This document shows positions 1 to 64,000 of a stretch of DNA of 64,000 bases, piece after piece. How positions within the stretch are numbered: position 1 is the stretch's first letter; every line of letters starts with the position of its first letter. The notes under the pieces were generated by a model. The model worked only from the letters and a program-made list of their open reading frames with translations. It did no database searches and was not told where the DNA came from. The stretch is taken from assembly GCA_963920575.1 (NCBI GenBank), contig OY986966.1, positions 16,859,888 to 16,923,887 of the forward strand. Direction: 5' to 3'. This DNA comes from Narthecium ossifragum. Its lineage: Eukaryota > Streptophyta > Magnoliopsida > Dioscoreales > Nartheciaceae. Made by a program: the position numbers and the translations under genes.

Positions 1-500
1 TCACCCTAACATATGCATAATAGCTAAAGGGATCAAACAAAGTTGGGAAAACATATATAGGCAAGTAAAATCTTGGGTTCCACATATCAAAGATACATAA
101 CGCAAAGCAGTAGAATGGAAACCCTCCCCAACCCTCAAAACAACATCAATTTACACAAGTCCAAAAATATGAGACAAGTCAAAAATGAGGGTGCAGATGT
201 AAAGAGAGGCTAAGTGGAAGAAGTACTCCCCAGAGGTGCTCTTGAGCTGAAACAACGATCGCCTGCCTTGGCATGATAGAAATCAAGGAAAACCTTTGGG
301 TTGCCTCCCAAGTAGCGCTTAGTTTAACGTCTTTAGCTAGACGTGGGAACTCATCACCTAGACTGGTTCAAGAAGCAAGCACACTTTCTCACTGTCAAGC
401 CCGGCAACCAAATACAATTTCAGCCGTTAGCCATTGACCTTAAACACTCTTTCCCCATCAGGTGATATCTCTTAGCGCCAAAAGGAAACACTCTCACTAC
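1..500 (-). other. Internal 3' untranslated part of the Athila-type element
   Basis: This stretch follows integrase on the minus strand and has no coding signal. At about 295-320 it holds the GGGAGGCAACCC-type sequence that commonly follows integrase in plant Athila/Tat elements; a similar sequence follows integrase at about 53560 in the second such element of this window. No envelope-like frame is visible in this part. Confidence 0.6.
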
Positions 501-1721
501 CTAAAATGGCCCTGACCATCTAGATTTCAGCTTTCCAGGGAAGAGACGAAGGCGTGAGTTATATAATAATACCTGCTGACCCGGTAAGAACTCTCTCCTC
601 TGTATGCACTTGTCATGCCAAGGTTTAGATCTTTCTTTATAGATCTTGGCATTCTCATATGATTCATTGCGCAGCTCATCTAATTCATTGAGCTGAAGGC
701 GTCTTTTCTCACCTGCCAGTGGGAGGTCCATGTTCAATTTCCTCAATGCCCAATACGCCCTGTGCTCGAGCTCTACCGGGAGGTGGCATGCCTTCCCAAA
801 TACCAATCTGAATGGGGACATTCTCAAGGGTGTCTTGTACGTAGTTCTGTAAGCCCACAAGGCATCATCCAACTTGACCGACCAGTCCTTTCTAGAGGCA
901 TTCACAGTCTTCTCCAGGATTCTCTTTACCTCCCTATTAGATACTTCAGCTTGGCCATTGGCTTGAGGGTGGTAAGCTAGTGACCGACGGTGGCGAACTC
1001 CATACTTCAACAACAAGGCCTCGAACTGTTTATTGCAGAAGTGTGATCCTTCATCACTGATAACTGCTCTCGGGGTTCCAAAGCATGTGAAGATGTTTTT
1101 TTTCAAGAACTTCAACATCACTTTACCTTCACAAGTTGGGGTAGCAACTGCCTCTACCCACTTTGACACATAGTCCACCGCTAGCAAGAAGAACTTGTTG
1201 TTGTAGGATGGAGGAAATGGGCCCATAAAGTCAATCCCCCAAACATCAAAGAGCTCAACCTCGAGGACACTCTGCAATGGCAATTCATTCCTTCTAGAGA
1301 TGTTCCTCGTCCTCTGGCATCTATCACATACAGCAACAAAGGAATGTGCATCTTTGAACAGAGACGGCCAATAGAATCCAGACTGAAGTACCTTAGCTGC
1401 GGTCCTTTGAGCTCGAAAATGACCACCGCATGCTAAGGAGTGACAATGTAATAAAATGTCCGCCATCTCCTCCTCAGGAACACATCGCCTGATGATCTGG
1501 TCTGCACAGTGCTTATATAGGATTGGTTCCTCCCAAAACAAATGCCTCACCTCAGACAAGAATTTCTTCTTCTGATGCTTTGCAAAGTCAGGAGGCAGCA
1601 CCTTTCCTACAATGAAGTTTACATAGTCAGCAAACCAAGGAAGAGAAGAGTTAGAGAGTGCAAACAGTTGCTCATCAAGGAAGGTATCGCCAATGGGCTG
1701 TAGTGGAGCCTCGCTTTGCTC
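501..1721 (-). pseudogene. Integrase part of Athila-type pol
   Basis: The frame shows the integrase zinc-binding region (a histidine pair around LLHCHSL and GGHF, then CDRC), followed by a DDE core with Asp in GIDFMGPF, Asp in VISDEGSHF and Glu in [10 protein letters not shown]. It ends with a tRNA-like KSRWSGPF motif (GPY/F type) directly before a stop at 501-503, so the C-terminal tail is lost. It is separated from RNase H by an in-frame stop at about 1722-1724. The DDE residues are intact, but this is one segment of a polyprotein without its own start; upstream damage makes expression unlikely. Confidence 0.88.
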
Positions 1722-1724
1722 ATT

Positions 1725-2566
1725 CTACTCCAAGCGTGAGAGATGGTCAGCCACAGCATTTTTTGCTCCTTTCTTATCTTTAATCTCCACCTCAAACTCT
1801 TGTAGTAGCAAAATCCACCGAATCAGCCGTGGCTTTGCCTCTTTCTTCACAAGAAGGAACTTGATTGCAAAATGATCGGTGTACACTATTACCTTGTTGC
1901 CAATCAAGTATTGCAAGAATTTATCGAAAGCAAAGACTATTGCCAACAACTCCTTCTCAGTTGTTGCATAGTGCAGCTGCACCTCATTGAGGGTTCGGCT
2001 CGCATAGTATATGGTATGGAACCCTTGTCCCTTCGTTGTCCCAATACAGCACCTACTGCATGATCACTAGCATCACACATCAATTCAAAAGGGATGGACC
2101 AGTCAGGAGTTACCACAATGGGAGCCAACACAAGCATCTTCTTCAAGGCATCGAAAGCCCTCATGCAATCATCATCAAATGAAAATGGTGTGCCTTTCAT
2201 TAACAAGTTACAAAATGGCTTGGAGATCTTTGAGAAGTCCTGGATGAACCTCCTGTAGAACCCCGCGTGCCCCAGAAAGCTTCGGACTCCTCTCACAGTA
2301 GTAGGAGGTGGTAGTTTCTCAATCGTTTCCACCTTCGCTCTGTCCACTTCAATGCCCTTCGCTGATATTCTGTGGCCCAAGACTATGCCCTCCTTCACCA
2401 TGAAGTGGCATTTCTCCCAATTCAATACCAGATTAGTATCTTCACATCTTTGCTACACAAGGCTCAGGTTATAAAGGCAATTATCGAAGGAAGAACCAAA
2501 TACTGAGAAATCATCCATGAATACCTCGATAATGCTCTCTACCATACCTGAGAATATAGCAATCAT
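1725..2566 (-). pseudogene. Reverse transcriptase C-terminal part and RNase H of Athila-type pol
   Basis: From right to left this segment gives the reverse transcriptase active site FMDDFSVFG, the thumb/connection ([16 protein letters not shown]) and RNase H ([38 protein letters not shown]). A stop codon at 2564-2566 replaces a residue after APATFQR, a second stop lies near 2459, and a frameshift near 1990 separates the first and second halves of RNase H. The catalytic Asp-Glu-Asp pattern of RNase H can still be followed across the frames. Confidence 0.85.
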
Positions 2567-4081
2567 TCATCGCTGAAATGTAGCTGGTGCGTTGCAAAGA
2601 CCGAATGGCATCCTCCTAAATGCGAAGGTACCAAAAGGGCAGGTGAACGTGGTCTTCTCCTGATCCTCTGGCGCTATCGCTATCTGATTGTACCCGGAGT
2701 ACCCATCCAAGAAACAATAATACTGCTGCCCCGCGAGTCTATCCAGCATCTGATCAATGAAGGGCAATGGGAAATGGTCTTTTCTAGTTGCCTTGTTCAG
2801 CTGGCAATAGTCCATACAGATTCTACAACCAGTGACAGTTTTAGTAGGGATCAGATCATTATTCTCATTTCTAACAACTGTCATACCGCCCTTCTTTGGT
2901 ACACACTGAACAGGACTTACCCAAGGTGAGTCAGAAATGGGATAAATAACTCCTGCATCAAGCCACTTCAAGATTTCTTTCCTTACCACCTCCTTCATGG
3001 CAGGATTGAGCCTCCTCTGATGCTCAACTGATGGCATGAACTCATCCTCCATTAAGATGCGATGCATACATATCGAAGGACTTATCCCATGTATGTCGGC
3101 GTGGGTCCAACCAATAGCTGCCCTGTGGGTTCTTAAAACCCTCATCAATTTCTCTTCTTCACAAATAGAGAGATATGATGAGATAATAACTGGGAGACTA
3201 GAAGCTTTACCCAAATAAGCATATACCAGATGCTCGGGTAGAGGCTTGAGCTCTAAGGTAGGAGGCCTCTCGATGGATGGCATAGTTTTCAACTGCATAT
3301 CTCCCAATTCCTCAAAAGCTCTCCTCTTGCTATGTTCATAAGAGTTCAACCAATGAGCACACTGATCAACCTCGGCTTCTTCCAAAGTTTCCAACTCCTT
3401 CTCCCACAAGCATGCTTCTAGTGGATCACTTAGTTGAAGATGAACATTATCAACTAAAGCATCTATTACCTCAACACGAAAGCAGCTCTCGTCTGTATCG
3501 GGGTGCTTCATTGCATTGAACACATTGAATGTAACCTCTTCCCCTTGCACTCTGAATTTCAGCTCCTCTTTTTGCACATCAATAAGAGCCCGGCCAGTTG
3601 CTAGGAAGGGTCTCCCAAGTATGATGGGTATCTCATTGTCCTCTTCCATGTCCAACACTATGAAGTCCACAGGAAATATGAACTTGTTGACTTTAACCAA
3701 CACATCTTCGATTATGCCTCGAGGATGCTTGATCGAACGATCCGCCATTTGTAGTGACACTGTGGTTGGCCTCGCCTCTCCCAATTCAAGCTTCCTAAAA
3801 ATGAATAGAGGCATAAGGTTAATACTAGCACCAAGATCACAAAGAGCTCTCTCAAATAAGGATTTTTCAATTTGACAAGGGATAGTGAAACTCCCTGGGT
3901 CCTTTAGCTTTGGAGGTAGCTTCTTTTGGAGGATGGAGCTGCACTCCTCTGTCATCGACACCAACTCATAATCCGCCAATCGCCTCTTCTTAGATAATAT
4001 GTCCTTCATGAATTTCACATACGAAGGCATCTGTTGTAATGCGTCTGCAAAAGGGATATTAATATGCAAACATTTAAACAC
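2567..4081 (-). pseudogene. Aspartic protease and reverse transcriptase N-terminal part of Athila-type pol
   Basis: The open segment of 504 codons carries the protease region (CDLGASINLMP, then IILGRPFL) and the fingers/palm of reverse transcriptase (SPWVSPVQCVPKKGG, CRICMDYCQLNKAT, FLDGYSGYNQIAI, MPFGLCNAPATFQR). It ends at a stop just before the catalytic FMDD motif. In the usual RICIDYRKLN motif, Asp is kept but the neighbouring Arg reads Cys. Upstream it is separated from gag by one in-frame stop at about 4133-4135. The segment is part of gag-pol, not a separate gene. Confidence 0.88.
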
Positions 4082-4135
4082 TTCTAAGAATTTAGAGAAT
4101 TGCTTATCTAGTGTCTTCTTTTGCAGTCGCTGAGG

Positions 4136-5677
4136 TTATGGGATCTTTGGCAATGCCTCTTCAAATGAAGGAGATTGCGCTGGTAATTCTGAATGTGTAG
4201 GAGCTGCCCCTTGCTCTTTTTCTTCGTCTTCTTTTGCTATCTCACATGAAGGTGAAGGAGTTGCCCCATGAACTTCAATCTCTCTACCACTTCGCAAGGC
4301 AATTGCCTTGCAATGAGCATTTGGGTTTACCTCCGTGGTACTAGGCAACTTTCCCTTGTCTCTTTCTGTGAGAGCAGTAGCCAATTGACCCACTTGGACT
4401 TCCAAGTTTCTGATGATAGCAGCTTGATTTTGCATGCCAGTCCTCGTTTCATTCATGAAGGTATTCACATTACCAGCCATTTGAGCCATTGCTTCCTCAA
4501 GTGGAGACTTAGGCTTCGGTTGCTCATTGAAGGAAGAGCCAAGTTGTTACTTACCCTGATTCTGGTTCTGATTTCCCCAAGACAGATTTGGATGGCTTCT
4601 CCATCCAAGGTTATAAGTAGCACTGTAGGGATTATTCTGAGTAGCATTGTAGGGATTGGCTTGCAAGTTGAAGTTGTTGACATAGAGAGCATGCTCAGTC
4701 GATGCTTGAGGGAACAAATTTATGCCTTGGCATTCTTCTTTTGGATGATCACCATGGCAATAGTCACAGAAGGCTGGAGGTGTAGAGATAGCACTCACAT
4801 GGTTTGCTTTCATCTGTTGAGTAAGCAAGTGCACTTGAGCCTTTAAAGTATTAATCTCATCAAGCTCATGCATACCCATAGCCTTTTTGGGTGCTAACCT
4901 CTCAACTGGCCACTGATAGTTATTCATGGCCATTTCCTCCAAGAGATCATAGCCCTCAGCTTGTGTCTTCCCCATGAAAGCACCGCCGGATGCCGCATCG
5001 ATCAAGGTCCTAGTAGAAGCACCAAGACCATTGTAGAAATTCTGCACTTGCAACCATTTAGGCAGCCCATGATGAGGACATCTCCTCAACAGATCTTTGT
5101 ACCTCTCCCATGCCTCATACAAAGATTCCCCTTCGAATTGAGCAAAATTTGATATCTCGTTGCGCATTGTTGCAGTTTTAGCAGGTGGGAAGAACTTCGC
5201 CAAGAATTTCTGTGCTAGGTCATCCCACGTGACAATAGAATTCGCCGGTAGAGAGTTGAGCCAATTCTTTGCTCGATCCCGAAATGAGAATGGAAACGGT
5301 CTAAGTCTGATTGCATCATTGCTAACCCCGTTGAATTTGAACGTATCGCATAACTCCAAGAAGCTTGCGATGTGAGCATTGGGGTCATCATTAGGAAATC
5401 CTTGAAATTGAATGGAAGTTTGGATCATCTGCAGAATGGCCGGCTTGATCTCAAAGTTGTTCCCCTCTATCAAAGGCCTTCTGATCACAGTATGGATTCC
5501 AGTAGCTTGAGGTTGTGTGAAATCACGTAATACTCTAGTATCACGGCTCTGCTCCTCATTCCCTGCCATTGTGCTTGATGCTTGTTGAGCCTCTCTTCTT
5601 TCTCTTCTGATCCGTCGAAGAGTTCTCGAAATCTCAAGATCAAGGGGGTTTAGATCGAGGCTTCGTGATCTTCGCAT
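4136..5677 (-). pseudogene. Gag of Athila-type element
   Basis: The frame contains the retrotransposon gag core (PNAHIASFLELCDTF, FPFSFRDRAKNWLN, FLAKFFPPAKT, ESLYEAWERYKDLLRRC) followed by a CX2CX3HX4C zinc-knuckle-like motif (CDYCHGDHPKEEC). After a stop at about 4544-4546 the same frame continues with the Gag C-terminal part (IRNLEVQVGQLATAL, KAIALRSGREIE), showing that this is a single point break. I chose the Met at 5677 because it begins the Arg-rich N-terminus typical of Athila gag; the frame is open further upstream to 5761. Gag would form the cytoplasmic particle that packages the RNA. Confidence 0.85.
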
Positions 5678-5806
5678 GCACCAAGATAGATCTGAAATGA
5701 AATAAAACACAAAGACCAAAACAAAACAAAAGCAATATACAAGATCAATGTACAAGATCAAAGTAGATCAAACCAAAATTCGTATGATATTGTGAATAAA
5801 CCAAGT

Positions 5807-5823
5807 CCCCGGCAACGGCGCCA
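5807..5823 (-). other. Primer binding site, tRNA-Asp type
   Basis: The minus strand reads TGGCGCCGTTGCCGGGG, complementary to the 3' end of plant tRNA-Asp(GUC) including CCA. It lies six bases inside the LTR end at 5830. This primer choice is characteristic of Athila/Tat elements and fixes the orientation as minus. Confidence 0.92.
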
Positions 5824-5829
5824 AAAACT

Positions 5830-7724
5830 TGTTAGGCGTTTAACACGCCTCGCAATTCGCAAGTGCACGAGCCGCTAACAAGTAGTAAAGGATGGTGAGT
5901 CCGATCGTTCCCACGGAGACTGGTACTAACAACTACCAATAAATCTAGGCTTTCCACCTCTTTGACCTACGATTATAATTGGTGTGATGGATCACTAAGA
6001 AGTTCACAGGAAAAGAAAAGAAAAGAAAAAATAATTAAACTAATGCTCGAAGGATGAAGAGAGTAAATACTCTAAGGGGTTCGGCTTCACCAACACTCCT
6101 ATACATGGTAATACAAGTAGATCTCAAAGACAATCACTTCTTGAAGATGATCAATCAAATCTCTCAAGCCTCTCCTATCTCTTCCAAGCATAGGTGAAGG
6201 TCCTAATCATGCAAGCTATCACCTCCAGGTCTCAAGATAAATCAAGCTAGGTTTGAAAGTGTCGGAGATCCATTAGATCACACAAGCATCTCATCTATCC
6301 CTAGCATAAGAGTAGCTCATGGTGAAACAAGTATTGGCTGAATGAATCACTGCCTCTCGGCCTCAAATTCAAACCCTAATCAAGTAGATCTACTCCTAGC
6401 ATCTACAAGCATTACACACAACATGAATCACATCAACAACAAGATTTACATCCAAGATAACTACATGTATACCATAATAGAGTGAAGGCTACAACCTAAA
6501 CCCTTAGAGATAGGGTTTAGTTCATCATAAAAAGAAATCAAAGGAAGAAAGCAAGGATTACAAACATCTAATCCGATAGAAAGGTTTAGAACAGGTTCAC
6601 CAAGATGTAGTAGCCTCGATCCTCACTTCTTCTCTCTTCTTAATCCTCCTTTAAGCTCAAGAACACTCAAGAACAAAAGCTCTAAAAAAAAGAAACGTCT
6701 CCTTCAGCCCTCTTCTCTTCCCCCTCTTTAAAAGCCCCTTTAAGCTAGGTTTTTTCTTGCCTCCACGATAGCCCCAGCCACTGATGGATTGACTTGGCCA
6801 TGTTGGTTTAGTGAACCGAGTCAAAATCGACTCACAATGCAAGTTAGACCAATTCAGCCCGCAGCTACAGTACTTTCTGCTACAGCAACCAGAAGCAATC
6901 TTCAAGCTTGAATTTCCATGTGAATATGATATCAAATGAGAAATGTTCCTGAAATAGAAGTTGTAGAACTTTTTAAAAGATTTCTAACAATACCAAGATC
7001 ATCAATTTCGGATAAGTAATGAGAAAGTTATGACCCAATTACTACAGCTCCGAAATAATACAAAACAGAGCATTCAGCAATAGCAAAAATTCAGCATCAA
7101 TAGCTTCGCATTCCGAAAATTCTTTAACGCTCCGAACACAGTTAAATCAAAACAAAGTATGTGAGCATGTAGTACAACATGTAATATATAGTGTAAAGCG
7201 ATAAAATGGATTTTTGGAGTAATCGGTAATACATAAAAAAAAATTCGTCAAAAACCGTATTGCCTAAATATAAATACGAAATCTGAAAAGGAGGTCCGAA
7301 GCCTAATTTTGACCTATGACCCGAAACACACCGAAAACTCCACCAACCAATCCGAAACACCATGTTACACATGCGTGGGCATAAAAAACAAAGTACGGAA
7401 CACCTGTACTCAAAAACGCATAAAAGCTCAAATCGTAGTTTCGAATTAAAACTCGTTTTCGAGTACGAGACTTTTCCAATACAAGTCTATAGAGTACACA
7501 ATATCCCACTCATATGCAGTAACAGACATAAAGCAAGAGTTTGAGTATGTATATACTCAAACACAATAAAATCATCATAAAAGCCTTGCTTAGGCCAAGA
7601 GGGTGCTATAAGGCCACAAGTGGCAAAAGTGCACAATAAAAGCTATAAAGGGTCACTTTCATGCACAAATGGGTATAAAATAGGGGTTAGATGAGTACAA
7701 ATACACGCTCCATGTTGTGCTCAT
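5830..7724 (-). repeat. 5' LTR of Athila-type element (outer end uncertain)
   Basis: The inner end is placed by the primer site: on the minus strand the LTR ends in CTAACA. The outer end is not fixed. TGATGAGCACA at 7724 is one candidate; TGTTACTGCA at 7524 matches the TGTTA/TAACA inverted ends better. The only open frames are short and unrelated to known proteins. The stretch 6600-7500 is ordinary LTR-like sequence without genes. Confidence 0.65.
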
Positions 7725-8364
7725 CAAGGCCTACTAGTTTATTATTCATGACGATCTAATGCTAGGTTGGATATCAAATCCGTAATTGTTTGATCCCTCT
7801 AATCTACGAAGCAATTAGAATCTATTGATTTACTGCGTTTCAGAGATTAATATATCTTAGGAAGAATATTCGACTAGATTAAATGCAACCGCTTGTGCTT
7901 GTGTTGTTTACCTTCATCGATCTCCCTATTCTTAAGGCTGCTACTAGATTAAATCTATAGTGCTTGTCTTAGGTTGTCTAGTAGTTAGGGTTGATTAGAT
8001 CGCTTGCTTCTAATTAACTATGATCGAGGAGAGATTCAAATTTCATTCGAACGGTGAATATTCATGGTATGAATTGATTGATACTTGCATCAATGATCAG
8101 TTGTTGGATTCCGATGGTGGATGTTGACTCAGACCAAGGTTTGTTTTCTTGATTTAATTCAATTCTTCGCTTTAGATTATTTCTTTAATGTTTTCTTCAC
8201 GTTTAAAACCCCCATCTTTGTTCATTAAGCACAAAACCAGACTAAACACTCTTCGTGGGATCGACTCGTACTTGCACTACTACCTTTATCTTAAGGAGTA
8301 TTGGTTTTATTTTTGAGTGCCTGCGACAGCACATCAACTGCACACCATCAACCACAAGAAGTGG
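7725..8364 (+). repeat. LTR fragment of a second Athila/Tat-like element, plus orientation
   Basis: About 600 bases resemble the 3' part of an Athila/Tat-type LTR. Near 8250 the sequence has the GGGATCGACTCGTACTTGCAC type commonly seen close to the 3' end of such LTRs, and the fragment ends in ...CAGCACATCA at about 8336. No primer site or internal part follows. Instead about 28 bases lead to the target-site duplication of solo LTR A1 at 8365-8369. I see no gene here. Confidence 0.45.
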
Positions 8365-9806
8365 CGGGCTGTCTCACCCCGACCTGCGAAAGCCCAACCG
8401 GGCCGGGCGACGCGAACCGGAATCTAACAATTATGGAAAAATTTTGGTGAGGGTTCCCTCTAACCTAAAGGTCTCCCTAAACAATTCATCAAAAGCCCTC
8501 AATTACAAATTAAAGATTAAGAAACCTCAAGCTTAAAGACTACAAAACCCAAAGTTTAATATACAAAATCTCGAAGAGGAGAAGATCAAGTACAAACATA
8601 AAAACTCTCCTGTAGGAGACTAACTATATAAGGGTTATCGAAAAATAGATCAGCGCTCTTCAGACTCCGCCAGGCGCCGCCGCACCGCCGACCAACTGGC
8701 CGGTAGTGGCCATCGAAGAGAAGCTAATGCCTGCACCTGCAAAACATAGCCCGGGTAGGAATGAGCACTAAGCTCAACCGGGAAACAACAATACGACACA
8801 CAGAAAGAAGAGGAAAACGCAACAGTGTCGCCCTCAAGTAAGGTCTGGGTGTACACAGGGCCCCCATAACCCCACCGCATGTATCTGAAGTCTACGATCA
8901 TGGTCTTCCAGAAGAACTGGTCACATGATGGGTCATGGTCAGTAAGCAGGAAACCAACACTGCTTACTCACAAGCAGGAAACCGGCATTCCTGGCAGGAA
9001 ATAACATCGTTGAGTAGGCACACCCTCTACTCAAGAGTCATCACAATTGGACACCGGCTACACCTCAGAACCTGCCTCGAGGCCGACACGACCTCTACAA
9101 TCATCAATCAACATGTGTTTGAGTCATCTAGGCCTATCATCGAAATCGACGTAACACCACTATTCAAATCTGGACCAACCTACCCAACCCCGGTCCTAGG
9201 GCTAACTCCGAGCTTCCAAGCCTCGGGACGGCGACCCACAGATCGTCCGCGCCCTATCTTTATGCAACTAATGCACATCCAGAATGCATGCTATGCACAT
9301 ACGCAGGGAAGCAAGCAAGCTTGCAACATATGTGACGATTAAAGAAACAAGGTTTGGGCTCGGTGTCAGGGCCTTGAGCCCATGACACGGGCCTTGGCGC
9401 GCGCGGCATCGAAAGTTGGCGCGGCCAAGTGCCCGACGATGACTCATGGTCGGCGCCATGAGTCAAATGAGGCTAAGCTGCCTCAGGATAGCATGCAAAG
9501 TGTCCATAAGCATCATCCCCAGCAATGACGCGAGGAGTCTTGAAGATGGCACGAGCAAGTTCAAAGATGGCGCGGCGGTCCGAGCCATGGACAAAACTTA
9601 TCGCGCCACGGGCGGATTCTCTCGTGCGGGACGCGAGCGAGCAAAACCAGCAAGGCGGCAGCAACATGCACGCGCCAAAGGAGCTTGGCGCGCGGCATGA
9701 CGCGATGCAACGCAGCACGACGCGACAAGGCATGGCACGACGCGCGCGCAGCACAACGGCATTCAAGTCCGAGTGGGATTAGAAATCCTAGTTGGACTAG
9801 GACTCC

Positions 9807-12202
9807 TGTGAGGACCTGCCCCTCTACTCCTATGGCTCGTGGTAGACCGCAAGGGTAATTTGGTAAATTGCGCCTTGTTGGTTTGTTTCACACCCGCGTG
9901 TGCACACACTGGCCTTAAATGTGTTAGTGTTTGTTTAGAATGGCTAGGTGGACCCAGGATCGAAAGATCCGGACTTGGGCTTCAGTTCTTGCCCAAGTTT
10001 AGCTTTCAGCACATAAAGGATCGATCCTCTATGGCTAAGGGATCGATCCTCTGTGTGCCAGAAAGCCTTGTGAATCGTCATGAAGGATCAAGGGAGGATC
10101 GATCATTCATAGGTCGGTTGGTTTTTTTTTCTGCTTCGCGAGGACGGCCGCCGTTGGCCGTCGCTCTCCCCTGTCAGAGGGGGAGGACTTTCCCTCCCCT
10201 CCCCCCACTTTTTCCCCTCTTTCCCGGCTGTCCCCTCCCCCTTTCCCCTCCTTTCTTCCCCTCCTCTTCCTCCTTCTCCTCTCTTTCTTCTTCCTTCCTT
10301 CCTCTCTCCCGAAGCTCTGTTTTTCCCCTGTTTCGGGCAGCCACCTTCCTCTCCTCCGTTCTCCCTCCTCCGGCCATCTTTTCCGGCGTTCTTTGGCTCG
10401 TTGGATTCGTGACAACGAGAGGAAGATCCCTGAAGAGGTTTGGAGGCTTGTTGGTGATTAAATCGCGGGGAATCAGCCGAGGAAAGCGCAGCTAGGTAGG
10501 GTTATACCTACTGATGTTTATTTCGGGTGTTCTTGAGATCTAGCCGTTGGATCTTGTTGATCCTTGTTTTGTTGGATTTCTCATGTCTTGTAGAATAACT
10601 GATTTATGTTTCATGTTAATCAGTTGAGATTTGAGTAGGTTTTATGTATGATTAGTCTCGGATTTCTGGTTTTCTGCTGTTCTTGAGAAACAGCCGGCTT
10701 GCGGCGAGTTTTCCGGCCGGCGAATACATGATCTTGGCTTTTCATAGACGAAAGAGTTGTAGAGCTATTCGTTTGTTTTCCATTCCATCTTCTTTCATAT
10801 TTTTCTGATTTATGTATGATTTCTTATGAATTGTTTTCTGAAGGGCTGCGTTGCAGCAATTAATGGGTAAGTTAGTTTGATTAACGATTTTAATTAGCGT
10901 TTTTACGTTAATCCAACCGTTGGATGATTATAATTTTTGGATATGATGATTCTGGTTTATACGCCTACTGGCGGCCAAGTTGGATCTTGAATCCGACGTC
11001 GTTTGGATGTAGAATCGACGGGATCAATTAGCCCCTAAGTAGTGGTTTTGGGTGTTTGAATATAATATTATATTTCGGAATATAATATTATATTGTGTAC
11101 TGTTCATCGACGGTTTTCGGGGTTGCTTCCCGTTGCAGGAGTCCGCGGTTGACGGTCGCGGTACCGTCGTAATGCCGGGACCGGCTGCGGATCGGCTGGC
11201 AGCGGTTGGTAGTATCGCTGCAGCGATCCAGTAGACTTATATGATGCTTGACATACTGTTGCATGCCTTTCCTATTATCTGTGTATGTCATAGCATGCAT
11301 TCTTGTTGTGTGCATTCGTTGTATTGGTTAGGGCGTGGGTGATCTTTGGGTCGCCGTCCCGAGGCTGGAAGCTCGGACTTAGCCCTAGGACCGGGGTTGG
11401 GTTGTTTGGACCCGGTTTGAATTGTGATGTCCAGTCATTTCAATGATAGGCTTAGATGACTGGTACACTTGTGGCTTGATGATTGTAGAGGTCGTGTCGG
11501 CCTCGAGTCTGAGCCTGAGGTGTAGCCGGTGTTCCACTGTGTTGACTCTTGACTAGAGGGATTGCCTACTTAACGGTGCAGTTTCCCGCCTGCAGTGTCG
11601 GTACCTGCTTGTGGGCCAGCAGTGTTGTTTCCTGCTACTGAGTGTGACCAGACATGTTACCAGCTCGACTGGAAGACCATGATCGTAGGCCTCAGGGACA
11701 CGCGGTGGGGTTATGGGACCCTTGTATACACCCAGATCCTACTTGAGGGCGACACTGTTGAGTTCACCTCTTCCTTCTGTGTGTCGTAGTGCAGATCCCT
11801 ACTGAGCTTAGTGCTCACACCTACCCGGGGCTGCGTTTTGCAGGTGCAGGCGTCAGTTCCTCTTCTGTGGCCCCTACCTGGCAGTTGGTCGGCGGTGCGG
11901 CGGCGCCTGGTGGACTTTGAGAGGTGGTGATCGTTTACTGCATTTACCCTATGTTAGTTAGTCTCCTACGGGAGTAATGTTGTACTTTGAATCTTCCCCT
12001 CTCCGAGGATATGTATATTAACACTTGAGTTTTTAATCTGTGGTTCGATGTTGTTAATTGTTGATTTAATTGAGGGTGTTTTGGTGAATTGCTAGGGAGA
12101 CCAATAGGTTAGAGGGAACCCTCGTCGTTCTTTTTCCACGTTTGTTAGGTTCCGGTTCGCGTCACCCGGCCCGGTTGGGCTTTCGCGGGTCGGGGCGCGA
12201 CA
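9807..12202 (+). repeat. 5' LTR of Del-like element
   Basis: It runs from TGTGAGGACC to GGGGCGCGACA and is followed after two bases by the primer site. GGATCGATCC palindromes occur at 10018-10027 and 10040-10049, and a rearranged one at about 10084-10104. A CT-rich tract at 10195-10375 gives long but meaningless frames on both strands. The 3' half is about 11 bases shorter than the 3' LTR, largely because of the hairpin change near 10090. Confidence 0.95.
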
Positions 12203-12205
12203 GCT

Positions 12206-12217
12206 TGGTATCAGAGC
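12206..12217 (+). other. Primer binding site, tRNA-iMet type
   Basis: TGGTATCAGAGC lies four bases after the LTR end and is complementary to the 3' end of plant initiator tRNA-Met. This is the usual primer of Del/Tekay elements. Confidence 0.93.
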
Positions 12218-12404
12218 ATAGGCTGTAGATCCCAGGGTTTAGGATCAGGATTCGGTTGAGATTGAGCGTGGAATCGGTTAGTTCTATGTCTAGAACATCC
12301 GTGCATGCTCATTTTGATGTGTTATGCTTTTCCGCTTTATGTTGTGCTGCTTTGTCTTGGGTTTCGAACGAGTGGACGCTCGTTTGTTGTTGGTGATTGC
12401 GCAG

Positions 12405-13320
12405 ATGTCGGGAGCTCGAGGCCGACCTTCGGTTGATGGTCGGGGTGAGGCACGACTTGGTCGACCCGCCCGACCAGACAGGGTAGCACCTGTCAGGGAG
12501 GTCAGAGCTAGACGGACTGAGCCATCACCAGCGACGGTTTCGGTCGCACGGGAGGAGACCCTTCTCGCCGAGGAGGGGGTTCTCGCTCCGGTCGATGTGC
12601 GGACCGCTGTGGTGGTCTTGCTGGAGTTTCAGCTAATATACCACCCAGTTCGCGCACTTGGTCCGTTTTGCGGGGGCAGTAGCAGCAGATCCAGTGGCCA
12701 GTGCATGTCAGTTTGAGCAGAGGCTTCGATCAGAGATCTGACGACGGACCAGTTCTTACCGCTTCCAGGCGTACTCGGCAGTTCCGGACTGCGCCTTGGC
12801 AGTAGGGGCGCAGTTGCAAGACGAGAGGTGCCGGGCAGTTCCACCGGCATTCTCTACCAGCACACCGCAGAGACCCCAGTTCAGAGGGGGATTCGGCAGA
12901 GGGAACCAGCGGCGTCAGCGACGCTTTCAGCAGTGGTCGCAGCGCCCGCAGCTGTTCCAGGCTCAGTTGCCGAGTCCTCCAGGCCAGTTTCTCCTGACGG
13001 CCGGGCCGTCTGGGCAGGCTCCGTCAGGGGGAGGCCAGGGTCAGCAGCCTGATAGCGCGTCAGTCACGTGCTTCTCGTGCGGGCAGCTGGGATACTACCG
13101 TACGGACTGCCACTTGCGAGGAGCGCGGGGCGCTGTGCCGCAGGGGAGTCGAGGCGGAAGGTCCAGTGCTTGGCAGGGGAGCAGTGGCAGGACCGGATCA
13201 GGGGCTGGATCGGGCCGCTCCAGAGGTGGAGGCGGCCAGCGGGGGCGTGTGTTTGCTTTTCCGGTGCGTGAGCAGCCGGACATCGTTCAGCTTTTCCAGT
13301 CGCCACAGCAGTACCAGTAG
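12405..13320 (+). pseudogene. Remnant gag of Del-like element with altered zinc knuckle
   Basis: The likely start is ATG at 12405. After about 100 codons the reading must shift to the frame starting near 12649, which has a stop at 12739-12741 and then continues to a stop at 13318. The large gag core normally found in Del elements is missing: the acidic N-terminal part runs almost directly into the Gln/Gly-rich region. The nucleocapsid motif at about 13068-13110 reads CFSCGQLGYYRTDC, in which the His of CCHC is Tyr. This gag could not be expected to assemble or bind RNA normally. Confidence 0.75.
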
Positions 13321-14448
13321 TACCAGCAGCCGCAGCAGTATCAGCAGGCAGCGGCACAGCCATCCGTACTCAGAGGGTTGGAGGCGAGTTGGCTAGAGGT
13401 GGCACAGTCTGTAGACTCACCGATCGGCGGCACAGTCAGGGTAGACCGGGTCTGCCGATCTTGTTCTTTGGAGGTTGGAGACCTCCGTGTCTGTCTAGAC
13501 CTGCGGGTGCTAGACATGACAGGCTTCGACGTGATACTCGGTATGGACTGGTTGGCAGTATACCGAGCTATCATCGACTGTGGTCGCCGGAGGGTGGTCG
13601 CTTGGACACCCGATGGGACCCAGTTTGTGTTGTTGGGGGATCGGTTCTCAGCCGATTCCTTTGCTTGTGGTGTGGGAAGGCGTGGCAGCGAGCTCTCAGC
13701 CTTGCTAACCAGCCTGTCCCTATTTGGTTCAGAGGGAGTGCAGCAGAGCAGTTTCCCCAGGATCGTGTGCGACTACACCGACGTGTTTCCCGAGGTGTTG
13801 CCAGGGCTTCCACCGCCCAGAGAGGTCGATTTTGAGATCGACCTGGTACCGGGTACCGCACCGATCTCTCTCCCAGCTTTCAGGATGGCACCAGCAGAGC
13901 AGAGTGAGTTGAGGACTCAGCTAGACGAGCTTATCAGCAGAGGTTTCATCCGTCCCAGCTTGTCTCCCTGGGGGGCGCCAGTGTTGTTCGCAAAGAAGAA
14001 GGATTGTACCCTTCGACTTTGCATAGACTACCGGCGGCTCAACAGGGTGACGGTGAAGAACCGGTATCCGATGCCGAGGATCGACGACCTGTTTGACCAG
14101 TTGCGAGAATCTTCAGTGTTCTCGAAGATCGATCTCCGCACCGGCTACCACCAGTTGAGGGTTCGGGATTGCGACATCCCGAAGACGGCTTTTCGGACTC
14201 GGTATGGCCTGTACGAGTTCGTGGTGATGCCGTTTGGGCTGACGAACCCACCAGCAGCATTCATGGATCTCATGTAGAGGATCTTCCGGCCTTTCCTAGA
14301 CGAGTTCGTGGTGGTGTTCGTTGACGACATCCTTATCTACTCCCAGTCAGAGGCGGAGCACGAGCGACACTAGGCGACAGTGTTGTAGCTACTTCGGGAG
14401 CATCGGCTTTATGCCAAGGCTTCCAAGTGTGAGTTCTGGCTTGCACAG
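13321..14448 (+). pseudogene. Protease remnant and reverse transcriptase N-terminal part of Del-like pol
   Basis: The frame is the same as gag and as the downstream 747-codon segment. The protease region keeps its C-terminal half ([27 protein letters not shown]), but the expected DSGAS active-site segment is not seen; a Gln/Tyr repeat stands in its place. Reverse transcriptase follows: [51 protein letters not shown] and the catalytic FVDDILIYS. Stops lie at 14275, 14371 and 14386; the last is compatible with a CAG-to-TAG change. Confidence 0.85.
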
Positions 14449-16692
14449 GTGGGATTCCTTGGACACGTGGTGTCAGCAGCAGGAATCTCAGTTGACCCGG
14501 CCAAGGTCGAGGCAGTGGTACAGTGGCAGAGACCGAAAACAGTGTTTAAGGTCCGTGTTTTCTTAGGCCTGGCGGGTTACTACAGACGGTTCGTGCGGGA
14601 CTTCTCCAAAGTTGCCGGACCGTTGACCAGACTGACACAGAAGGCCGTCCCGTTCGTGTGGGATGATGCTTGTGAGCGAGCCTTCGTGGAGCTGAGGACG
14701 AGGTTGACCAGTGCGCCGGTGCTGATCGTCCCCGAGCGAGGTGTTGGTTACAGTGTTTACTGCGACGCCAGCGGTGAGGGTTTGGAGTGTGTCCTCATGC
14801 AAGAGGGCCACGTAGTTTCCTATGGTTCTCGTCAGCTGAAGAACCATGAGAGGAACTACCCAACTCACGACTTGGAGCTAGCAGCAGTGGTCTTCGCCCT
14901 GAAGACCTGGCGGCATTATCTCTATGGCGAGAAGTTCCCAGTCTTCTCGGACCATAAGAGTTTGAGGCACGTTTTCACCCAACATGACCTCAACCTGAGG
15001 CAGCGACGCTGGATGGAGCTACTGGAGGACTACGACTTTACGTTGCATTACCATCCTGGTAAGGCAAACGTCGTAGCAGACGCGCTGAGCAGACAGGTGA
15101 GAGACACCAGAGCAGCAGTTGCAGGGTTGTCAGCTCGGCAGTGGCAGGCTCTAGAGACGGCGGGCCAGTTGGGGCTCGAGTTTGAGGATCGGGGATCCAG
15201 CAGCTTCCTCTACGCAGTGCAGAGTATGCCAGCAGTTCTAGCCAGAGTGTTAGAGGCACAGCACAGTGACCCAGAGCTCGAGGAGTTACGCACAGCAGCG
15301 GGCACGGAGGGCGCAGACGGAGACTGGACAGTATCGCCAGACGGAGGGCTACGGTTCAGAGGCAGAGTAGCAGTTCCAGCAGATCCAGCTCTTCGAGACG
15401 ACGTCCTACGAGAGTTCCACCACTCTCGCTTTGCGGTTCATCCCGGCGGCACCAAGATGTACCAGGATCTTCGGAGACAGTTCTGGTGGCGCGGGATGAA
15501 GAGGGCAGTAACGGAGTTCGTATCGCGCTGCCTTACCTGTCAGAAGGTCAAGGCAGAGCATCAGCGGACTCCGGGGTTACTTCAGCCACTTCCACTAGCT
15601 GAGTGGAAGTGGGAGCACATCACGATGGACTTCGTGACCGGGCTACCGAGATCCCCTAGGGGGAATGATGCGATTTGGGTCATCGTTGATCGATTGACCA
15701 AATCGGCGCACTTCCTGCCTATGCGGGTGACAGACTCGACCGACAGGTTGGGCAGTTTGTACGTCAGAGAGGTGGTCAGACTACACGGAGTTCCAGTTTC
15801 TATCGTATCAGACCGTGACCCCAGGTTCACTAGCAGGTTCTGGCACGACTTTCAGGAGGCAGTTGGCACACTCCTGACTTTCAGTACGGCTTTCCATCCG
15901 CAGACAGACGGGCAGTCAGAGCGGACGATCCATATCTTGGAGGACATGCTGAGAGCATGTGTTCTCGACGCAGGAGGCAGCTGGGAGGAGCACGTTCCCT
16001 TGGTGGAGTTCGCCTACAACAACAGCTACCAGTCCAGTCTTGGAGTAGCATCTTTCGAGGCGTTGTACGGTAGGCCGTGTCGATCCCCAGTGTGCTGGAC
16101 AGAGGTTGGAGAGGCTTCACTCACCGGTCCAGACATCGTCAGGCAGTCGTCAGAGAGGTTAGTGCAGATCAGGCAGAGGCTTCTGACGGCTCAGAGCCGG
16201 CAGAAGAGTTATGCATATCAGAGGCGACGACCGTTGGAGTTTGCGGTCGGTGACCGAGTGTTCTTGCGAGCATCGCCGTACAGAGGTTCTGTCAGGTTTG
16301 GCAGAGGTGGCAAGTTGGCGCCGAGGTTTGTCGGGCCGTTTGAGATCTTGGAGAGGGTCGGCGAGGTAGCTTACCGCCTGGATCTTCCTCAGCACATGTC
16401 TGTTGTGCATCCGACTTTCCATGTGTCGATGCTGAGGAAGTATCACCCAGACCCATCTCATGTCATCAGGGTGGATAATATTGAGCTTGAGGCAGACGTG
16501 AGCTTTGTTGAGCAGCCGGTTCAGGTACTTGACCGGAGGGATCTGGTCTTGCGGGGCAAGACAATTCCCTTGGTCAAGGTACTGTGGAGGCACAGAGGTA
16601 CCGAGGAGGTGACCTGGGAGCGCGAGGCGCGCATGCGGCAGGAGTTTCCACAGTTGTTTTCTTCTCCAGGTACTTCTTGTCATGTCCTCTAG
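14449..16692 (+). CDS. Open RNase H, integrase and chromodomain segment of Del-like pol
   Basis: The 747-codon frame starts in the reverse transcriptase connection ([11 protein letters not shown]). It contains RNase H ([32 protein letters not shown]) and the integrase HHCC region ([19 protein letters not shown]). The DDE core follows (Asp in TMDFVTGLP, Asp in IVSDRDPRF, Glu in DGQSERTIH), then GPF (RFVGPFEIL) and a C-terminal chromodomain-like region (about residues 675-740, with [20 protein letters not shown]). The chromodomain is known in this clade to direct insertion to heterochromatin. The first Met is not a natural start; this is the end of a polyprotein whose upstream part is broken. 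Confidence 0.88.
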
Positions 16693-16766
16693 TGTAGCTG
16701 TTTTTGTTGTTCCGAGCCCTACCCTTATCGAATCTCGGGACGAGATTTCCTTTAAGGGTATTAGGA
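16693..16766 (+). other. Short 3' internal end with polypurine-like tract
   Basis: Only 74 bases lie between the pol stop and the 3' LTR. The GGGACGAGATTTCCTTTAAGGG stretch (about 16737-16758) resembles the sequence preceding the 3' LTR in other Del-type elements. The final bases TATTAGGA are a weak polypurine tract. Confidence 0.5.
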
Positions 16767-19174
16767 TGTGAGGACCTGCCCCTCTACTCCTGTGGCTCGT
16801 GGTAGACCGCAAGGGCAATTTGGTAAATTGCGCCTTGTTGGTTTGTTTCACACCCGCGTGTGCACACACTGGCCTTATATGTGTTAGTGTTTGTTTAGAA
16901 TGGCTAGGTGGACCCGGGATCGAAAGATCCGGACTTGGGCTTGAGTTCTTTCCCAAGTTTAGCTTTCAGCACACAAAGGATCGATCCTCTATGGCTAAGG
17001 GATCAATCCTCTGCGTGCCAGAAAGCCTTGTGAATCGTCATGAAGGATCGATCCTCCCTTGAGGAAGGATCGATCATTCATAGGTCGGTTGGTTTTTTTT
17101 TCTGCTTCGCGAGGACGGCCGCCGTTGGCCGTCGCTCTCCCCTGTCAGAGGGGGAGGACTTTCCCTCCCCTCCCCTCACTTTTTCCCCTCTTTCCCGGCT
17201 GTCCCCTCCCCCTTTCCCCTCCTTTCTTCCCCTCCTCTTCCTCCTTCTCGTCTCTTTCTTCTTCCTTCCTTCTTCTCTCCCGAAGCTCTGTTTTTCCCCT
17301 GTTTCGGGCAGCCACCTTCCTCTCCTCCGTTCTCCCTCCTCCGGCCATCTTTTCCGGCGTTCTTTGACTCGTTGGATTCGTGACAACGAGAGGAAGATCC
17401 CTGAAGAGGTTTGGAGGCTTGTTAGTGATCAAATCACGGGGAATCAGCCGAGGAAAGCGCAGCTAGGTAGGGTTATACCTACTGATGTTTATTTCGGGTG
17501 TTCTTGAGATCTAGCCGTTGGATCTTGTTGATCCTTATTTTGTTGGATTCCTAATGTCTTGTAGAATAACTGATTTATGTTTCATGTTAATCAGTTGAGA
17601 TTTGAGTAGGTTTTATGTATGATTAGTCTCGGATTTCTGGTTTTCTGCTGCTCTTGAGAAACAGCCGGCTTGCGGCGAGTTTTCCGGCCGGCGAGTACAT
17701 GATCTTGGCTTTTCATAGACATAAGAGTTGTAGAGATATTCGTTTGTTTTCCATTCAATCTTGTTTCATATTTTTCTGATTTATGTACGATTTCTTATGA
17801 ATTGTTTTCTGAAGGGCTGCGTTGCAGCAATTAATGGGTAAGTTAGTTTGATTAACGATTTTGATTAGCGTTTTACCGTTAATCCAACCGTTGGATGATT
17901 ATGAGTTTTGGATATGATGATCCTGGTTTATACACCTACTGGTACCTAAGTTGGATCTTGATTCCGACGTTGTTTGGATGTCAGATCGACGGGATCAATT
18001 AGCCCCTAAGTAGTGGTTTTGGGTGTTTGAATATAATATTATATTTCAGAATATAATATTATATTGTGTACTGTTCATCGACGGTTTTTGGGGTTGCTTC
18101 TCGTTGCAGGAGTCCGCGGTTGACGGTCGCGGTACCGTCGTAATGTCGGGACCCGCTGCGGATCGGCTGGCAGCGGTTGGTAGTATCGCTGCAGCGATCC
18201 AGTAGACTTATATGATGCTTGACATACTGTTGCATGACTTTCCTATTATCTGTGTATGTCATAGCATGCATTCTTGTTGTGTGCATTAGTTGCATTGGTT
18301 AGGGCGTGGGTGATCTTTGGGTCACCGTCCCGAGGCTAGAAGCTCGGACTTAGCCCTAGGATCGGGGTTGGGTTGTTTGGACCCGGTTTGAATTGTGATG
18401 TCCAGTCATTTCAATGATAGGCTTAGATGACTTGTACACTTGTGGCTTGATGATTGTAGAGGTCGTGTCGGCCTCGAGTCGGAGGCTGAGGTGTAGCCGG
18501 TGTTCCACTGTGTTGACCCTTGAGTAAAGGGATTGCCTACTTAGCGGTGCAGTTTCCCGCCTGCAGTGTCTGTACCTGCTTGTGGGCTAGCAATGTTATT
18601 TCCTGCTACTAAGTGTGACCAGACATGTGACCAGCTCGGCTGGAAGACCATGATCGTGGGCCTCAGGGACACGCGGTGGGGTTATGGGACCCCCTGTATA
18701 CACCCAGATCCTACTTGAGGGCGACACTGTTGAGTTCCCCTCTTCCTTCTGTGTGTCGTAGTGTAGATCCCTACTGAGCTTAGTGCTCACACCTACCCGG
18801 GGCTGCGTTTTGCAGGTGCAGGCGTCAGTTCCTCTTCTATGGCCCCTACCGGGCAGTTGGTCGGCGGTGCGGCGGCGCCTGGTGGACTTTGAGAGGTGGT
18901 GATCGTTTACTGCATTTACCCTATGTTAGTTAGTCTCCTACGGGAGTATTGTTGTACTTTGAATCTTCCCCTCTCCGAGGATATGTATATTAACACTTGA
19001 GTTTTTAATCTGTGGTTCGATGTTGTTAATTGTTGATTTAATTGAGGGTGTTTTGGTGAATTGTTAGGGAGACCAATAGGTTAGAGGGAACCCTCGTCGT
19101 TCTTTTTCCGCGTTTGTTAGGTTCCGGTTCGCGTCGCCCAGCCCGGTTGGGCTTTCGCGGGTCGGGGCGCGACA
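16767..19174 (+). repeat. 3' LTR of Del-like element
   Basis: It matches the 5' LTR along its whole length with scattered single-base differences. It keeps a complete hairpin module at about 17045-17075 (GATCGATC, 14 bases, GATCGATC) where the 5' LTR is rearranged. The end GCGCGACA at 19174 is followed by ACTCT. Confidence 0.95.
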
Positions 19175-21367
19175 ACTCTAATTCCTAGTGCCACTAGGAC
19201 TTTGCGCATCTTGACAAAGGCCATGGCAAGGCTTGGCGCGGGCAAAATCAAAGATGACGCGCGAATCCTAGTCGGACTAGGACTCGGCGCGCCATGGTAC
19301 GGCCAGCAAGACGCGTGAGTCCATGGGGAGCAATCCAGCCGTGCAAAAGCTAGTTCCAGTTGGACTGGGATCATGGAAGGACTTGATGCGGCAAAGGCAA
19401 GCTTTGGCGCGGGGAAAGTCCTTATTGCTCGGGAGTTCTAGTCGAACTAGGACACGACTCGCACCGACGGAAGGCAGTTAGCCACGGAGGCCAAACCGTG
19501 CGTGCCATCAAGCTAATTCCACTTGGCCTAGGACTCCCATATGGGATGACACGGCAAATATGGAAGATTGCACGGGGGAAGTTGGTTGTGACTCGTTGAA
19601 ATAGGAAGGAGTCCTATTTCGAGTCGATATGCGATGGATCTTAGCAGTTGCTATCCAAAGTCAAGTTGCACCGCAACTTGGTGTCCTTCTTAGAGGGGAA
19701 AGCTGGAGCCGTCCTCTATATAAGGGGGATCCGGCCATGATCAAGGGGATTTTGGACAGTGGCTTAGGGTTGGGTTCTCTTTGTAAATTGAGCGATTGTA
19801 ACCAAGGGTTTGGGAAAGGGAGTTGAGAGCTTCTTTATAACAATTGCAGTAATAAAGAGAGCAGGCGAATCCTTTGCCTACACCGTGTCTTCTTGTGTGT
19901 TTGCATGTGAAGAAGACGAAGGAGGGCTTGTCAAGAGGAGTCTTGACGCCATCATTGGGAAGAACTCGAAGAAAATTTTCCGCTGCACTTTCCCGGTGAC
20001 ACTCGGCACCCTGCCGGCCCGGGGTGGTGAATAGTAAAACAGGCCAAGAAGCTGCTGCAGTAGTAGCCCCACCAACTGCAGTGAGTCCGCCAAAAGACAG
20101 CATGTTACGGGAAGCAACCCCGACAAACAAGATTAGCAGTACAACATGCTATCTAACATCCCGGGAGTTGTCACTCTCCCGATTCACCACTACCCCTCAT
20201 TATGGGGCTAACATGCTCAATGATATGTACAAGTTTATAAAGCGGTAAAGAAAACCGCATACGCAAAGCCCCGTGGGCAAATCCATTGAAAACGCCTCTC
20301 AGCCACCAAGAGATCGATCTCTCTACCAGAGAAGATCGATCTTCTTGGTTCTTGGAAAGCCTCATCCCAGTCAACCGGAAGAGATCGATCTTCTCCACCA
20401 GAAGGATCGATCCTCTTCATGACTCGAACCCCGCCCATGCAAACCAAGCAAGGATCGATCTTCTCCAACAGAAGGATCGATCCCGCTCGGGCTGGGTATG
20501 ACATCCCACAAATGATCGATCTTTCCTCAAGAAAGATCGATCCGGATGGGTTCATCGACGGACTGCCAGAGAGAAATACCGCCGAAAAACTCCACCAAAT
20601 CCTACAAAACTCTGGAATCTAATAATACTAAGGACCACGAGTCCAAAACCGAAGATTTCATTGAAAACAAACATGTATATAATCAAATCTAAGCAATACA
20701 AACCTCAATCAAACTCAAACCTCACAAATCCAAAAAAACAAGTAGGTAGGATCCTTACCTAGACTAGAGTAGCTTCAATCCCAGCTGCTAAGCCTTGGAT
20801 CATCCTCAAACTCCTTCAATTCCAGCCGGATCTCAGCTCAAGAACGCGGATTTGAAAAAGAATCAAAGAAGAGGGTTTCGTTCGTTCTATAGATGGATGA
20901 ACCGACCTATGAGAGATCGATCTCTTCTCAAAAAAAGATCGATCTTTCATGATGAATTGACTTAACTTTCTGGCGCTAAGAGATCAATCTCCTTATCAAG
21001 AGAAGATCGATCCTGTTTTCCCAGAAAGCTAGACTTGGGCTAAAACACATGTGAGGACCTGCACCTCTATTCATGGGCCGACCGGCTAGGCCGGGCCCGT
21101 GGTTCGCTGTGGACCGCAAGGGCAATTTGGTAAATTGCACCTTGTTGGTTTGTTTGATTATAACGGTTAATGTTTGATTATAACGGTTAGGTGGACCCGG
21201 GATCGAAAGATCAGGGCTTGAGCTAGCGTTCTAACCCAAGTCTAGCTTTTTGCACCCATATGATCGATCTTCCCTTGCTAGGAGGATCGATCATTTGGTG
21301 AATGATCGATCATCCCTTGCTGGAAGGATCGATCATTTGATGTCAGGGAGTTGCTATCGTCATGGAG

Positions 21368-21397
21368 GATCGATCATTCCTCCTTGAATGATCGATC
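21368..21397. repeat. Perfect GATCGATC hairpin module upstream of LTR A2 TATA box
   Basis: Two 12-base arms, GATCGATCATTC and GAATGATCGATC, are separated by six bases. Comparable perfect modules with other inner bases lie at 21767-21795 (ATTC/GAAT, 5-base loop), 21827-21856 (ATCT/AGAT, 6-base loop) and 20514-20542 (TTTC/GAAA, 5-base loop). Confidence 0.9.
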
Positions 21398-21420
21398 ATC
21401 CTTAAGTCGGTTCGTTTGTC

Positions 21421-21427
21421 TATATAA
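21421..21427 (+). promoter_or_regulatory. TATA box of solo LTR A2
   Basis: TATATAA sits 23 bases after the perfect hairpin at 21368-21397, so the palindromes lie where U3 promoter elements are expected. The homologous TATAAA of solo LTR A4 is at 46645-46650, again just downstream of two GATCGATC pairs. Confidence 0.6.
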
Positions 21428-23598
21428 CGAACACGACTTTCTTCTTTCAATCCTTTTGAAATCCGCGCTCTTGAGCTCAAAGCTGTTGGATTTGGAAGTG
21501 ATTGAAGGCGATCGTTGGCTTGGTAGCTGGGATTGAAGTTGCTCTAGTCTAGGTAGGGATCCTACCTACTTGCTTTTTCGGTTTGTGAGTTTTGAGTTGT
21601 TTGTGATTTGTTTTGCTTAGATCTTGCTGCATGTTTGATAGGTTCGAGCATGCTTACCGGTTTTGGACTCATGGTCCTTCGTAATACCAGATCCCAAGGT
21701 TTTGTCGGATTTTGTGGAGTTTTTCGGTGGTATTTCTCGCCGTCCGGTGGCCGGAGAACCCATCAGGATCGATCATTCTGGAGGAATGATCGATCTTCCT
21801 GGGTTGGTCATGCCTAGCCCGTGAAGGATCGATCATCTGGTTGGAGATGATCGATCATGTTCCTTGGTTGGCATGGGTGAGTCCTTGGTCACGAAGGTTA
21901 AATGGTTTTTGCGATCGATCATCCTAGAGGGAGGATCGATCCTTGTAGCTTGACAGTGGCTGAATCTTCCCATTTACGAGGGTGATCGATCCTTGGGTGA
22001 TTGATCCTTCCTCTGGAAAGGATCGATCCCTCTTGCGGCAGGGAAGGGTTTTCAATGGTTTTTGCCCGCGGGGCTTCATTATGCGCCTTTCTTACCGTCT
22101 TATAAACCAGTACATATCCTTAAAATGTTAGCCCTATAATGAAGGGTAATGGTGAACCAGGAGAGTGATGACTCCTGGGATGTTTAAAATAAGTGGCCGG
22201 GCAGCCCTACAGCTTTCCTTAGCCTTGCATGCCGGCGTGCACCGAGAGCTTATATGTGTGGTTTGTTAGATGTTGTTTGCGGGGCTGCTTCCCGATGCAG
22301 GTTGCTGGTGAACTGGCTGGCAATTGGTTGTGGTACAACTGCAGCAGTTCTTGACCTTAAATACCTGTTCACCACCCCGAGCCGGCAGGGTGCCGAGCCC
22401 AGACCTTGCTTTGTTATCATCACATATGTTGCATGCTTATCTATCTTATATGTGCATGTTCATTGCATGCATTTTTTCTGGTTGCGCATTTGTTGCATAA
22501 GGTTAGGGCGTGGGTGATTTGTGAGTCACCGTCCCGAGGCTTGGAAGCTTGGATTTAGCCCTAGGACCGAGGTCGGGTAGTTTGGACCAGGTTTGAATGG
22601 TGGTGTTCAGTCGATTTCAATGATAGGCGTAGATGACTCGAACACCTGTTGCTTGATAATTGTAGAGGTTGTGTCGGCCTCGAGCCGGGTTCTGAGGTGT
22701 AGCCGGTGTCCAGTTGTGATGGCTCTTGAGTAGAGGGTGTGCCTACTAAGCGGTGCCATTTTCCGTCAGCAGTGTCGGTTACCTACTTGTGAGTCAGCAG
22801 TGTTGTTTTCCTGCTTACTGAGCGTGACCCATCATGTGACCAGTTCTTCTGGAAGATCATGATCATAGACTTCAGGGATACACGGTGGGGTTATGGAACC
22901 CCTGTGTACACCCAAGCCTTGCTCGGGGGCGACACTGTTGTGTTTCCCTCTTCCTTTTGTGTGTCGTAGTGTGGTTTCCCTGCTGAGCTTAGTTGCTCAC
23001 TCCTACCCGGGTTACGTTTTGCAGGTGCAGGCATTAGCTCCTCTTCGGTGACCCCTACCGGGCAGTTGGTCGGCGGTGCGGTGGCGCCATGCGGAGTCTG
23101 AGGTGTGGTGATTTGTCTTACCAGAACTTTTGTTAATTAGCCTCCTACGGGAGTATATTTATATTGTACTTGATCTTCCCCTCTTCGAGGTTTTGTATAT
23201 TAAATTTGGGTTTGTAATCTTCAGCTTGAGGTTTCTGTGAATTTGTAGAATTGTTAATTGAGGGTGGTTTGATGAATTGCTTAGGAAGACCATAGGTTAG
23301 AGGAAACCCTCACCAAATTTTTCGCGATTTCTTACGCTACGGTTCGCGTCGCCCGGCCCGGTTGGGCTTTCGCAGGTCGGAGCACAACAACACAAGCCCA
23401 AGCTAGGATCCTTCGATCCCGAGTCCACCTAACCGCTCAAATCAAACATTTACACAAACATGGTCAGTGTGCACACCCGCGAGTGTGAAACAAACCAACA
23501 ATGTGCAATTTACCAAATTACACTTGTGGTCCACAACAAGCCACGAGCCCGACCCAGACGATCGGCCCAAGAGTAGAGGGACAGGTCCTCACACGGGC

Positions 23599-24057
23599 CC
23601 TACTAGCAGATGGCATAAAGAAAAGTGGTAATGCACTGGCCGACAAGATGTAAAAGGAAATATTCCCTCTAAATTATTGTACGATGCAATGATATAACAT
23701 CCTTAGCTCTCCTATATAAGGAGGACTCTTCTGAGTTCATTAGGCTGGAATTCGCCCTCTCTTCTCTTGTAACCTTCCTTCCACCTTTGTAAACCTCTTC
23801 TAGTGGATTAAATAAAGCTTGGATTTCTGCTACAACTCCTCGAGTAAGTTTTATATTCAGTTTTTATTTAGTGATATTCTTTAGATCTGATATCTAAAGA
23901 CTGGAACGTTCATCGTTCAGTTCCACTCGATCTAATATTAGATCGATAGCATCGAGCGCCAGTCCTTTAGATATTGATATCTAATCAATATCAACCCCCC
24001 TTCCGCCTATCTAGTATCAGAGCCAAGTTGGTATTGAACCTGATAGGCGGAAGGGGG
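23599..24057 (+). repeat. Fragment of another LTR element with TATA box, poly(A) signal and primer-site-like hairpin
   Basis: This is the sequence into which A1 inserted; its left part would be the few bases before 8365. TATATAA (23713-23719) and AATAAA (23811-23816) are spaced as in an LTR. TATCAGAGCC near 24014-24023 resembles the tRNA-Met primer site. It lies in the loop of an inverted repeat whose arms are 23996-24011 and 24042-24057. I see neither coding sequence nor a second LTR, so the family is unknown. Confidence 0.5.
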
Positions 24058-24096
24058 TGGAATTAAATTTTAACTTTATTGCATCACTATGTGAAC

Positions 24097-24140
<44 letters not shown>

Positions 24141-24444
24141 GGATTAAAATACTATAATGACTTTATTGAGATTAAAAAAATGTTCACTAAATTTTAATAT
24201 TTACGTAACTTTATTAAATATATTTTAATATGTTCACGGGGTATATAGAAGATACACCGCAGATAGGTGCATAGCAATTTGGTCGTTTCATACGGTGCAT
24301 GATTTGGCTTAAAAAATAAATCGCTCGATGCATGCATTAGTTGATGTATGGTGAACCAAACACAGTATCAAGAATCAGGGTGCATCGCGCGGCGCGATGC
24401 ACCATGATGCATGCCAACCAAACAGAGCCTGAGCACCGGGCAAG
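24058..24444. other. AT-rich noncoding stretch with (TA)n and a possible TIR-element end
   Basis: A (TA)n run of about 38 bases lies at 24099-24136. Near 24405-24430 the sequence ends in GCATGCCAACCAAACAGAGCC, the type of terminus seen in Harbinger- or hAT-like plant MITEs, but I could not find a convincing partner end. No gene is visible. Confidence 0.4.
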
Positions 24445-24824
24445 TAGGGGTGGCAATTCAGGTTCACGGGTCGGGTTCGGGTCGGGTCGAGCACCGATAT
24501 CTCAACCTAAAGGCCAAACCCGAACTCGACCCGTTTAATAAACGGGTCCGGTTTATCAATCCAAACCCGACCCATTTATAAACGGGTCAACCCAACCCGA
24601 CCCGTTTATCCCGTTTATTAAATGGGTCGAATCGGGTCGGGTAGACCCATTTAACAACATTCAAGTACCAAATTATTAACTAATTAATAAAATTAGTAAG
24701 TAATAAAATTACAACTTGTTTCAATTACATCCTAACCATCACACCTAAATAATAAACTTACAACTTGTTTAAATTTTCCTTAATGAGATGAGATCACATT
24801 CAAATTAGTCCTAAAAGTATAAGT

Positions 24825-25905
24825 TGAAGGTCTAAGAGGGAGGTGAATTGGACTCTTTTCGAAAAACTAGATTAACGGAAAAATTAGGTAGGAGAGGACT
24901 AACACCTTAAATGCTTGTACATGAAATGAAACTAAAGTAAATAAGCATGCAAGAATTATATGAAAGAGGGATAGAGAGATAGCACCGATTTTTATAGTGG
25001 TTCGACCCAACTCTTGGTCTACGTCCATTTTTCTTAAGTCTCTCCTTGAGGTTCCACTACTTGCAAATCTTTTACAAGCATTTCCTCCAAGCTTCCTGGT
25101 GCTTGGTGACCTTACAATCACAGCCACTTGCTGTTGGATAACTCTCAAAGTATTTCTTCACACTTGAAGAAGGTTTACAAAGGTTGTAGCTCAAAAGAGA
25201 ATAAGTAGAAACTCTTGCTAAGACTTGCTCAGATGATCTCAATAATATCAATAAAGGTTATGGCAAGTTTACAACACAGAACTACTTATATCTAGCCTTC
25301 AACCAGCTCAAAAATGACCTCCAACATCTATCTGCAACTCTCCAATGGCTAGTTTTTTTACTCTGCGCGTTGCTGGTGGTCGATCCATGCATCGTCCGTC
25401 AATTGTCACGGTCGACCATGACATCAACCGTAGTGTACAAAAACCCAGCCTTTGCGTCCCACGGTCGATCCACCCATCGACCGTCGTATCGTCCGTCAGG
25501 CTCTGTTGTGAAAAATTCTTCCCAGGGTCGATGCTCCGATCGATCGTCGCTTCTTTACTTTTCACCAACATCCGCCACGGTCGACCGTCGCATCGTACCT
25601 CACGGTCGACCGGTTCATCGACCATCGCATCGACCGCCAGGCTCTGTCAAGAAAATGGCTTCGCAGGGTCGATGCAACGATCGACCGCGAGCCAACATTT
25701 CATTTTGTCAAGTATGGTGCATCATCCATGGTCGATCCATGGATCGACCGTCGCATCCCCACGGTCGATCCATGCATCGACCGTCAGTACACAATCACAT
25801 TAAATATTGGATTTTAGACTTTGAATTAAAGGGATAATAAATATTAAACATATATTTTATCATATAATGTATGTTGGCATCATCAAAACAAGGTTAGGAT
25901 CAACA
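24825..25905 (-). repeat. 3' LTR of the copia element
   Basis: On the minus strand it starts TGTTGATCC at 25905 next to the polypurine tract and ends ACCTTCA at 24825. Positions 25378-25795 hold clustered GGTCGACC, CGATCGACC and ATCGACCGT motifs upstream of the presumed promoter. Confidence 0.93.
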
Positions 25906-25920
25906 ATCTCCCCCTTTTTT
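25906..25920 (-). other. Polypurine tract of the copia element
   Basis: The minus strand reads AAAAAAGGGGGAGAT immediately before the 3' LTR, a textbook plus-strand primer for reverse transcription of copia elements. Confidence 0.9.
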
Positions 25921-26464
25921 ATGATGACAACCCTTTTAAATGTGATGATAAAATATTTTGGCTCCCCCTTAATCTATGCATCCATTTCTTTCAAGGAATG
26001 TGTTCTAAAGTAAGTTCTTAAGATGCACACAAGTCATATATCACTAAGAGGATAAGAAAAGTTAATTTTGAGATATAATGACAAGTTAACTTAGATTATG
26101 GCATGTTCAGTTCTTTTAAGAAGGTGAAAATTGGCTATCATGGAATAGTTCATATGGATATTGAAGTTCAAAAATTTATACTAATATAACTTAACAATAT
26201 CCATCATCGTATCATGATTAAGAAATTATCATTATCTAACAACATTTCCTTTCATTCATTCAAAAGAGTTCAACACTTGCATTACAATACTTCCATTCAA
26301 AAACATTTCGGAAAACTTTGGATTAAAGAGTATTTCAAGCACAAGGTTTTCCAAAATACAAGAGTAGAAAAATATGAAATGTAGGGAAATTTTCAACGTT
26401 CATCACAACTTTTTCTCCCCCTTTGGCATCATCAAAAAGAAATAACATGGATGGGGATTTAGGA
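25921..26464 (-). other. Noncoding 3' internal region between extra ORF and polypurine tract
   Basis: About 540 AT-rich bases lie between the stop of the extra ORF and the polypurine tract. I see no frame of note and no repeats; it is probably 3' untranslated sequence of the copia element. Confidence 0.5.
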
Positions 26465-27697
26465 TCAATCAACTGAGGGTGTGGAAGGTGGAAATTCAGT
26501 CTTGATGTAGGTAAAAATGTCTTCAAGTTGCCTTGACATCTTTGCTTGATCCGCCGTGATTTGTGCTTGGGAAGACTTGATGTCACCTTGATTCACTTCT
26601 ATTCTTTCCAGTCTTGCTTCAAGATCATCAAGTCTTTGAGATGTGATGCGACGAGCTCGGGTGTGGGAAGATTCACCTTGATGTCCTTGAAGTCTAGGCT
26701 CTCCTCCTAAGTTTTCCTCATCATGCTCTTCTTGATGCTCGCCTTCCTTATCACTACTAACATCAGGAACACTATAGCCTAAGGCTCGCTTGGCAGAATT
26801 CATCCTTTTGAAAGTGGATTTACTAAAGGGTTGAGAGAGGGGTTTTCTTTCATCAACAACTAGGTGAAGGGTAAGGGCTTGGAAAATATTGGTTAGAAGT
26901 CCTCCAAAAGGTAGTGATTTCCTAGCCGTAAGGTTAACCATTTCCTTGATAATGATATAACCTAGGTTTAGAGGCTTCTTCCTAACCATGCAAGAAAGGA
27001 CATAGGCATGAAGGGGCTTCAAATGATCATGGTGTCCAAGCTTAGGAAAGAGATTTGTTCCTAAAAAGTGGGCAAGCTCCCTATAGTTTTGGTGTAGGCT
27101 ATTTAATTCTATAGGATTTTTGTCAACTAGATCAGATCTAAGAATTGCCCTTCTCCCTTGTTTATCCTTATCATGTCTTTTGAGATCATGATATGAAGTA
27201 AAGTATGCACACTCTCCTTGATTTGGTGCACTTAGCATCTCATTTAGCCATTCTACGGTAATCTTGATGTCATTTCCATAGATATAGCTACTAATGGCCA
27301 CATATCCTTCATCATCAATATCTTCAGTCATATTGCAAGAGAAATATCGAACCATTTCGGGATGCATAAATTGAGGTAAATCTAAGAATTTCTTCCAACC
27401 CATATCAGTGAAAAATCTTTCAACTACATATTCCTTTCCTATGGGCAATTGAAGAGCTCTACCCGAAACCACAAATTTGTCCTTAAATTCTAGCCAAGAG
27501 TCATACCTATCTTTGTCTAGGAAGAGATAGTCATCGAAGGAAGGAGTAGAAGAAGGCATGGATGAGGACTGTCCAAGTGAACCTTTGGCTTTCTTCAACA
27601 ACCTTCTCTCCTTCACTGCCTGCCTCTTCTTCTCTCCTTGCGTCGGAGCAGTCGGCGCCAGAGGTGGAGGAGGTCCGACGTTCTTGGTGCGAGGCAT
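26465..27697 (-). CDS. Extra ORF downstream of copia pol, putative plant transposon-protein domain
   Basis: An uninterrupted 410-codon frame begins at an ATG (27697) with a basic N-terminus (KKRQAVKERRLLKKAK). The central part, about residues 55-270, resembles the putative plant transposon-protein family often found in retrotransposon-derived ORFs (VVERFFTDMGWKKFL, EMVRYFSCNM, YGNDIKITVEWLNEML, LARKSLPFGGLL-like). The C-terminus (about 355-400) is a heptad-type coiled coil (LDDLEARLERIEVN). I see no signal peptide or membrane segment, so an envelope role is not supported. It occupies the position of the env-like ORF of SIRE elements. The function is unknown; that it stays open while pol is broken is notable. 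Confidence 0.75.
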   Translation of the reverse strand: MPRTKNVGPPPPLAPTAPTQGEKKRQAVKERRLLKKAKGSLGQSSSMPSSTPSFDDYLFLDKDRYDSWLEFKDKFVVSGRALQLPIGKEYVVERFFTDMGWKKFLDLPQFMHPEMVRYFSCNMTEDIDDEGYVAISSYIYGNDIKITVEWLNEMLSAPNQGECAYFTSYHDLKRHDKDKQGRRAILRSDLVDKNPIELNSLHQNYRELAHFLGTNLFPKLGHHDHLKPLHAYVLSCMVRKKPLNLGYIIIKEMVNLTARKSLPFGGLLTNIFQALTLHLVVDERKPLSQPFSKSTFKRMNSAKRALGYSVPDVSSDKEGEHQEEHDEENLGGEPRLQGHQGESSHTRARRITSQRLDDLEARLERIEVNQGDIKSSQAQITADQAKMSRQLEDIFTYIKTEFPPSTPSVD

Positions 27698-28310
27698 GGC
27701 GTGAGGCTTAGTTAGGGTTTTGAGAGGAGAGGAGAGGAGAAGAGAGCGGTCGAACCAAGGAGATGGCGGACATTTGAGAGCTAGGGCACGGTCGAATCAG
27801 GGGAAATAATGAAGCTTTGATCGGGGGTTATTAGGGGAGATTGAGTGAAAATGACTGAAATGCCCTCACTTATTGTCACACGATCCGTGGCGGTCGACCG
27901 TAAGAAGTTGGTGGTCGACCGTCGTGAGCAATATGTGTAGTATTAAAGTCGCACGGTCGATCCGAGAAAGTTGGCGGTCGACCGTGGCACACGATAGGTC
28001 TAAAAATGAAGGCCCACGATCGATCCAAAGAGTTGGCGGTAGACCGTCCAGTGCGAATGTACGCACGGTAGACCGTCAGGACGTCTGGATCGACTGTCAG
28101 TTCCAGAAAGTGAATTTTGAAATTCAATTTAAAATCATTTTAAAATCAAAACATCACAAAACTTTACATACACGTGTAACTAAATATTATGAGCTAAAAA
28201 CAACTCTTAAATCATGAAAATTACTCAATTTACCAAAATTTAGCATTCAAGTAGGATATTTTATAAAAAAGCAGATAAAGACGTGACCATACCTTTTCTT
28301 TTTAGCTCCT
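27698..28310 (-). promoter_or_regulatory. Spacer between pol and extra ORF with GGTCGACC-type motif cluster
   Basis: The spacer contains about ten copies of GGTCGACCGT, CGGTCGATCC and related short motifs at 27885-28100, the same set as in this element's LTRs. The part 27698-27870 is purine/pyrimidine-biased leader-like sequence directly before the extra ORF. A role as a second promoter or leader for the ORF is inference. Confidence 0.45.
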
Positions 28311-29380
28311 TTATTTTGGACATCCATTGGACATCCCAAGCTCCCTTAGTAGATAGAGAAATCTGTCTTCACTCAAGGGTTTCGTTAGAATATCTGTAAT
28401 TTGATGCTCAGTGCTAACAAATTCAAGTGCTATATCTCCTTTTTGTGTGTGATTACGAAGGAAATGGTGTCGAATTTCTATGTGCTTTGTTTTAGAATGT
28501 AGAAAGGGATTCTTAGATAAACTTATGGCACTAGCGTTGTCACATCTAATGCGTATTTTGCCTACATGTATGTTGTAATCTACCAATTGCATTTTCATCC
28601 AAAGTAATTGTGCACAACAACTACCCGCCACAATGTATTCCGCTTCGGCGGTGGATAAAGCAACTGAATTTTGCTTCTTGGAGAACCAAGAAACAAGTGC
28701 ATGACCAAGAAAGTGACATGTACCACTTGTGCTTTTTCTATCAAGCCTACATCCGACAAAATCTGCATCAGAGTAGCCAATTAGATCAAAACATAATCTT
28801 CTAGGATACCACAAACCATAATTTTGGGTTCCTATTAGAAATCTGAAGATCCTCTTGACCGCAAGCAAATGAGATTCCTTATGACAAGATCGATATCTAG
28901 CACAAAGGCAAACACTAAACATGATGTCCGGTCTACTAGCGGTCAAATAAAGTAAAGAACCAATCATCCCTCTATAAAATGTTTGTTCAACGAGTTTCCC
29001 ATCTTCATCCTTGTCTAATTTGAGTGTTGTACACATGGGGGTTCTATAAATTTTGGATTCGACAAAACCATATTTCTTGAGTAGGTCTCTAGTGTATTTG
29101 GCTTGATTTACAAAGATCCCTCCTCGAGTTTGCATGATTTGTAAACTAAGAAAATAATTGAGTTCACCCATCAAACTCATCTCAAACTCACTTTGCATAC
29201 ATGTGGCAAATTTTTCACAAAGTTTATCATTTGTAGAACCAAAAATAATATCATCAACATAAATTTGAACCAAGAGCAAATCTTTGCCTTTTGATTTGGT
29301 AAATAATGTAGTATCAATTTTTCCTCTACAAAAATCATTATCCATCAAGAATTTACTAAGCCTTTCATACCAAGCTCTAA
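28311..29380 (-). pseudogene. Reverse transcriptase C-terminal part and RNase H of copia pol
   Basis: The frame reads from AWYERLSKFL through the reverse transcriptase site YVDDIIFGS to RNase H (YSDADFVGCRLDRKSTSG, STAEAEYI, CDNASAISLSKNP) and the end KTKHIEIRHHFLRNH with TDILTKPL. These motifs are intact and open. The N-terminal part continues at 30724 beyond the inserted Harbinger-like element, which cuts the protein after [10 protein letters not shown]. The first 25 or so codons of the open frame on the right belong to the insertion. Confidence 0.88.
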
Positions 29381-30720
29381 GCTTGTGTTTGGCAACCGGG
29401 GTATGCTCCGGGTTAAGGGGGTTAAGCCCCTTAACCCGGTTCTTACCCCCAAACAGCATCGGGGTAGCAAAACGGGGTTAGATGGGCTAAATGGGTTAGA
29501 TGGGTTAAGAAGCTCTCACACACCCCGACATCACTTCTCTTCTCTCTGCTCCCTCTCTCTGTCTCTCTCGGACCTCTCTCCGGCGGCGGCGATGACATCC
29601 ACCGGCGAGGCTCTCCCCTTCCCCGGCATCACCTCTCCTCTCCCCCATCCTCTATTCTCCTCCACAGTCCCTCCTTCCTCTCTAGCTCGCCGCCACATAG
29701 CTGCCAAGCCCCTATCCATCCCGACCACCGCCGTCCTCTTCTCCAGTCCCCAGCGAAGCCGCGGCCACCCGCGGCTCCTCCTCCGAGTTTCCTCGCCACC
29801 TCGGTCTTCCCCGAGGCCCCTCTACGCCGGCGACTACCTTCTCCGCCACCGCGGCTCCGACCCCGAGCTAGGCTACTCCTCCGACTCCTCCGGATCCAGC
29901 ATCGCGGCGCCTCCGTCTTCTCCTCCCCTCCCGACGACGCCTCGCCACGACACCGCCCACCCCTCCGCAACCCCTCCTTGCCGACGGAACCCCAACTCGA
30001 GCTTCCCCTCTCACGGATCTGGCGCCGCCACCACTCAACATCGCCATCCCCGTCGCCTCCGGCCTTCCCAACCCCGTCCATTCCCAGATCCGACGCCCCC
30101 TAGTCACCACAACCCTCTTCCGACCAGCTCCGGGCCCGATCCGACGATCCATCGCCGCTAGCTGACGGAGAAGAGGACTGGGTACTAGGTCACGTGCGGA
30201 TGGGATGCATTCCAATGTCACCATTTTAATATTATTATATTTTTTTATTAATATTAAAATAATATTATTTTATTTTATTAAATAATATACCCTATTCTAT
30301 GCAATAATATAATAATATAAAATTTGTACGGTTTATGCACAAATATCCAAACTTAATTTAATAAAAAGAATTTAAATATTATATGCGTAAACACGAAACA
30401 TATTCAAAATTCTTGATCAAATTCAAATATATACTCGGGGTTAAGGACATTTTCTATAGTTAGAGTAGACTCAGGGCGTCGATTCGGATGGGTTTTCTGG
30501 GTCGGGCTGATATTATAATCTTAACCCACTAGCTTATCCACTATTATAATATTAAATATTATATATTTTATACACTTTACAATTATTATCCTTATCCCAA
30601 ACTTAACCCATTAACTTACCCATGTTTCTGAGCCAAACGCCAAAGTGGGTTAAGTTTACCCCCATTTCTTATCCCCACTTTTTTACCCCTAACCCCCTTA
30701 ACCCCCAACCAAACGGAGGC
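29381..30720. mobile_element. Harbinger-like nonautonomous element with GC-rich cargo
   Basis: The element is flanked by TAA (29378-29380 and 30721-30723) and has inverted ends GCTTGTGTTTGGCAACCGGGG and GCCTCCGTTTGGTTGGGGG, the GTTTGG type of PIF/Harbinger termini. The ends include repeated GGGTTAAG / CTTAACCC stretches. The middle (about 29530-30180) is very GC-rich and unlike the AT-rich copia around it. No transposase is present. It splits the copia reverse transcriptase exactly between two codons, proving that it came later. Confidence 0.8.
29592..30161 (+). pseudogene. GC-rich captured sequence with open frame in the Harbinger-like element
   Basis: From an ATG at 29592 an open frame of about 190 codons runs to 30161; it is rich in Pro, Ser and Arg (for example LPFPGITSPLPHPLF). 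It is in frame with a longer one starting in the element terminus. GC content, CpG density and the C/T-rich bases before the ATG resemble a 5' exon of a GC-rich plant gene. I do not recognise the protein. Overlapping minus-strand frames are also open, so composition alone may explain the length. Confidence 0.35.
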
Positions 30721-30723
30721 TAA

Positions 30724-31407
30724 GAGCTTGTTTTAATCTATACAAGGCTTTAGTGAGTTTGAATACATGATCTCTCAATTTGTAGTCCTCAAATTCGGGG
30801 GGTTGTTCAACATAGACTTCTTCCTTTAGTAAACCATTCAAGAAGGCACTCTTAACATCCATTTGATACAATTTGAAATCTTTGTAAGATGCAAAAGCTA
30901 GAAGTAGTCCTATTGCCTCAAGTCTAGCTACCGGTGCAAAAGTCTCATCAAAATCAATTCCTTCTTATTGATTGAACCCTTTTGCAACAAGTCTAGCTTT
31001 GTTCCTTGTAATTGTCCCCGATTCATCCATTTTGTTTCTAAAAACCCATTTAGTACCAATAACGGGATGATCATAAGGTCTAGGTACCAAATTCCAAATT
31101 TCATTTCTTTCAAATTGATTCAACTCTTCTTGCATTGCTAAGATCCAATGATCATCCCTAGTGCTTCCTCAATCGTTTTGGGCTCAATTTGAGATAGGAA
31201 GGCTAGATTTGCACATGCATTTAATGAAGATCTAGTTTGGATTCCTCTTGATGGTTCACTAATTATCAATTCCTTTGGGTGTGAAGATGCATATTTCCAA
31301 TCTTTGGGCAAATCATGATGTTGATCACTAGGTGTAATTTCAAAAGATTCCTCAAATCTATCATTCAATTCTTCAACATTATTTTGGGTTTCATCTACTA
31401 CAATTCT
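30724..31407 (-). pseudogene. Reverse transcriptase N-terminal part of copia pol
   Basis: The sequence gives the usual copia reverse transcriptase start (region around EEALG and the basic KNKMDESG-like part) through [15 protein letters not shown] to [10 protein letters not shown] at the insertion point. Several stops and frame changes, for example around 30966 and 31138, break it. Upstream it joins the linker after integrase. Confidence 0.7.
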
Positions 31408-32537
31408 TCAATTGTCATTAGGAATATCATCATCTTTACCATCAATTCTACTAGGAACTATAATCATTTCATCAAAAGTAACATGCATTGATTCTTCAAC
31501 CACTAATATTCTTTTATTAAAGATTCTATAGCTTTTGCTTTTCTGCGAGTATCCAAGAAAAACTCCTTCATCCGATCTAGCATCAAATTTTCCAAGATTA
31601 TCCTTGCCATTGTTCAAGATAAAACATTTGCAACCAAAAGCTCTAAAGTACACAATATTTGGAATTCTTCCTTTTCAAAGCTCATATGGGGTTTTCTTCA
31701 AAATGGTCTCAAAGCTACTCTATTAATCACATGGTAAGAAGTATTAATTGCTTCGGCCCAAAAATACTTAGAAAGATTATTCTCACATAATAGAGTTCTA
31801 GCCATGTCTTGTAGGGTTCTATTTTTCTTTTCAACAAAACCATTTTGTTAAGGGGTTCTAAGTGATGAGAAGTTATGGGAAATCCCGTTGTCATTGCAAA
31901 ACTTTTCTATATGGGAATTCTTGAATTCTCCTCCATGGTCACTTCTAATGCATGTAATGAGAATACCTTTCTCATTTTGGACTCTTCTACAAAAGTTGGT
32001 GAATTTCTCAAAGACTTCATCTTTGTATGCAAGGAAAATCACCCAAGTGTATCTAGTGTAGTCATATACTAAAACAAAACCATATGATCTACCACCTAAG
32101 CTTGTAGGTTTGGTTGGTCCAAAAAGGTCCATGTGAATGAGTTCTAATGCTCTTGTGGTGGAAACTACATTTTTAGGCTTGAAAGAGGATTTTACTTGTT
32201 TTCCTCTTTGACATGCATCACAAATCTTATCTTTCTCAAATGTGATCTTGGGAAGTCCAAGAATAAGGTCTTTTCGAGAAAGTTTGGATATTAAATCCAT
32301 GTGTGCATGTCCAAGCCTTCTATGCCATAACCATGAATTATCATTTAAGACACTAAAGCATACATCATTATGGCAAACAAGATTATCAAGATAAAATGTG
32401 TATACATTACCATCACGATGACCCACTAGTAAGATTTTATCACTAAGAGCATTATTAATATAGCATTTTGAATCTTCAAAAATAACTTTGTTACCTCTAT
32501 CACATAATTGACTAATGCTAAGCAAATTATGTCTCAA
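31408..32537 (-). pseudogene. Integrase of copia pol
   Basis: The frame starts with the pre-integrase region (LWHRRLGHAHMD, CDACQRGKQ) and shows the core: Asp in LIHMDLFGP, Asp in IRSDHGGEF and, after a stop at about 31845-31847, the Glu-containing NGFVEKKNRTLQ region. The stop replaces a single codon in the usual RTPQQNG stretch. More breaks occur at 31700-31740, and the C-terminal part (YFRAFGCKCFIL, GVFLGYS) is open again from 31653 to 31408. Confidence 0.82.
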
Positions 32538-32546
32538 ACCTTCAAC

Positions 32547-32804
32547 TCAGAGAACATTTTCAATAATAATGAAACATGTTTTACCAATATTGCCAATGCC
32601 AATTATTTTTCCTTTTCCATTATCTCCAGAGTTCACCATTCCTCCATCTTTAGATTGAAAAGTTGAGAACATGCTCCTTTCACCCCTCATATGTCTTGAG
32701 CATCCACTATCAAGATACCATCTTTTAGCCTTTGTGTTGGTCTTGATCTTGGATCTCATACATTCCAACAAATAAGAGATCAAACCTTGATTTTTGATAC
32801 CCAA
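32547..32804 (-). pseudogene. Protease segment of copia pol
   Basis: The short frame contains WYLDSGCSRHM, the copia aspartic protease active-site motif, followed by GGMVNSGDNGKGKIIGIG. It overlaps the end of the gag frame by about 25 bases in another register and is separated from integrase by a stop at about 32540. Confidence 0.78.
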
Positions 32805-33644
32805 ATCTTGTTGGGTCCATTTGCATTAGTACTATGCATAAGAGAAGAAGATGAATGTCTAGGTGCCCAAATTTTTTTAGCATTAGCATGTCTTATTAGA
32901 TAGCAACTAGGTGCAATGTGACCTACTTTGCAACAATAATGACATATAGGTGCTTGTGCTACCTTAGGAGGATGAGAAGAAGCTTTAACAAAGTTAGTCT
33001 TCTTTTGGTTGTTCACCTTCCTAGGGTTGTAGCCAAATCCTTCCTTGTTTAAGGAGTTCCTTTGGCTATCAAGAATCTCATCTAACTTGTCTCTACTCTT
33101 CACGAATTTAGTTATAGTGATTTTTAAGTCATTAACCTCAAGAGTGAGATCTCTCTTGGATTTCCTCAAGAAGATAAGTTCCATTTGCATATCATAGTTT
33201 GTGTTCTTCAATATGGTGAGCTCATATTGAGTGTCCTTGAGTTCCTCCTCATCTAATTTCTCTTCTTCTACTTTCTTCAAGTCCTTACAAGTAGCATAGT
33301 ATTTCTTTTTAAGTAACTTGAAATCATTAGCTAAAGCATGATAAGCATCAAAAATTTCTTTAAAAGCAAGCTCATCTTCTACCTCATTTTCCTCTTCTTC
33401 CTCATCTCCAATGTGCAATTAAGCATATGTTGGCTACCTCTTGTTCTTCTTCATCGGATGAGGTTTCCACATCACTTTCTCCCCAAGCAGCCATCATTGC
33501 CTTCTTTTTCTTGAACTCCTTCTTTGAAGGCTTCTTGAGTTGAGGACAATCAAACTTGATGTGTTCGGGTTTCCTACACTGATAGCATATGATTTCATTT
33601 AAGTTAGAAGAGGTAGGATTGTACTTTTCACCTTTGAAGATAAA
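32780..33644 (-). pseudogene. Gag C-terminal part of copia element with two zinc knuckles
   Basis: Reading from the MITE junction leftward, the first zinc knuckle is CYQCRKPEHIKFDC (about 33555-33600). An acidic region follows, with a small frame error at about 33420. Then come a long coiled-coil-like part (LKKKYYATCKDLKKVEEEK) and a second knuckle CHYCCKVGHIAPSC (about 32905-32950). Two knuckles separated by a coiled coil are usual for the long gag of SIRE-type elements. A foldback MITE lies between this part and the N-terminal half. Confidence 0.78.
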
Positions 33645-33901
33645 TTAATAACATTTTACTCCCCTATAGTTTGAAAATATGTCAATTTACCCCCTATATT
33701 TTAAAACGTGACAAGACGCACCCTTAATTTATCAATGTGATCGTATTACTCTCAAATGTGACAAAACGCACCCCATATATAGGGGGTCAATTGGGTGTAA
33801 TATGACCACATTGATAAATTAAGGGTGTGTTTTGTCACGTTTTAAAATATAGGGGGTAAATTGACATATTTTCAAACTATAGGGGAGTAAGATGTTATTA
33901 A
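33645..33901. mobile_element. Foldback MITE inside copia gag
   Basis: The 257-base element is an almost complete inverted repeat: TTAATAACAT and TTACTCCCCTATAG at the left correspond to CTATAGGGGAGTAA and ATGTTATTAA at the right, with arms above 100 bases. The copia gag sequence resumes on either side. No duplication outside the palindrome could be fixed. There is no coding capacity. Confidence 0.85.
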
Positions 33902-33984
33902 CCCTTGAAGAATTTATTCTTGAAGAATTTCTTTCCTCCTTGGTGCTTGAAGATCCTTTGTATTCTTCTTGATATCATCACTAA

Positions 33985-34710
33985 CTACTCATCGTCATCT
34001 CCTTCACTTAAATCGGATGAGACTTTGCTAGATGACTTGAAGGAAACCGTCTTCTTCTTTTTATCTCCCTCTTCATTGCTTCTCTTCAAGTTCATCTCAT
34101 AGGTCATGAGGGAACCCATGAGCTCATCGAGTGACAACTTGGATAGATCCTTGGCTTCTTCGATCGCTGTCACTTTAGGATCCCATGACTTTGGTAGACA
34201 CCTAAGTATCTTTCTCACAACTCCATCGTTAGCATAAATTCTTTCAAGAGATTCAAGCACATTTAATATGTTAGTAAACCTTGTAAACATCTCACTAATG
34301 GTTTCATCATTCTTCATGCACAATAGTTCATACTCATGTACAAGCATACTTATTTTAGACTCTTTAACCCGGCTTGTTCCCTCATAAGTAACCTCAAGTT
34401 TGTCCCATATCTCTTTTGTTGATTTGCATGTAGAGACCCTATTGAATTCACTAGAGCTAAGGGCACAAAATAGAAAGCTTTTGGCCTTGGCATTAGTTTG
34501 AAGGTTCTTGAGATCAATTGGGGTGTAGTCACTCATAGTCTTTGGGACTTCTTTCCCTTCAACAATTTTCATAGAGATATAAGGTCCATCCTCTATTACT
34601 AACCAAGCCTCATAATCCATAAATTGGATGAATATCTCCATCTTGGTTTTCCAATATGTATAGTTGGATCCATTGAAGTATGGTAGCCTATTGGTAGCTT
34701 GTCCCTCTAT
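33985..34710 (-). pseudogene. Gag N-terminal part of copia element
   Basis: The open frame shows the copia gag (UBN2-type) features: YDYEAWLVIEDG-like start (MDYEAWLVIEDGPY), SSSEFNRVSTCKSTKEIWDKL, YELLCMKNDETISEMFTRF and LSLDELMGSLMTYEM. The frame is readable upstream of the Met at 34641 to about 34710 (ATNRLPYFNGSNYTYWK), so that Met is internal. The expected start codon before EGQATN seems lost to an ATA. The right-hand end of gag is interrupted by the MITE. Confidence 0.8.
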
Positions 34711-34769
34711 GTTTTTTATCTCTAGATAGATCCTCTAAGGGTTGTTACACCACTAAAAATAGAGATCTA

Positions 34770-34780
34770 GCTCTGATACC
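34770..34780 (-). other. Primer binding site of the copia element, tRNA-Met type
   Basis: The minus strand reads GGTATCAGAGC three bases after the LTR end (ACCTTCA, 34784). It lacks the first T of the full TGGTATCAGAGC. Confidence 0.85.
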
Positions 34781-34783
34781 GAT

Positions 34784-35887
34784 TGAAGGTCCAAGAGGGG
34801 GGTGAATTGGACTCTTTTCGAAAAACTAGATTAATGGAAAAATCAGGTAGGAGAGGACTAACACCTTAAATGCTTGTACATGAAATGAAACTAAAGTAAA
34901 TAAGCATGCAAGAATTATATGAAAGAGGAATAGAGAGATAGCACCGATTTTTATAGTGGTTCGACCCAACTCTTGATCTATGTCCACTTCTCTCAAATCT
35001 CTCCTTGAGGTTCCACTACTTGCAAATCTGTTACAAGCTTTTCCTCCAAGCTTCCTGGTACTGGTGACCTTACAATCACATCCACTTGTTGTTGGATAAC
35101 TCTCAAAGTATTTCTTCACACTTGAAGAAGGTTTACAAAGGTTGTAGCTCAAAAGAGAATAAGTAGAAACTCTTGCTAAGACTTGCTCAGATGATCTCAA
35201 TAATATCAATAAAGGTTATGGCAAGTTTACAACACAGAACTACTTATATCTAGCCTTCAACAAACTCAAAAATGACCTCCAACGGCTCTCTGCAACTCTC
35301 CAATGGCTACTTTTTTTACTCTGCGCGTTGCTGGCGGTCGATCCATGCATTGTCCCTCAAGTGCGTAGTGTACAAAAACTCAATTTTTGTGTCCCACGGT
35401 CGATCCACCCATCGACCGTCGTATCGTCCATCAGGCTCTGTTGTGAAAAATGCTTCCCAGGGTCGATGCTCCGATCGACCGTTGCTTCTTTACTTTTCAC
35501 CAACATCCGCCACGGTCGACCGTCGCATCGTCCGTCGGATCGTCCGTGAGCCTACAACATTAAAAACACAAAGTCCAAACCTCGTGGTCGACCGGTCCAT
35601 CAACCGTCGCATCGATCGCCAGGCTCTGTCAAGAAAATGGCTTCGCAGGGTCGATGCAACGATCGACCATGAGCCAACATTTCGCTTTGTCAAGTATGGT
35701 GCAACGTCCACGGTCGATCCATGGATCGACCGTCGCATCCCTACGGTTGATCCATGCATCGACCGTCAGTACATAAACACATTAAATATTGGATTTTAGA
35801 CTTTGAATTAAAGGGATAATAAATATTAAACATATATTTTATCATATAATGTATGTTGGCATCATCAAAATAAGGTTAGGATCAACA
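34784..35887 (-). repeat. 5' LTR of the copia element
   Basis: It starts TGTTGATCCTAACC at 35887 and ends ACCTTCA at 34784. A TATA-like ATATAAG lies near 35245. The GGTCGACC-type motif cluster is at 35336-35770, upstream of it. It differs from the 3' LTR by small insertions and deletions and many substitutions, so this insertion is older than the Del-like one. Confidence 0.93.
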
Positions 35888-36075
35888 TAAGTGACATTAA
35901 AATTAAACGGGTGGACCCGCCTAACCTGCGAGTCGACCTGACCCGACCCATTTATTCACGGGTCGTAAACAGGTCGACCCATTTATGACCTGAACCCGAT
36001 AATATCAAACCCAAACCCATTTATTTCGGATCGGGTTCGCGGGTCATGACCGGAATTGCCACCCCTACGTGCACG

Positions 36076-36450
36076 GGGCTTGAGCCCATAGTTGTAGTAT
36101 ATAAGCTTTTTTGTTAAATGGGCCATCTCAGCCCAAGTAATTAACGCCCATGATCCCAATAGCCTAATACAACATGCCTAATTTTCTATTAAGCTAAGAA
36201 CATACATACTCGGACCTGATGCCTAATGGTCTAATAGTTCTACCATTACTTTTCTATAGTTAGATTTCTTTCAAGAATTTATAGGTTTTCATCCTAACAA
36301 TTTTTGAATTTCCTTTCTTTATCTAATTTATTATTTATTTATGGTACTTAATTATCAATAATGGGGTTTTTTTTTCTCAGTGATACACAATATTTTGGCT
36401 AGAGGAGTTGCCACTACTCCATGCTAAATTTTTTGTTCATCCGTTGGATC
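36076..36450. other. Noncoding stretch before the assembly gap
   Basis: AT-rich sequence without a frame, repeat or terminus that I can identify. It follows the right-hand hAT target duplication. Confidence 0.4.
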
Positions 36451-36650
36451 NNNNNNNNNNNNNNNNNNNNNNNNNNNNNNNNNNNNNNNNNNNNNNNNNN
36501 NNNNNNNNNNNNNNNNNNNNNNNNNNNNNNNNNNNNNNNNNNNNNNNNNNNNNNNNNNNNNNNNNNNNNNNNNNNNNNNNNNNNNNNNNNNNNNNNNNNN
36601 NNNNNNNNNNNNNNNNNNNNNNNNNNNNNNNNNNNNNNNNNNNNNNNNNN
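36451..36650. other. Assembly gap of 200 N
   Basis: Exactly 200 undetermined bases. The round number suggests a placeholder of unknown true size; what lies on either side need not be adjacent in the genome. Confidence 0.99.
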
Positions 36651-37755
36651 GTAAAGTTGTAACTCGAGTTCTCTACCTTCTCCCAAGGTTTTAGATTATT
36701 CTGAGTATCATGAAATATTTGATGAATATAGACCCATCAATCGATGATGTAGTCATGTTGGATCGGTCAGTTTCTCGGTCATTACAGTCTCCCCCACCAG
36801 ACCGAGATGTCCTTTTTGTGTGGAAAGTGATACAACATGATCTTGACAATTCACCAAGCAATAACCACAAATAAAACAATCTAGGGCAACAATCTATTTG
36901 GTGACATATTATGAATTTGTTCATGCACTCATACCTAATGCGGTATCATTGCAAGCCCAACGCTACCATAAAGATTATTCATGAGCGATTGAAGTATGCT
37001 TATTAGTGCAAGAGTTTGATGCACGTCAAACAATCACTTTTCTTTGAGAAGTTTGAGGCTGAGAGGTATACATCATGAGAGATCTTCTGGGACCTCAAGC
37101 TCAGACCCCTAAACCGATACGTTTCGGCCTAAATGCATCAGTTCAGTAGGAACTGGTCCTACATCGAATTCGAAATCCATACAATCCATATGTGATTTGG
37201 ACTATTTTGATCCTTGGTATAATTTTTCCTTTTTTTCCATTGGATGAAGCTGAAATTGAGATCAAGATCAAAGCCGAAGCTGAAACCGAAACTTCAAAGC
37301 TTGACGTTCAAGACTTGTCTAATCACAAATTGATATGTTTTTTTCAGCTATATTCATGCTCTGTAAATACCTGCTGGTCATGTTAGGTCAAGACCAACAC
37401 TATAAATATATATATCATTTGTTCCATGGTTTTAATCATAGAGATTCAATAGTGTTAATCAAACTTGTCATGTGCATGGCATGTGGGTTTTGCCTGTGGC
37501 CAGGACAAGATCTCCAGAGACTTTTTTTAAAAGTCAGGATGGATGCTTAGTCCCCAACACAAGCAAAAGCTCTGAATGCGATCCAAGATCTAACCTGGCC
37601 TCTTTACTCCAAAAGGACTTTCCCATGGTCCATAAACTCGTGGGTTTATGAGTAATATCGTTGTCTTAGGGAGGAGGGAAGTCTCACTTTTCTACGAGTA
37701 CGAAGATACCTAATTAACGAGGTGAAGTCGTGAAGATATATTAGAAAATGAGTGT
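36651..37755. other. Unassigned noncoding stretch
   Basis: AT-rich sequence with a TATA-like CTATAAATATATATA near 37400 and short frames only. I recognise neither a gene nor element ends. A decayed LTR is possible but unsupported. Confidence 0.4.
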
Positions 37756-37758
37756 TAA

Positions 37759-37929
37759 GCCCCTGTTTATTTCAGGGGTTAACCCCATTCTTAACTCTAA
37801 ACACTAAAGTTATGAAATACATATTACCACTATTCCACCTATCCCATTTCTTTCTACTTTTTCTTACCCTCATTCCTTACCCTAACTTTTTCTAACCCCT
37901 AACCCCGAAACCCCGAACCAAACGAATGC
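37759..37929. mobile_element. Harbinger-like MITE
   Basis: It is flanked by TAA (37756-37758 and 37930-37932) and has ends GCCCCTGTTTATTTCAGGGG and (inverted) GCATTCGTTTGGTTCGGGG. The subterminal GGGGTTAACCCC and CTAACCCC stretches resemble those of the element at 29381-30720. Length 171 bases, no coding capacity. Confidence 0.75.
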
Positions 37930-38667
37930 TAAAGATGCCACTGATATGTGGTGGAGCAACCCTCCTTTTATAATATTTTGATGAAAATAATAATAATAAG
38001 TGGTAGTAAACAAGAAATGATACCTTTTACTCTCCGTCCCAACATTATGTTTGGTCGGACGAAGTGAGGACTAGAGTGAGTCGAGTCGGAGCAAGTCCAT
38101 CCATTTTTGTTTTTGGTTTCATAGGGGGGGCGTTTGGTTACTTGCATCAATTGATGCAGTATTAGCATCATCTGTTTGTTTGGTTGCTTGTATCAACTGA
38201 TGCAGTATTAGTTGGTTTTCTGTTTGGTTGGTATGTATTGCATCAGTTGATACAAAAGACGATAACATCATTTTCTTCCGCGGCACCGGCCGACGTTTTC
38301 GAACTTTGTCGTAGCTTTGGATTTTAACTCCGGCGACCAACTCCAGCTATCTCCCAACTTTAGCACACGCGAGGCGGATCTACGAACAGGGGAGGAGCTT
38401 GGATAGGATCTACGAACAACGGACGTCAAACTCGCGGGAGATCCACAAACAGGGGGCGCTGGGGGAGAGCTACAAATAGACTGGATGGAAGGGATCGAAC
38501 GAACAGGGGATCTGACAGAGAGGAATGTCGAAGAAGATGCCGGAGCCAATCTCCCCTTCTTCCGCTCTCTCCGCTGCCACCACCACTCCTTAAGTCCTCC
38601 TTTTCCTCCTCTCCCATTCCCTGTTCTATCACCATCGTCTCCTCCCCCTCTACAACTCCTTCTCTCT

Positions 38668-38946
38668 ATGGCGGCCCCCGTCCCACTCCCCTCTCCCCTC
38701 CTCCCTCCTCTCCATCTCCTATGACCTCCTCTACTTCTCCCACCCGGACCCCCACCACCACACACCTCTACTCTCCATCTCCTTTGGCCTCCTCTGCTTC
38801 TCCCACCCATACCCCCACTACCACACACCTCTACTCCTCTCCAATCCCCTCACCCTCTCCTCCCGCATCATCCACATCCCCATCCCTCTCTCTTGTTTCC
38901 ATCCCCTCCACGTCCTCCTCTTCCACCCATGGACACAGACTCCCTC
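38668..38946 (+). pseudogene. Captured gene fragment, left part (kelch/F-box-like candidate)
   Basis: The stretch starts near ATGGCGGCCCCCG at 38668 and is Pro/Ser/Thr-rich in all frames. A 63-base tandem duplication (38709-38771 and 38772-38834) disturbs the frame. The last bases, ATGGACACAGACTCC from 38929, continue in frame across the A3 insertion into the recognisable right part. I cannot identify this half on its own. Confidence 0.4.
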
Positions 38947-41280
38947 TGTGAGGACCTGTCCCTCTACCCCTGTGGCTCGTTGTAGACCGAAAGGGCAATT
39001 TGGTAAATTACGCCTTGTTGGTTTGTTTCACACCCGCATGTGCACACACTGACCTTGTATGTGTTAGTGTTTGTTTAGAATGGCTAGGTGGATCCGGGAT
39101 CGGAAGATCCCAACTCGGGCGTGCAGAAGCTTGCCTTTGGGCAGCTGACAACCCTTGAGCGATCGATCGCTCCTTGGAGCGACCGATCGGACTCGCGTCG
39201 GTGGCTTTTCTGCTTCGCGAGGACGGCCACCGTTGGCCGTCGCGCTCTCCTGTCAGGGGGGGAGGACTTTCCCTCCCCTTCTTTCACTTTTCCCCCCCTC
39301 CCCCGGCTTTCCCCTTCCCCTTTTCCCTCCTTTTCTTCCCCTTCTCTTCCTCCTTCTCCTCCTGTCTTCTTCCTTCTTCTTTCTTCTCTCGAGAGCTCTG
39401 CTTCCTTCCCCTGTTTCCGGCAGCGAGCTTCATCTCTTCCGTTCTCCCTCCTTCGACCATCAAATTGGGTGTTCCAAGGCTCGTTGGATCCGTGACAACG
39501 AGAGGAAGATCCCTGAAGTGGTTTGGAACCTTGTTGGTGATCAACTCGCGGGGAATCAGCCGGGTTAGCGTTCTTCGGTAGGTTCTTCTACCTACTGTGT
39601 TCATTAGTGGGTTTCTTTAGATCTAGCCGTTGGATCTTGTGGATCTTTGTCTTGTTGGATTCCTCATGCCTCTTAGAATAACTGGTTTAAGTTTCATGAT
39701 AATCGGTTGAGATTTGAGTTGGATTTATGCATGATTAAGGTCGGATTTTCTGGTTTTCTGCTGTTCTTGAAGAACAGCCGGCTTACGGCGTGTTTTCCGG
39801 CCGGTACATACGTGATCGGGATTTGTGATGAACATAAGAGTTGTCGATCTTTGAGTCTACTCTCTAACCCCACTGATTTTATATTTTTCCGATTTTTTTA
39901 CGATTTGTTATGAATTGTTTGCGGGAGGGCTGCGTTGCAGCAATTAATGGGTAAGTTAGTTTGATTAACGATTTTTTATTAGTGTTTTCCGTTAATCCAA
40001 CAGTTGGATGATTTTGAATTTCGGATATGTTGATCCTGGTAAATACACCTACTAATGGCTAAGTTGGATCTTGAATCCGACGTCGTTTGGATGTCGAATC
40101 GACGGGATCAATTAGCTCCTAAGTGAGGTTTTGGGTGTTTGAATATAATATTATATTTCGGAATATAATATTATATTATTTACTGATCATTCAGCAGTTT
40201 TCGGGGTTGCTTCCCGTTGCAAGAGTCCGTGGTTGACGGTCGCCGTACCGTTGTAATGCCGGGACCCGTTGCGGATTAGCTGGCAGCGGTCGGTAGTACC
40301 GCTGCAGCGATCCGATAGACTTATATGATACTCGACATACTGTTGCATGCTTTGCTTCTTATCTGTGTATGTTCATAGCATGCATTTCCATGTTGTGCAT
40401 TAGTTGCATTGGTTAGGGCGTGGGTGATCTGTGGGTCGCCGTCCCGAGGCTGGAAGCTCGGACTTAGCCCTAGAATCGGGGTTGGGTAGTTTAGACCCGG
40501 TTTGAATTGTAGTGACCAGTCAAACTTGATGATAGGCTTAGATGACTGGTGCACTTGTTGCTTGATGATTGTAGAGGTCGTGTCGGCCTCGAGTCGGATC
40601 TGAGGTGTAGCCGGTGTCTGGTGTTCTTAAACTCTTGAGTAGAGGAGTTGCCTACTCAGTGGTGTCTCTTCCCACCAAACAGTGTTCTGTGTCCTGTTAA
40701 AAGTCAGCAGTGTGGTTTCCTGCTACTGAATGTGACCTGACATGTGACCAGCCCGGCTGGAAGATCATGATCGAGGGCCTCAGGGACACGCGGTGGGGTT
40801 ATGGGACCCCTGTATACACCCATGTTCTACTTGGGGGCGACACTGTTGTGTTTCCCTCTTCCTTCTATGTGTCGTAGTGTAGATCCCTACTGAGCTTAGT
40901 GCTCACACCTACCCGGGCTGCGTTTTGCAGGTGCAGGCGTCAGTTCTTCTTCTGTGGCCCCTACCGGGCAGTTGGTCGGCGGTGCGGCGGCGCCTGGTGG
41001 ACTTGAGAGGTGGCGATATTTACTGCTTTTACCTTTTTGTTAGTTAGTCTCCTACGGGAGTAATGTTGTATTTGAATCTTCCCCTCTCCGAAGATTTGTA
41101 TATTAAAACACTTTGAGTTTTAAATCTGTGGTTCGAGGTTTTGCTAATTAATATTGTTTTAATTGGGGGTGCTTTGGTGAAGTGTTAGGGGGAACTCTCG
41201 CCAACTTTGTTTTCCGCGTTTTGTAGGTTCCGGTTCGCGTCGCCCGGCCCGGTTGGGCTTTCGCGGGTTGGGGCGTGACA
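38947..41280 (+). mobile_element. Solo LTR A3, Del-like family
   Basis: It runs from TGTGAGGACCTGTCC to GGGGCGTGACA with CCCTC on both sides (38942-38946, 41281-41285), 2334 bases. It carries one long hairpin at 39160-39189 with 14-base arms (one mismatch) around TT, in the place where A2 and A4 have GATCGATC pairs. A CT-rich tract at 39265-39380 gives meaningless frames. Confidence 0.95.
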
Positions 41281-41600
41281 CCCTCTCCCCCACCTGGACC
41301 CGCTTCGCCGCCCACAACCCCATCATCTCCGGCCAAGACGGTGTCTTTTTTGATGGGCCCGTGAGAGGTGTCTACAACTCCCTCCATGACCTCTATCTCG
41401 CCACCCGCGAGCCCTTCGCCATAGTCGGGTTCAATCTCGCGACTGGCACATGGCCCCCCTTGTCCCGACGTCTCCGGCAGCCTTGCATTCGTCCGCTTGG
41501 TCGGCGACAGCGGGCGGAGGTTGTTTCTCTTTGGCGACGCCTGGGCCGACGACGTATCAAGGAGGCGGAGGGGCGTCGAGGAAAGCCATAGATGGAGAGG
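41281..41600 (+). pseudogene. Captured gene fragment, right part, kelch-repeat/F-box-like
   Basis: Joined to the left part across A3, the frame reads SPTWTRFAAHNPIISG, then PVRGVYNSLHDLYLA and FAIVGFNLATGTW. In another register comes SLAFVRLVGDSGRRLFLFGDAW. The spacing of a Trp-containing strand, GFNLATGTW and LVRLV-D-GRRLFL is what plant F-box/kelch proteins show. The family assignment is from memory of the pattern only. A frame change at about 41455 and the missing ends make it a pseudogene. There is no complete F-box domain. Confidence 0.45.
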
Positions 41601-42005
41601 GTCGGCTAAGAGGGATCGGGGAGGAGAGGGGAAAGGAGGGATGGGGTGATGATGCATCACGTGATGCACGCGTGATGTATTAGTTGATGCAGCATCAGTT
41701 GATTGCATCTCCTGATGCAGCATGAAGTCATTTTTTTGCATCAACTGATGCAGCATCAGCTGATGCATCTGGTCAACCAAACATAGGTTTGGATCATTAT
41801 GCTGCATCAACTGATGCATGCATCTGTTGATGCAGGCAACCAAATGCCTCCTGGGTGAAAAACTGAGTGGACTGATTCAACTTTGAGAATACCTTCACTT
41901 TGCTATTTCGATTTTGAAAAAATAATACTGGAGTCGACTGAATGAAGTTAGTTGACCGGAGTAGTTAGTCCACCTAGTTCTAAAGTAACCAAACAAACTA
42001 CAGAT

Positions 42006-42364
42006 TATTGTTTATATACTCTTTTAAATGATGATATTTATCACAATACCCCTCTAAATTAAGTTGGAAATTGTCTATATACTCTTAAACACTCTTTTTA
42101 TCTAGGTATGCTTATGATGAATTATAATCATGACTAATTTTGAAATTTATAGTTACTTGTAGCCAATTTTGAGCCGTATTCATGTCCCAATAGTGATATA
42201 AAGCTGAGAACAACTATAAAATTCAAAAGTAGTTTCTTTCAAAATTGATCATAAGGCATCCATATAAAAAAAATAACATTTATAAAGATATATAGATAAT
42301 TTCAAATTTTAGAGATGGTATTGAGATAAATATCACCATTATTTAGAATGATACATAGACAAAA
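42006..42364. mobile_element. MITE with long imperfect inverted repeats
   Basis: Left arm: TTGTTTATATACTC, then GATATTTATCACAATACC. Right arm inverted: TTGTCTATGTATC, then GATATTTATCTCAATACC. The arms are about 120 bases with many substitutions. There is no coding capacity; the target duplication is not clear. Confidence 0.6.
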
Positions 42365-42439
42365 ACCATAACAAAATAATTTCAAAAAGTAGTAGGATCT
42401 TCTCACCACTTGATTTCCTACAACAGTCTTAACACATAA

Positions 42440-42642
42440 GGGTCGGTTTGGTATGGAATTAAAAAAAGTGGAGTTAAAGGAAAATAGGGTTAGAAAAAGT
42501 GAGATTAAAGAATGTGAATAGGAAAAAGTAAAATGATGATGGTAGCCGGAATGGGAATAAAATAGTAATGATTATTGTTTATGTTTGGGGTAGGAATGAG
42601 GATAAGATGGGTTAGCCCTTAACCCCACAGCAAACATGGGCT
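42440..42642. mobile_element. Possible Harbinger-like MITE
   Basis: The ends GGGTCGGTTTGGTATGG and (inverted) AGCCCATGTTTGCTGTGGGG are of the GTTTGG type. It is flanked by TAA at the left and TTA at the right, which do not match, so the exact borders are uncertain. The inside is purine-rich and noncoding. Confidence 0.4.
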
Positions 42643-43566
42643 TTAGTGTTTTTATAATAAACTAAAGTGTGGGGTCATGCTTCCGGCACGGTTCATATTT
42701 TTTCAATTACGTCTTTTCAATTACATGCCGGGTGATCATCCACCCATGATTGAAAGCCTGTCCGCCACTAGGTCATTATCCACCCATGATTGAAAGTCCC
42801 TTCACCCTTCTTAGATGAGGTTGATTTGTAACTACTGTTTTGATGATGATATGGAGAGGAGGGGGGGGGGGGGGGGGGGGGCGAGGGAGGGTGACGAGTG
42901 ATTAGTGAGAGAAAAGCAGTGGGAAAGGCATGCATGCATGTGTTACTACTTGCTGGCAGTCGGCAGAGTGGCAGTTCACATGGGATGGGGGGATGGGGTG
43001 TCTATCTCCCATTCTCATGTGACTCCTGCAGCTACATCACACAGACCGCCTGAATTTGTCTCTTTTCCTCGTGCCTGTTCTAAAATGTCCATACTTCTGT
43101 TTGGGTTGGCATCCTATCCATATCCTCCTACCATTGACTATTCCTACCTATAAAAATGTCCTCATTGTCATGATAAAAGGTCCAAGATGGCATTCTGATT
43201 ACTTACTGGGATTGGGATTTGGATGCTCTTTTAATTACTGTCCTATAAAAGTAATTATGATATTCAATTAATATTTGGATGGTCTTTTCTTTAAAATGTG
43301 GGCCCATTTATCTCCTTTCTCTTTCTGAAAATGCTGGTAGTGATTGCCCCTGTAATTAGTTTTGAATTGGAACGTGGGCCATCCCCCCCTTCCCTCTCTC
43401 CCTCGGATTAATCTCAAGCCTATGATCTAGCTTTGCTTGATCTATTTCGAGTCGCACTCTATTTCGAACCTATTTCAAACCATGCCAAGCTTGGGTCTTA
43501 ACAAGCTACTTGAGACTTGGTTTGTCAATTATTCACACTGGTTTTCACCTGGATCAGCGAAAACAC
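42643..43566. other. Noncoding stretch with a 21-base G run
   Basis: The stretch holds an uninterrupted run of 21 G (42861-42881) and AT-rich sequence. The short open frames (for example 42905-43153) have no recognisable features. No transposon ends found. Confidence 0.5.
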
Positions 43567-43920
43567 TTTGGGCATGTTTGGTAGCAGGATAGCAGCCAAA
43601 TAGCCACTTTATTCGGGGAAAGGAATCCAAGCAAAAAATGGGATTCCTATCCCGGGATGGTTGCTATTCTAGGTTCCAACATTCATATCTCGGGATAGTT
43701 GCTATCTAATGATTAAGTTATATGTATTATCATATTATATGTATTATCATATTATTAAGTAATTGATTGAAGCCAAGGTGAATATTATATGTATTATCAT
43801 ATAATTAATTAAACAACCAATATGTTCCATAAAAAATTCAGTCTGATTTCCATCCCCATTTTTATCTGCACCGAGTAAAAAAACAATTTGATGTTTCAAG
43901 CAAGACAAGATATAAAAATA

Positions 43921-44406
43921 GTCATGCACATCAATGCAACCCCATACGGGCCCACTTATATTAATATTTTATCATTATTTTCATATATATTTACTAAAAT
44001 AGTATAAAAAATAAATACTTTTTATATGATGTGGACCAATCATGGTATGACACGTGGCATGTAGACCCACTTATATTAATATTTTATTATAATAACATAT
44101 TAATATAAGTGTATTAATATAAGTGGTTTCACATGTGCGTAGTGTATTAAATAATATTTTTGTATGTGTTTTTATAAGCATATAAAAACTTTTGCGTGCG
44201 TAGAAACATTTTCATGTGCGTAGTGTATTAAATAATAACAAAAATATATTATTATAATAAAATATTAATATAAGTGGGTCCACATATCACGTGTCATATC
44301 ATGATTGGTCCACATCATGAAAATATTTATTTATTTTATATCATTTTAATAATATTATTATATTAATATAAATGGCCCCGCATTGGGATGCATTGATGTG
44401 TATGAC
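43921..44406. mobile_element. Foldback MITE
   Basis: The left end GTCATGCACATCAATGCA is mirrored at the right end (TGCATTGATGTGTATGAC). Inside are further mirrored blocks (GACACGTGGCATGTAGACCCACTTATA against GTGGGTCCACATATCACGTGTC), so that almost 490 bases fold back on themselves. No coding capacity. Confidence 0.7.
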
Positions 44407-44465
44407 CGTGCCACGTCACCATGCTATGCCATGTGGCGATGTGATTCTTCTTCGCATTTGCCATA

Positions 44466-44612
44466 GGTGGAGGCCACGTGTACATCACCGGCGGCCACGG
44501 CACCGACAAGAACGCCTTCAACACCGCCGAGCCATACGACCCGGTGGAGGATGGCCGGACATCGATATCGACGATGACGGAGGAGCGGGCGTCCACTGGA
44601 GATGGTAAATAA
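44466..44612 (+). pseudogene. Kelch-repeat fragment (F-box/kelch-like)
   Basis: Forty-eight codons read GGGHVYITGGHGTDKN, FNTAEPYDPVEDG and MTEERASTGD before a stop at 44610-44612. This is one kelch repeat with the diglycine, the Tyr-Asp-Pro strand and the expected spacing of plant kelch F-box proteins. It is much more GC-rich than the flanks. No further repeat, start or F-box is present; the last codons also look like a splice donor (GATG then GTAAAT). I take it as a captured fragment inside the surrounding transposon. Confidence 0.65.
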
Positions 44613-45130
44613 GTGGGCGTTGATATGAGAGGGATTCGCCGGTGGAGGCATCGAACATGACGGGTGTGATGGTAATATTATACTTTATTATAATATATTC
44701 ATGTTGATTATGTCAAATATGTTATTCAAAAGTTAAGGTGAATATATGTATCATAAAATTAATAAAACGTGAACATATTCTTAATTAAATTATATGATTT
44801 ATCATATTATGTATTATCATATTATTAAGTATTTATTAAAGTCAATGTGAATATTATATGTATTATCATATTATTAATTAAAGCACCAATACGTGCCATA
44901 AAAAATTTAAAAGTGGAATTTACTCTCCACCTCTCCAATCCCTATTCACATGCCACCTTTTCATCCAAACACAATTTTCTTATCGATTCAAGTAATCATT
45001 ACTTCCTTATCCATGCTTTTCAACCAAACACTAAAGTGGGATAACTTTTATCCCACAACATAGCACAACATACTAATCCATATCCCATCTAAACCCGATA
45101 TAGACTATGCCGCAACCAAATGGTACCTTT

Positions 45131-45811
45131 AAATCGTGTTGAATAGGGACGCAAACTCTTCCAACCTTTCCGATGTATGAGAGGGCGATGTGAAGCGAAA
45201 GCGTACCAGACGAAGAGATCAACAATACAAGAAAGCACAAGTAATTTTACTCCAACGGCACATGTAAACGGCACCGTCGAAAAGATAATTTTATTAATAA
45301 TTGATAATTACACTAATGGTACCGAGGACAGTTCTGTCGATCGCTCACGAGGATCAAAGCTGCAGTCATGACGGCAGTGCTACAGGGGTAGAAGTCCAGC
45401 CTACGAAAGCTACAACTACTCCTAGATTTCTAAAAGCTTTCAAGAGTGTCTGTGCTCTGTTTTGATTCTGCGAGAGAGCTTCCTTGATCTTCTTCTCCAT
45501 CTTTTATACTTTCTCCTTGTATGCTAGTGGTTTGCAACGGTTGAGATGGTTCTTGTATGGTTAGCCATCGTGCTTGTACATTATTAGCTATTGCTAACTG
45601 CACCCATTATTAGTTAGTTATTATAACTTCTTTTTTTGGATCACATGATTCTTCATCCAGGTTGTCTCCTTCGTTACTGCGAATCCTTTTGCAAGTTACC
45701 TTCTTAGGTGTCAGTGATGAAACCTTACTAACACCTTTAGCACCTTCCCTTGTACTTGGTTGATATGATTTATCCTTTTTGCCATCATTACCTAGTGCCC
45801 CTTTGTTCACC
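45131..45811. other. Unassigned stretch with a short Lys-rich frame
   Basis: A minus-strand frame from 45811 to 45610 gives about 68 residues rich in Lys and Ser (for example VSKVSSLTPKKVTCKR), open into the LTR at 45817. It could be the truncated end of an element or gene protein, but I recognise no family. The remainder shows no features. Confidence 0.35.
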
Positions 45812-46311
45812 CAAACTGTCACACCCCGACCCAGAAAACCCATCCGGTCTGGGCATGAGGGTTCTTATACTATTCACATCCAAGCTGGCGTGTTACAACA
45901 CAAAGCGGAATTAATTTAAATCTAAAGACTTCCAATGGCATGATGATTGATCTAACGATCTAAAGATTAATATTGCAGAAATAAAACCCAATCAAAAGAG
46001 GGAACATGATTTCATATGTTTAAGATCAAGCACTACATATACCAAATCCTCAAAAGATACTATATACAAATACTGCCGAAAAAGAAGTATGTCCCTTCAC
46101 GACCTCAAGTGCCTCCGGAAGTCGACGCGCCGCCATAACCTGATCCAGTTGGGACTGCTGAGGATGAGCCGACGACTGCACCTGTAAACGCAGCCTGGGT
46201 AGGAGTGAGCAACAAGCTCAGTAGGGATCTACTCTACGTCGCACAGGAAGAAAAAGGGAAAACTACAAAGTCCCGGATTCTGTCTCATCTCTAAGGGAAA
46301 CTCACATTACG

Positions 46312-48635
46312 TGTGAGGACCCGTCCCTCTACTCCTGTGGCTCGTCGTGGACCGCAAGGGAAATTTGGTAAATTGCACCTTGTCGGCTTGTTTCACACCC
46401 GCGTGTGTACACACTGACCGTGTTTGTGATAATGTTTGGTTAGAACGGTTAGTGGGACCCGGGATCGAAAGATCCGGACTTAGACTTGAGTTCTTGCCTA
46501 AGTTTAGCTTTCAGCACAAGAAGGATCGATCCTCTCTAGCTAAGAGATCGATCTTCTTCGTGCCAGAAAGTCAAGTGCGATCGTCATGAAGGATCGATCC
46601 TTACCTAGGGAAGGATCGATCATTCATAAGTTGGTTCGTTTGCCTATAAAGCCGACGAGATCTTCTTTCTTGAATCCCTTTTGAAATCCGGCGATTTGAG
46701 CTCAGATCTCGCGATTTTTGAAGGCATCTGAGGACGATCCAAGGCCTAGCTGCTTGGATCTAAGCTGCTCTTGCTCCGGTAGGGATTCTTACCTACTTTT
46801 ATTTCCGGGTTTTTGGAGTTTCCGGTTTGATCGTGTTTTTTTACTTAGATCTCTTGCTATACATGTTTATTTCTCATGTTTTAACCGGTTTTGGACTCGT
46901 GGGATCTTGATCTATCAGATCCCAGAGTTTCATGATGTTTGGATGTCTCTTCCGGCGGTTTTTCTCGCCGGAAGGACGCCGAAGAACCCATCGGGATCGA
47001 TCCTTTTTGAGGGAGGATCGATCTCTCTGGGTTGGTCATGCTACGCCCGATGAAGGATCGATCTCCTGCTTGGAGAAGATCGATCCCGGTTCTTGGGTAG
47101 CATGGTTACCCTTCGTCGCGAAGAAGATCGATCTTCCTGGGAGGAAGGATCGATCTTTCTTGGTGCGACATGAAGGGTACCCTCTGTCTCGAGAAAGATC
47201 GATCTTTCTGGGAGGAAGGATCGATCTTCTTTGTCTCGACAGTGAGGGAAGTTCACTGTTACTTAAGAGATCAATCCTTCCTTCGGAAAGGATCGATCCC
47301 TTAGTAGCAAAGAGGGTTTTTCATGGCTTTTGCCCGCGGGGCTTGGTATGTCGGTTTTCTTTACCGCTTTATACTTTGTATATATGACGGTGCATGTTAG
47401 CCCTATAATAGGGCAATGGTGAACCGGGGGAGTGATGACTCCCGGGATGTTTAGAATAAACGGGCGAGTAGCCCTACAGCTTTCCTTAGCCTTGCATGCC
47501 GGCGTGCGCCGAGGGCTTTATCTGCTATATCTGTGAGCTGTTGTTTGCGGGGTTGCTTTCCGGTGCAGGTGTTGTAGTGGACTGCTGGCAGTTGGTGATG
47601 GTACCACTGCAGCAACTCCCTAGACTTTATTTACCTGCTCATCACCCCGGGCCGGCATGGTGCCGTGCCCAGACCTTGTTTGATATATCATCACATACTG
47701 TTGCATGTCTATCTTGTATTTATCCTGTGCATGTTCATACATGCATTGTGTTGTGCACTAGTTGCATCTGTGTAGGGCGTTGCCGATCCGGGGTTTTCGG
47801 GTAGCCCGGATCTAGCTCTAGGACCGTTGCGGGTAGCTTGGTCCAGGACTCGATTTGTAGTATTCAGTCGTTTTCGATGATAGGGTTAGTCTGACCTGAA
47901 TACATGTTATTTGATGTTTAGAGGTCGTGTCTGCCTTGAGCCAGATGTTGTGGGTGCAACCGGTGTCAGTTCTTGTCTTTGGGGGGCCTTCGGAAGGGTC
48001 CCGCCCAGGCAGTGTCTGTTCCTGACCGTAGTGGCTACCAGTGTGGGCCCAGTTCGTTAGGGTGACCACAGCTGGAACCCTGCGACACTAGGTGTACTCA
48101 GGATGGGCCCAGTTCTTGAGGGTGACCATGGTTGGGTATACCTAGGGACACCGGCAAAGGGTTATGGGACCCTTGTTGCACACCCAAGTCTTGCTCGAGG
48201 GCAACACAGCTGTGTTCCCTCCCTTGTGAGTGTCGTAGTGTAGTGTCCCTGCTGAGCTTAGTGCTCACTCCTACCCGGGCTGCATTTTGCAGGTGCTGGC
48301 GCTTGCTCTTCTTCGGTCGCCCCTACCGGGCCGATGTTTGGTGACATGGCGGCGTCTGGCGGTTCTTGAGAGGTGGCGATCTTTCAGTTTTACACCTTTT
48401 GTTTTAGATAGTCTCCTACGGGAGCGATAAATGTATAATTTTCCTGTTTGAGGTTTTGTATATTATATCAGTTTCAGTTTTTGAGATTTGTAATTTGTGT
48501 AAATACAGGATGATTATGATTTGTTAGGGTAACCACTACGATTAGAGGGAAACCTCGTCAAAATTTTTCGCAGTAGGTTAGGTTCCGCTTCGCGTCGTCC
48601 GGCCCGGTTAGGCCTACACGGGTCGGGGCGCGACA
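46312..48635 (+). mobile_element. Solo LTR A4, Del-like family
   Basis: TGTGAGGACCCGTCC to GGGGCGCGACA, flanked by TTACG (46307-46311, 48636-48640), 2324 bases. GATCGATC pairs start at 46524/46546 and 46592/46614, both 22 bases apart, upstream of TATAAA (46645-46650). Four to five more pairs lie at 46990-47300 after the promoter. Confidence 0.95.
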
Positions 48636-48666
48636 TTACGTCCACAGCCTACCCCAGGGCACGCGG

Positions 48667-50927
48667 TGTGAGGACCCGTACCTCAAACCCGGTCAGACCA
48701 CGTTAGGTCGAGGGTCTGGTTTTGTGGTTTGGTTCGATTGGCCTTGGGATGCGATCGGTTGATTTCATCGATGTTTGTGACCCAATGGCATTTTGGTAAA
48801 TTTGCTCCCTGGTGGTCGATTTCACACCCGCGTTGCACCCACTGCCTTTGATTGATGTATGTGTTTGATTAGAACCTTAAGGGCACTTCCGATCGGAAGA
48901 TCGGAGCTCGATCGGGAGAGATCGAATCGGATGGCTGTGATCGATTCCAGCTTTCTATTTAAGCTCTTCTTTTCTCTCTCTTCTCTTCCCTGCTCTTTTT
49001 CTTTCCCCTCCTGCCATTCTCTCTCTCTCTCTCTCTCTCACCTACCAGCTGAGCTAGGACTTGGAGGCGCGATCTTCGAGGAGCGGATCTTGGCGATCGA
49101 GCTTGGGGAATACGTGGAGGAGCTGCCCTACTTGATCAAGTATGTCTTTCTACCCTGATCGTATGGTTGGGTTCTCCTAGGATAGGTTCATTGTGTTTTT
49201 GATGTAGGAATACATGGTAGAATATTGTGTAGCTTAATACATGGGTGTTATAGCTTGCTTAGAGTATCTCTATCATTTGGTTTTCGTATTTTATCGGACG
49301 ATTCTTGTATTATCGTTGGTTTGTCGGTTTTTGGCCGTTTAGACGTAGATTTGAGTTTTAGCCGACCAAATCTCGTTTTCTTCGAACCAATAGCTTCCCC
49401 ATCATCTATCACGCGTGCATGCAAAGTTCCATCGATTTCCGATAAGCTTTCATAGATCAAATCCAAGAAATTGGATTTATGGTACTATTCTTAGGAACTG
49501 TGCCCCAAGCCCAACGGTCGATCGTTGGATCGATCGTCAGGTGTTGACACGTTCATTTTTGGTCTCATGGTCGACCGTCAGATCGACCAACGAATCGACC
49601 GTGGTCTCACGGTCGACCGTCGGATCGACCGTGAGGCTCTGTCTCCTTCTTGGCTTCCCAGGGTCGATGTCTCGATCGACCGTGGCCCGTGTGCTTTTCC
49701 CTCTTTTTGGTCTCATGGTCGACCGTCGCATCGACTGTGGCTCACGGTAGACCGTCGGATCGATCGTCGCATCAACCGTGAGTCCCTGAATAGTGTTTTC
49801 TGGCTTCCTTTGATTGGTCTTTCGTTCATGATAGATACTCAATCATGTTTGGAAGAATGCACGTTGTTATCACGGGGTTTTTAATGGATTTTGATTGAGA
49901 TTGAGAATTGAATCGTGCGTTTACCCTTTTTGACGAATTTATGTGTTGACTTGCATTTAAATACTTAGTTGGATGGTAATTTAAATGCTTATTGTTTGCC
50001 TAGCCATTAGCTAGCTATGAGTGCTAGATTACGTGGTATTGTGGAGGGCTATTGTATAACTGTTGAACTCATAATTATTGTTGTGGCATATAGAGACATC
50101 TAGGGTAGATGTTTGCATAGGTTCATGCACTGTATGCATTAGAGGCATATCAGGTTAGGCGGGGCGATGGGTTGATCGCCGATTCGAGGCTCTCGGGTTG
50201 CTCGGATCTAGCTCTAGGACCGTGGCTGGGTAGCAAGGACTAGGACGTGATTGTTATGCCAAATCTTTGTATTCTTGAGGATGGGTGTAGTTGGCTATGA
50301 TTATATTGCTTTGAGGTTTAAATATCGTGTTGTCTCCCCAATGCCAAGTGCTAGGGATGGATGTCGATGCGTTCTCGACGTGGGTCTTCAAAGCATGGGA
50401 ATCCTGCTTGGGTAAGGATGATCGTGCATGTTACTGTTCCATGACCTTCTAGTAACATGTTCAAGAGAGAGGTTTCATGGCAGGAGCTCTTGGGACATCG
50501 GTAGGGGTTGTAGGACCCCGTGGTATTCCTTAGACTTAGGCGGAGAGACATCACAGTTGTTGTTTTCCTCCCTTCAGTGTGCTGTAGAGTAGAACCCAAC
50601 TGAGCTTATCGCCCACTCCTACTCAGGCTGCGTTTGCAGGTGCAGGCATCAGTTCTTTTTTAGTAGAGCCGGCTGGATCAGCTTTTGGCGGTGCGATGAC
50701 TTCCGGAGGCGTTTGAGGTCTCAGAGGGACAGATGTATATTTTGGCAGCTTTTGTTTAAAGTTACCTTTCGAGGATGATGTATTTAACGTTTAATATATG
50801 AAATCATGTTCCCTCTTTTGATTGAGTTTTAATTCCGCTTTGTGTATTGTCACGCCAGATCGGATGTAAATAGTATAGGAACCCTCACGGCGTGGCCCGG
50901 GTGGGTTTTCTGGGTCGGGGTGTGACA
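48667..50927 (+). mobile_element. Solo LTR F1, gypsy (Del-like) family with GGTCGACC motifs
   Basis: TGTGAGGACCCGTACC to GGGGTGTGACA, flanked by CGCGG (48662-48666, 50928-50932), 2261 bases. A TATTTAA-type TATA box lies at about 48956 with a CT repeat after it (49018-49039). The cluster of GGTCGACCGT, ATCGACCGT and CGATCGACC motifs is at 49515-49800, downstream of the promoter. The termini are like family A, but the body differs. Confidence 0.95.
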
Positions 50928-50968
50928 CGCGGCCTGTGACCTCCACTGTCAACAGTCGTCCCTCATAG

Positions 50969-52100
50969 TCGGTAAGTCCAGTTCATGTAGTCCCTAAGAA
51001 ATCGGGAATAACAGTTGTGAAGAATGAGAACAATGAGCTTATACCTACGAGGATGACAACTGGATGGCGTGTCTGCATCGATTATCGCAAGCTTAATGCA
51101 GCGACTAAAAAGGGCCACTTTCCCTTACCTTTTATCGATCAAATACTTAAACGTTTAGCTGGCCACGTATTTTACTGTTTTCTTGACGGATTTTCAGGTT
51201 ATAATCAAATAGCCATCGCCCCTGAGGACCAAGAGAAAACTACATTCACATGCCCCTTTGGAACATTTGCGTATAGACGGATGCCATTTGGATTATGTAA
51301 CGCACCTGCTACTTTTCAAAGATGCATGATATCAATTTTTTCCGACATGATAGAACGGTTTGTCGAGGTATTTATGGATGATTTTTCTGTCTTTGGGAAT
51401 TCTTTTGATAATTGCCTTGAACATCTAACATTGGTGCTTAAGAGATGTGAGGAGACTAATTTGACATTGAGCTGGGAGAAGAGTCACTTCATGGTAAGGC
51501 AATGTATTATTTTAGAACATGCTATCTCTAGTAAAGGTATTGAAGTTGACAGGGCAAAAATATATTTGATTGAGAAATTGCCGCCCCCTACTTCTGTAAA
51601 GGGTGTGCGAAGTTTTTTGGGCCATGCAGGATTTATCGCAGATTCATTAGAGATTTTTCTAAGATTGCACAACCTCTGTGTGATTTATTGGCCAAGGATG
51701 CTGAGTTTAAGTTTAGTAAAGCATGTCTTGATGCTTTCAATGCTTTAAAAGATAAATTGATTACTGCACCTATTATTATGCCTCCTGATTGGTCGTTGCC
51801 CTTTGAGATAATGTGTGACGCATTTGAATATGCTATAGGGGTTGTGTTAGGACAAAGGGTGAATAAGGTTTCTCATGCTATTTATTATGCAAGTCGTACC
51901 CTCAATGTTGCTCAACTCAATTATTCAACCACTGAGAAAGAATTACTTGTTGTTGTTTTTGCATTGGAGAAATTTCACTCTTATTTGATTGGATCTAAAA
52001 TTGTTATTTATTCAGATCATGCAGCATTAAAATATCTACTAACCAAAAAGGATACCAAGCCAAGGTTAATCAGGTGGATCCTGCTGTTGTAAGAGTTTGA
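50969..52100 (+). pseudogene. Reverse transcriptase and RNase H of the truncated Athila/Tat element
   Basis: Reverse transcriptase motifs CIDYRKLNAAT, FLDGFSGYNQIAI, MPFGLCNAPATFQR and FMDDFSVFG are intact up to GHAGF at about 51630. There a one-base loss shifts the frame; RNase H continues in the next frame ([40 protein letters not shown]) to a stop at 52090-52092. It is closely similar to the copy at 1725-4081 but less AT-poor and independently damaged. Confidence 0.87.
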
Positions 52101-52101
52101 T

Positions 52102-53407
52102 TTGGAAATAAGGGACAAGAAAGGGAGCGATAATGTAGTGGTAGATCACTTGTCGCGATTGGAGCACATGGCCGACCCTAAGGATGTACAACCCATCCAA
52201 GAATGTTTTCCCGATGAACAACTATTTTCTGTGAATGGTAAAGAGCCCTGGTTTGCGGATATTGTTAACTATTTAGCTAGTAATGTTGTGCGTGCTGATT
52301 TAAGTTCACAAGAAAAGAAAAGATTTTTGTCTACAGTTCGATATTATTTTTGAGATGACCCTTATTTATTAAGCATTGTCCTGATCAAATAATAAGGCGT
52401 TGTGTTTCAGAATATAAGCATGATGATATATTGAAATTTATTCATGAATTAACTTGTGGAGGACACTTTGGAGGTAAGAAAACTGCTTTTAAAGTTCTTC
52501 AATCTGGTTTCTTCTGGCCTACCTTATTCAAAGATGCGTTTAATTTTGTTGCTAAGTGTGACAGATGTCAAAGCTTAGGGAACATAAGCAAAAGGAATGA
52601 GATGCCTCTTACAAATAATCTAGTGGTGGAATTGTTCGATGTTTGAGGCATAAACTTTATGGGACCGTTTCCTCCATCATATGTGTATACTTATATTCTT
52701 ATTGCAGTCGATTACGTATCTAAGTGGATTGAAGCAATTGCAACCATGAACAATGATAGCAAGACCGTGGTGAGTTTCTTGAAAGATATGATTTTTACAA
52801 GGTTTGGAACACCTCGGGCGATTATAAGTGATGGGGGGACGCACTTTTGCAATAAAATATTTGATTGCTTGTTAAAGAAGTACAACATCACCCATCGGGT
52901 AGCAACCCCGTACCACCCTCAAACATCGGGACAAGTTGAGGTGAGCAATAGGCAAATTAAGACGATCTTGGAGCGAGTTGTAGGCACTACAAGAAAGGAT
53001 TGGACGGTGAAATTGAATGATGTTCCTTGGGCTTATCGCACTGCATATAAGACTCCTATTGGTATGAGCCCTTACCAAATTGTGTTTGCAAAGCATGCCA
53101 TCTACCAGTGGAATTGGAGTATAGGGCCTATTGGGCGATAAAGCAGCTGAATTTTGATATGACAAAAGCTGGGGATAGGAGGAAGATGCAATTGAACGAA
53201 TTGGATGAGCTGCGGAATGAAACGTACGAGAACACTAAAATCTACAAAGAAAGGACCAAGCTCTATCATGACAGAGCAATACATCGGAAGGAGTTCACAC
53301 CAGGTATGAAAGTTTTACTTTATAACTCACAAATGAAATTCTTTCTAGGTAAATTAAGGTTCAGATGGACGGGCCCTTTCAAAGTGACAAGTATCTCCTC
53401 ATGGTGA
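52102..53407 (+). pseudogene. Integrase of the truncated Athila/Tat element
   Basis: The linker (NVVVDHLSRLE) ends at a TGA where Trp is usual (52351). A frame change then leads to the HHCC region (FIHELTCGGHF, CDRCQS) and the DDE core (Asp in GINFMGPF is replaced by Asn, Asp in [10 protein letters not shown], Glu in [10 protein letters not shown]). Another TGA for Trp is at 52644 and a frame change at about 53105. The last part ([23 protein letters not shown]) is open to 53407. The first catalytic Asp being Asn would by itself inactivate the enzyme. Confidence 0.82.
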
Positions 53408-54704
53408 TGTTGAAATTCAGAATGAAAGGAATGGGAGCAAATTCAAAGTCAATGGGCACCGTTTGAATCTATATTTGGAAGGACATTCAGAAGTGATGGA
53501 TGCAGTGCATTTTGTTGAACCTTAAGGTTTTGCAGTACGTCTTGTCTAAATATTAAATAAAGCGCTGGGTGGGAGACAACCCACCAAGGTAACCTGTTTT
53601 TAAGTTTCAAGTTTCAGTTTTCAGTTCTATGTTTTCTCTTTTGTTTTTTTAGGTTTTCAACCACCCTGAGGATTCTTGAGTAGATGTTCGCTTACTCTAT
53701 CAGGTGGCCTCTTTCTTATTTAAATTATCTTGTATCTCATTTACATGGAATTTTTGGACAGCCACCTCCTACATATGTTATTGTTTAGGATGCACATATA
53801 GAGGACAATGTTGATTTCAGGTTAGGGGGTGTAGACATTCATGACCTTATTCATGCTACATTGTGGGTTTAATAGTGTTAAATTGTACATCAGCTGAAAT
53901 GTTTATGCTTATTATACATGTTGCTTTCACATGGGTTGACATATATATTGATTTCATGTGTGATAACCTTAAAGTAGAACATCATGTGGTTCACACACAA
54001 ACACTTTATGTGCAGTGGCAATTATACTCACAAGAGGAATGAGCATGCTATTGTTAATCTGAACCATGATTTCAACTTTAGCTAGTATGATGAGTGTTGC
54101 ATGCAGAAAAAAAAAAGTTATGGAGCTTGATAAAGCTGTGCCTAAATGACTATTACGTGAACTACTGAGTAACCGAATGTTCTTATCTCAGGAAGCTGGG
54201 AGCTCGCGTAAAAAGGTAGAACCACTGATAGCTAAAAAAAACAAAAAAAAAACTATTTAGTGTTTTGTTAAGTAACCGGGTCTCTGCGTCTCAAGAAGCA
54301 GAGAGTGCTCGCGTAAAAAGGCAAAGTGTCTATAGTTCAAAAAGGAAAAAAAAAGCATGCTGGGGTTTAAATGCGAGGGTTGGATTATTGGTCCGGAAGA
54401 TAATGGTGTGTTTGGACTAATGGTGGATAGAAGTTGTTTCTGTATGTAAATTTTATTTGTCACGTCACATGTGTTCGTCTGGATAGTGATTAGCATGTTT
54501 GAAGTGTTGAAGTTAATTTCATGTGTTAGTAGCATGTGTATGAGTATAGGACATTTTCGTGCTCTGTACTATATAGAACACTATTGACTTGACAAGGTAG
54601 AACTCTTATTATGCATGTCTACAACCTTGGACCATTGTTGTGCTTAATTATAATTTTATGCGTTTAAAATTGCTAGAGACTAGCAATAAGCTGGTTGGCG
54701 GGTG
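53408..54704 (+). other. 3' noncoding region of the truncated Athila/Tat element
   Basis: The sequence includes GCGCTGGGTGGGAGACAACCC at about 53563, the counterpart of the motif near position 300. Two imperfect copies of a segment ending CTCGCGTAAAAAGG lie at about 54150-54220 and 54265-54325. No frame of more than 92 codons and no envelope-like features. Confidence 0.6.
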
Positions 54705-56197
54705 TGATGAGTGTATGAACGTGCACTCTGAATAGCCTTATAACTAGTTTAATTACTGGATTTTTCATCCTTAATTAGTCTTTTTAGTACTATTTTTATA
54801 CTTATATGTTGTTTCACAAAATTATTTGGAATATGCAGGAAAGTGGAGCTAAAGAAGCAAAGATATGTCATATACAACATCAAATATGTACCTGCTCAGA
54901 ACGAACCAGATCATCTTCTATACATGGTTGGAAAGCTCTTGAAGTCTAGTTTCTGGAGAATTTTACGGTCGTGATTCGGAGTTTCCTAGATGAAGATATG
55001 CCATTGTTAGTACGAGAGGTGCATGAGTAAGCAGGTACGGAAGAAGAAGATTGATCTGATCCAAAGAAGATCGATCTCTTTTTGTGTTCAGACGCTAACA
55101 GAGAGTTGACAGAGGACCAATTATAAAAAGATCGATCTGATCCTTAAAAGATCGATTGGAATCTTAAAACATCTGGAAGTGACCTAGTTTATGGAGAAAG
55201 AAGATAGATCTTAGTCGGGGCGAACCAGATTATGAAAATTGAGAAAAGAAAGAAGATCGATCTCTATCCTTAAGAAGATCGATCTCTTGTCGGACGGCTT
55301 GAAAACGAACGGACCAGATTTAATCCAAATGTTGAAGTAAAGTTAGGGTTTCTTACCCATATTTAAGGAAGTCATCCAAAAGATACAAGGGGGGGTCGCT
55401 CAGCATTATTGGAAGAGTTTTGAAGGCCGGAAAGACGGGAGAAGACCGCACGAAGATCTAGGGTTTTTCTTTCTATCTTTCTTATGAATATCTTGGCTGT
55501 TTTTATGATGAACATGAGTGGCTAATCCCTTTGCTAAGGAACCGATGTAGCCCTAACTGAATCATTCTATGTTATTGAATTAATGTTTTAATCAGTTTGT
55601 TTTCCTTGTTTCATTCATTATTATAACTGAAATTTTAAATACCTTTATCTGGCCAATAGAAGTACTGTATATTATTTTATGCGAGATTAGGCGAGGGTTC
55701 ATTCCCTAGTCTTGCAGGATCTATGAATGAATGAATTTATGTCAAAGCCGGGTTCAAGCTAAGACAATTCTTGGTTCATAATCGTTCTTCAAAGTTTAAT
55801 GGATTCTTGATTAACACTTAGTTATGGGTTCATTAGTTAGGGTTAATTGAGGGTACTTGGTGAAGACCGCGATCGAACGGATCATCATACCGGACGAACG
55901 AGCCATTGGAATTAAATTGAGATTTTGTTGATTCAATGCATAGAATGAGGATGTTATGGTGAAATCGGAACCTTAATATCCATCCATCATATTTCCATCG
56001 TTTTCTTATTTCGTTATTAGATCTTCTATTTTCGATACTTCATATTTCTTACTGTCCCTTCCTTATTTTCTTTCTTCTATGTTCTTTAGCGTTTTACTCT
56101 AATAACCTCTACAAATCTCTGTGGGTACGATACTCGTCTTGTTGCTATACTGATCACACCGATTCGTATACTTGCGAGATATAAAATTTATTCATCA
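54705..56197 (+). repeat. 3' LTR of the truncated Athila/Tat element
   Basis: It begins TGATGAGTG at 54705 and ends TTCATCA at 56197, 1493 bases. The region 55040-55290 contains several GATCGATC motifs, including a pair 22 bases apart (55255 and 55277), before a TATTTAAGG near 55360. A GTGGGTACGATACTCG stretch near 56120 is typical for the end of Athila/Tat LTRs. Because the 5' copy is lost, the ends rest on the TGATG/CATCA symmetry. Confidence 0.7.
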
Positions 56198-57085
56198 GTT
56201 GGTATGTGTAATTGGATGTGAGGAATCTAACATACTAAGAAATCCAAATTTGGATGATCAAATCCTCCGAATTAAATCAAATTGCCCGAAAACCCACGAA
56301 ATCGATGAAAAACTGAATTTCTTGGATTTGATCTATCAAACGGCGATGGAATTCATTCAAACTTTACAGGAAGGTCTATTTGATGGTGGAGAATTCATTC
56401 ATGCAATAAAAACCAAACTCAGATCATTAAATATCATATCTGAGTCCGACCCCGTAAAAAAACCGACAAAAATATGGAATCCATCCGAAAGAATACGGAA
56501 ATGAAACCATAGTTAGCGTCTAAACATAGTAAGGAACTAGAATACATAAAAGAAAAGCATTCTAACAAACACAATAGCCAGAAAATCACAAAAAGGTGAT
56601 ATTAGGTTTACCAACTCATAGGAATTGGGTAGAAACACCTACATGTAGCAACAAGCAGGAGATCTACGAATCCCTTGCCTCCGATCCACGCGGATCCGCG
56701 TCGAAAAGCCGCAACCCAAGCTCCAACCGGCAGCCAAGGCGAGAGAGAGAAAGGAGAGAAGGGAAAGAAAGAGAAGAGAGAGAAAAGAAAGGGTTATTTA
56801 TAGAGATCCAAACTGATCTTGGCCGTCCGACTCGATCTCTCCCGATCGAGCTCCAATCTTCCGATCGGAAGCACCCCTAAGGTTCTAATCAATCACATAC
56901 ATCAATCTAAGGCAGTGTATGCAACGCGGATGCAAAACCGACCGCCAGGGAGCAATTTTACCAAATTGCCCATGGGTCAAAAACAGTCATACGATCATCC
57001 GATCGTACCCGACACATAACCAAACCAACAGGAAACGGCCCTCGACCCACAGGGTTGAGCCAGGTTAGAGGAACGGGTCCTCACA

Positions 57086-57417
57086 ACACTCCCATTTGAC
57101 ATTATCGACTGATGTGGCACTTCATGGGTCATATCAAAGGGCACGATGGCACGATCGCGATGGCTGTGACGCGATATACAAGCCGTTTCAAACACACTAG
57201 TTTCATCTAATCAATTAGAGGCTTTTATTAGAATTCATGACATCTCAACCATCCCGGTTAAATCTAACCACATCTAAAGTCCATCATTATGTGTTGGTCT
57301 TTGAGTCAAGCCTTGGTCTTGATATACTCTAATTTATGTTGAAAGAACTTTCACCTTCTTCCTCGTCATCTCCTTTTTTCTTCTTCTTGAGTTATCGTTT
57401 CCAAAAGTTCTTTGATA
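57086..57417. other. Stretch between LTR E and the plant mobile domain pseudogene
   Basis: No repeat or gene recognised. The last 80 bases are C/T-rich and may be the leader of the pseudogene that starts at 57418. Confidence 0.4.
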
Positions 57418-58843
57418 TGGCTCCTCGTCAACACAAGAAAGGTTCGCACGATGATTTTGATGCAGCAAGGGAAGTCTTCTCCATCTTTGATGACCTTTTG
57501 ACATATGAGAATGTGAGGGCCAAGTATCTCAACCACTGCAACAACTCAAACGTTCCTCACTCCTTCACGATTCTTGGCCCCTATGCTCGGTCTGACAGTT
57601 GATCGAGAAACATGACAAGGTTGGTACCTATCCATCGTTTAATCCTCTCCCTTTTGACCCTCCATTGAAAGTAGGGTGTATGACCATCTCTCGTCCTATT
57701 CGCTCATGACCTCTCCACGATAAAGTCTTTGATGGTTGGTATGAATGAGTCATGGATTCCGCTTTGCGCGATCCTTGCGGGATACCTTTGTTGCCAGTGG
57801 CATTCTTGATTTCATGGATCCGAGTATCAACTTCCCCACCATTGATTCTCCTTTGTTTTTCACAGCCCTTTCTTTCTGTTCTTCGGACTACAATGTTTTC
57901 ATTCTTCCTTTTGGTAGTATGACTATTACTATAAAGGACCTCTCTCTTCTTATTGGCATGTTCCCACTTGGGGACACAATTTTCAGAGATATGTCTAGAG
58001 GTCCTTCCATGATGGAGTCATTTGGTGACGAAAACTATCATTCTTTCATTCATTTTCTTAACGCTTATAAGTCATATGGTGACCTCTTTTTTGAAGAACA
58101 AATAGCTTTCATCCACTTCCGATTGTGCAAGGTTGTTCTTTGCCTGTCTTCTCAGAGACCCCTTTGCCCTCAGATTGATCTAGCTGTTGAGATCGTTCGA
58201 GGGCGGTGTTTAGCCTTATGTCAGTTTGTTTTAGCATCTATCTACCACGGCTTGCATGATGCGGTAAAATATGTCATCCATGGGTACTCTTCTCATGGAT
58301 TCATGCATTCTGGCCTTATGTGGATTGTGTAACTCTGTCTTCGTGCCTATTTACCTTATTTTCACATCTACTCCGTTGTTCCATCTGCTCCTACTCTTGG
58401 CTATGTTTACCTTTCAACTTCCATCAATGTTGTTTCCCATGATCGTTACACCATCAATTCTTTCAATAATTTCGTACGTGTGAACACATTTGTTGGTGTC
58501 TTGATGGGGAGGTTTAAAATGATCCCTTTCGAGCCGAAGATTACCGTTCATTCCTTGTATCAAATACATTAGGGCGCAAAGTGCGAAATTATTTTCGAGA
58601 AGGAGCCAGCTTAGATTAGGGAGAAGTTTGTTTTTGTGATGTCCAAATCGTCTTCGAAGAAGAAGACCATGGCTGAAGGAGGAGCATCTACTAAGTGTAG
58701 TGGGCAGATTGCACAGAAGAGCAAGAACGTCTCCCCTCCCCCCAATTCCCCCCAAGAAAAAGAAGACATACTGGTGAGATATCATCATTTTGTTAACTCT
58801 CTATTTTGTGTGACGATACTGACACTCTTTGTTTCAGACTCCC
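57418..58843 (+). pseudogene. Plant mobile domain (PMD) protein pseudogene, 5' part
   Basis: From ATG at 57418 the frame reads MAPRQHKKGSHDDFD and continues through HSFTILGPYARSD. Stops and frame changes at about 57600, 57707 and 57744 follow. Then the central domain reads LRDTFVASGILDFMD, FFTALSFCSSDYNVFILPFGSMTITIKDLSLLIGM, typical of the plant mobile domain (the aminotransferase-like domain of MAIN-type and transposon-derived proteins). Further stops are at 58330, 58570 and 58612. A Lys/Ser-rich tail (SSSKKKTMAEGG) ends at a probable donor (CTG then GTGAGA, 58771); the TTTCAG at 58832-58837 is a matching acceptor. Solo LTR A5 is inserted six bases into the next exon. Confidence 0.65.
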
Positions 58844-61800
58844 TATGAGGACCTGTCCCTCTACTCCTGGGTTGACCGCTTGGGTCTGGCCCGTGGCTCG
58901 TTGTGGACCGCAAGGGCAATATGGTAAATTACGCTTTGTCGGTTTGTTTCACACCCACATGGTGCACACACAGCCCCTTTTGTTTGATTTATATGTTTGC
59001 TAAAACCCTAGACGGGCATGGGATCGAAAGATCCAAGCTCGGGCGCGTAGAAGTCTGTTTTTAGGACAGCTGGCGGCCCATGTGCGATCGGTTGCTCCAA
59101 GGAGCCACCGATTGGACCTGTGTCGGTTGTCAACACGGCCGACGTATCCGGATAAGGACGAGAACCGGCTTAACCCGGCCCAGTCCGACCGATCGGTCTT
59201 GGACGCGAACCGACTTAACCCGGCCCAGTCCGACCGATCGGTCCTGGGACCGATCGATCGGACTCGAGCCTATAAGTAGCCATAGACCTCCTCTGTTTTT
59301 CCGGTTTGTTTCTCTTCTCCTTCTTCCCTTCCGTTCTCCCTCCTCCGGCTATCTTTTTGAGTGATTGAGGGCTCGTTTGACTCGTGGTAGCGTGAGGAAG
59401 ATCTGTGGCTTGTTTTGAAGCCGGTTTGGTGCTCGAATAGTGAGGATTCAGCCGAGGTTTGCTTAGCTCGGTAGGTTTCTTCCTACTTGGGTTTAATAGG
59501 GGTTTTCTCTTAATCTAGCTGGTGGATCTGGGTCTTCTTGGTGTTGTTGTGTGCATCTTGGTTAGCTTAATTTCTGTTTTGAGTTTCATATGATTTGATT
59601 GAGATTTTAGTAGGATTTTAGCATGCCTAAACTCGGATTTTCTGGTTTCTCTATTCTTGAAGAACAGCTGGTTTACGGTGTGTTTTCCGGTTTGTACATG
59701 CATGATCTTGATTTGTGATGAACATGAGCGTTGGAGATCTTTGGATCTACTCTCAGTTGCAACTCGTTTCATAAGTTTCTGATTTTCCTATGAATTGTTA
59801 TGATTTTCCTATGGATGGGCTGTGTTGCAGCAAAAGGTAAGTAGTGAAGTTAACGGTTTTGATTAGCGTTTTTCCGGTAATCGAGCCGTCGGATGTTTCC
59901 CGGTTTTGGATATGTTGATCCCAATATGTTTTCCTGTGTTTTTCTATGTCGGATCTCGAATCCGACGTCGTTTGGACGTCGGATCGACGAGGTCGCTTAG
60001 CCTCTAATTAGAGGATCTTGATCATTAATGAATATTATTTATGTTCATCTGAGTTTTCGGGGTTACTTCCCATTGCAGGGGTTCGTGGTTGATGGTGGTG
60101 GTATCGTCGTAATGCCGGGACCCACTGCGGATTGGCTGGCAGCGGTCGGTGGTATCGCTGCAGCAATCCAGTTGGACTTGTTTGTTATTTTATCATAATG
60201 TTGCATGCTTACTTCTTACCTGCGCATGATCATAGTATGCATTTTTTTATTGTGCATTAGATGCATAAGGATAGGGCGTGGGCGATGGATTGATCGCCGA
60301 TCTGAGGCTTTCGGGTAGCTCGGATTTAGCTCTAGGACCCAGGCGAGTAGTTTGGTCCATGTTGGATGGTAGTATTCAGTCGATATCGATAATAGGCTTA
60401 GATGACTAGAATACATGTTGATCGATGATTTTAGAGGTCGTGTCGACCTCGAGCTAGGTGCTGAGGGTGCAGCCAGTGTCGTCGTTTCATCCTTGAGCAG
60501 AGGGTGTGCCTGCCCGGTAGAGACTTGTCCTGCCTAGGAGTGTCTTCATCCTGCTGTACTAGGTGTTTCCGGGATGGGTCCATTTCATTAGGGTGACCAT
60601 GGTTGGATATCTAGAGACACTGGTGGGATTATGGGACCCCGTAGCACACCTAGGCCTAGCTTGGGGGTGACACTGTTGTGTTCTCTCCTTTCTGTGTGCC
60701 ATAGTGTAGAACCCAACCGAGCTTAGTGCTCACTCCTACCCGGGCTGCATTTTGCAGGTGCATGCGTTAGCTCTTCTTCAGTGGCCCCTACCGGGTAGGT
60801 GTTTAGTGGCGCAGTGGCGTCTGGCGGTGTTTGAGGAGCGGTGATCGTGTGAGGGCCCGTCCCTTCGACCTGGCTCGACCGCGTGGGTCGAGAGCCAGTT
60901 TCCTGTTGGTTTGGTTCCGCGTCGAGTACGATCGGGCGATCGTATGGCGGTTTGGACTCCGGGGGCATTTTGGTAAATATGCCCTCTGGTGGTCGGTTTC
61001 ACACCTGCGTTGCACCCACGGCCTTGGATTGATGTATGTGTTTGATTAGAATCTCTAATGTGCGTCCGATCGAAGGATCGGAGCTTGATCGGGAAGGATC
61101 GAATCGGACGGCTGAGATCGATCCAGATCTCTATATAAGCCCCGTCCCTTTCTCTCTCTTTCCTTCTCTTCTCCTGTCGTTTTCTCTCCTTCTCTCTCTC
61201 TCCTTCGGCTGAGCTAGGGCTTGGAGATGCGGCTTTCCGAGCGCGGATCTTGGCGGCTTGACTGGTTGGACGCGTGGAGGAGCTGCCCTACTTGCTCAAG
61301 TAGGTGTTTCTACCTCGATCTTAGGATCGGGTTCTCCTAGGATAGGTTTAATGCCTTTTCGCTGTAGGAGTACTTGTTAGAATGCTATGTAGCTCATTGT
61401 GCATGTAATGTGAATGGTTTGAAGTTTTTCTATCTCGCGATTTCCGTATTCCAACGGCTGGTTTCCATATTATCGCCGTTTTATCGGTTTTCGCCCGTTT
61501 TGACCTAGATAGGAGATTTAACCATCAAAAACGTGATTTCTTTATACCATTGGTTTCCCCATCGTTAATTACACTTGCTTGCAAAATTTCATCAACTTCC
61601 AACTTGATTTGATCCTTGATTTCCAAGGAAATGGATTTTCGGCACTGTTCTGATGAACTGTGCCTGAGGCTCGACGGTCGATCGGTGCATCGACTGTCAA
61701 GTATTGATTTGCACTTTCTGGGCCTGACGGTCGACCGTCGAATCGACCGTCGCATCGTCCGTCAAGCTCTGTTGGGATTTTGGACTCCCACGGTCGATGG

Positions 61801-63527
61801 ATCGATCGACCGCGGGTTCTCTCCCTTTTTCATCCCGTCTCACGGTCGACCGTCGCATCGTCCGTGAGGCCCTGCCCCTTTTGGGGCTTCCCAGGGTCGA
61901 TGGGTGGATCGACCGTCGCCCTTGGGGTTTTTCTCGTTTTGGTCCCACGATCGACCGCCGGATCGACCGTGACATCGACCGTGGTCTCACGGTCGACCGT
62001 CGCATCGACCGTGGGCCCTTGAGCAGTGTTTTCTGGTTTTTCTTGGATGGCTTTCACTTGGGTTTGATAGCTAAATATGTTGAGAGGTTGGTATGAGGTT
62101 TTCATGAAGTTTTCAAGGGATTTCCATTGAGATTAAGGATTGAATCGCATGTTGATTTCCTTTGAGTGAATTGATGATGTGGCTTGCTTTTAAATACATG
62201 TGTGGTTGGTATTAAATTGCTTAATTATTTGCTTAGCCATTAGCTAGCTATGAGTGCTAGCTAATGTGGAATTGTGGAACCTTAGCCTCTTGCCGGCGAG
62301 TGCCGAGGGCTATTGTATAACTGTGAACCTGTAATTGATGTTGTGGCATATAGAGACATCTAGGGTAAATGTTTGCATAGGTTCACGCATTGTGTGCATT
62401 AGAGGCATATGAGGTTAGGCGGGCGATGGTTTGGGTCGCCGATCCGAGGCTCTCGGGTAGCTCGGATCTAGCCTTAGGACCGTGGCTGGGTAGTCAGGAG
62501 TAGGGTGTGATCTCGTATCATCAAATCTCTTGTTGTTGAGGATTTTGCGGTAGCTGGCTTTGATCAGTGTTTGAGGTTTAGAGGTCGTGTTTGTCTCCCA
62601 AGGCCAAGGGCTAAAGATGGTTGTCGGTGCCCCTGACATGGTCCCCAGGCAGTGGCTTCTTGCTGGGTAAGGGTGATCCTACTGGTTCTGGTTCTCTGAT
62701 TCCTCCCAGCGTGTTTGGTTGATGTATCCCAGCGTGGTCGGTTGAGAAGAGTAGGATCCTTGGGGTAGTCGGCAGGGGTCGTGGAACCCCGTGGCATTCC
62801 TTAGACTTGAGCGGGGAGACAACATCATTGTTGTTTTCCTTCCTTCTGTGTGCCGTAGAGTAGAACCCTACTGAGCTTATCGCTCACTCCTACCCAGGCT
62901 GCGTTTGCAGGTGCAGGCGCCAGTTCTTCGTCTGTGGAGCCGGCGGGATCGGCCTTTGGCGGCGCGAGCACATCCAGAGGCGCTTGAGGTTTTGCTGGAG
63001 GATAAAACTGTTGTACCTTTTTGATAATATATATGTTATAAACATTTCGAGGACTTTTGGGACTATGTATTATATCTATCCTTAGAAGATTGTTGTATCA
63101 AATATTGAATAGTACAACTGATGTTATATAAATCGAATATCTGTTTACCTCTGGATTATAATTTGTTTAAATTTATCCGTCTTTCCGCATTTGTATCGCG
63201 CCAATTGAAGATGAATAGAGATAGGAACCCTCATGCCCCATCCTGGATGGGTTTTCTGGGTCGGGGTGTGACAGATCGTCTGTTTAACTTTTTTGTTAGA
63301 TAACCTCCTACGGGAGTGTGATGTCTATAAATGTACCCTTTGAGATTTTGAAATCTTTTATATTATATCTTTTGAGGTTGTTGATTATTGTTAATTACGG
63401 GTACTTGTGAAATGTTTAGGGAGAGCAATAAGCTAGAGGAAACCCTCGCCAAAATTATTCCGCATTTAATTAGGTTCCGGTTCACGTCGCCTGGCCCGGT
63501 TGGGCTTTCGGGGGTCGGGGCGCGACA
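58844..63527 (+). mobile_element. Solo LTR A5, Del-like family, opened by solo LTR F2
   Basis: It begins TATGAGGACC (first G of TG mutated to A) at 58844 and ends GGGGCGCGACA at 63527, with CTCCC on both sides (58839-58843, 63528-63532). Without F2 it is about 2.25 kb. It has a hairpin at 59085-59114 and a 45-base tandem duplication (59162-59206, 59207-59251) containing GACCGATCGGTC. A TATAAG lies near 59271. Confidence 0.94.
60848..63273 (+). mobile_element. Solo LTR F2, gypsy (Del-like) family with GGTCGACC motifs
   Basis: TGTGAGGGCCCGTCC to GGGGTGTGACA, flanked by GATCG (60843-60847, 63274-63278), 2426 bases. TATATAA is at 61132-61138. The GGTCGACCGT/ATCGACCGT cluster is at 61670-62010. 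It is clearly related to F1 over its whole length and lies inside A5 in the same orientation. Confidence 0.95.
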
Positions 63528-63532
63528 CTCCC

Positions 63533-63810
63533 CAACAGAAAAATCTTCGAAGAAGAGCAAAAGAGGTTCTTCCAAACCTTCTTTTTGAAAGAAAACTATC
63601 GTGATGAAGGAGGTGGTTGCTGCTTCGAAGGAGAATCCCACTCTCGTCTCGCCACATGCCGAGCATTCATCATCCTCCGAGCGCACCCTATCTCCAGCTC
63701 CAGTCCCGCCTACGAAGCCGGGCTTCTCAGGACTTGGGCACCATATGAGGTGGTATTCGCGCACGTGAGAGGTTTTGCATCCGTTTCCCGCCACAGAAGG
63801 TGGCCTTCCC
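63533..63810 (+). pseudogene. Plant mobile domain pseudogene, continuation after LTR A5
   Basis: The sequence continues the exon that A5 interrupted. It is rich in Lys/Ser (EKSSKKSKRGSSKPS in one frame, then KEVVAASKENPTL and HAEHSSSSERTLSPAPVPP in another). The charged, Ser/Pro-rich character fits the C-terminal tail of plant mobile domain proteins. Frame changes show that it is not functional. Its 3' border is not visible. Confidence 0.45.
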
Positions 63811-63811
63811 C

Positions 63812-63813
<2 letters not shown>

Positions 63814-63860
<47 letters not shown>
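63814..63860. repeat. (GA)n microsatellite
   Basis: An uninterrupted GA repeat of about 47 bases. Confidence 0.97.
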
Positions 63861-63862
<2 letters not shown>

Positions 63863-64000
63863 AGGCCGCGGAGAGTGAAGGAGGAAGAGAAGAGAAGAGA
63901 GAAAGGGGACAGCTGGGGCGGGTGGTTGGCTGGGCGGCGACGGGGGTCGCGGAATGGCAACAGAGCCGCGTCTTCTTTGGGGTGGCGGCGGGGTGGGGGG
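63861..64000. other. GC-rich purine-biased end of window
   Basis: GC-rich sequence with GGCGG and GGGTGG stretches following the GA repeat; it could be the 5' region of a gene or element continuing beyond the window. Nothing more can be said. Confidence 0.3.

Follow-up and report, generated by a model that had tools for sequence, protein, structure and literature searches.

The 64,000-bp stretch of Narthecium ossifragum DNA analyzed here (hereafter, the window), at C4:16859888 to 16923887, consists of plant LTR retrotransposons nested in one another and has a GC content of 44.5%. Gag relatives occur in many angiosperms at 52 to 59% identity (best ten by E-value), as do pol relatives at up to 68% (among the 120 matches listed). 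Two solo LTRs of one family, denoted F, lie on its + strand: F1 (positions 48667 to 50927, 2,261 bp), which has the ends TGTGAGG...TGTGACA and the 5-bp TSD CGCGG, and F2 (60848 to 63273, 2,426 bp), which has the TSD GATCG and is nested inside a solo LTR of another family, G (TSD CTCCC). F1 and F2 are 72% identical over the aligned columns, and in a self-comparison of the window, positions 48666 to 50719 match positions 60847 to 62990 at 71%. The segments at 49515 to 49800 and 61670 to 62010, which a preliminary description had taken for the LTRs themselves, are in fact inner parts of these solo LTRs. The − strand carries a copia element, with its 3′ LTR at 24825 to 25905 (TSD TAAGT; PPT AGGGGGAG, then AT/TG) and its 5′ LTR at 34784 to 35887 (PBS TATCAGAGC next in the sense direction). 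Each of these four LTRs contains a cluster of palindromic repeated motifs (RM), located at 49515 to 49778 in F1 and 61675 to 62011 in F2 (both on the + strand), and at 25377 to 25783 in the 3′ LTR and 35335 to 35765 in the 5′ LTR of the copia element (both on the − strand). Direct reading of the window confirmed the palindromic motifs at all positions quoted in the preliminary description, which had reported a common cluster in F1, F2, and both copia LTRs.

The four clusters, 1,529 bp altogether, account for 60 of the 92 GGTCGA/TCGACC half-sites in the window (18, 14, 12, and 16). With up to three mismatches allowed, the dyad CGGTCGAT-N6-ATCGACCG has 34 matches in the whole window against 0.14 expected, of which 32 are inside the clusters, eight in each, with overlaps among them. 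The phrase AGGCTCTGT-N12-TTCCCAGG, again with up to three mismatches, has seven matches in the window (0.15 expected), each inside a cluster and each on the + strand: one in F1, on the sense strand (unit at 49634 to 49669, +), two in F2 (61764 and 61867), two on the antisense strand of the copia 3′ LTR (25498 and 25639), and two in the 5′ LTR (35433 and 35621). Thus, the connecting phrase previously noticed at three places is real and recurs at four more, three in the copia LTRs and one in F2, and its gap, given as 16 to 20 bases, is fixed at 16. The seven phrase units align gap-free after GGCTCTGT, with 16 bases to CAGGG, both F2 units having variant letters, and under a relaxed pattern that allowed 6 to 22 bases, the linker length was constant in all 47 matches. 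The shared unit spans ~86 bp and consists of palindromic dyads, written GGTCGAT-N6-ATCGACC, together with the GGCTCTGT-N16-CAGGGTCGATG linker. The CpG observed/expected ratio is 1.41 to 1.50 in the clusters, compared with 0.29 to 0.34 in the rest of the copia LTRs and 0.84 to 0.85 in the rest of the F LTRs.

Palindromes by themselves raise alignment scores, and CG-rich palindromes could, in principle, align through composition. In a shuffle test in which the palindrome words were fixed in place and the other bases alone were shuffled, the scores averaged 41 to 58, compared with 56 to 79 for the observed alignments; the observed F-versus-copia score was reached by 1, 2, 0, and 0 of 1,000 shuffles for the four LTR pairs, and by 0, 1, 0, and 0 of 500 shuffles in an earlier run. 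In the 379-Mb genome (150 contigs), the core pattern CCAGGGTCGATG-N2-6-GATCGACC has 2,210 exact sites and its reversed control has none. These results, along with the phrase search, refute chance or low complexity, to which we assign a probability close to nil. When the clusters were masked, no match between the F and copia LTRs was better than E 0.15, which agrees with the claim of the preliminary description that the LTRs share nothing beyond the cluster and refutes a full-length relationship between them in the window. Ordinary homology could also arise if one LTR were nested in the other, and this is contradicted by the colinearity of F LTRs through the cluster at 12 loci and by the separate TSDs of F1 and F2, so that ordinary homology in either form appears highly improbable. 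We also considered whether F LTRs had exchanged segments with the cluster as the breakpoint, and rejected this reading: across the 12 loci, the similarity continues through the cluster and breaks elsewhere.

The assignment of family F comes from a locus on contig C1 (L036), where an ORF with the Integrase_H2C2 and SH3_Tf2-1 domains comes to an end ~36 bp upstream of a co-oriented F LTR; the rve match in this ORF is below Pfam's cut-off. The DNA at this ORF and the pol of the window's G element share 75% identity; the order in the latter is protease-RT-RNase H-integrase (PR-RT-RH-INT), and the integrase is thus last in the pol of F and adjoins the 3′ LTR. Because the integrase ORF ends directly upstream of the F LTR on the same strand, we take F to be a Ty3/gypsy family with its sense direction on the + strand of the window, as judged from the integrase side alone. 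The G-type gypsy LTR sequence in the window (46524 to 47291 and 20312 to 22021) has palindrome arrays of its own, built on a different core, GATCGATC, with 13 and 25 sites, respectively, mostly paired 21 to 23 bp apart; perfect 8-bp palindromes number 29 against ~7 expected at 46312 to 48635 and 44 against ~12 expected at 20100 to 23545.

The copia element displays a set of features described for Sireviruses. Its sense strand at the 3′ LTR reads AGGGGGAGATTGTTGATCC, and the PBS follows the CA end of the LTR and a 5-base spacer (CCTTCA ATCGG TATCAGAGC), the spacer being ATCGG here and ATTGG in the available part of Bousios et al. 2010 (PMC2829016). One RM cluster precedes a TATA-like box within the LTR, and another lies upstream of an env-like ORF (26465 to 27796), so named by position, the Pfam match being Transposase_32. 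The element is large, ~11 kb, and encodes a copia gag and an RVT_2 reverse transcriptase (PF07727, PF14223, and PF13976). By the PPT, PBS, and RM-cluster hallmarks given in the accessible sections of PMC2829016, the element is, on sequence grounds, a Sirevirus.

The second Sirevirus RM cluster, on the env side (27735 to 28110, −), contains palindromes without the shared linker. In comparisons of this cluster with the 3′ LTR cluster, 359 and 439 of 1,000 shuffles reached the observed score on the two strands, and among six linker tests of the env-side cluster, one gave a low value, that against F1 (7 of 1,000 shuffles). Because palindromes are present here and the linker is absent, palindromes do not force the linker, and the candidate explanation that the linker is a general partner of palindromes was rejected, given that the env-side and LTR clusters of one and the same Sirevirus do not share it. 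The env-side cluster has a different repeated linker, around CCAACTT.

To place the genome-wide sites in their sequence context, we classified 98 of 100 listed sites (of the 2,210 total), all of them from the 0.08 to 16.4 Mb interval of contig C1. F LTRs contain 63 of them, Sirevirus LTRs 34, and the remaining one, L071, belongs to a third family, T. The 98 sites are not independent, as LTR pairs are among them and L105/L107 and L106/L108 look like segmental duplicates. Across 40 loci, with the best six matches per locus considered, F matches occurred at only two Sirevirus LTR loci (L042 and L066), and at both an F copy or fragment adjoins the Sirevirus LTR. L071 was compared with the window and with the 39 remaining loci; at a hit length of at least 60 bp, its matches were confined to its cluster.

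L071 is part of a classic copia element: this LTR lies ~85 bp downstream of a 730-aa piece of pol that contains RVT_2 and SH3_retrovirus; the one element that was characterized has an RVT_2 pol, neither env nor a long linker, and an LTR directly after pol, as in classic Ty1/copia elements. We take family T to be Tork/TNT1-like. A search with the L071 LTR yielded 40 matches, L071 included, among 197 candidates, and the unit was found in all eight family T LTRs in which the cluster region was read, two of the eight being the LTR pair of the L071 element; the L121 copy is truncated ahead of the unit. Since the L071 family carries the unit within unrelated flanks, the unit sits in three lineages. 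The sharing between gypsy and copia proposed in the preliminary description thus stands for both superfamilies; the third lineage had been missed there, and the palindromes themselves are an already known Sirevirus feature. Besides the unit, the Tork-like LTRs L115 to L122 have a palindrome array with many 21-bp steps and linkers of its own.

In principle, each of the three lineages might have picked up the sequence on its own from some other source, for instance a host promoter, satellite DNA, or a different mobile element. The classification covers 98 of the 2,210 sites, which leaves some room for such a source; yet, none of these 98 sites lies outside the three LTR families, and we regard separate capture as quite improbable. 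Pattern searches of viral contigs detected single sites in four GC-rich contigs and one place each in 22 contigs; another such search of viral contigs gave no match, encoded relatives were not found in viral contigs, and GTDB contigs had no pattern matches.

All copies read in a given lineage carry the phrase in one orientation, which is reversed in Sirevirus relative to F and T, a difference that had escaped the preliminary description: the phrase is on the sense strand in 63 of 63 F sites and in all eight Tork-like LTRs, and on the antisense strand in 34 of 34 Sirevirus sites. The first tally, of 47 sites at 40 loci, comprised 35 F sites in sense and one in the opposite orientation (L054), 10 Sirevirus sites in the opposite orientation, and the then unassigned L071. 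The L054 site has a neighboring F copy in inverted orientation, and under the nearest-hit rule applied over 80 loci it counts as sense.

Phylogenetic analysis of the units adds a further line of evidence. In an unrooted tree of 169 distinct units (91 from F, 70 from Sirevirus, and eight from T) over 86 columns, each lineage falls on one side of a branch, with support of 100/99 for F, 99/93 for T, and 82/74 for Sirevirus, the last value being moderate and obtained over just 86 columns. This tree omits identical units as well as five that were long or broken (from L100, L042, L081, L069, and L050), the L071 unit was taken from L115, which is the same LTR, and units cut short of 86 bases were omitted from all trees. 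The clean grouping by lineage appeared after the five long or broken units had been removed. An initial unrooted tree of 90 units recovered F (97/93), with the lone T unit placed inside the Sirevirus units; when the long units were included (179 units, unrooted), the tree requires three label changes, the least possible number being two, and a single clade was not rejected for either F (p-AU 0.50) or Sirevirus (p-AU 0.56). The mean identity of the units over the 86 columns is 69% between F and Sirevirus (best, 86%) and 73% between Sirevirus and T. One group per lineage in the tree would fit a single old acquisition in each.

Taken together, we consider it likely that a palindrome-dense LTR cassette was laterally transferred between gypsy family F, the Sirevirus, and the Tork-like family T. 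The transfer is well supported by the combination of a shared, fixed-length, non-palindromic linker, unrelated flanks, and one group of units per lineage. Under this scenario, each lineage would have acquired the cassette once, long ago. Template switching between retrotransposon RNAs is a known route of sequence exchange among LTR retrotransposons. However, the orientation would be preserved if reverse transcriptase jumped from one sense RNA to another, whereas the cassette is inverted between F or T and Sirevirus; an orientation that is constant within lineages and inverted between them argues against simple template switching of this kind. Given that the unit is in sense in F and T and in antisense in Sirevirus, the exchange might have occurred on DNA or through antisense RNA; alternatively, the inverted orientation could stem from palindrome-mediated inversion after the transfer.

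The preliminary description left two options, movement of a cassette or selection by a host factor, and the linker, the flanks, and the grouping of the units speak for the former, whereas host selection alone accounts poorly for the fixed linker. A convergent origin, in which a host factor that binds the dyads and the linker at their fixed spacing selected the cassette independently in each LTR lineage, nonetheless has some points in its favor: the same CGG-CCG-type palindromes recur in Sireviruses of distantly related plants whose LTRs otherwise differ widely, according to the available part of PMC2829016, and the G-type gypsy LTRs in the window carry arrays with a core different from that of the cassette. 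Such convergence is difficult to reconcile with a linker that is non-palindromic and constant in length, with similarity extending over 86 columns, and with the palindromes of the env-side Sirevirus cluster that do without the shared linker, and we deem it unlikely. Strong purifying selection on the cluster was also considered and was not seen, either within F or between LTR pairs. The clusters of F1 and F2 are 75% identical versus 72% for the flanks, and in three LTR pairs, the substitutions in the cluster are similar to or above those in the rest of the LTR. Gap columns number 70 in the cluster versus three in the rest for the LTR pair 24825 to 25905/34784 to 35887, 44 versus four for L035/L036, and 30 versus one for L057/L058.

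The arrangement of the dyads is compatible with a role at the DNA level. Neighboring dyads are spaced near 32, 42, 53, 63, and 73 bp, that is, about 3, 4, 5, 6, and 7 helical turns, a correspondence that was recognized post hoc among related copies. At a period of 10.5 bp, R is 0.81 for 186 F distances and 0.74 for 89 Sirevirus distances, and the best periods tried were 11.0 for F (R 0.84) and 10.25 for Sirevirus (R 0.75); many boxes of the T LTRs are at 21-bp steps. Relative to a TATA-like box, the array is upstream in Sirevirus (GATATAAG in the 3′ LTR, at sense position ~613) and in T (all three LTRs read far enough, L115 to L117, with L115 being the L071 LTR), and ~550 bp downstream in F, as in F1. 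The spacing, the position relative to TATA, and the occurrence in either orientation would suit an enhancer- or silencer-like array acting as DNA better than an RNA element. RNA structure was given no weight as a separate line of evidence, since the strong folding of three clusters (z −6.4 to −7.1) is what we expect of any palindrome array.

As double-stranded DNA, the transferred cassette could, although we are less sure of this step, represent an array of putative sites for a host dimeric DNA-binding factor, or else it might be a hotspot for host small RNAs; either a host DNA-binding factor or the silencing machinery may be behind its persistence. A broader proposition, which we offer tentatively and hold to be possible but on balance doubtful, is that a self-standing, helically phased LTR module with a constrained two-box linker has spread via DNA among at least three unrelated lineages, putting all of them under a single host factor, either DNA-binding or silencing, such that the unit of selection and of lateral transfer would be the cassette rather than the element.

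The palindromes of the Sirevirus have clear precedents. The consensus CGGTCGACCG is listed as a repeated motif of a Vitis Sirevirus in PMC2829016 (Table 3), and in a literature text search, CGGTCGACCG together with the word retrotransposon returned this article only. The boxes described in its available sections and those in the window have in common the CGG-CCG core, the placement of clusters before TATA in the LTR and again before env, and the CpG islands, and CGGTCGACCG is contained in the clusters of the window. These Sirevirus hallmarks and the CGGTCGACCG consensus make the copia half of the present observation known in kind. In the same sections, Bousios et al. 2010 treat RMs as specific to Sireviruses and absent from classic elements, and leave the function of the boxes open; a shared linker or a fixed ~86-bp unit is not reported in those parts of PMC2829016. 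Here, by contrast, the boxes and the fixed linker are also present in LTRs of a gypsy family (F) and a classic copia family (T), and RMs are thus not confined to Sireviruses in this genome. Maize Sirevirus LTR palindromes are reported to be small-RNA hotspots (Bousios et al. 2016, as cited in the available part of PMC5311732); as in that palindrome-rich, variable LTR regulatory region, gaps concentrate in the cluster of the present elements, which differ in that they include gypsy. A search of literature titles and abstract openings did not find the motif or the linker outside Sireviruses. The new part is the occurrence of the cassette, linker included, in gypsy family F and, as a third lineage, in the classic copia family T. 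If one composite cassette does occupy gypsy, Sirevirus, and classic copia LTRs of this genome, a common element can be tested in three unrelated sequence backgrounds, and a single probe could be used to seek the binding factor as well as any influence on transcription or silencing. Regulatory sequence of LTRs would then also be able to cross superfamily borders, which bears on the common control of TE families and on the sequence-based classification of LTR families.

Other repeats were observed in the window as well. An inverted repeat internal to the Sirevirus (33645 to 33758 and 33788 to 33901) has arms of 114 nt that are 93% complementary and separated by a 29-nt loop, and a CT-rich 63-bp tandem repeat of ~2.3 copies is located at 38708 to 38851.
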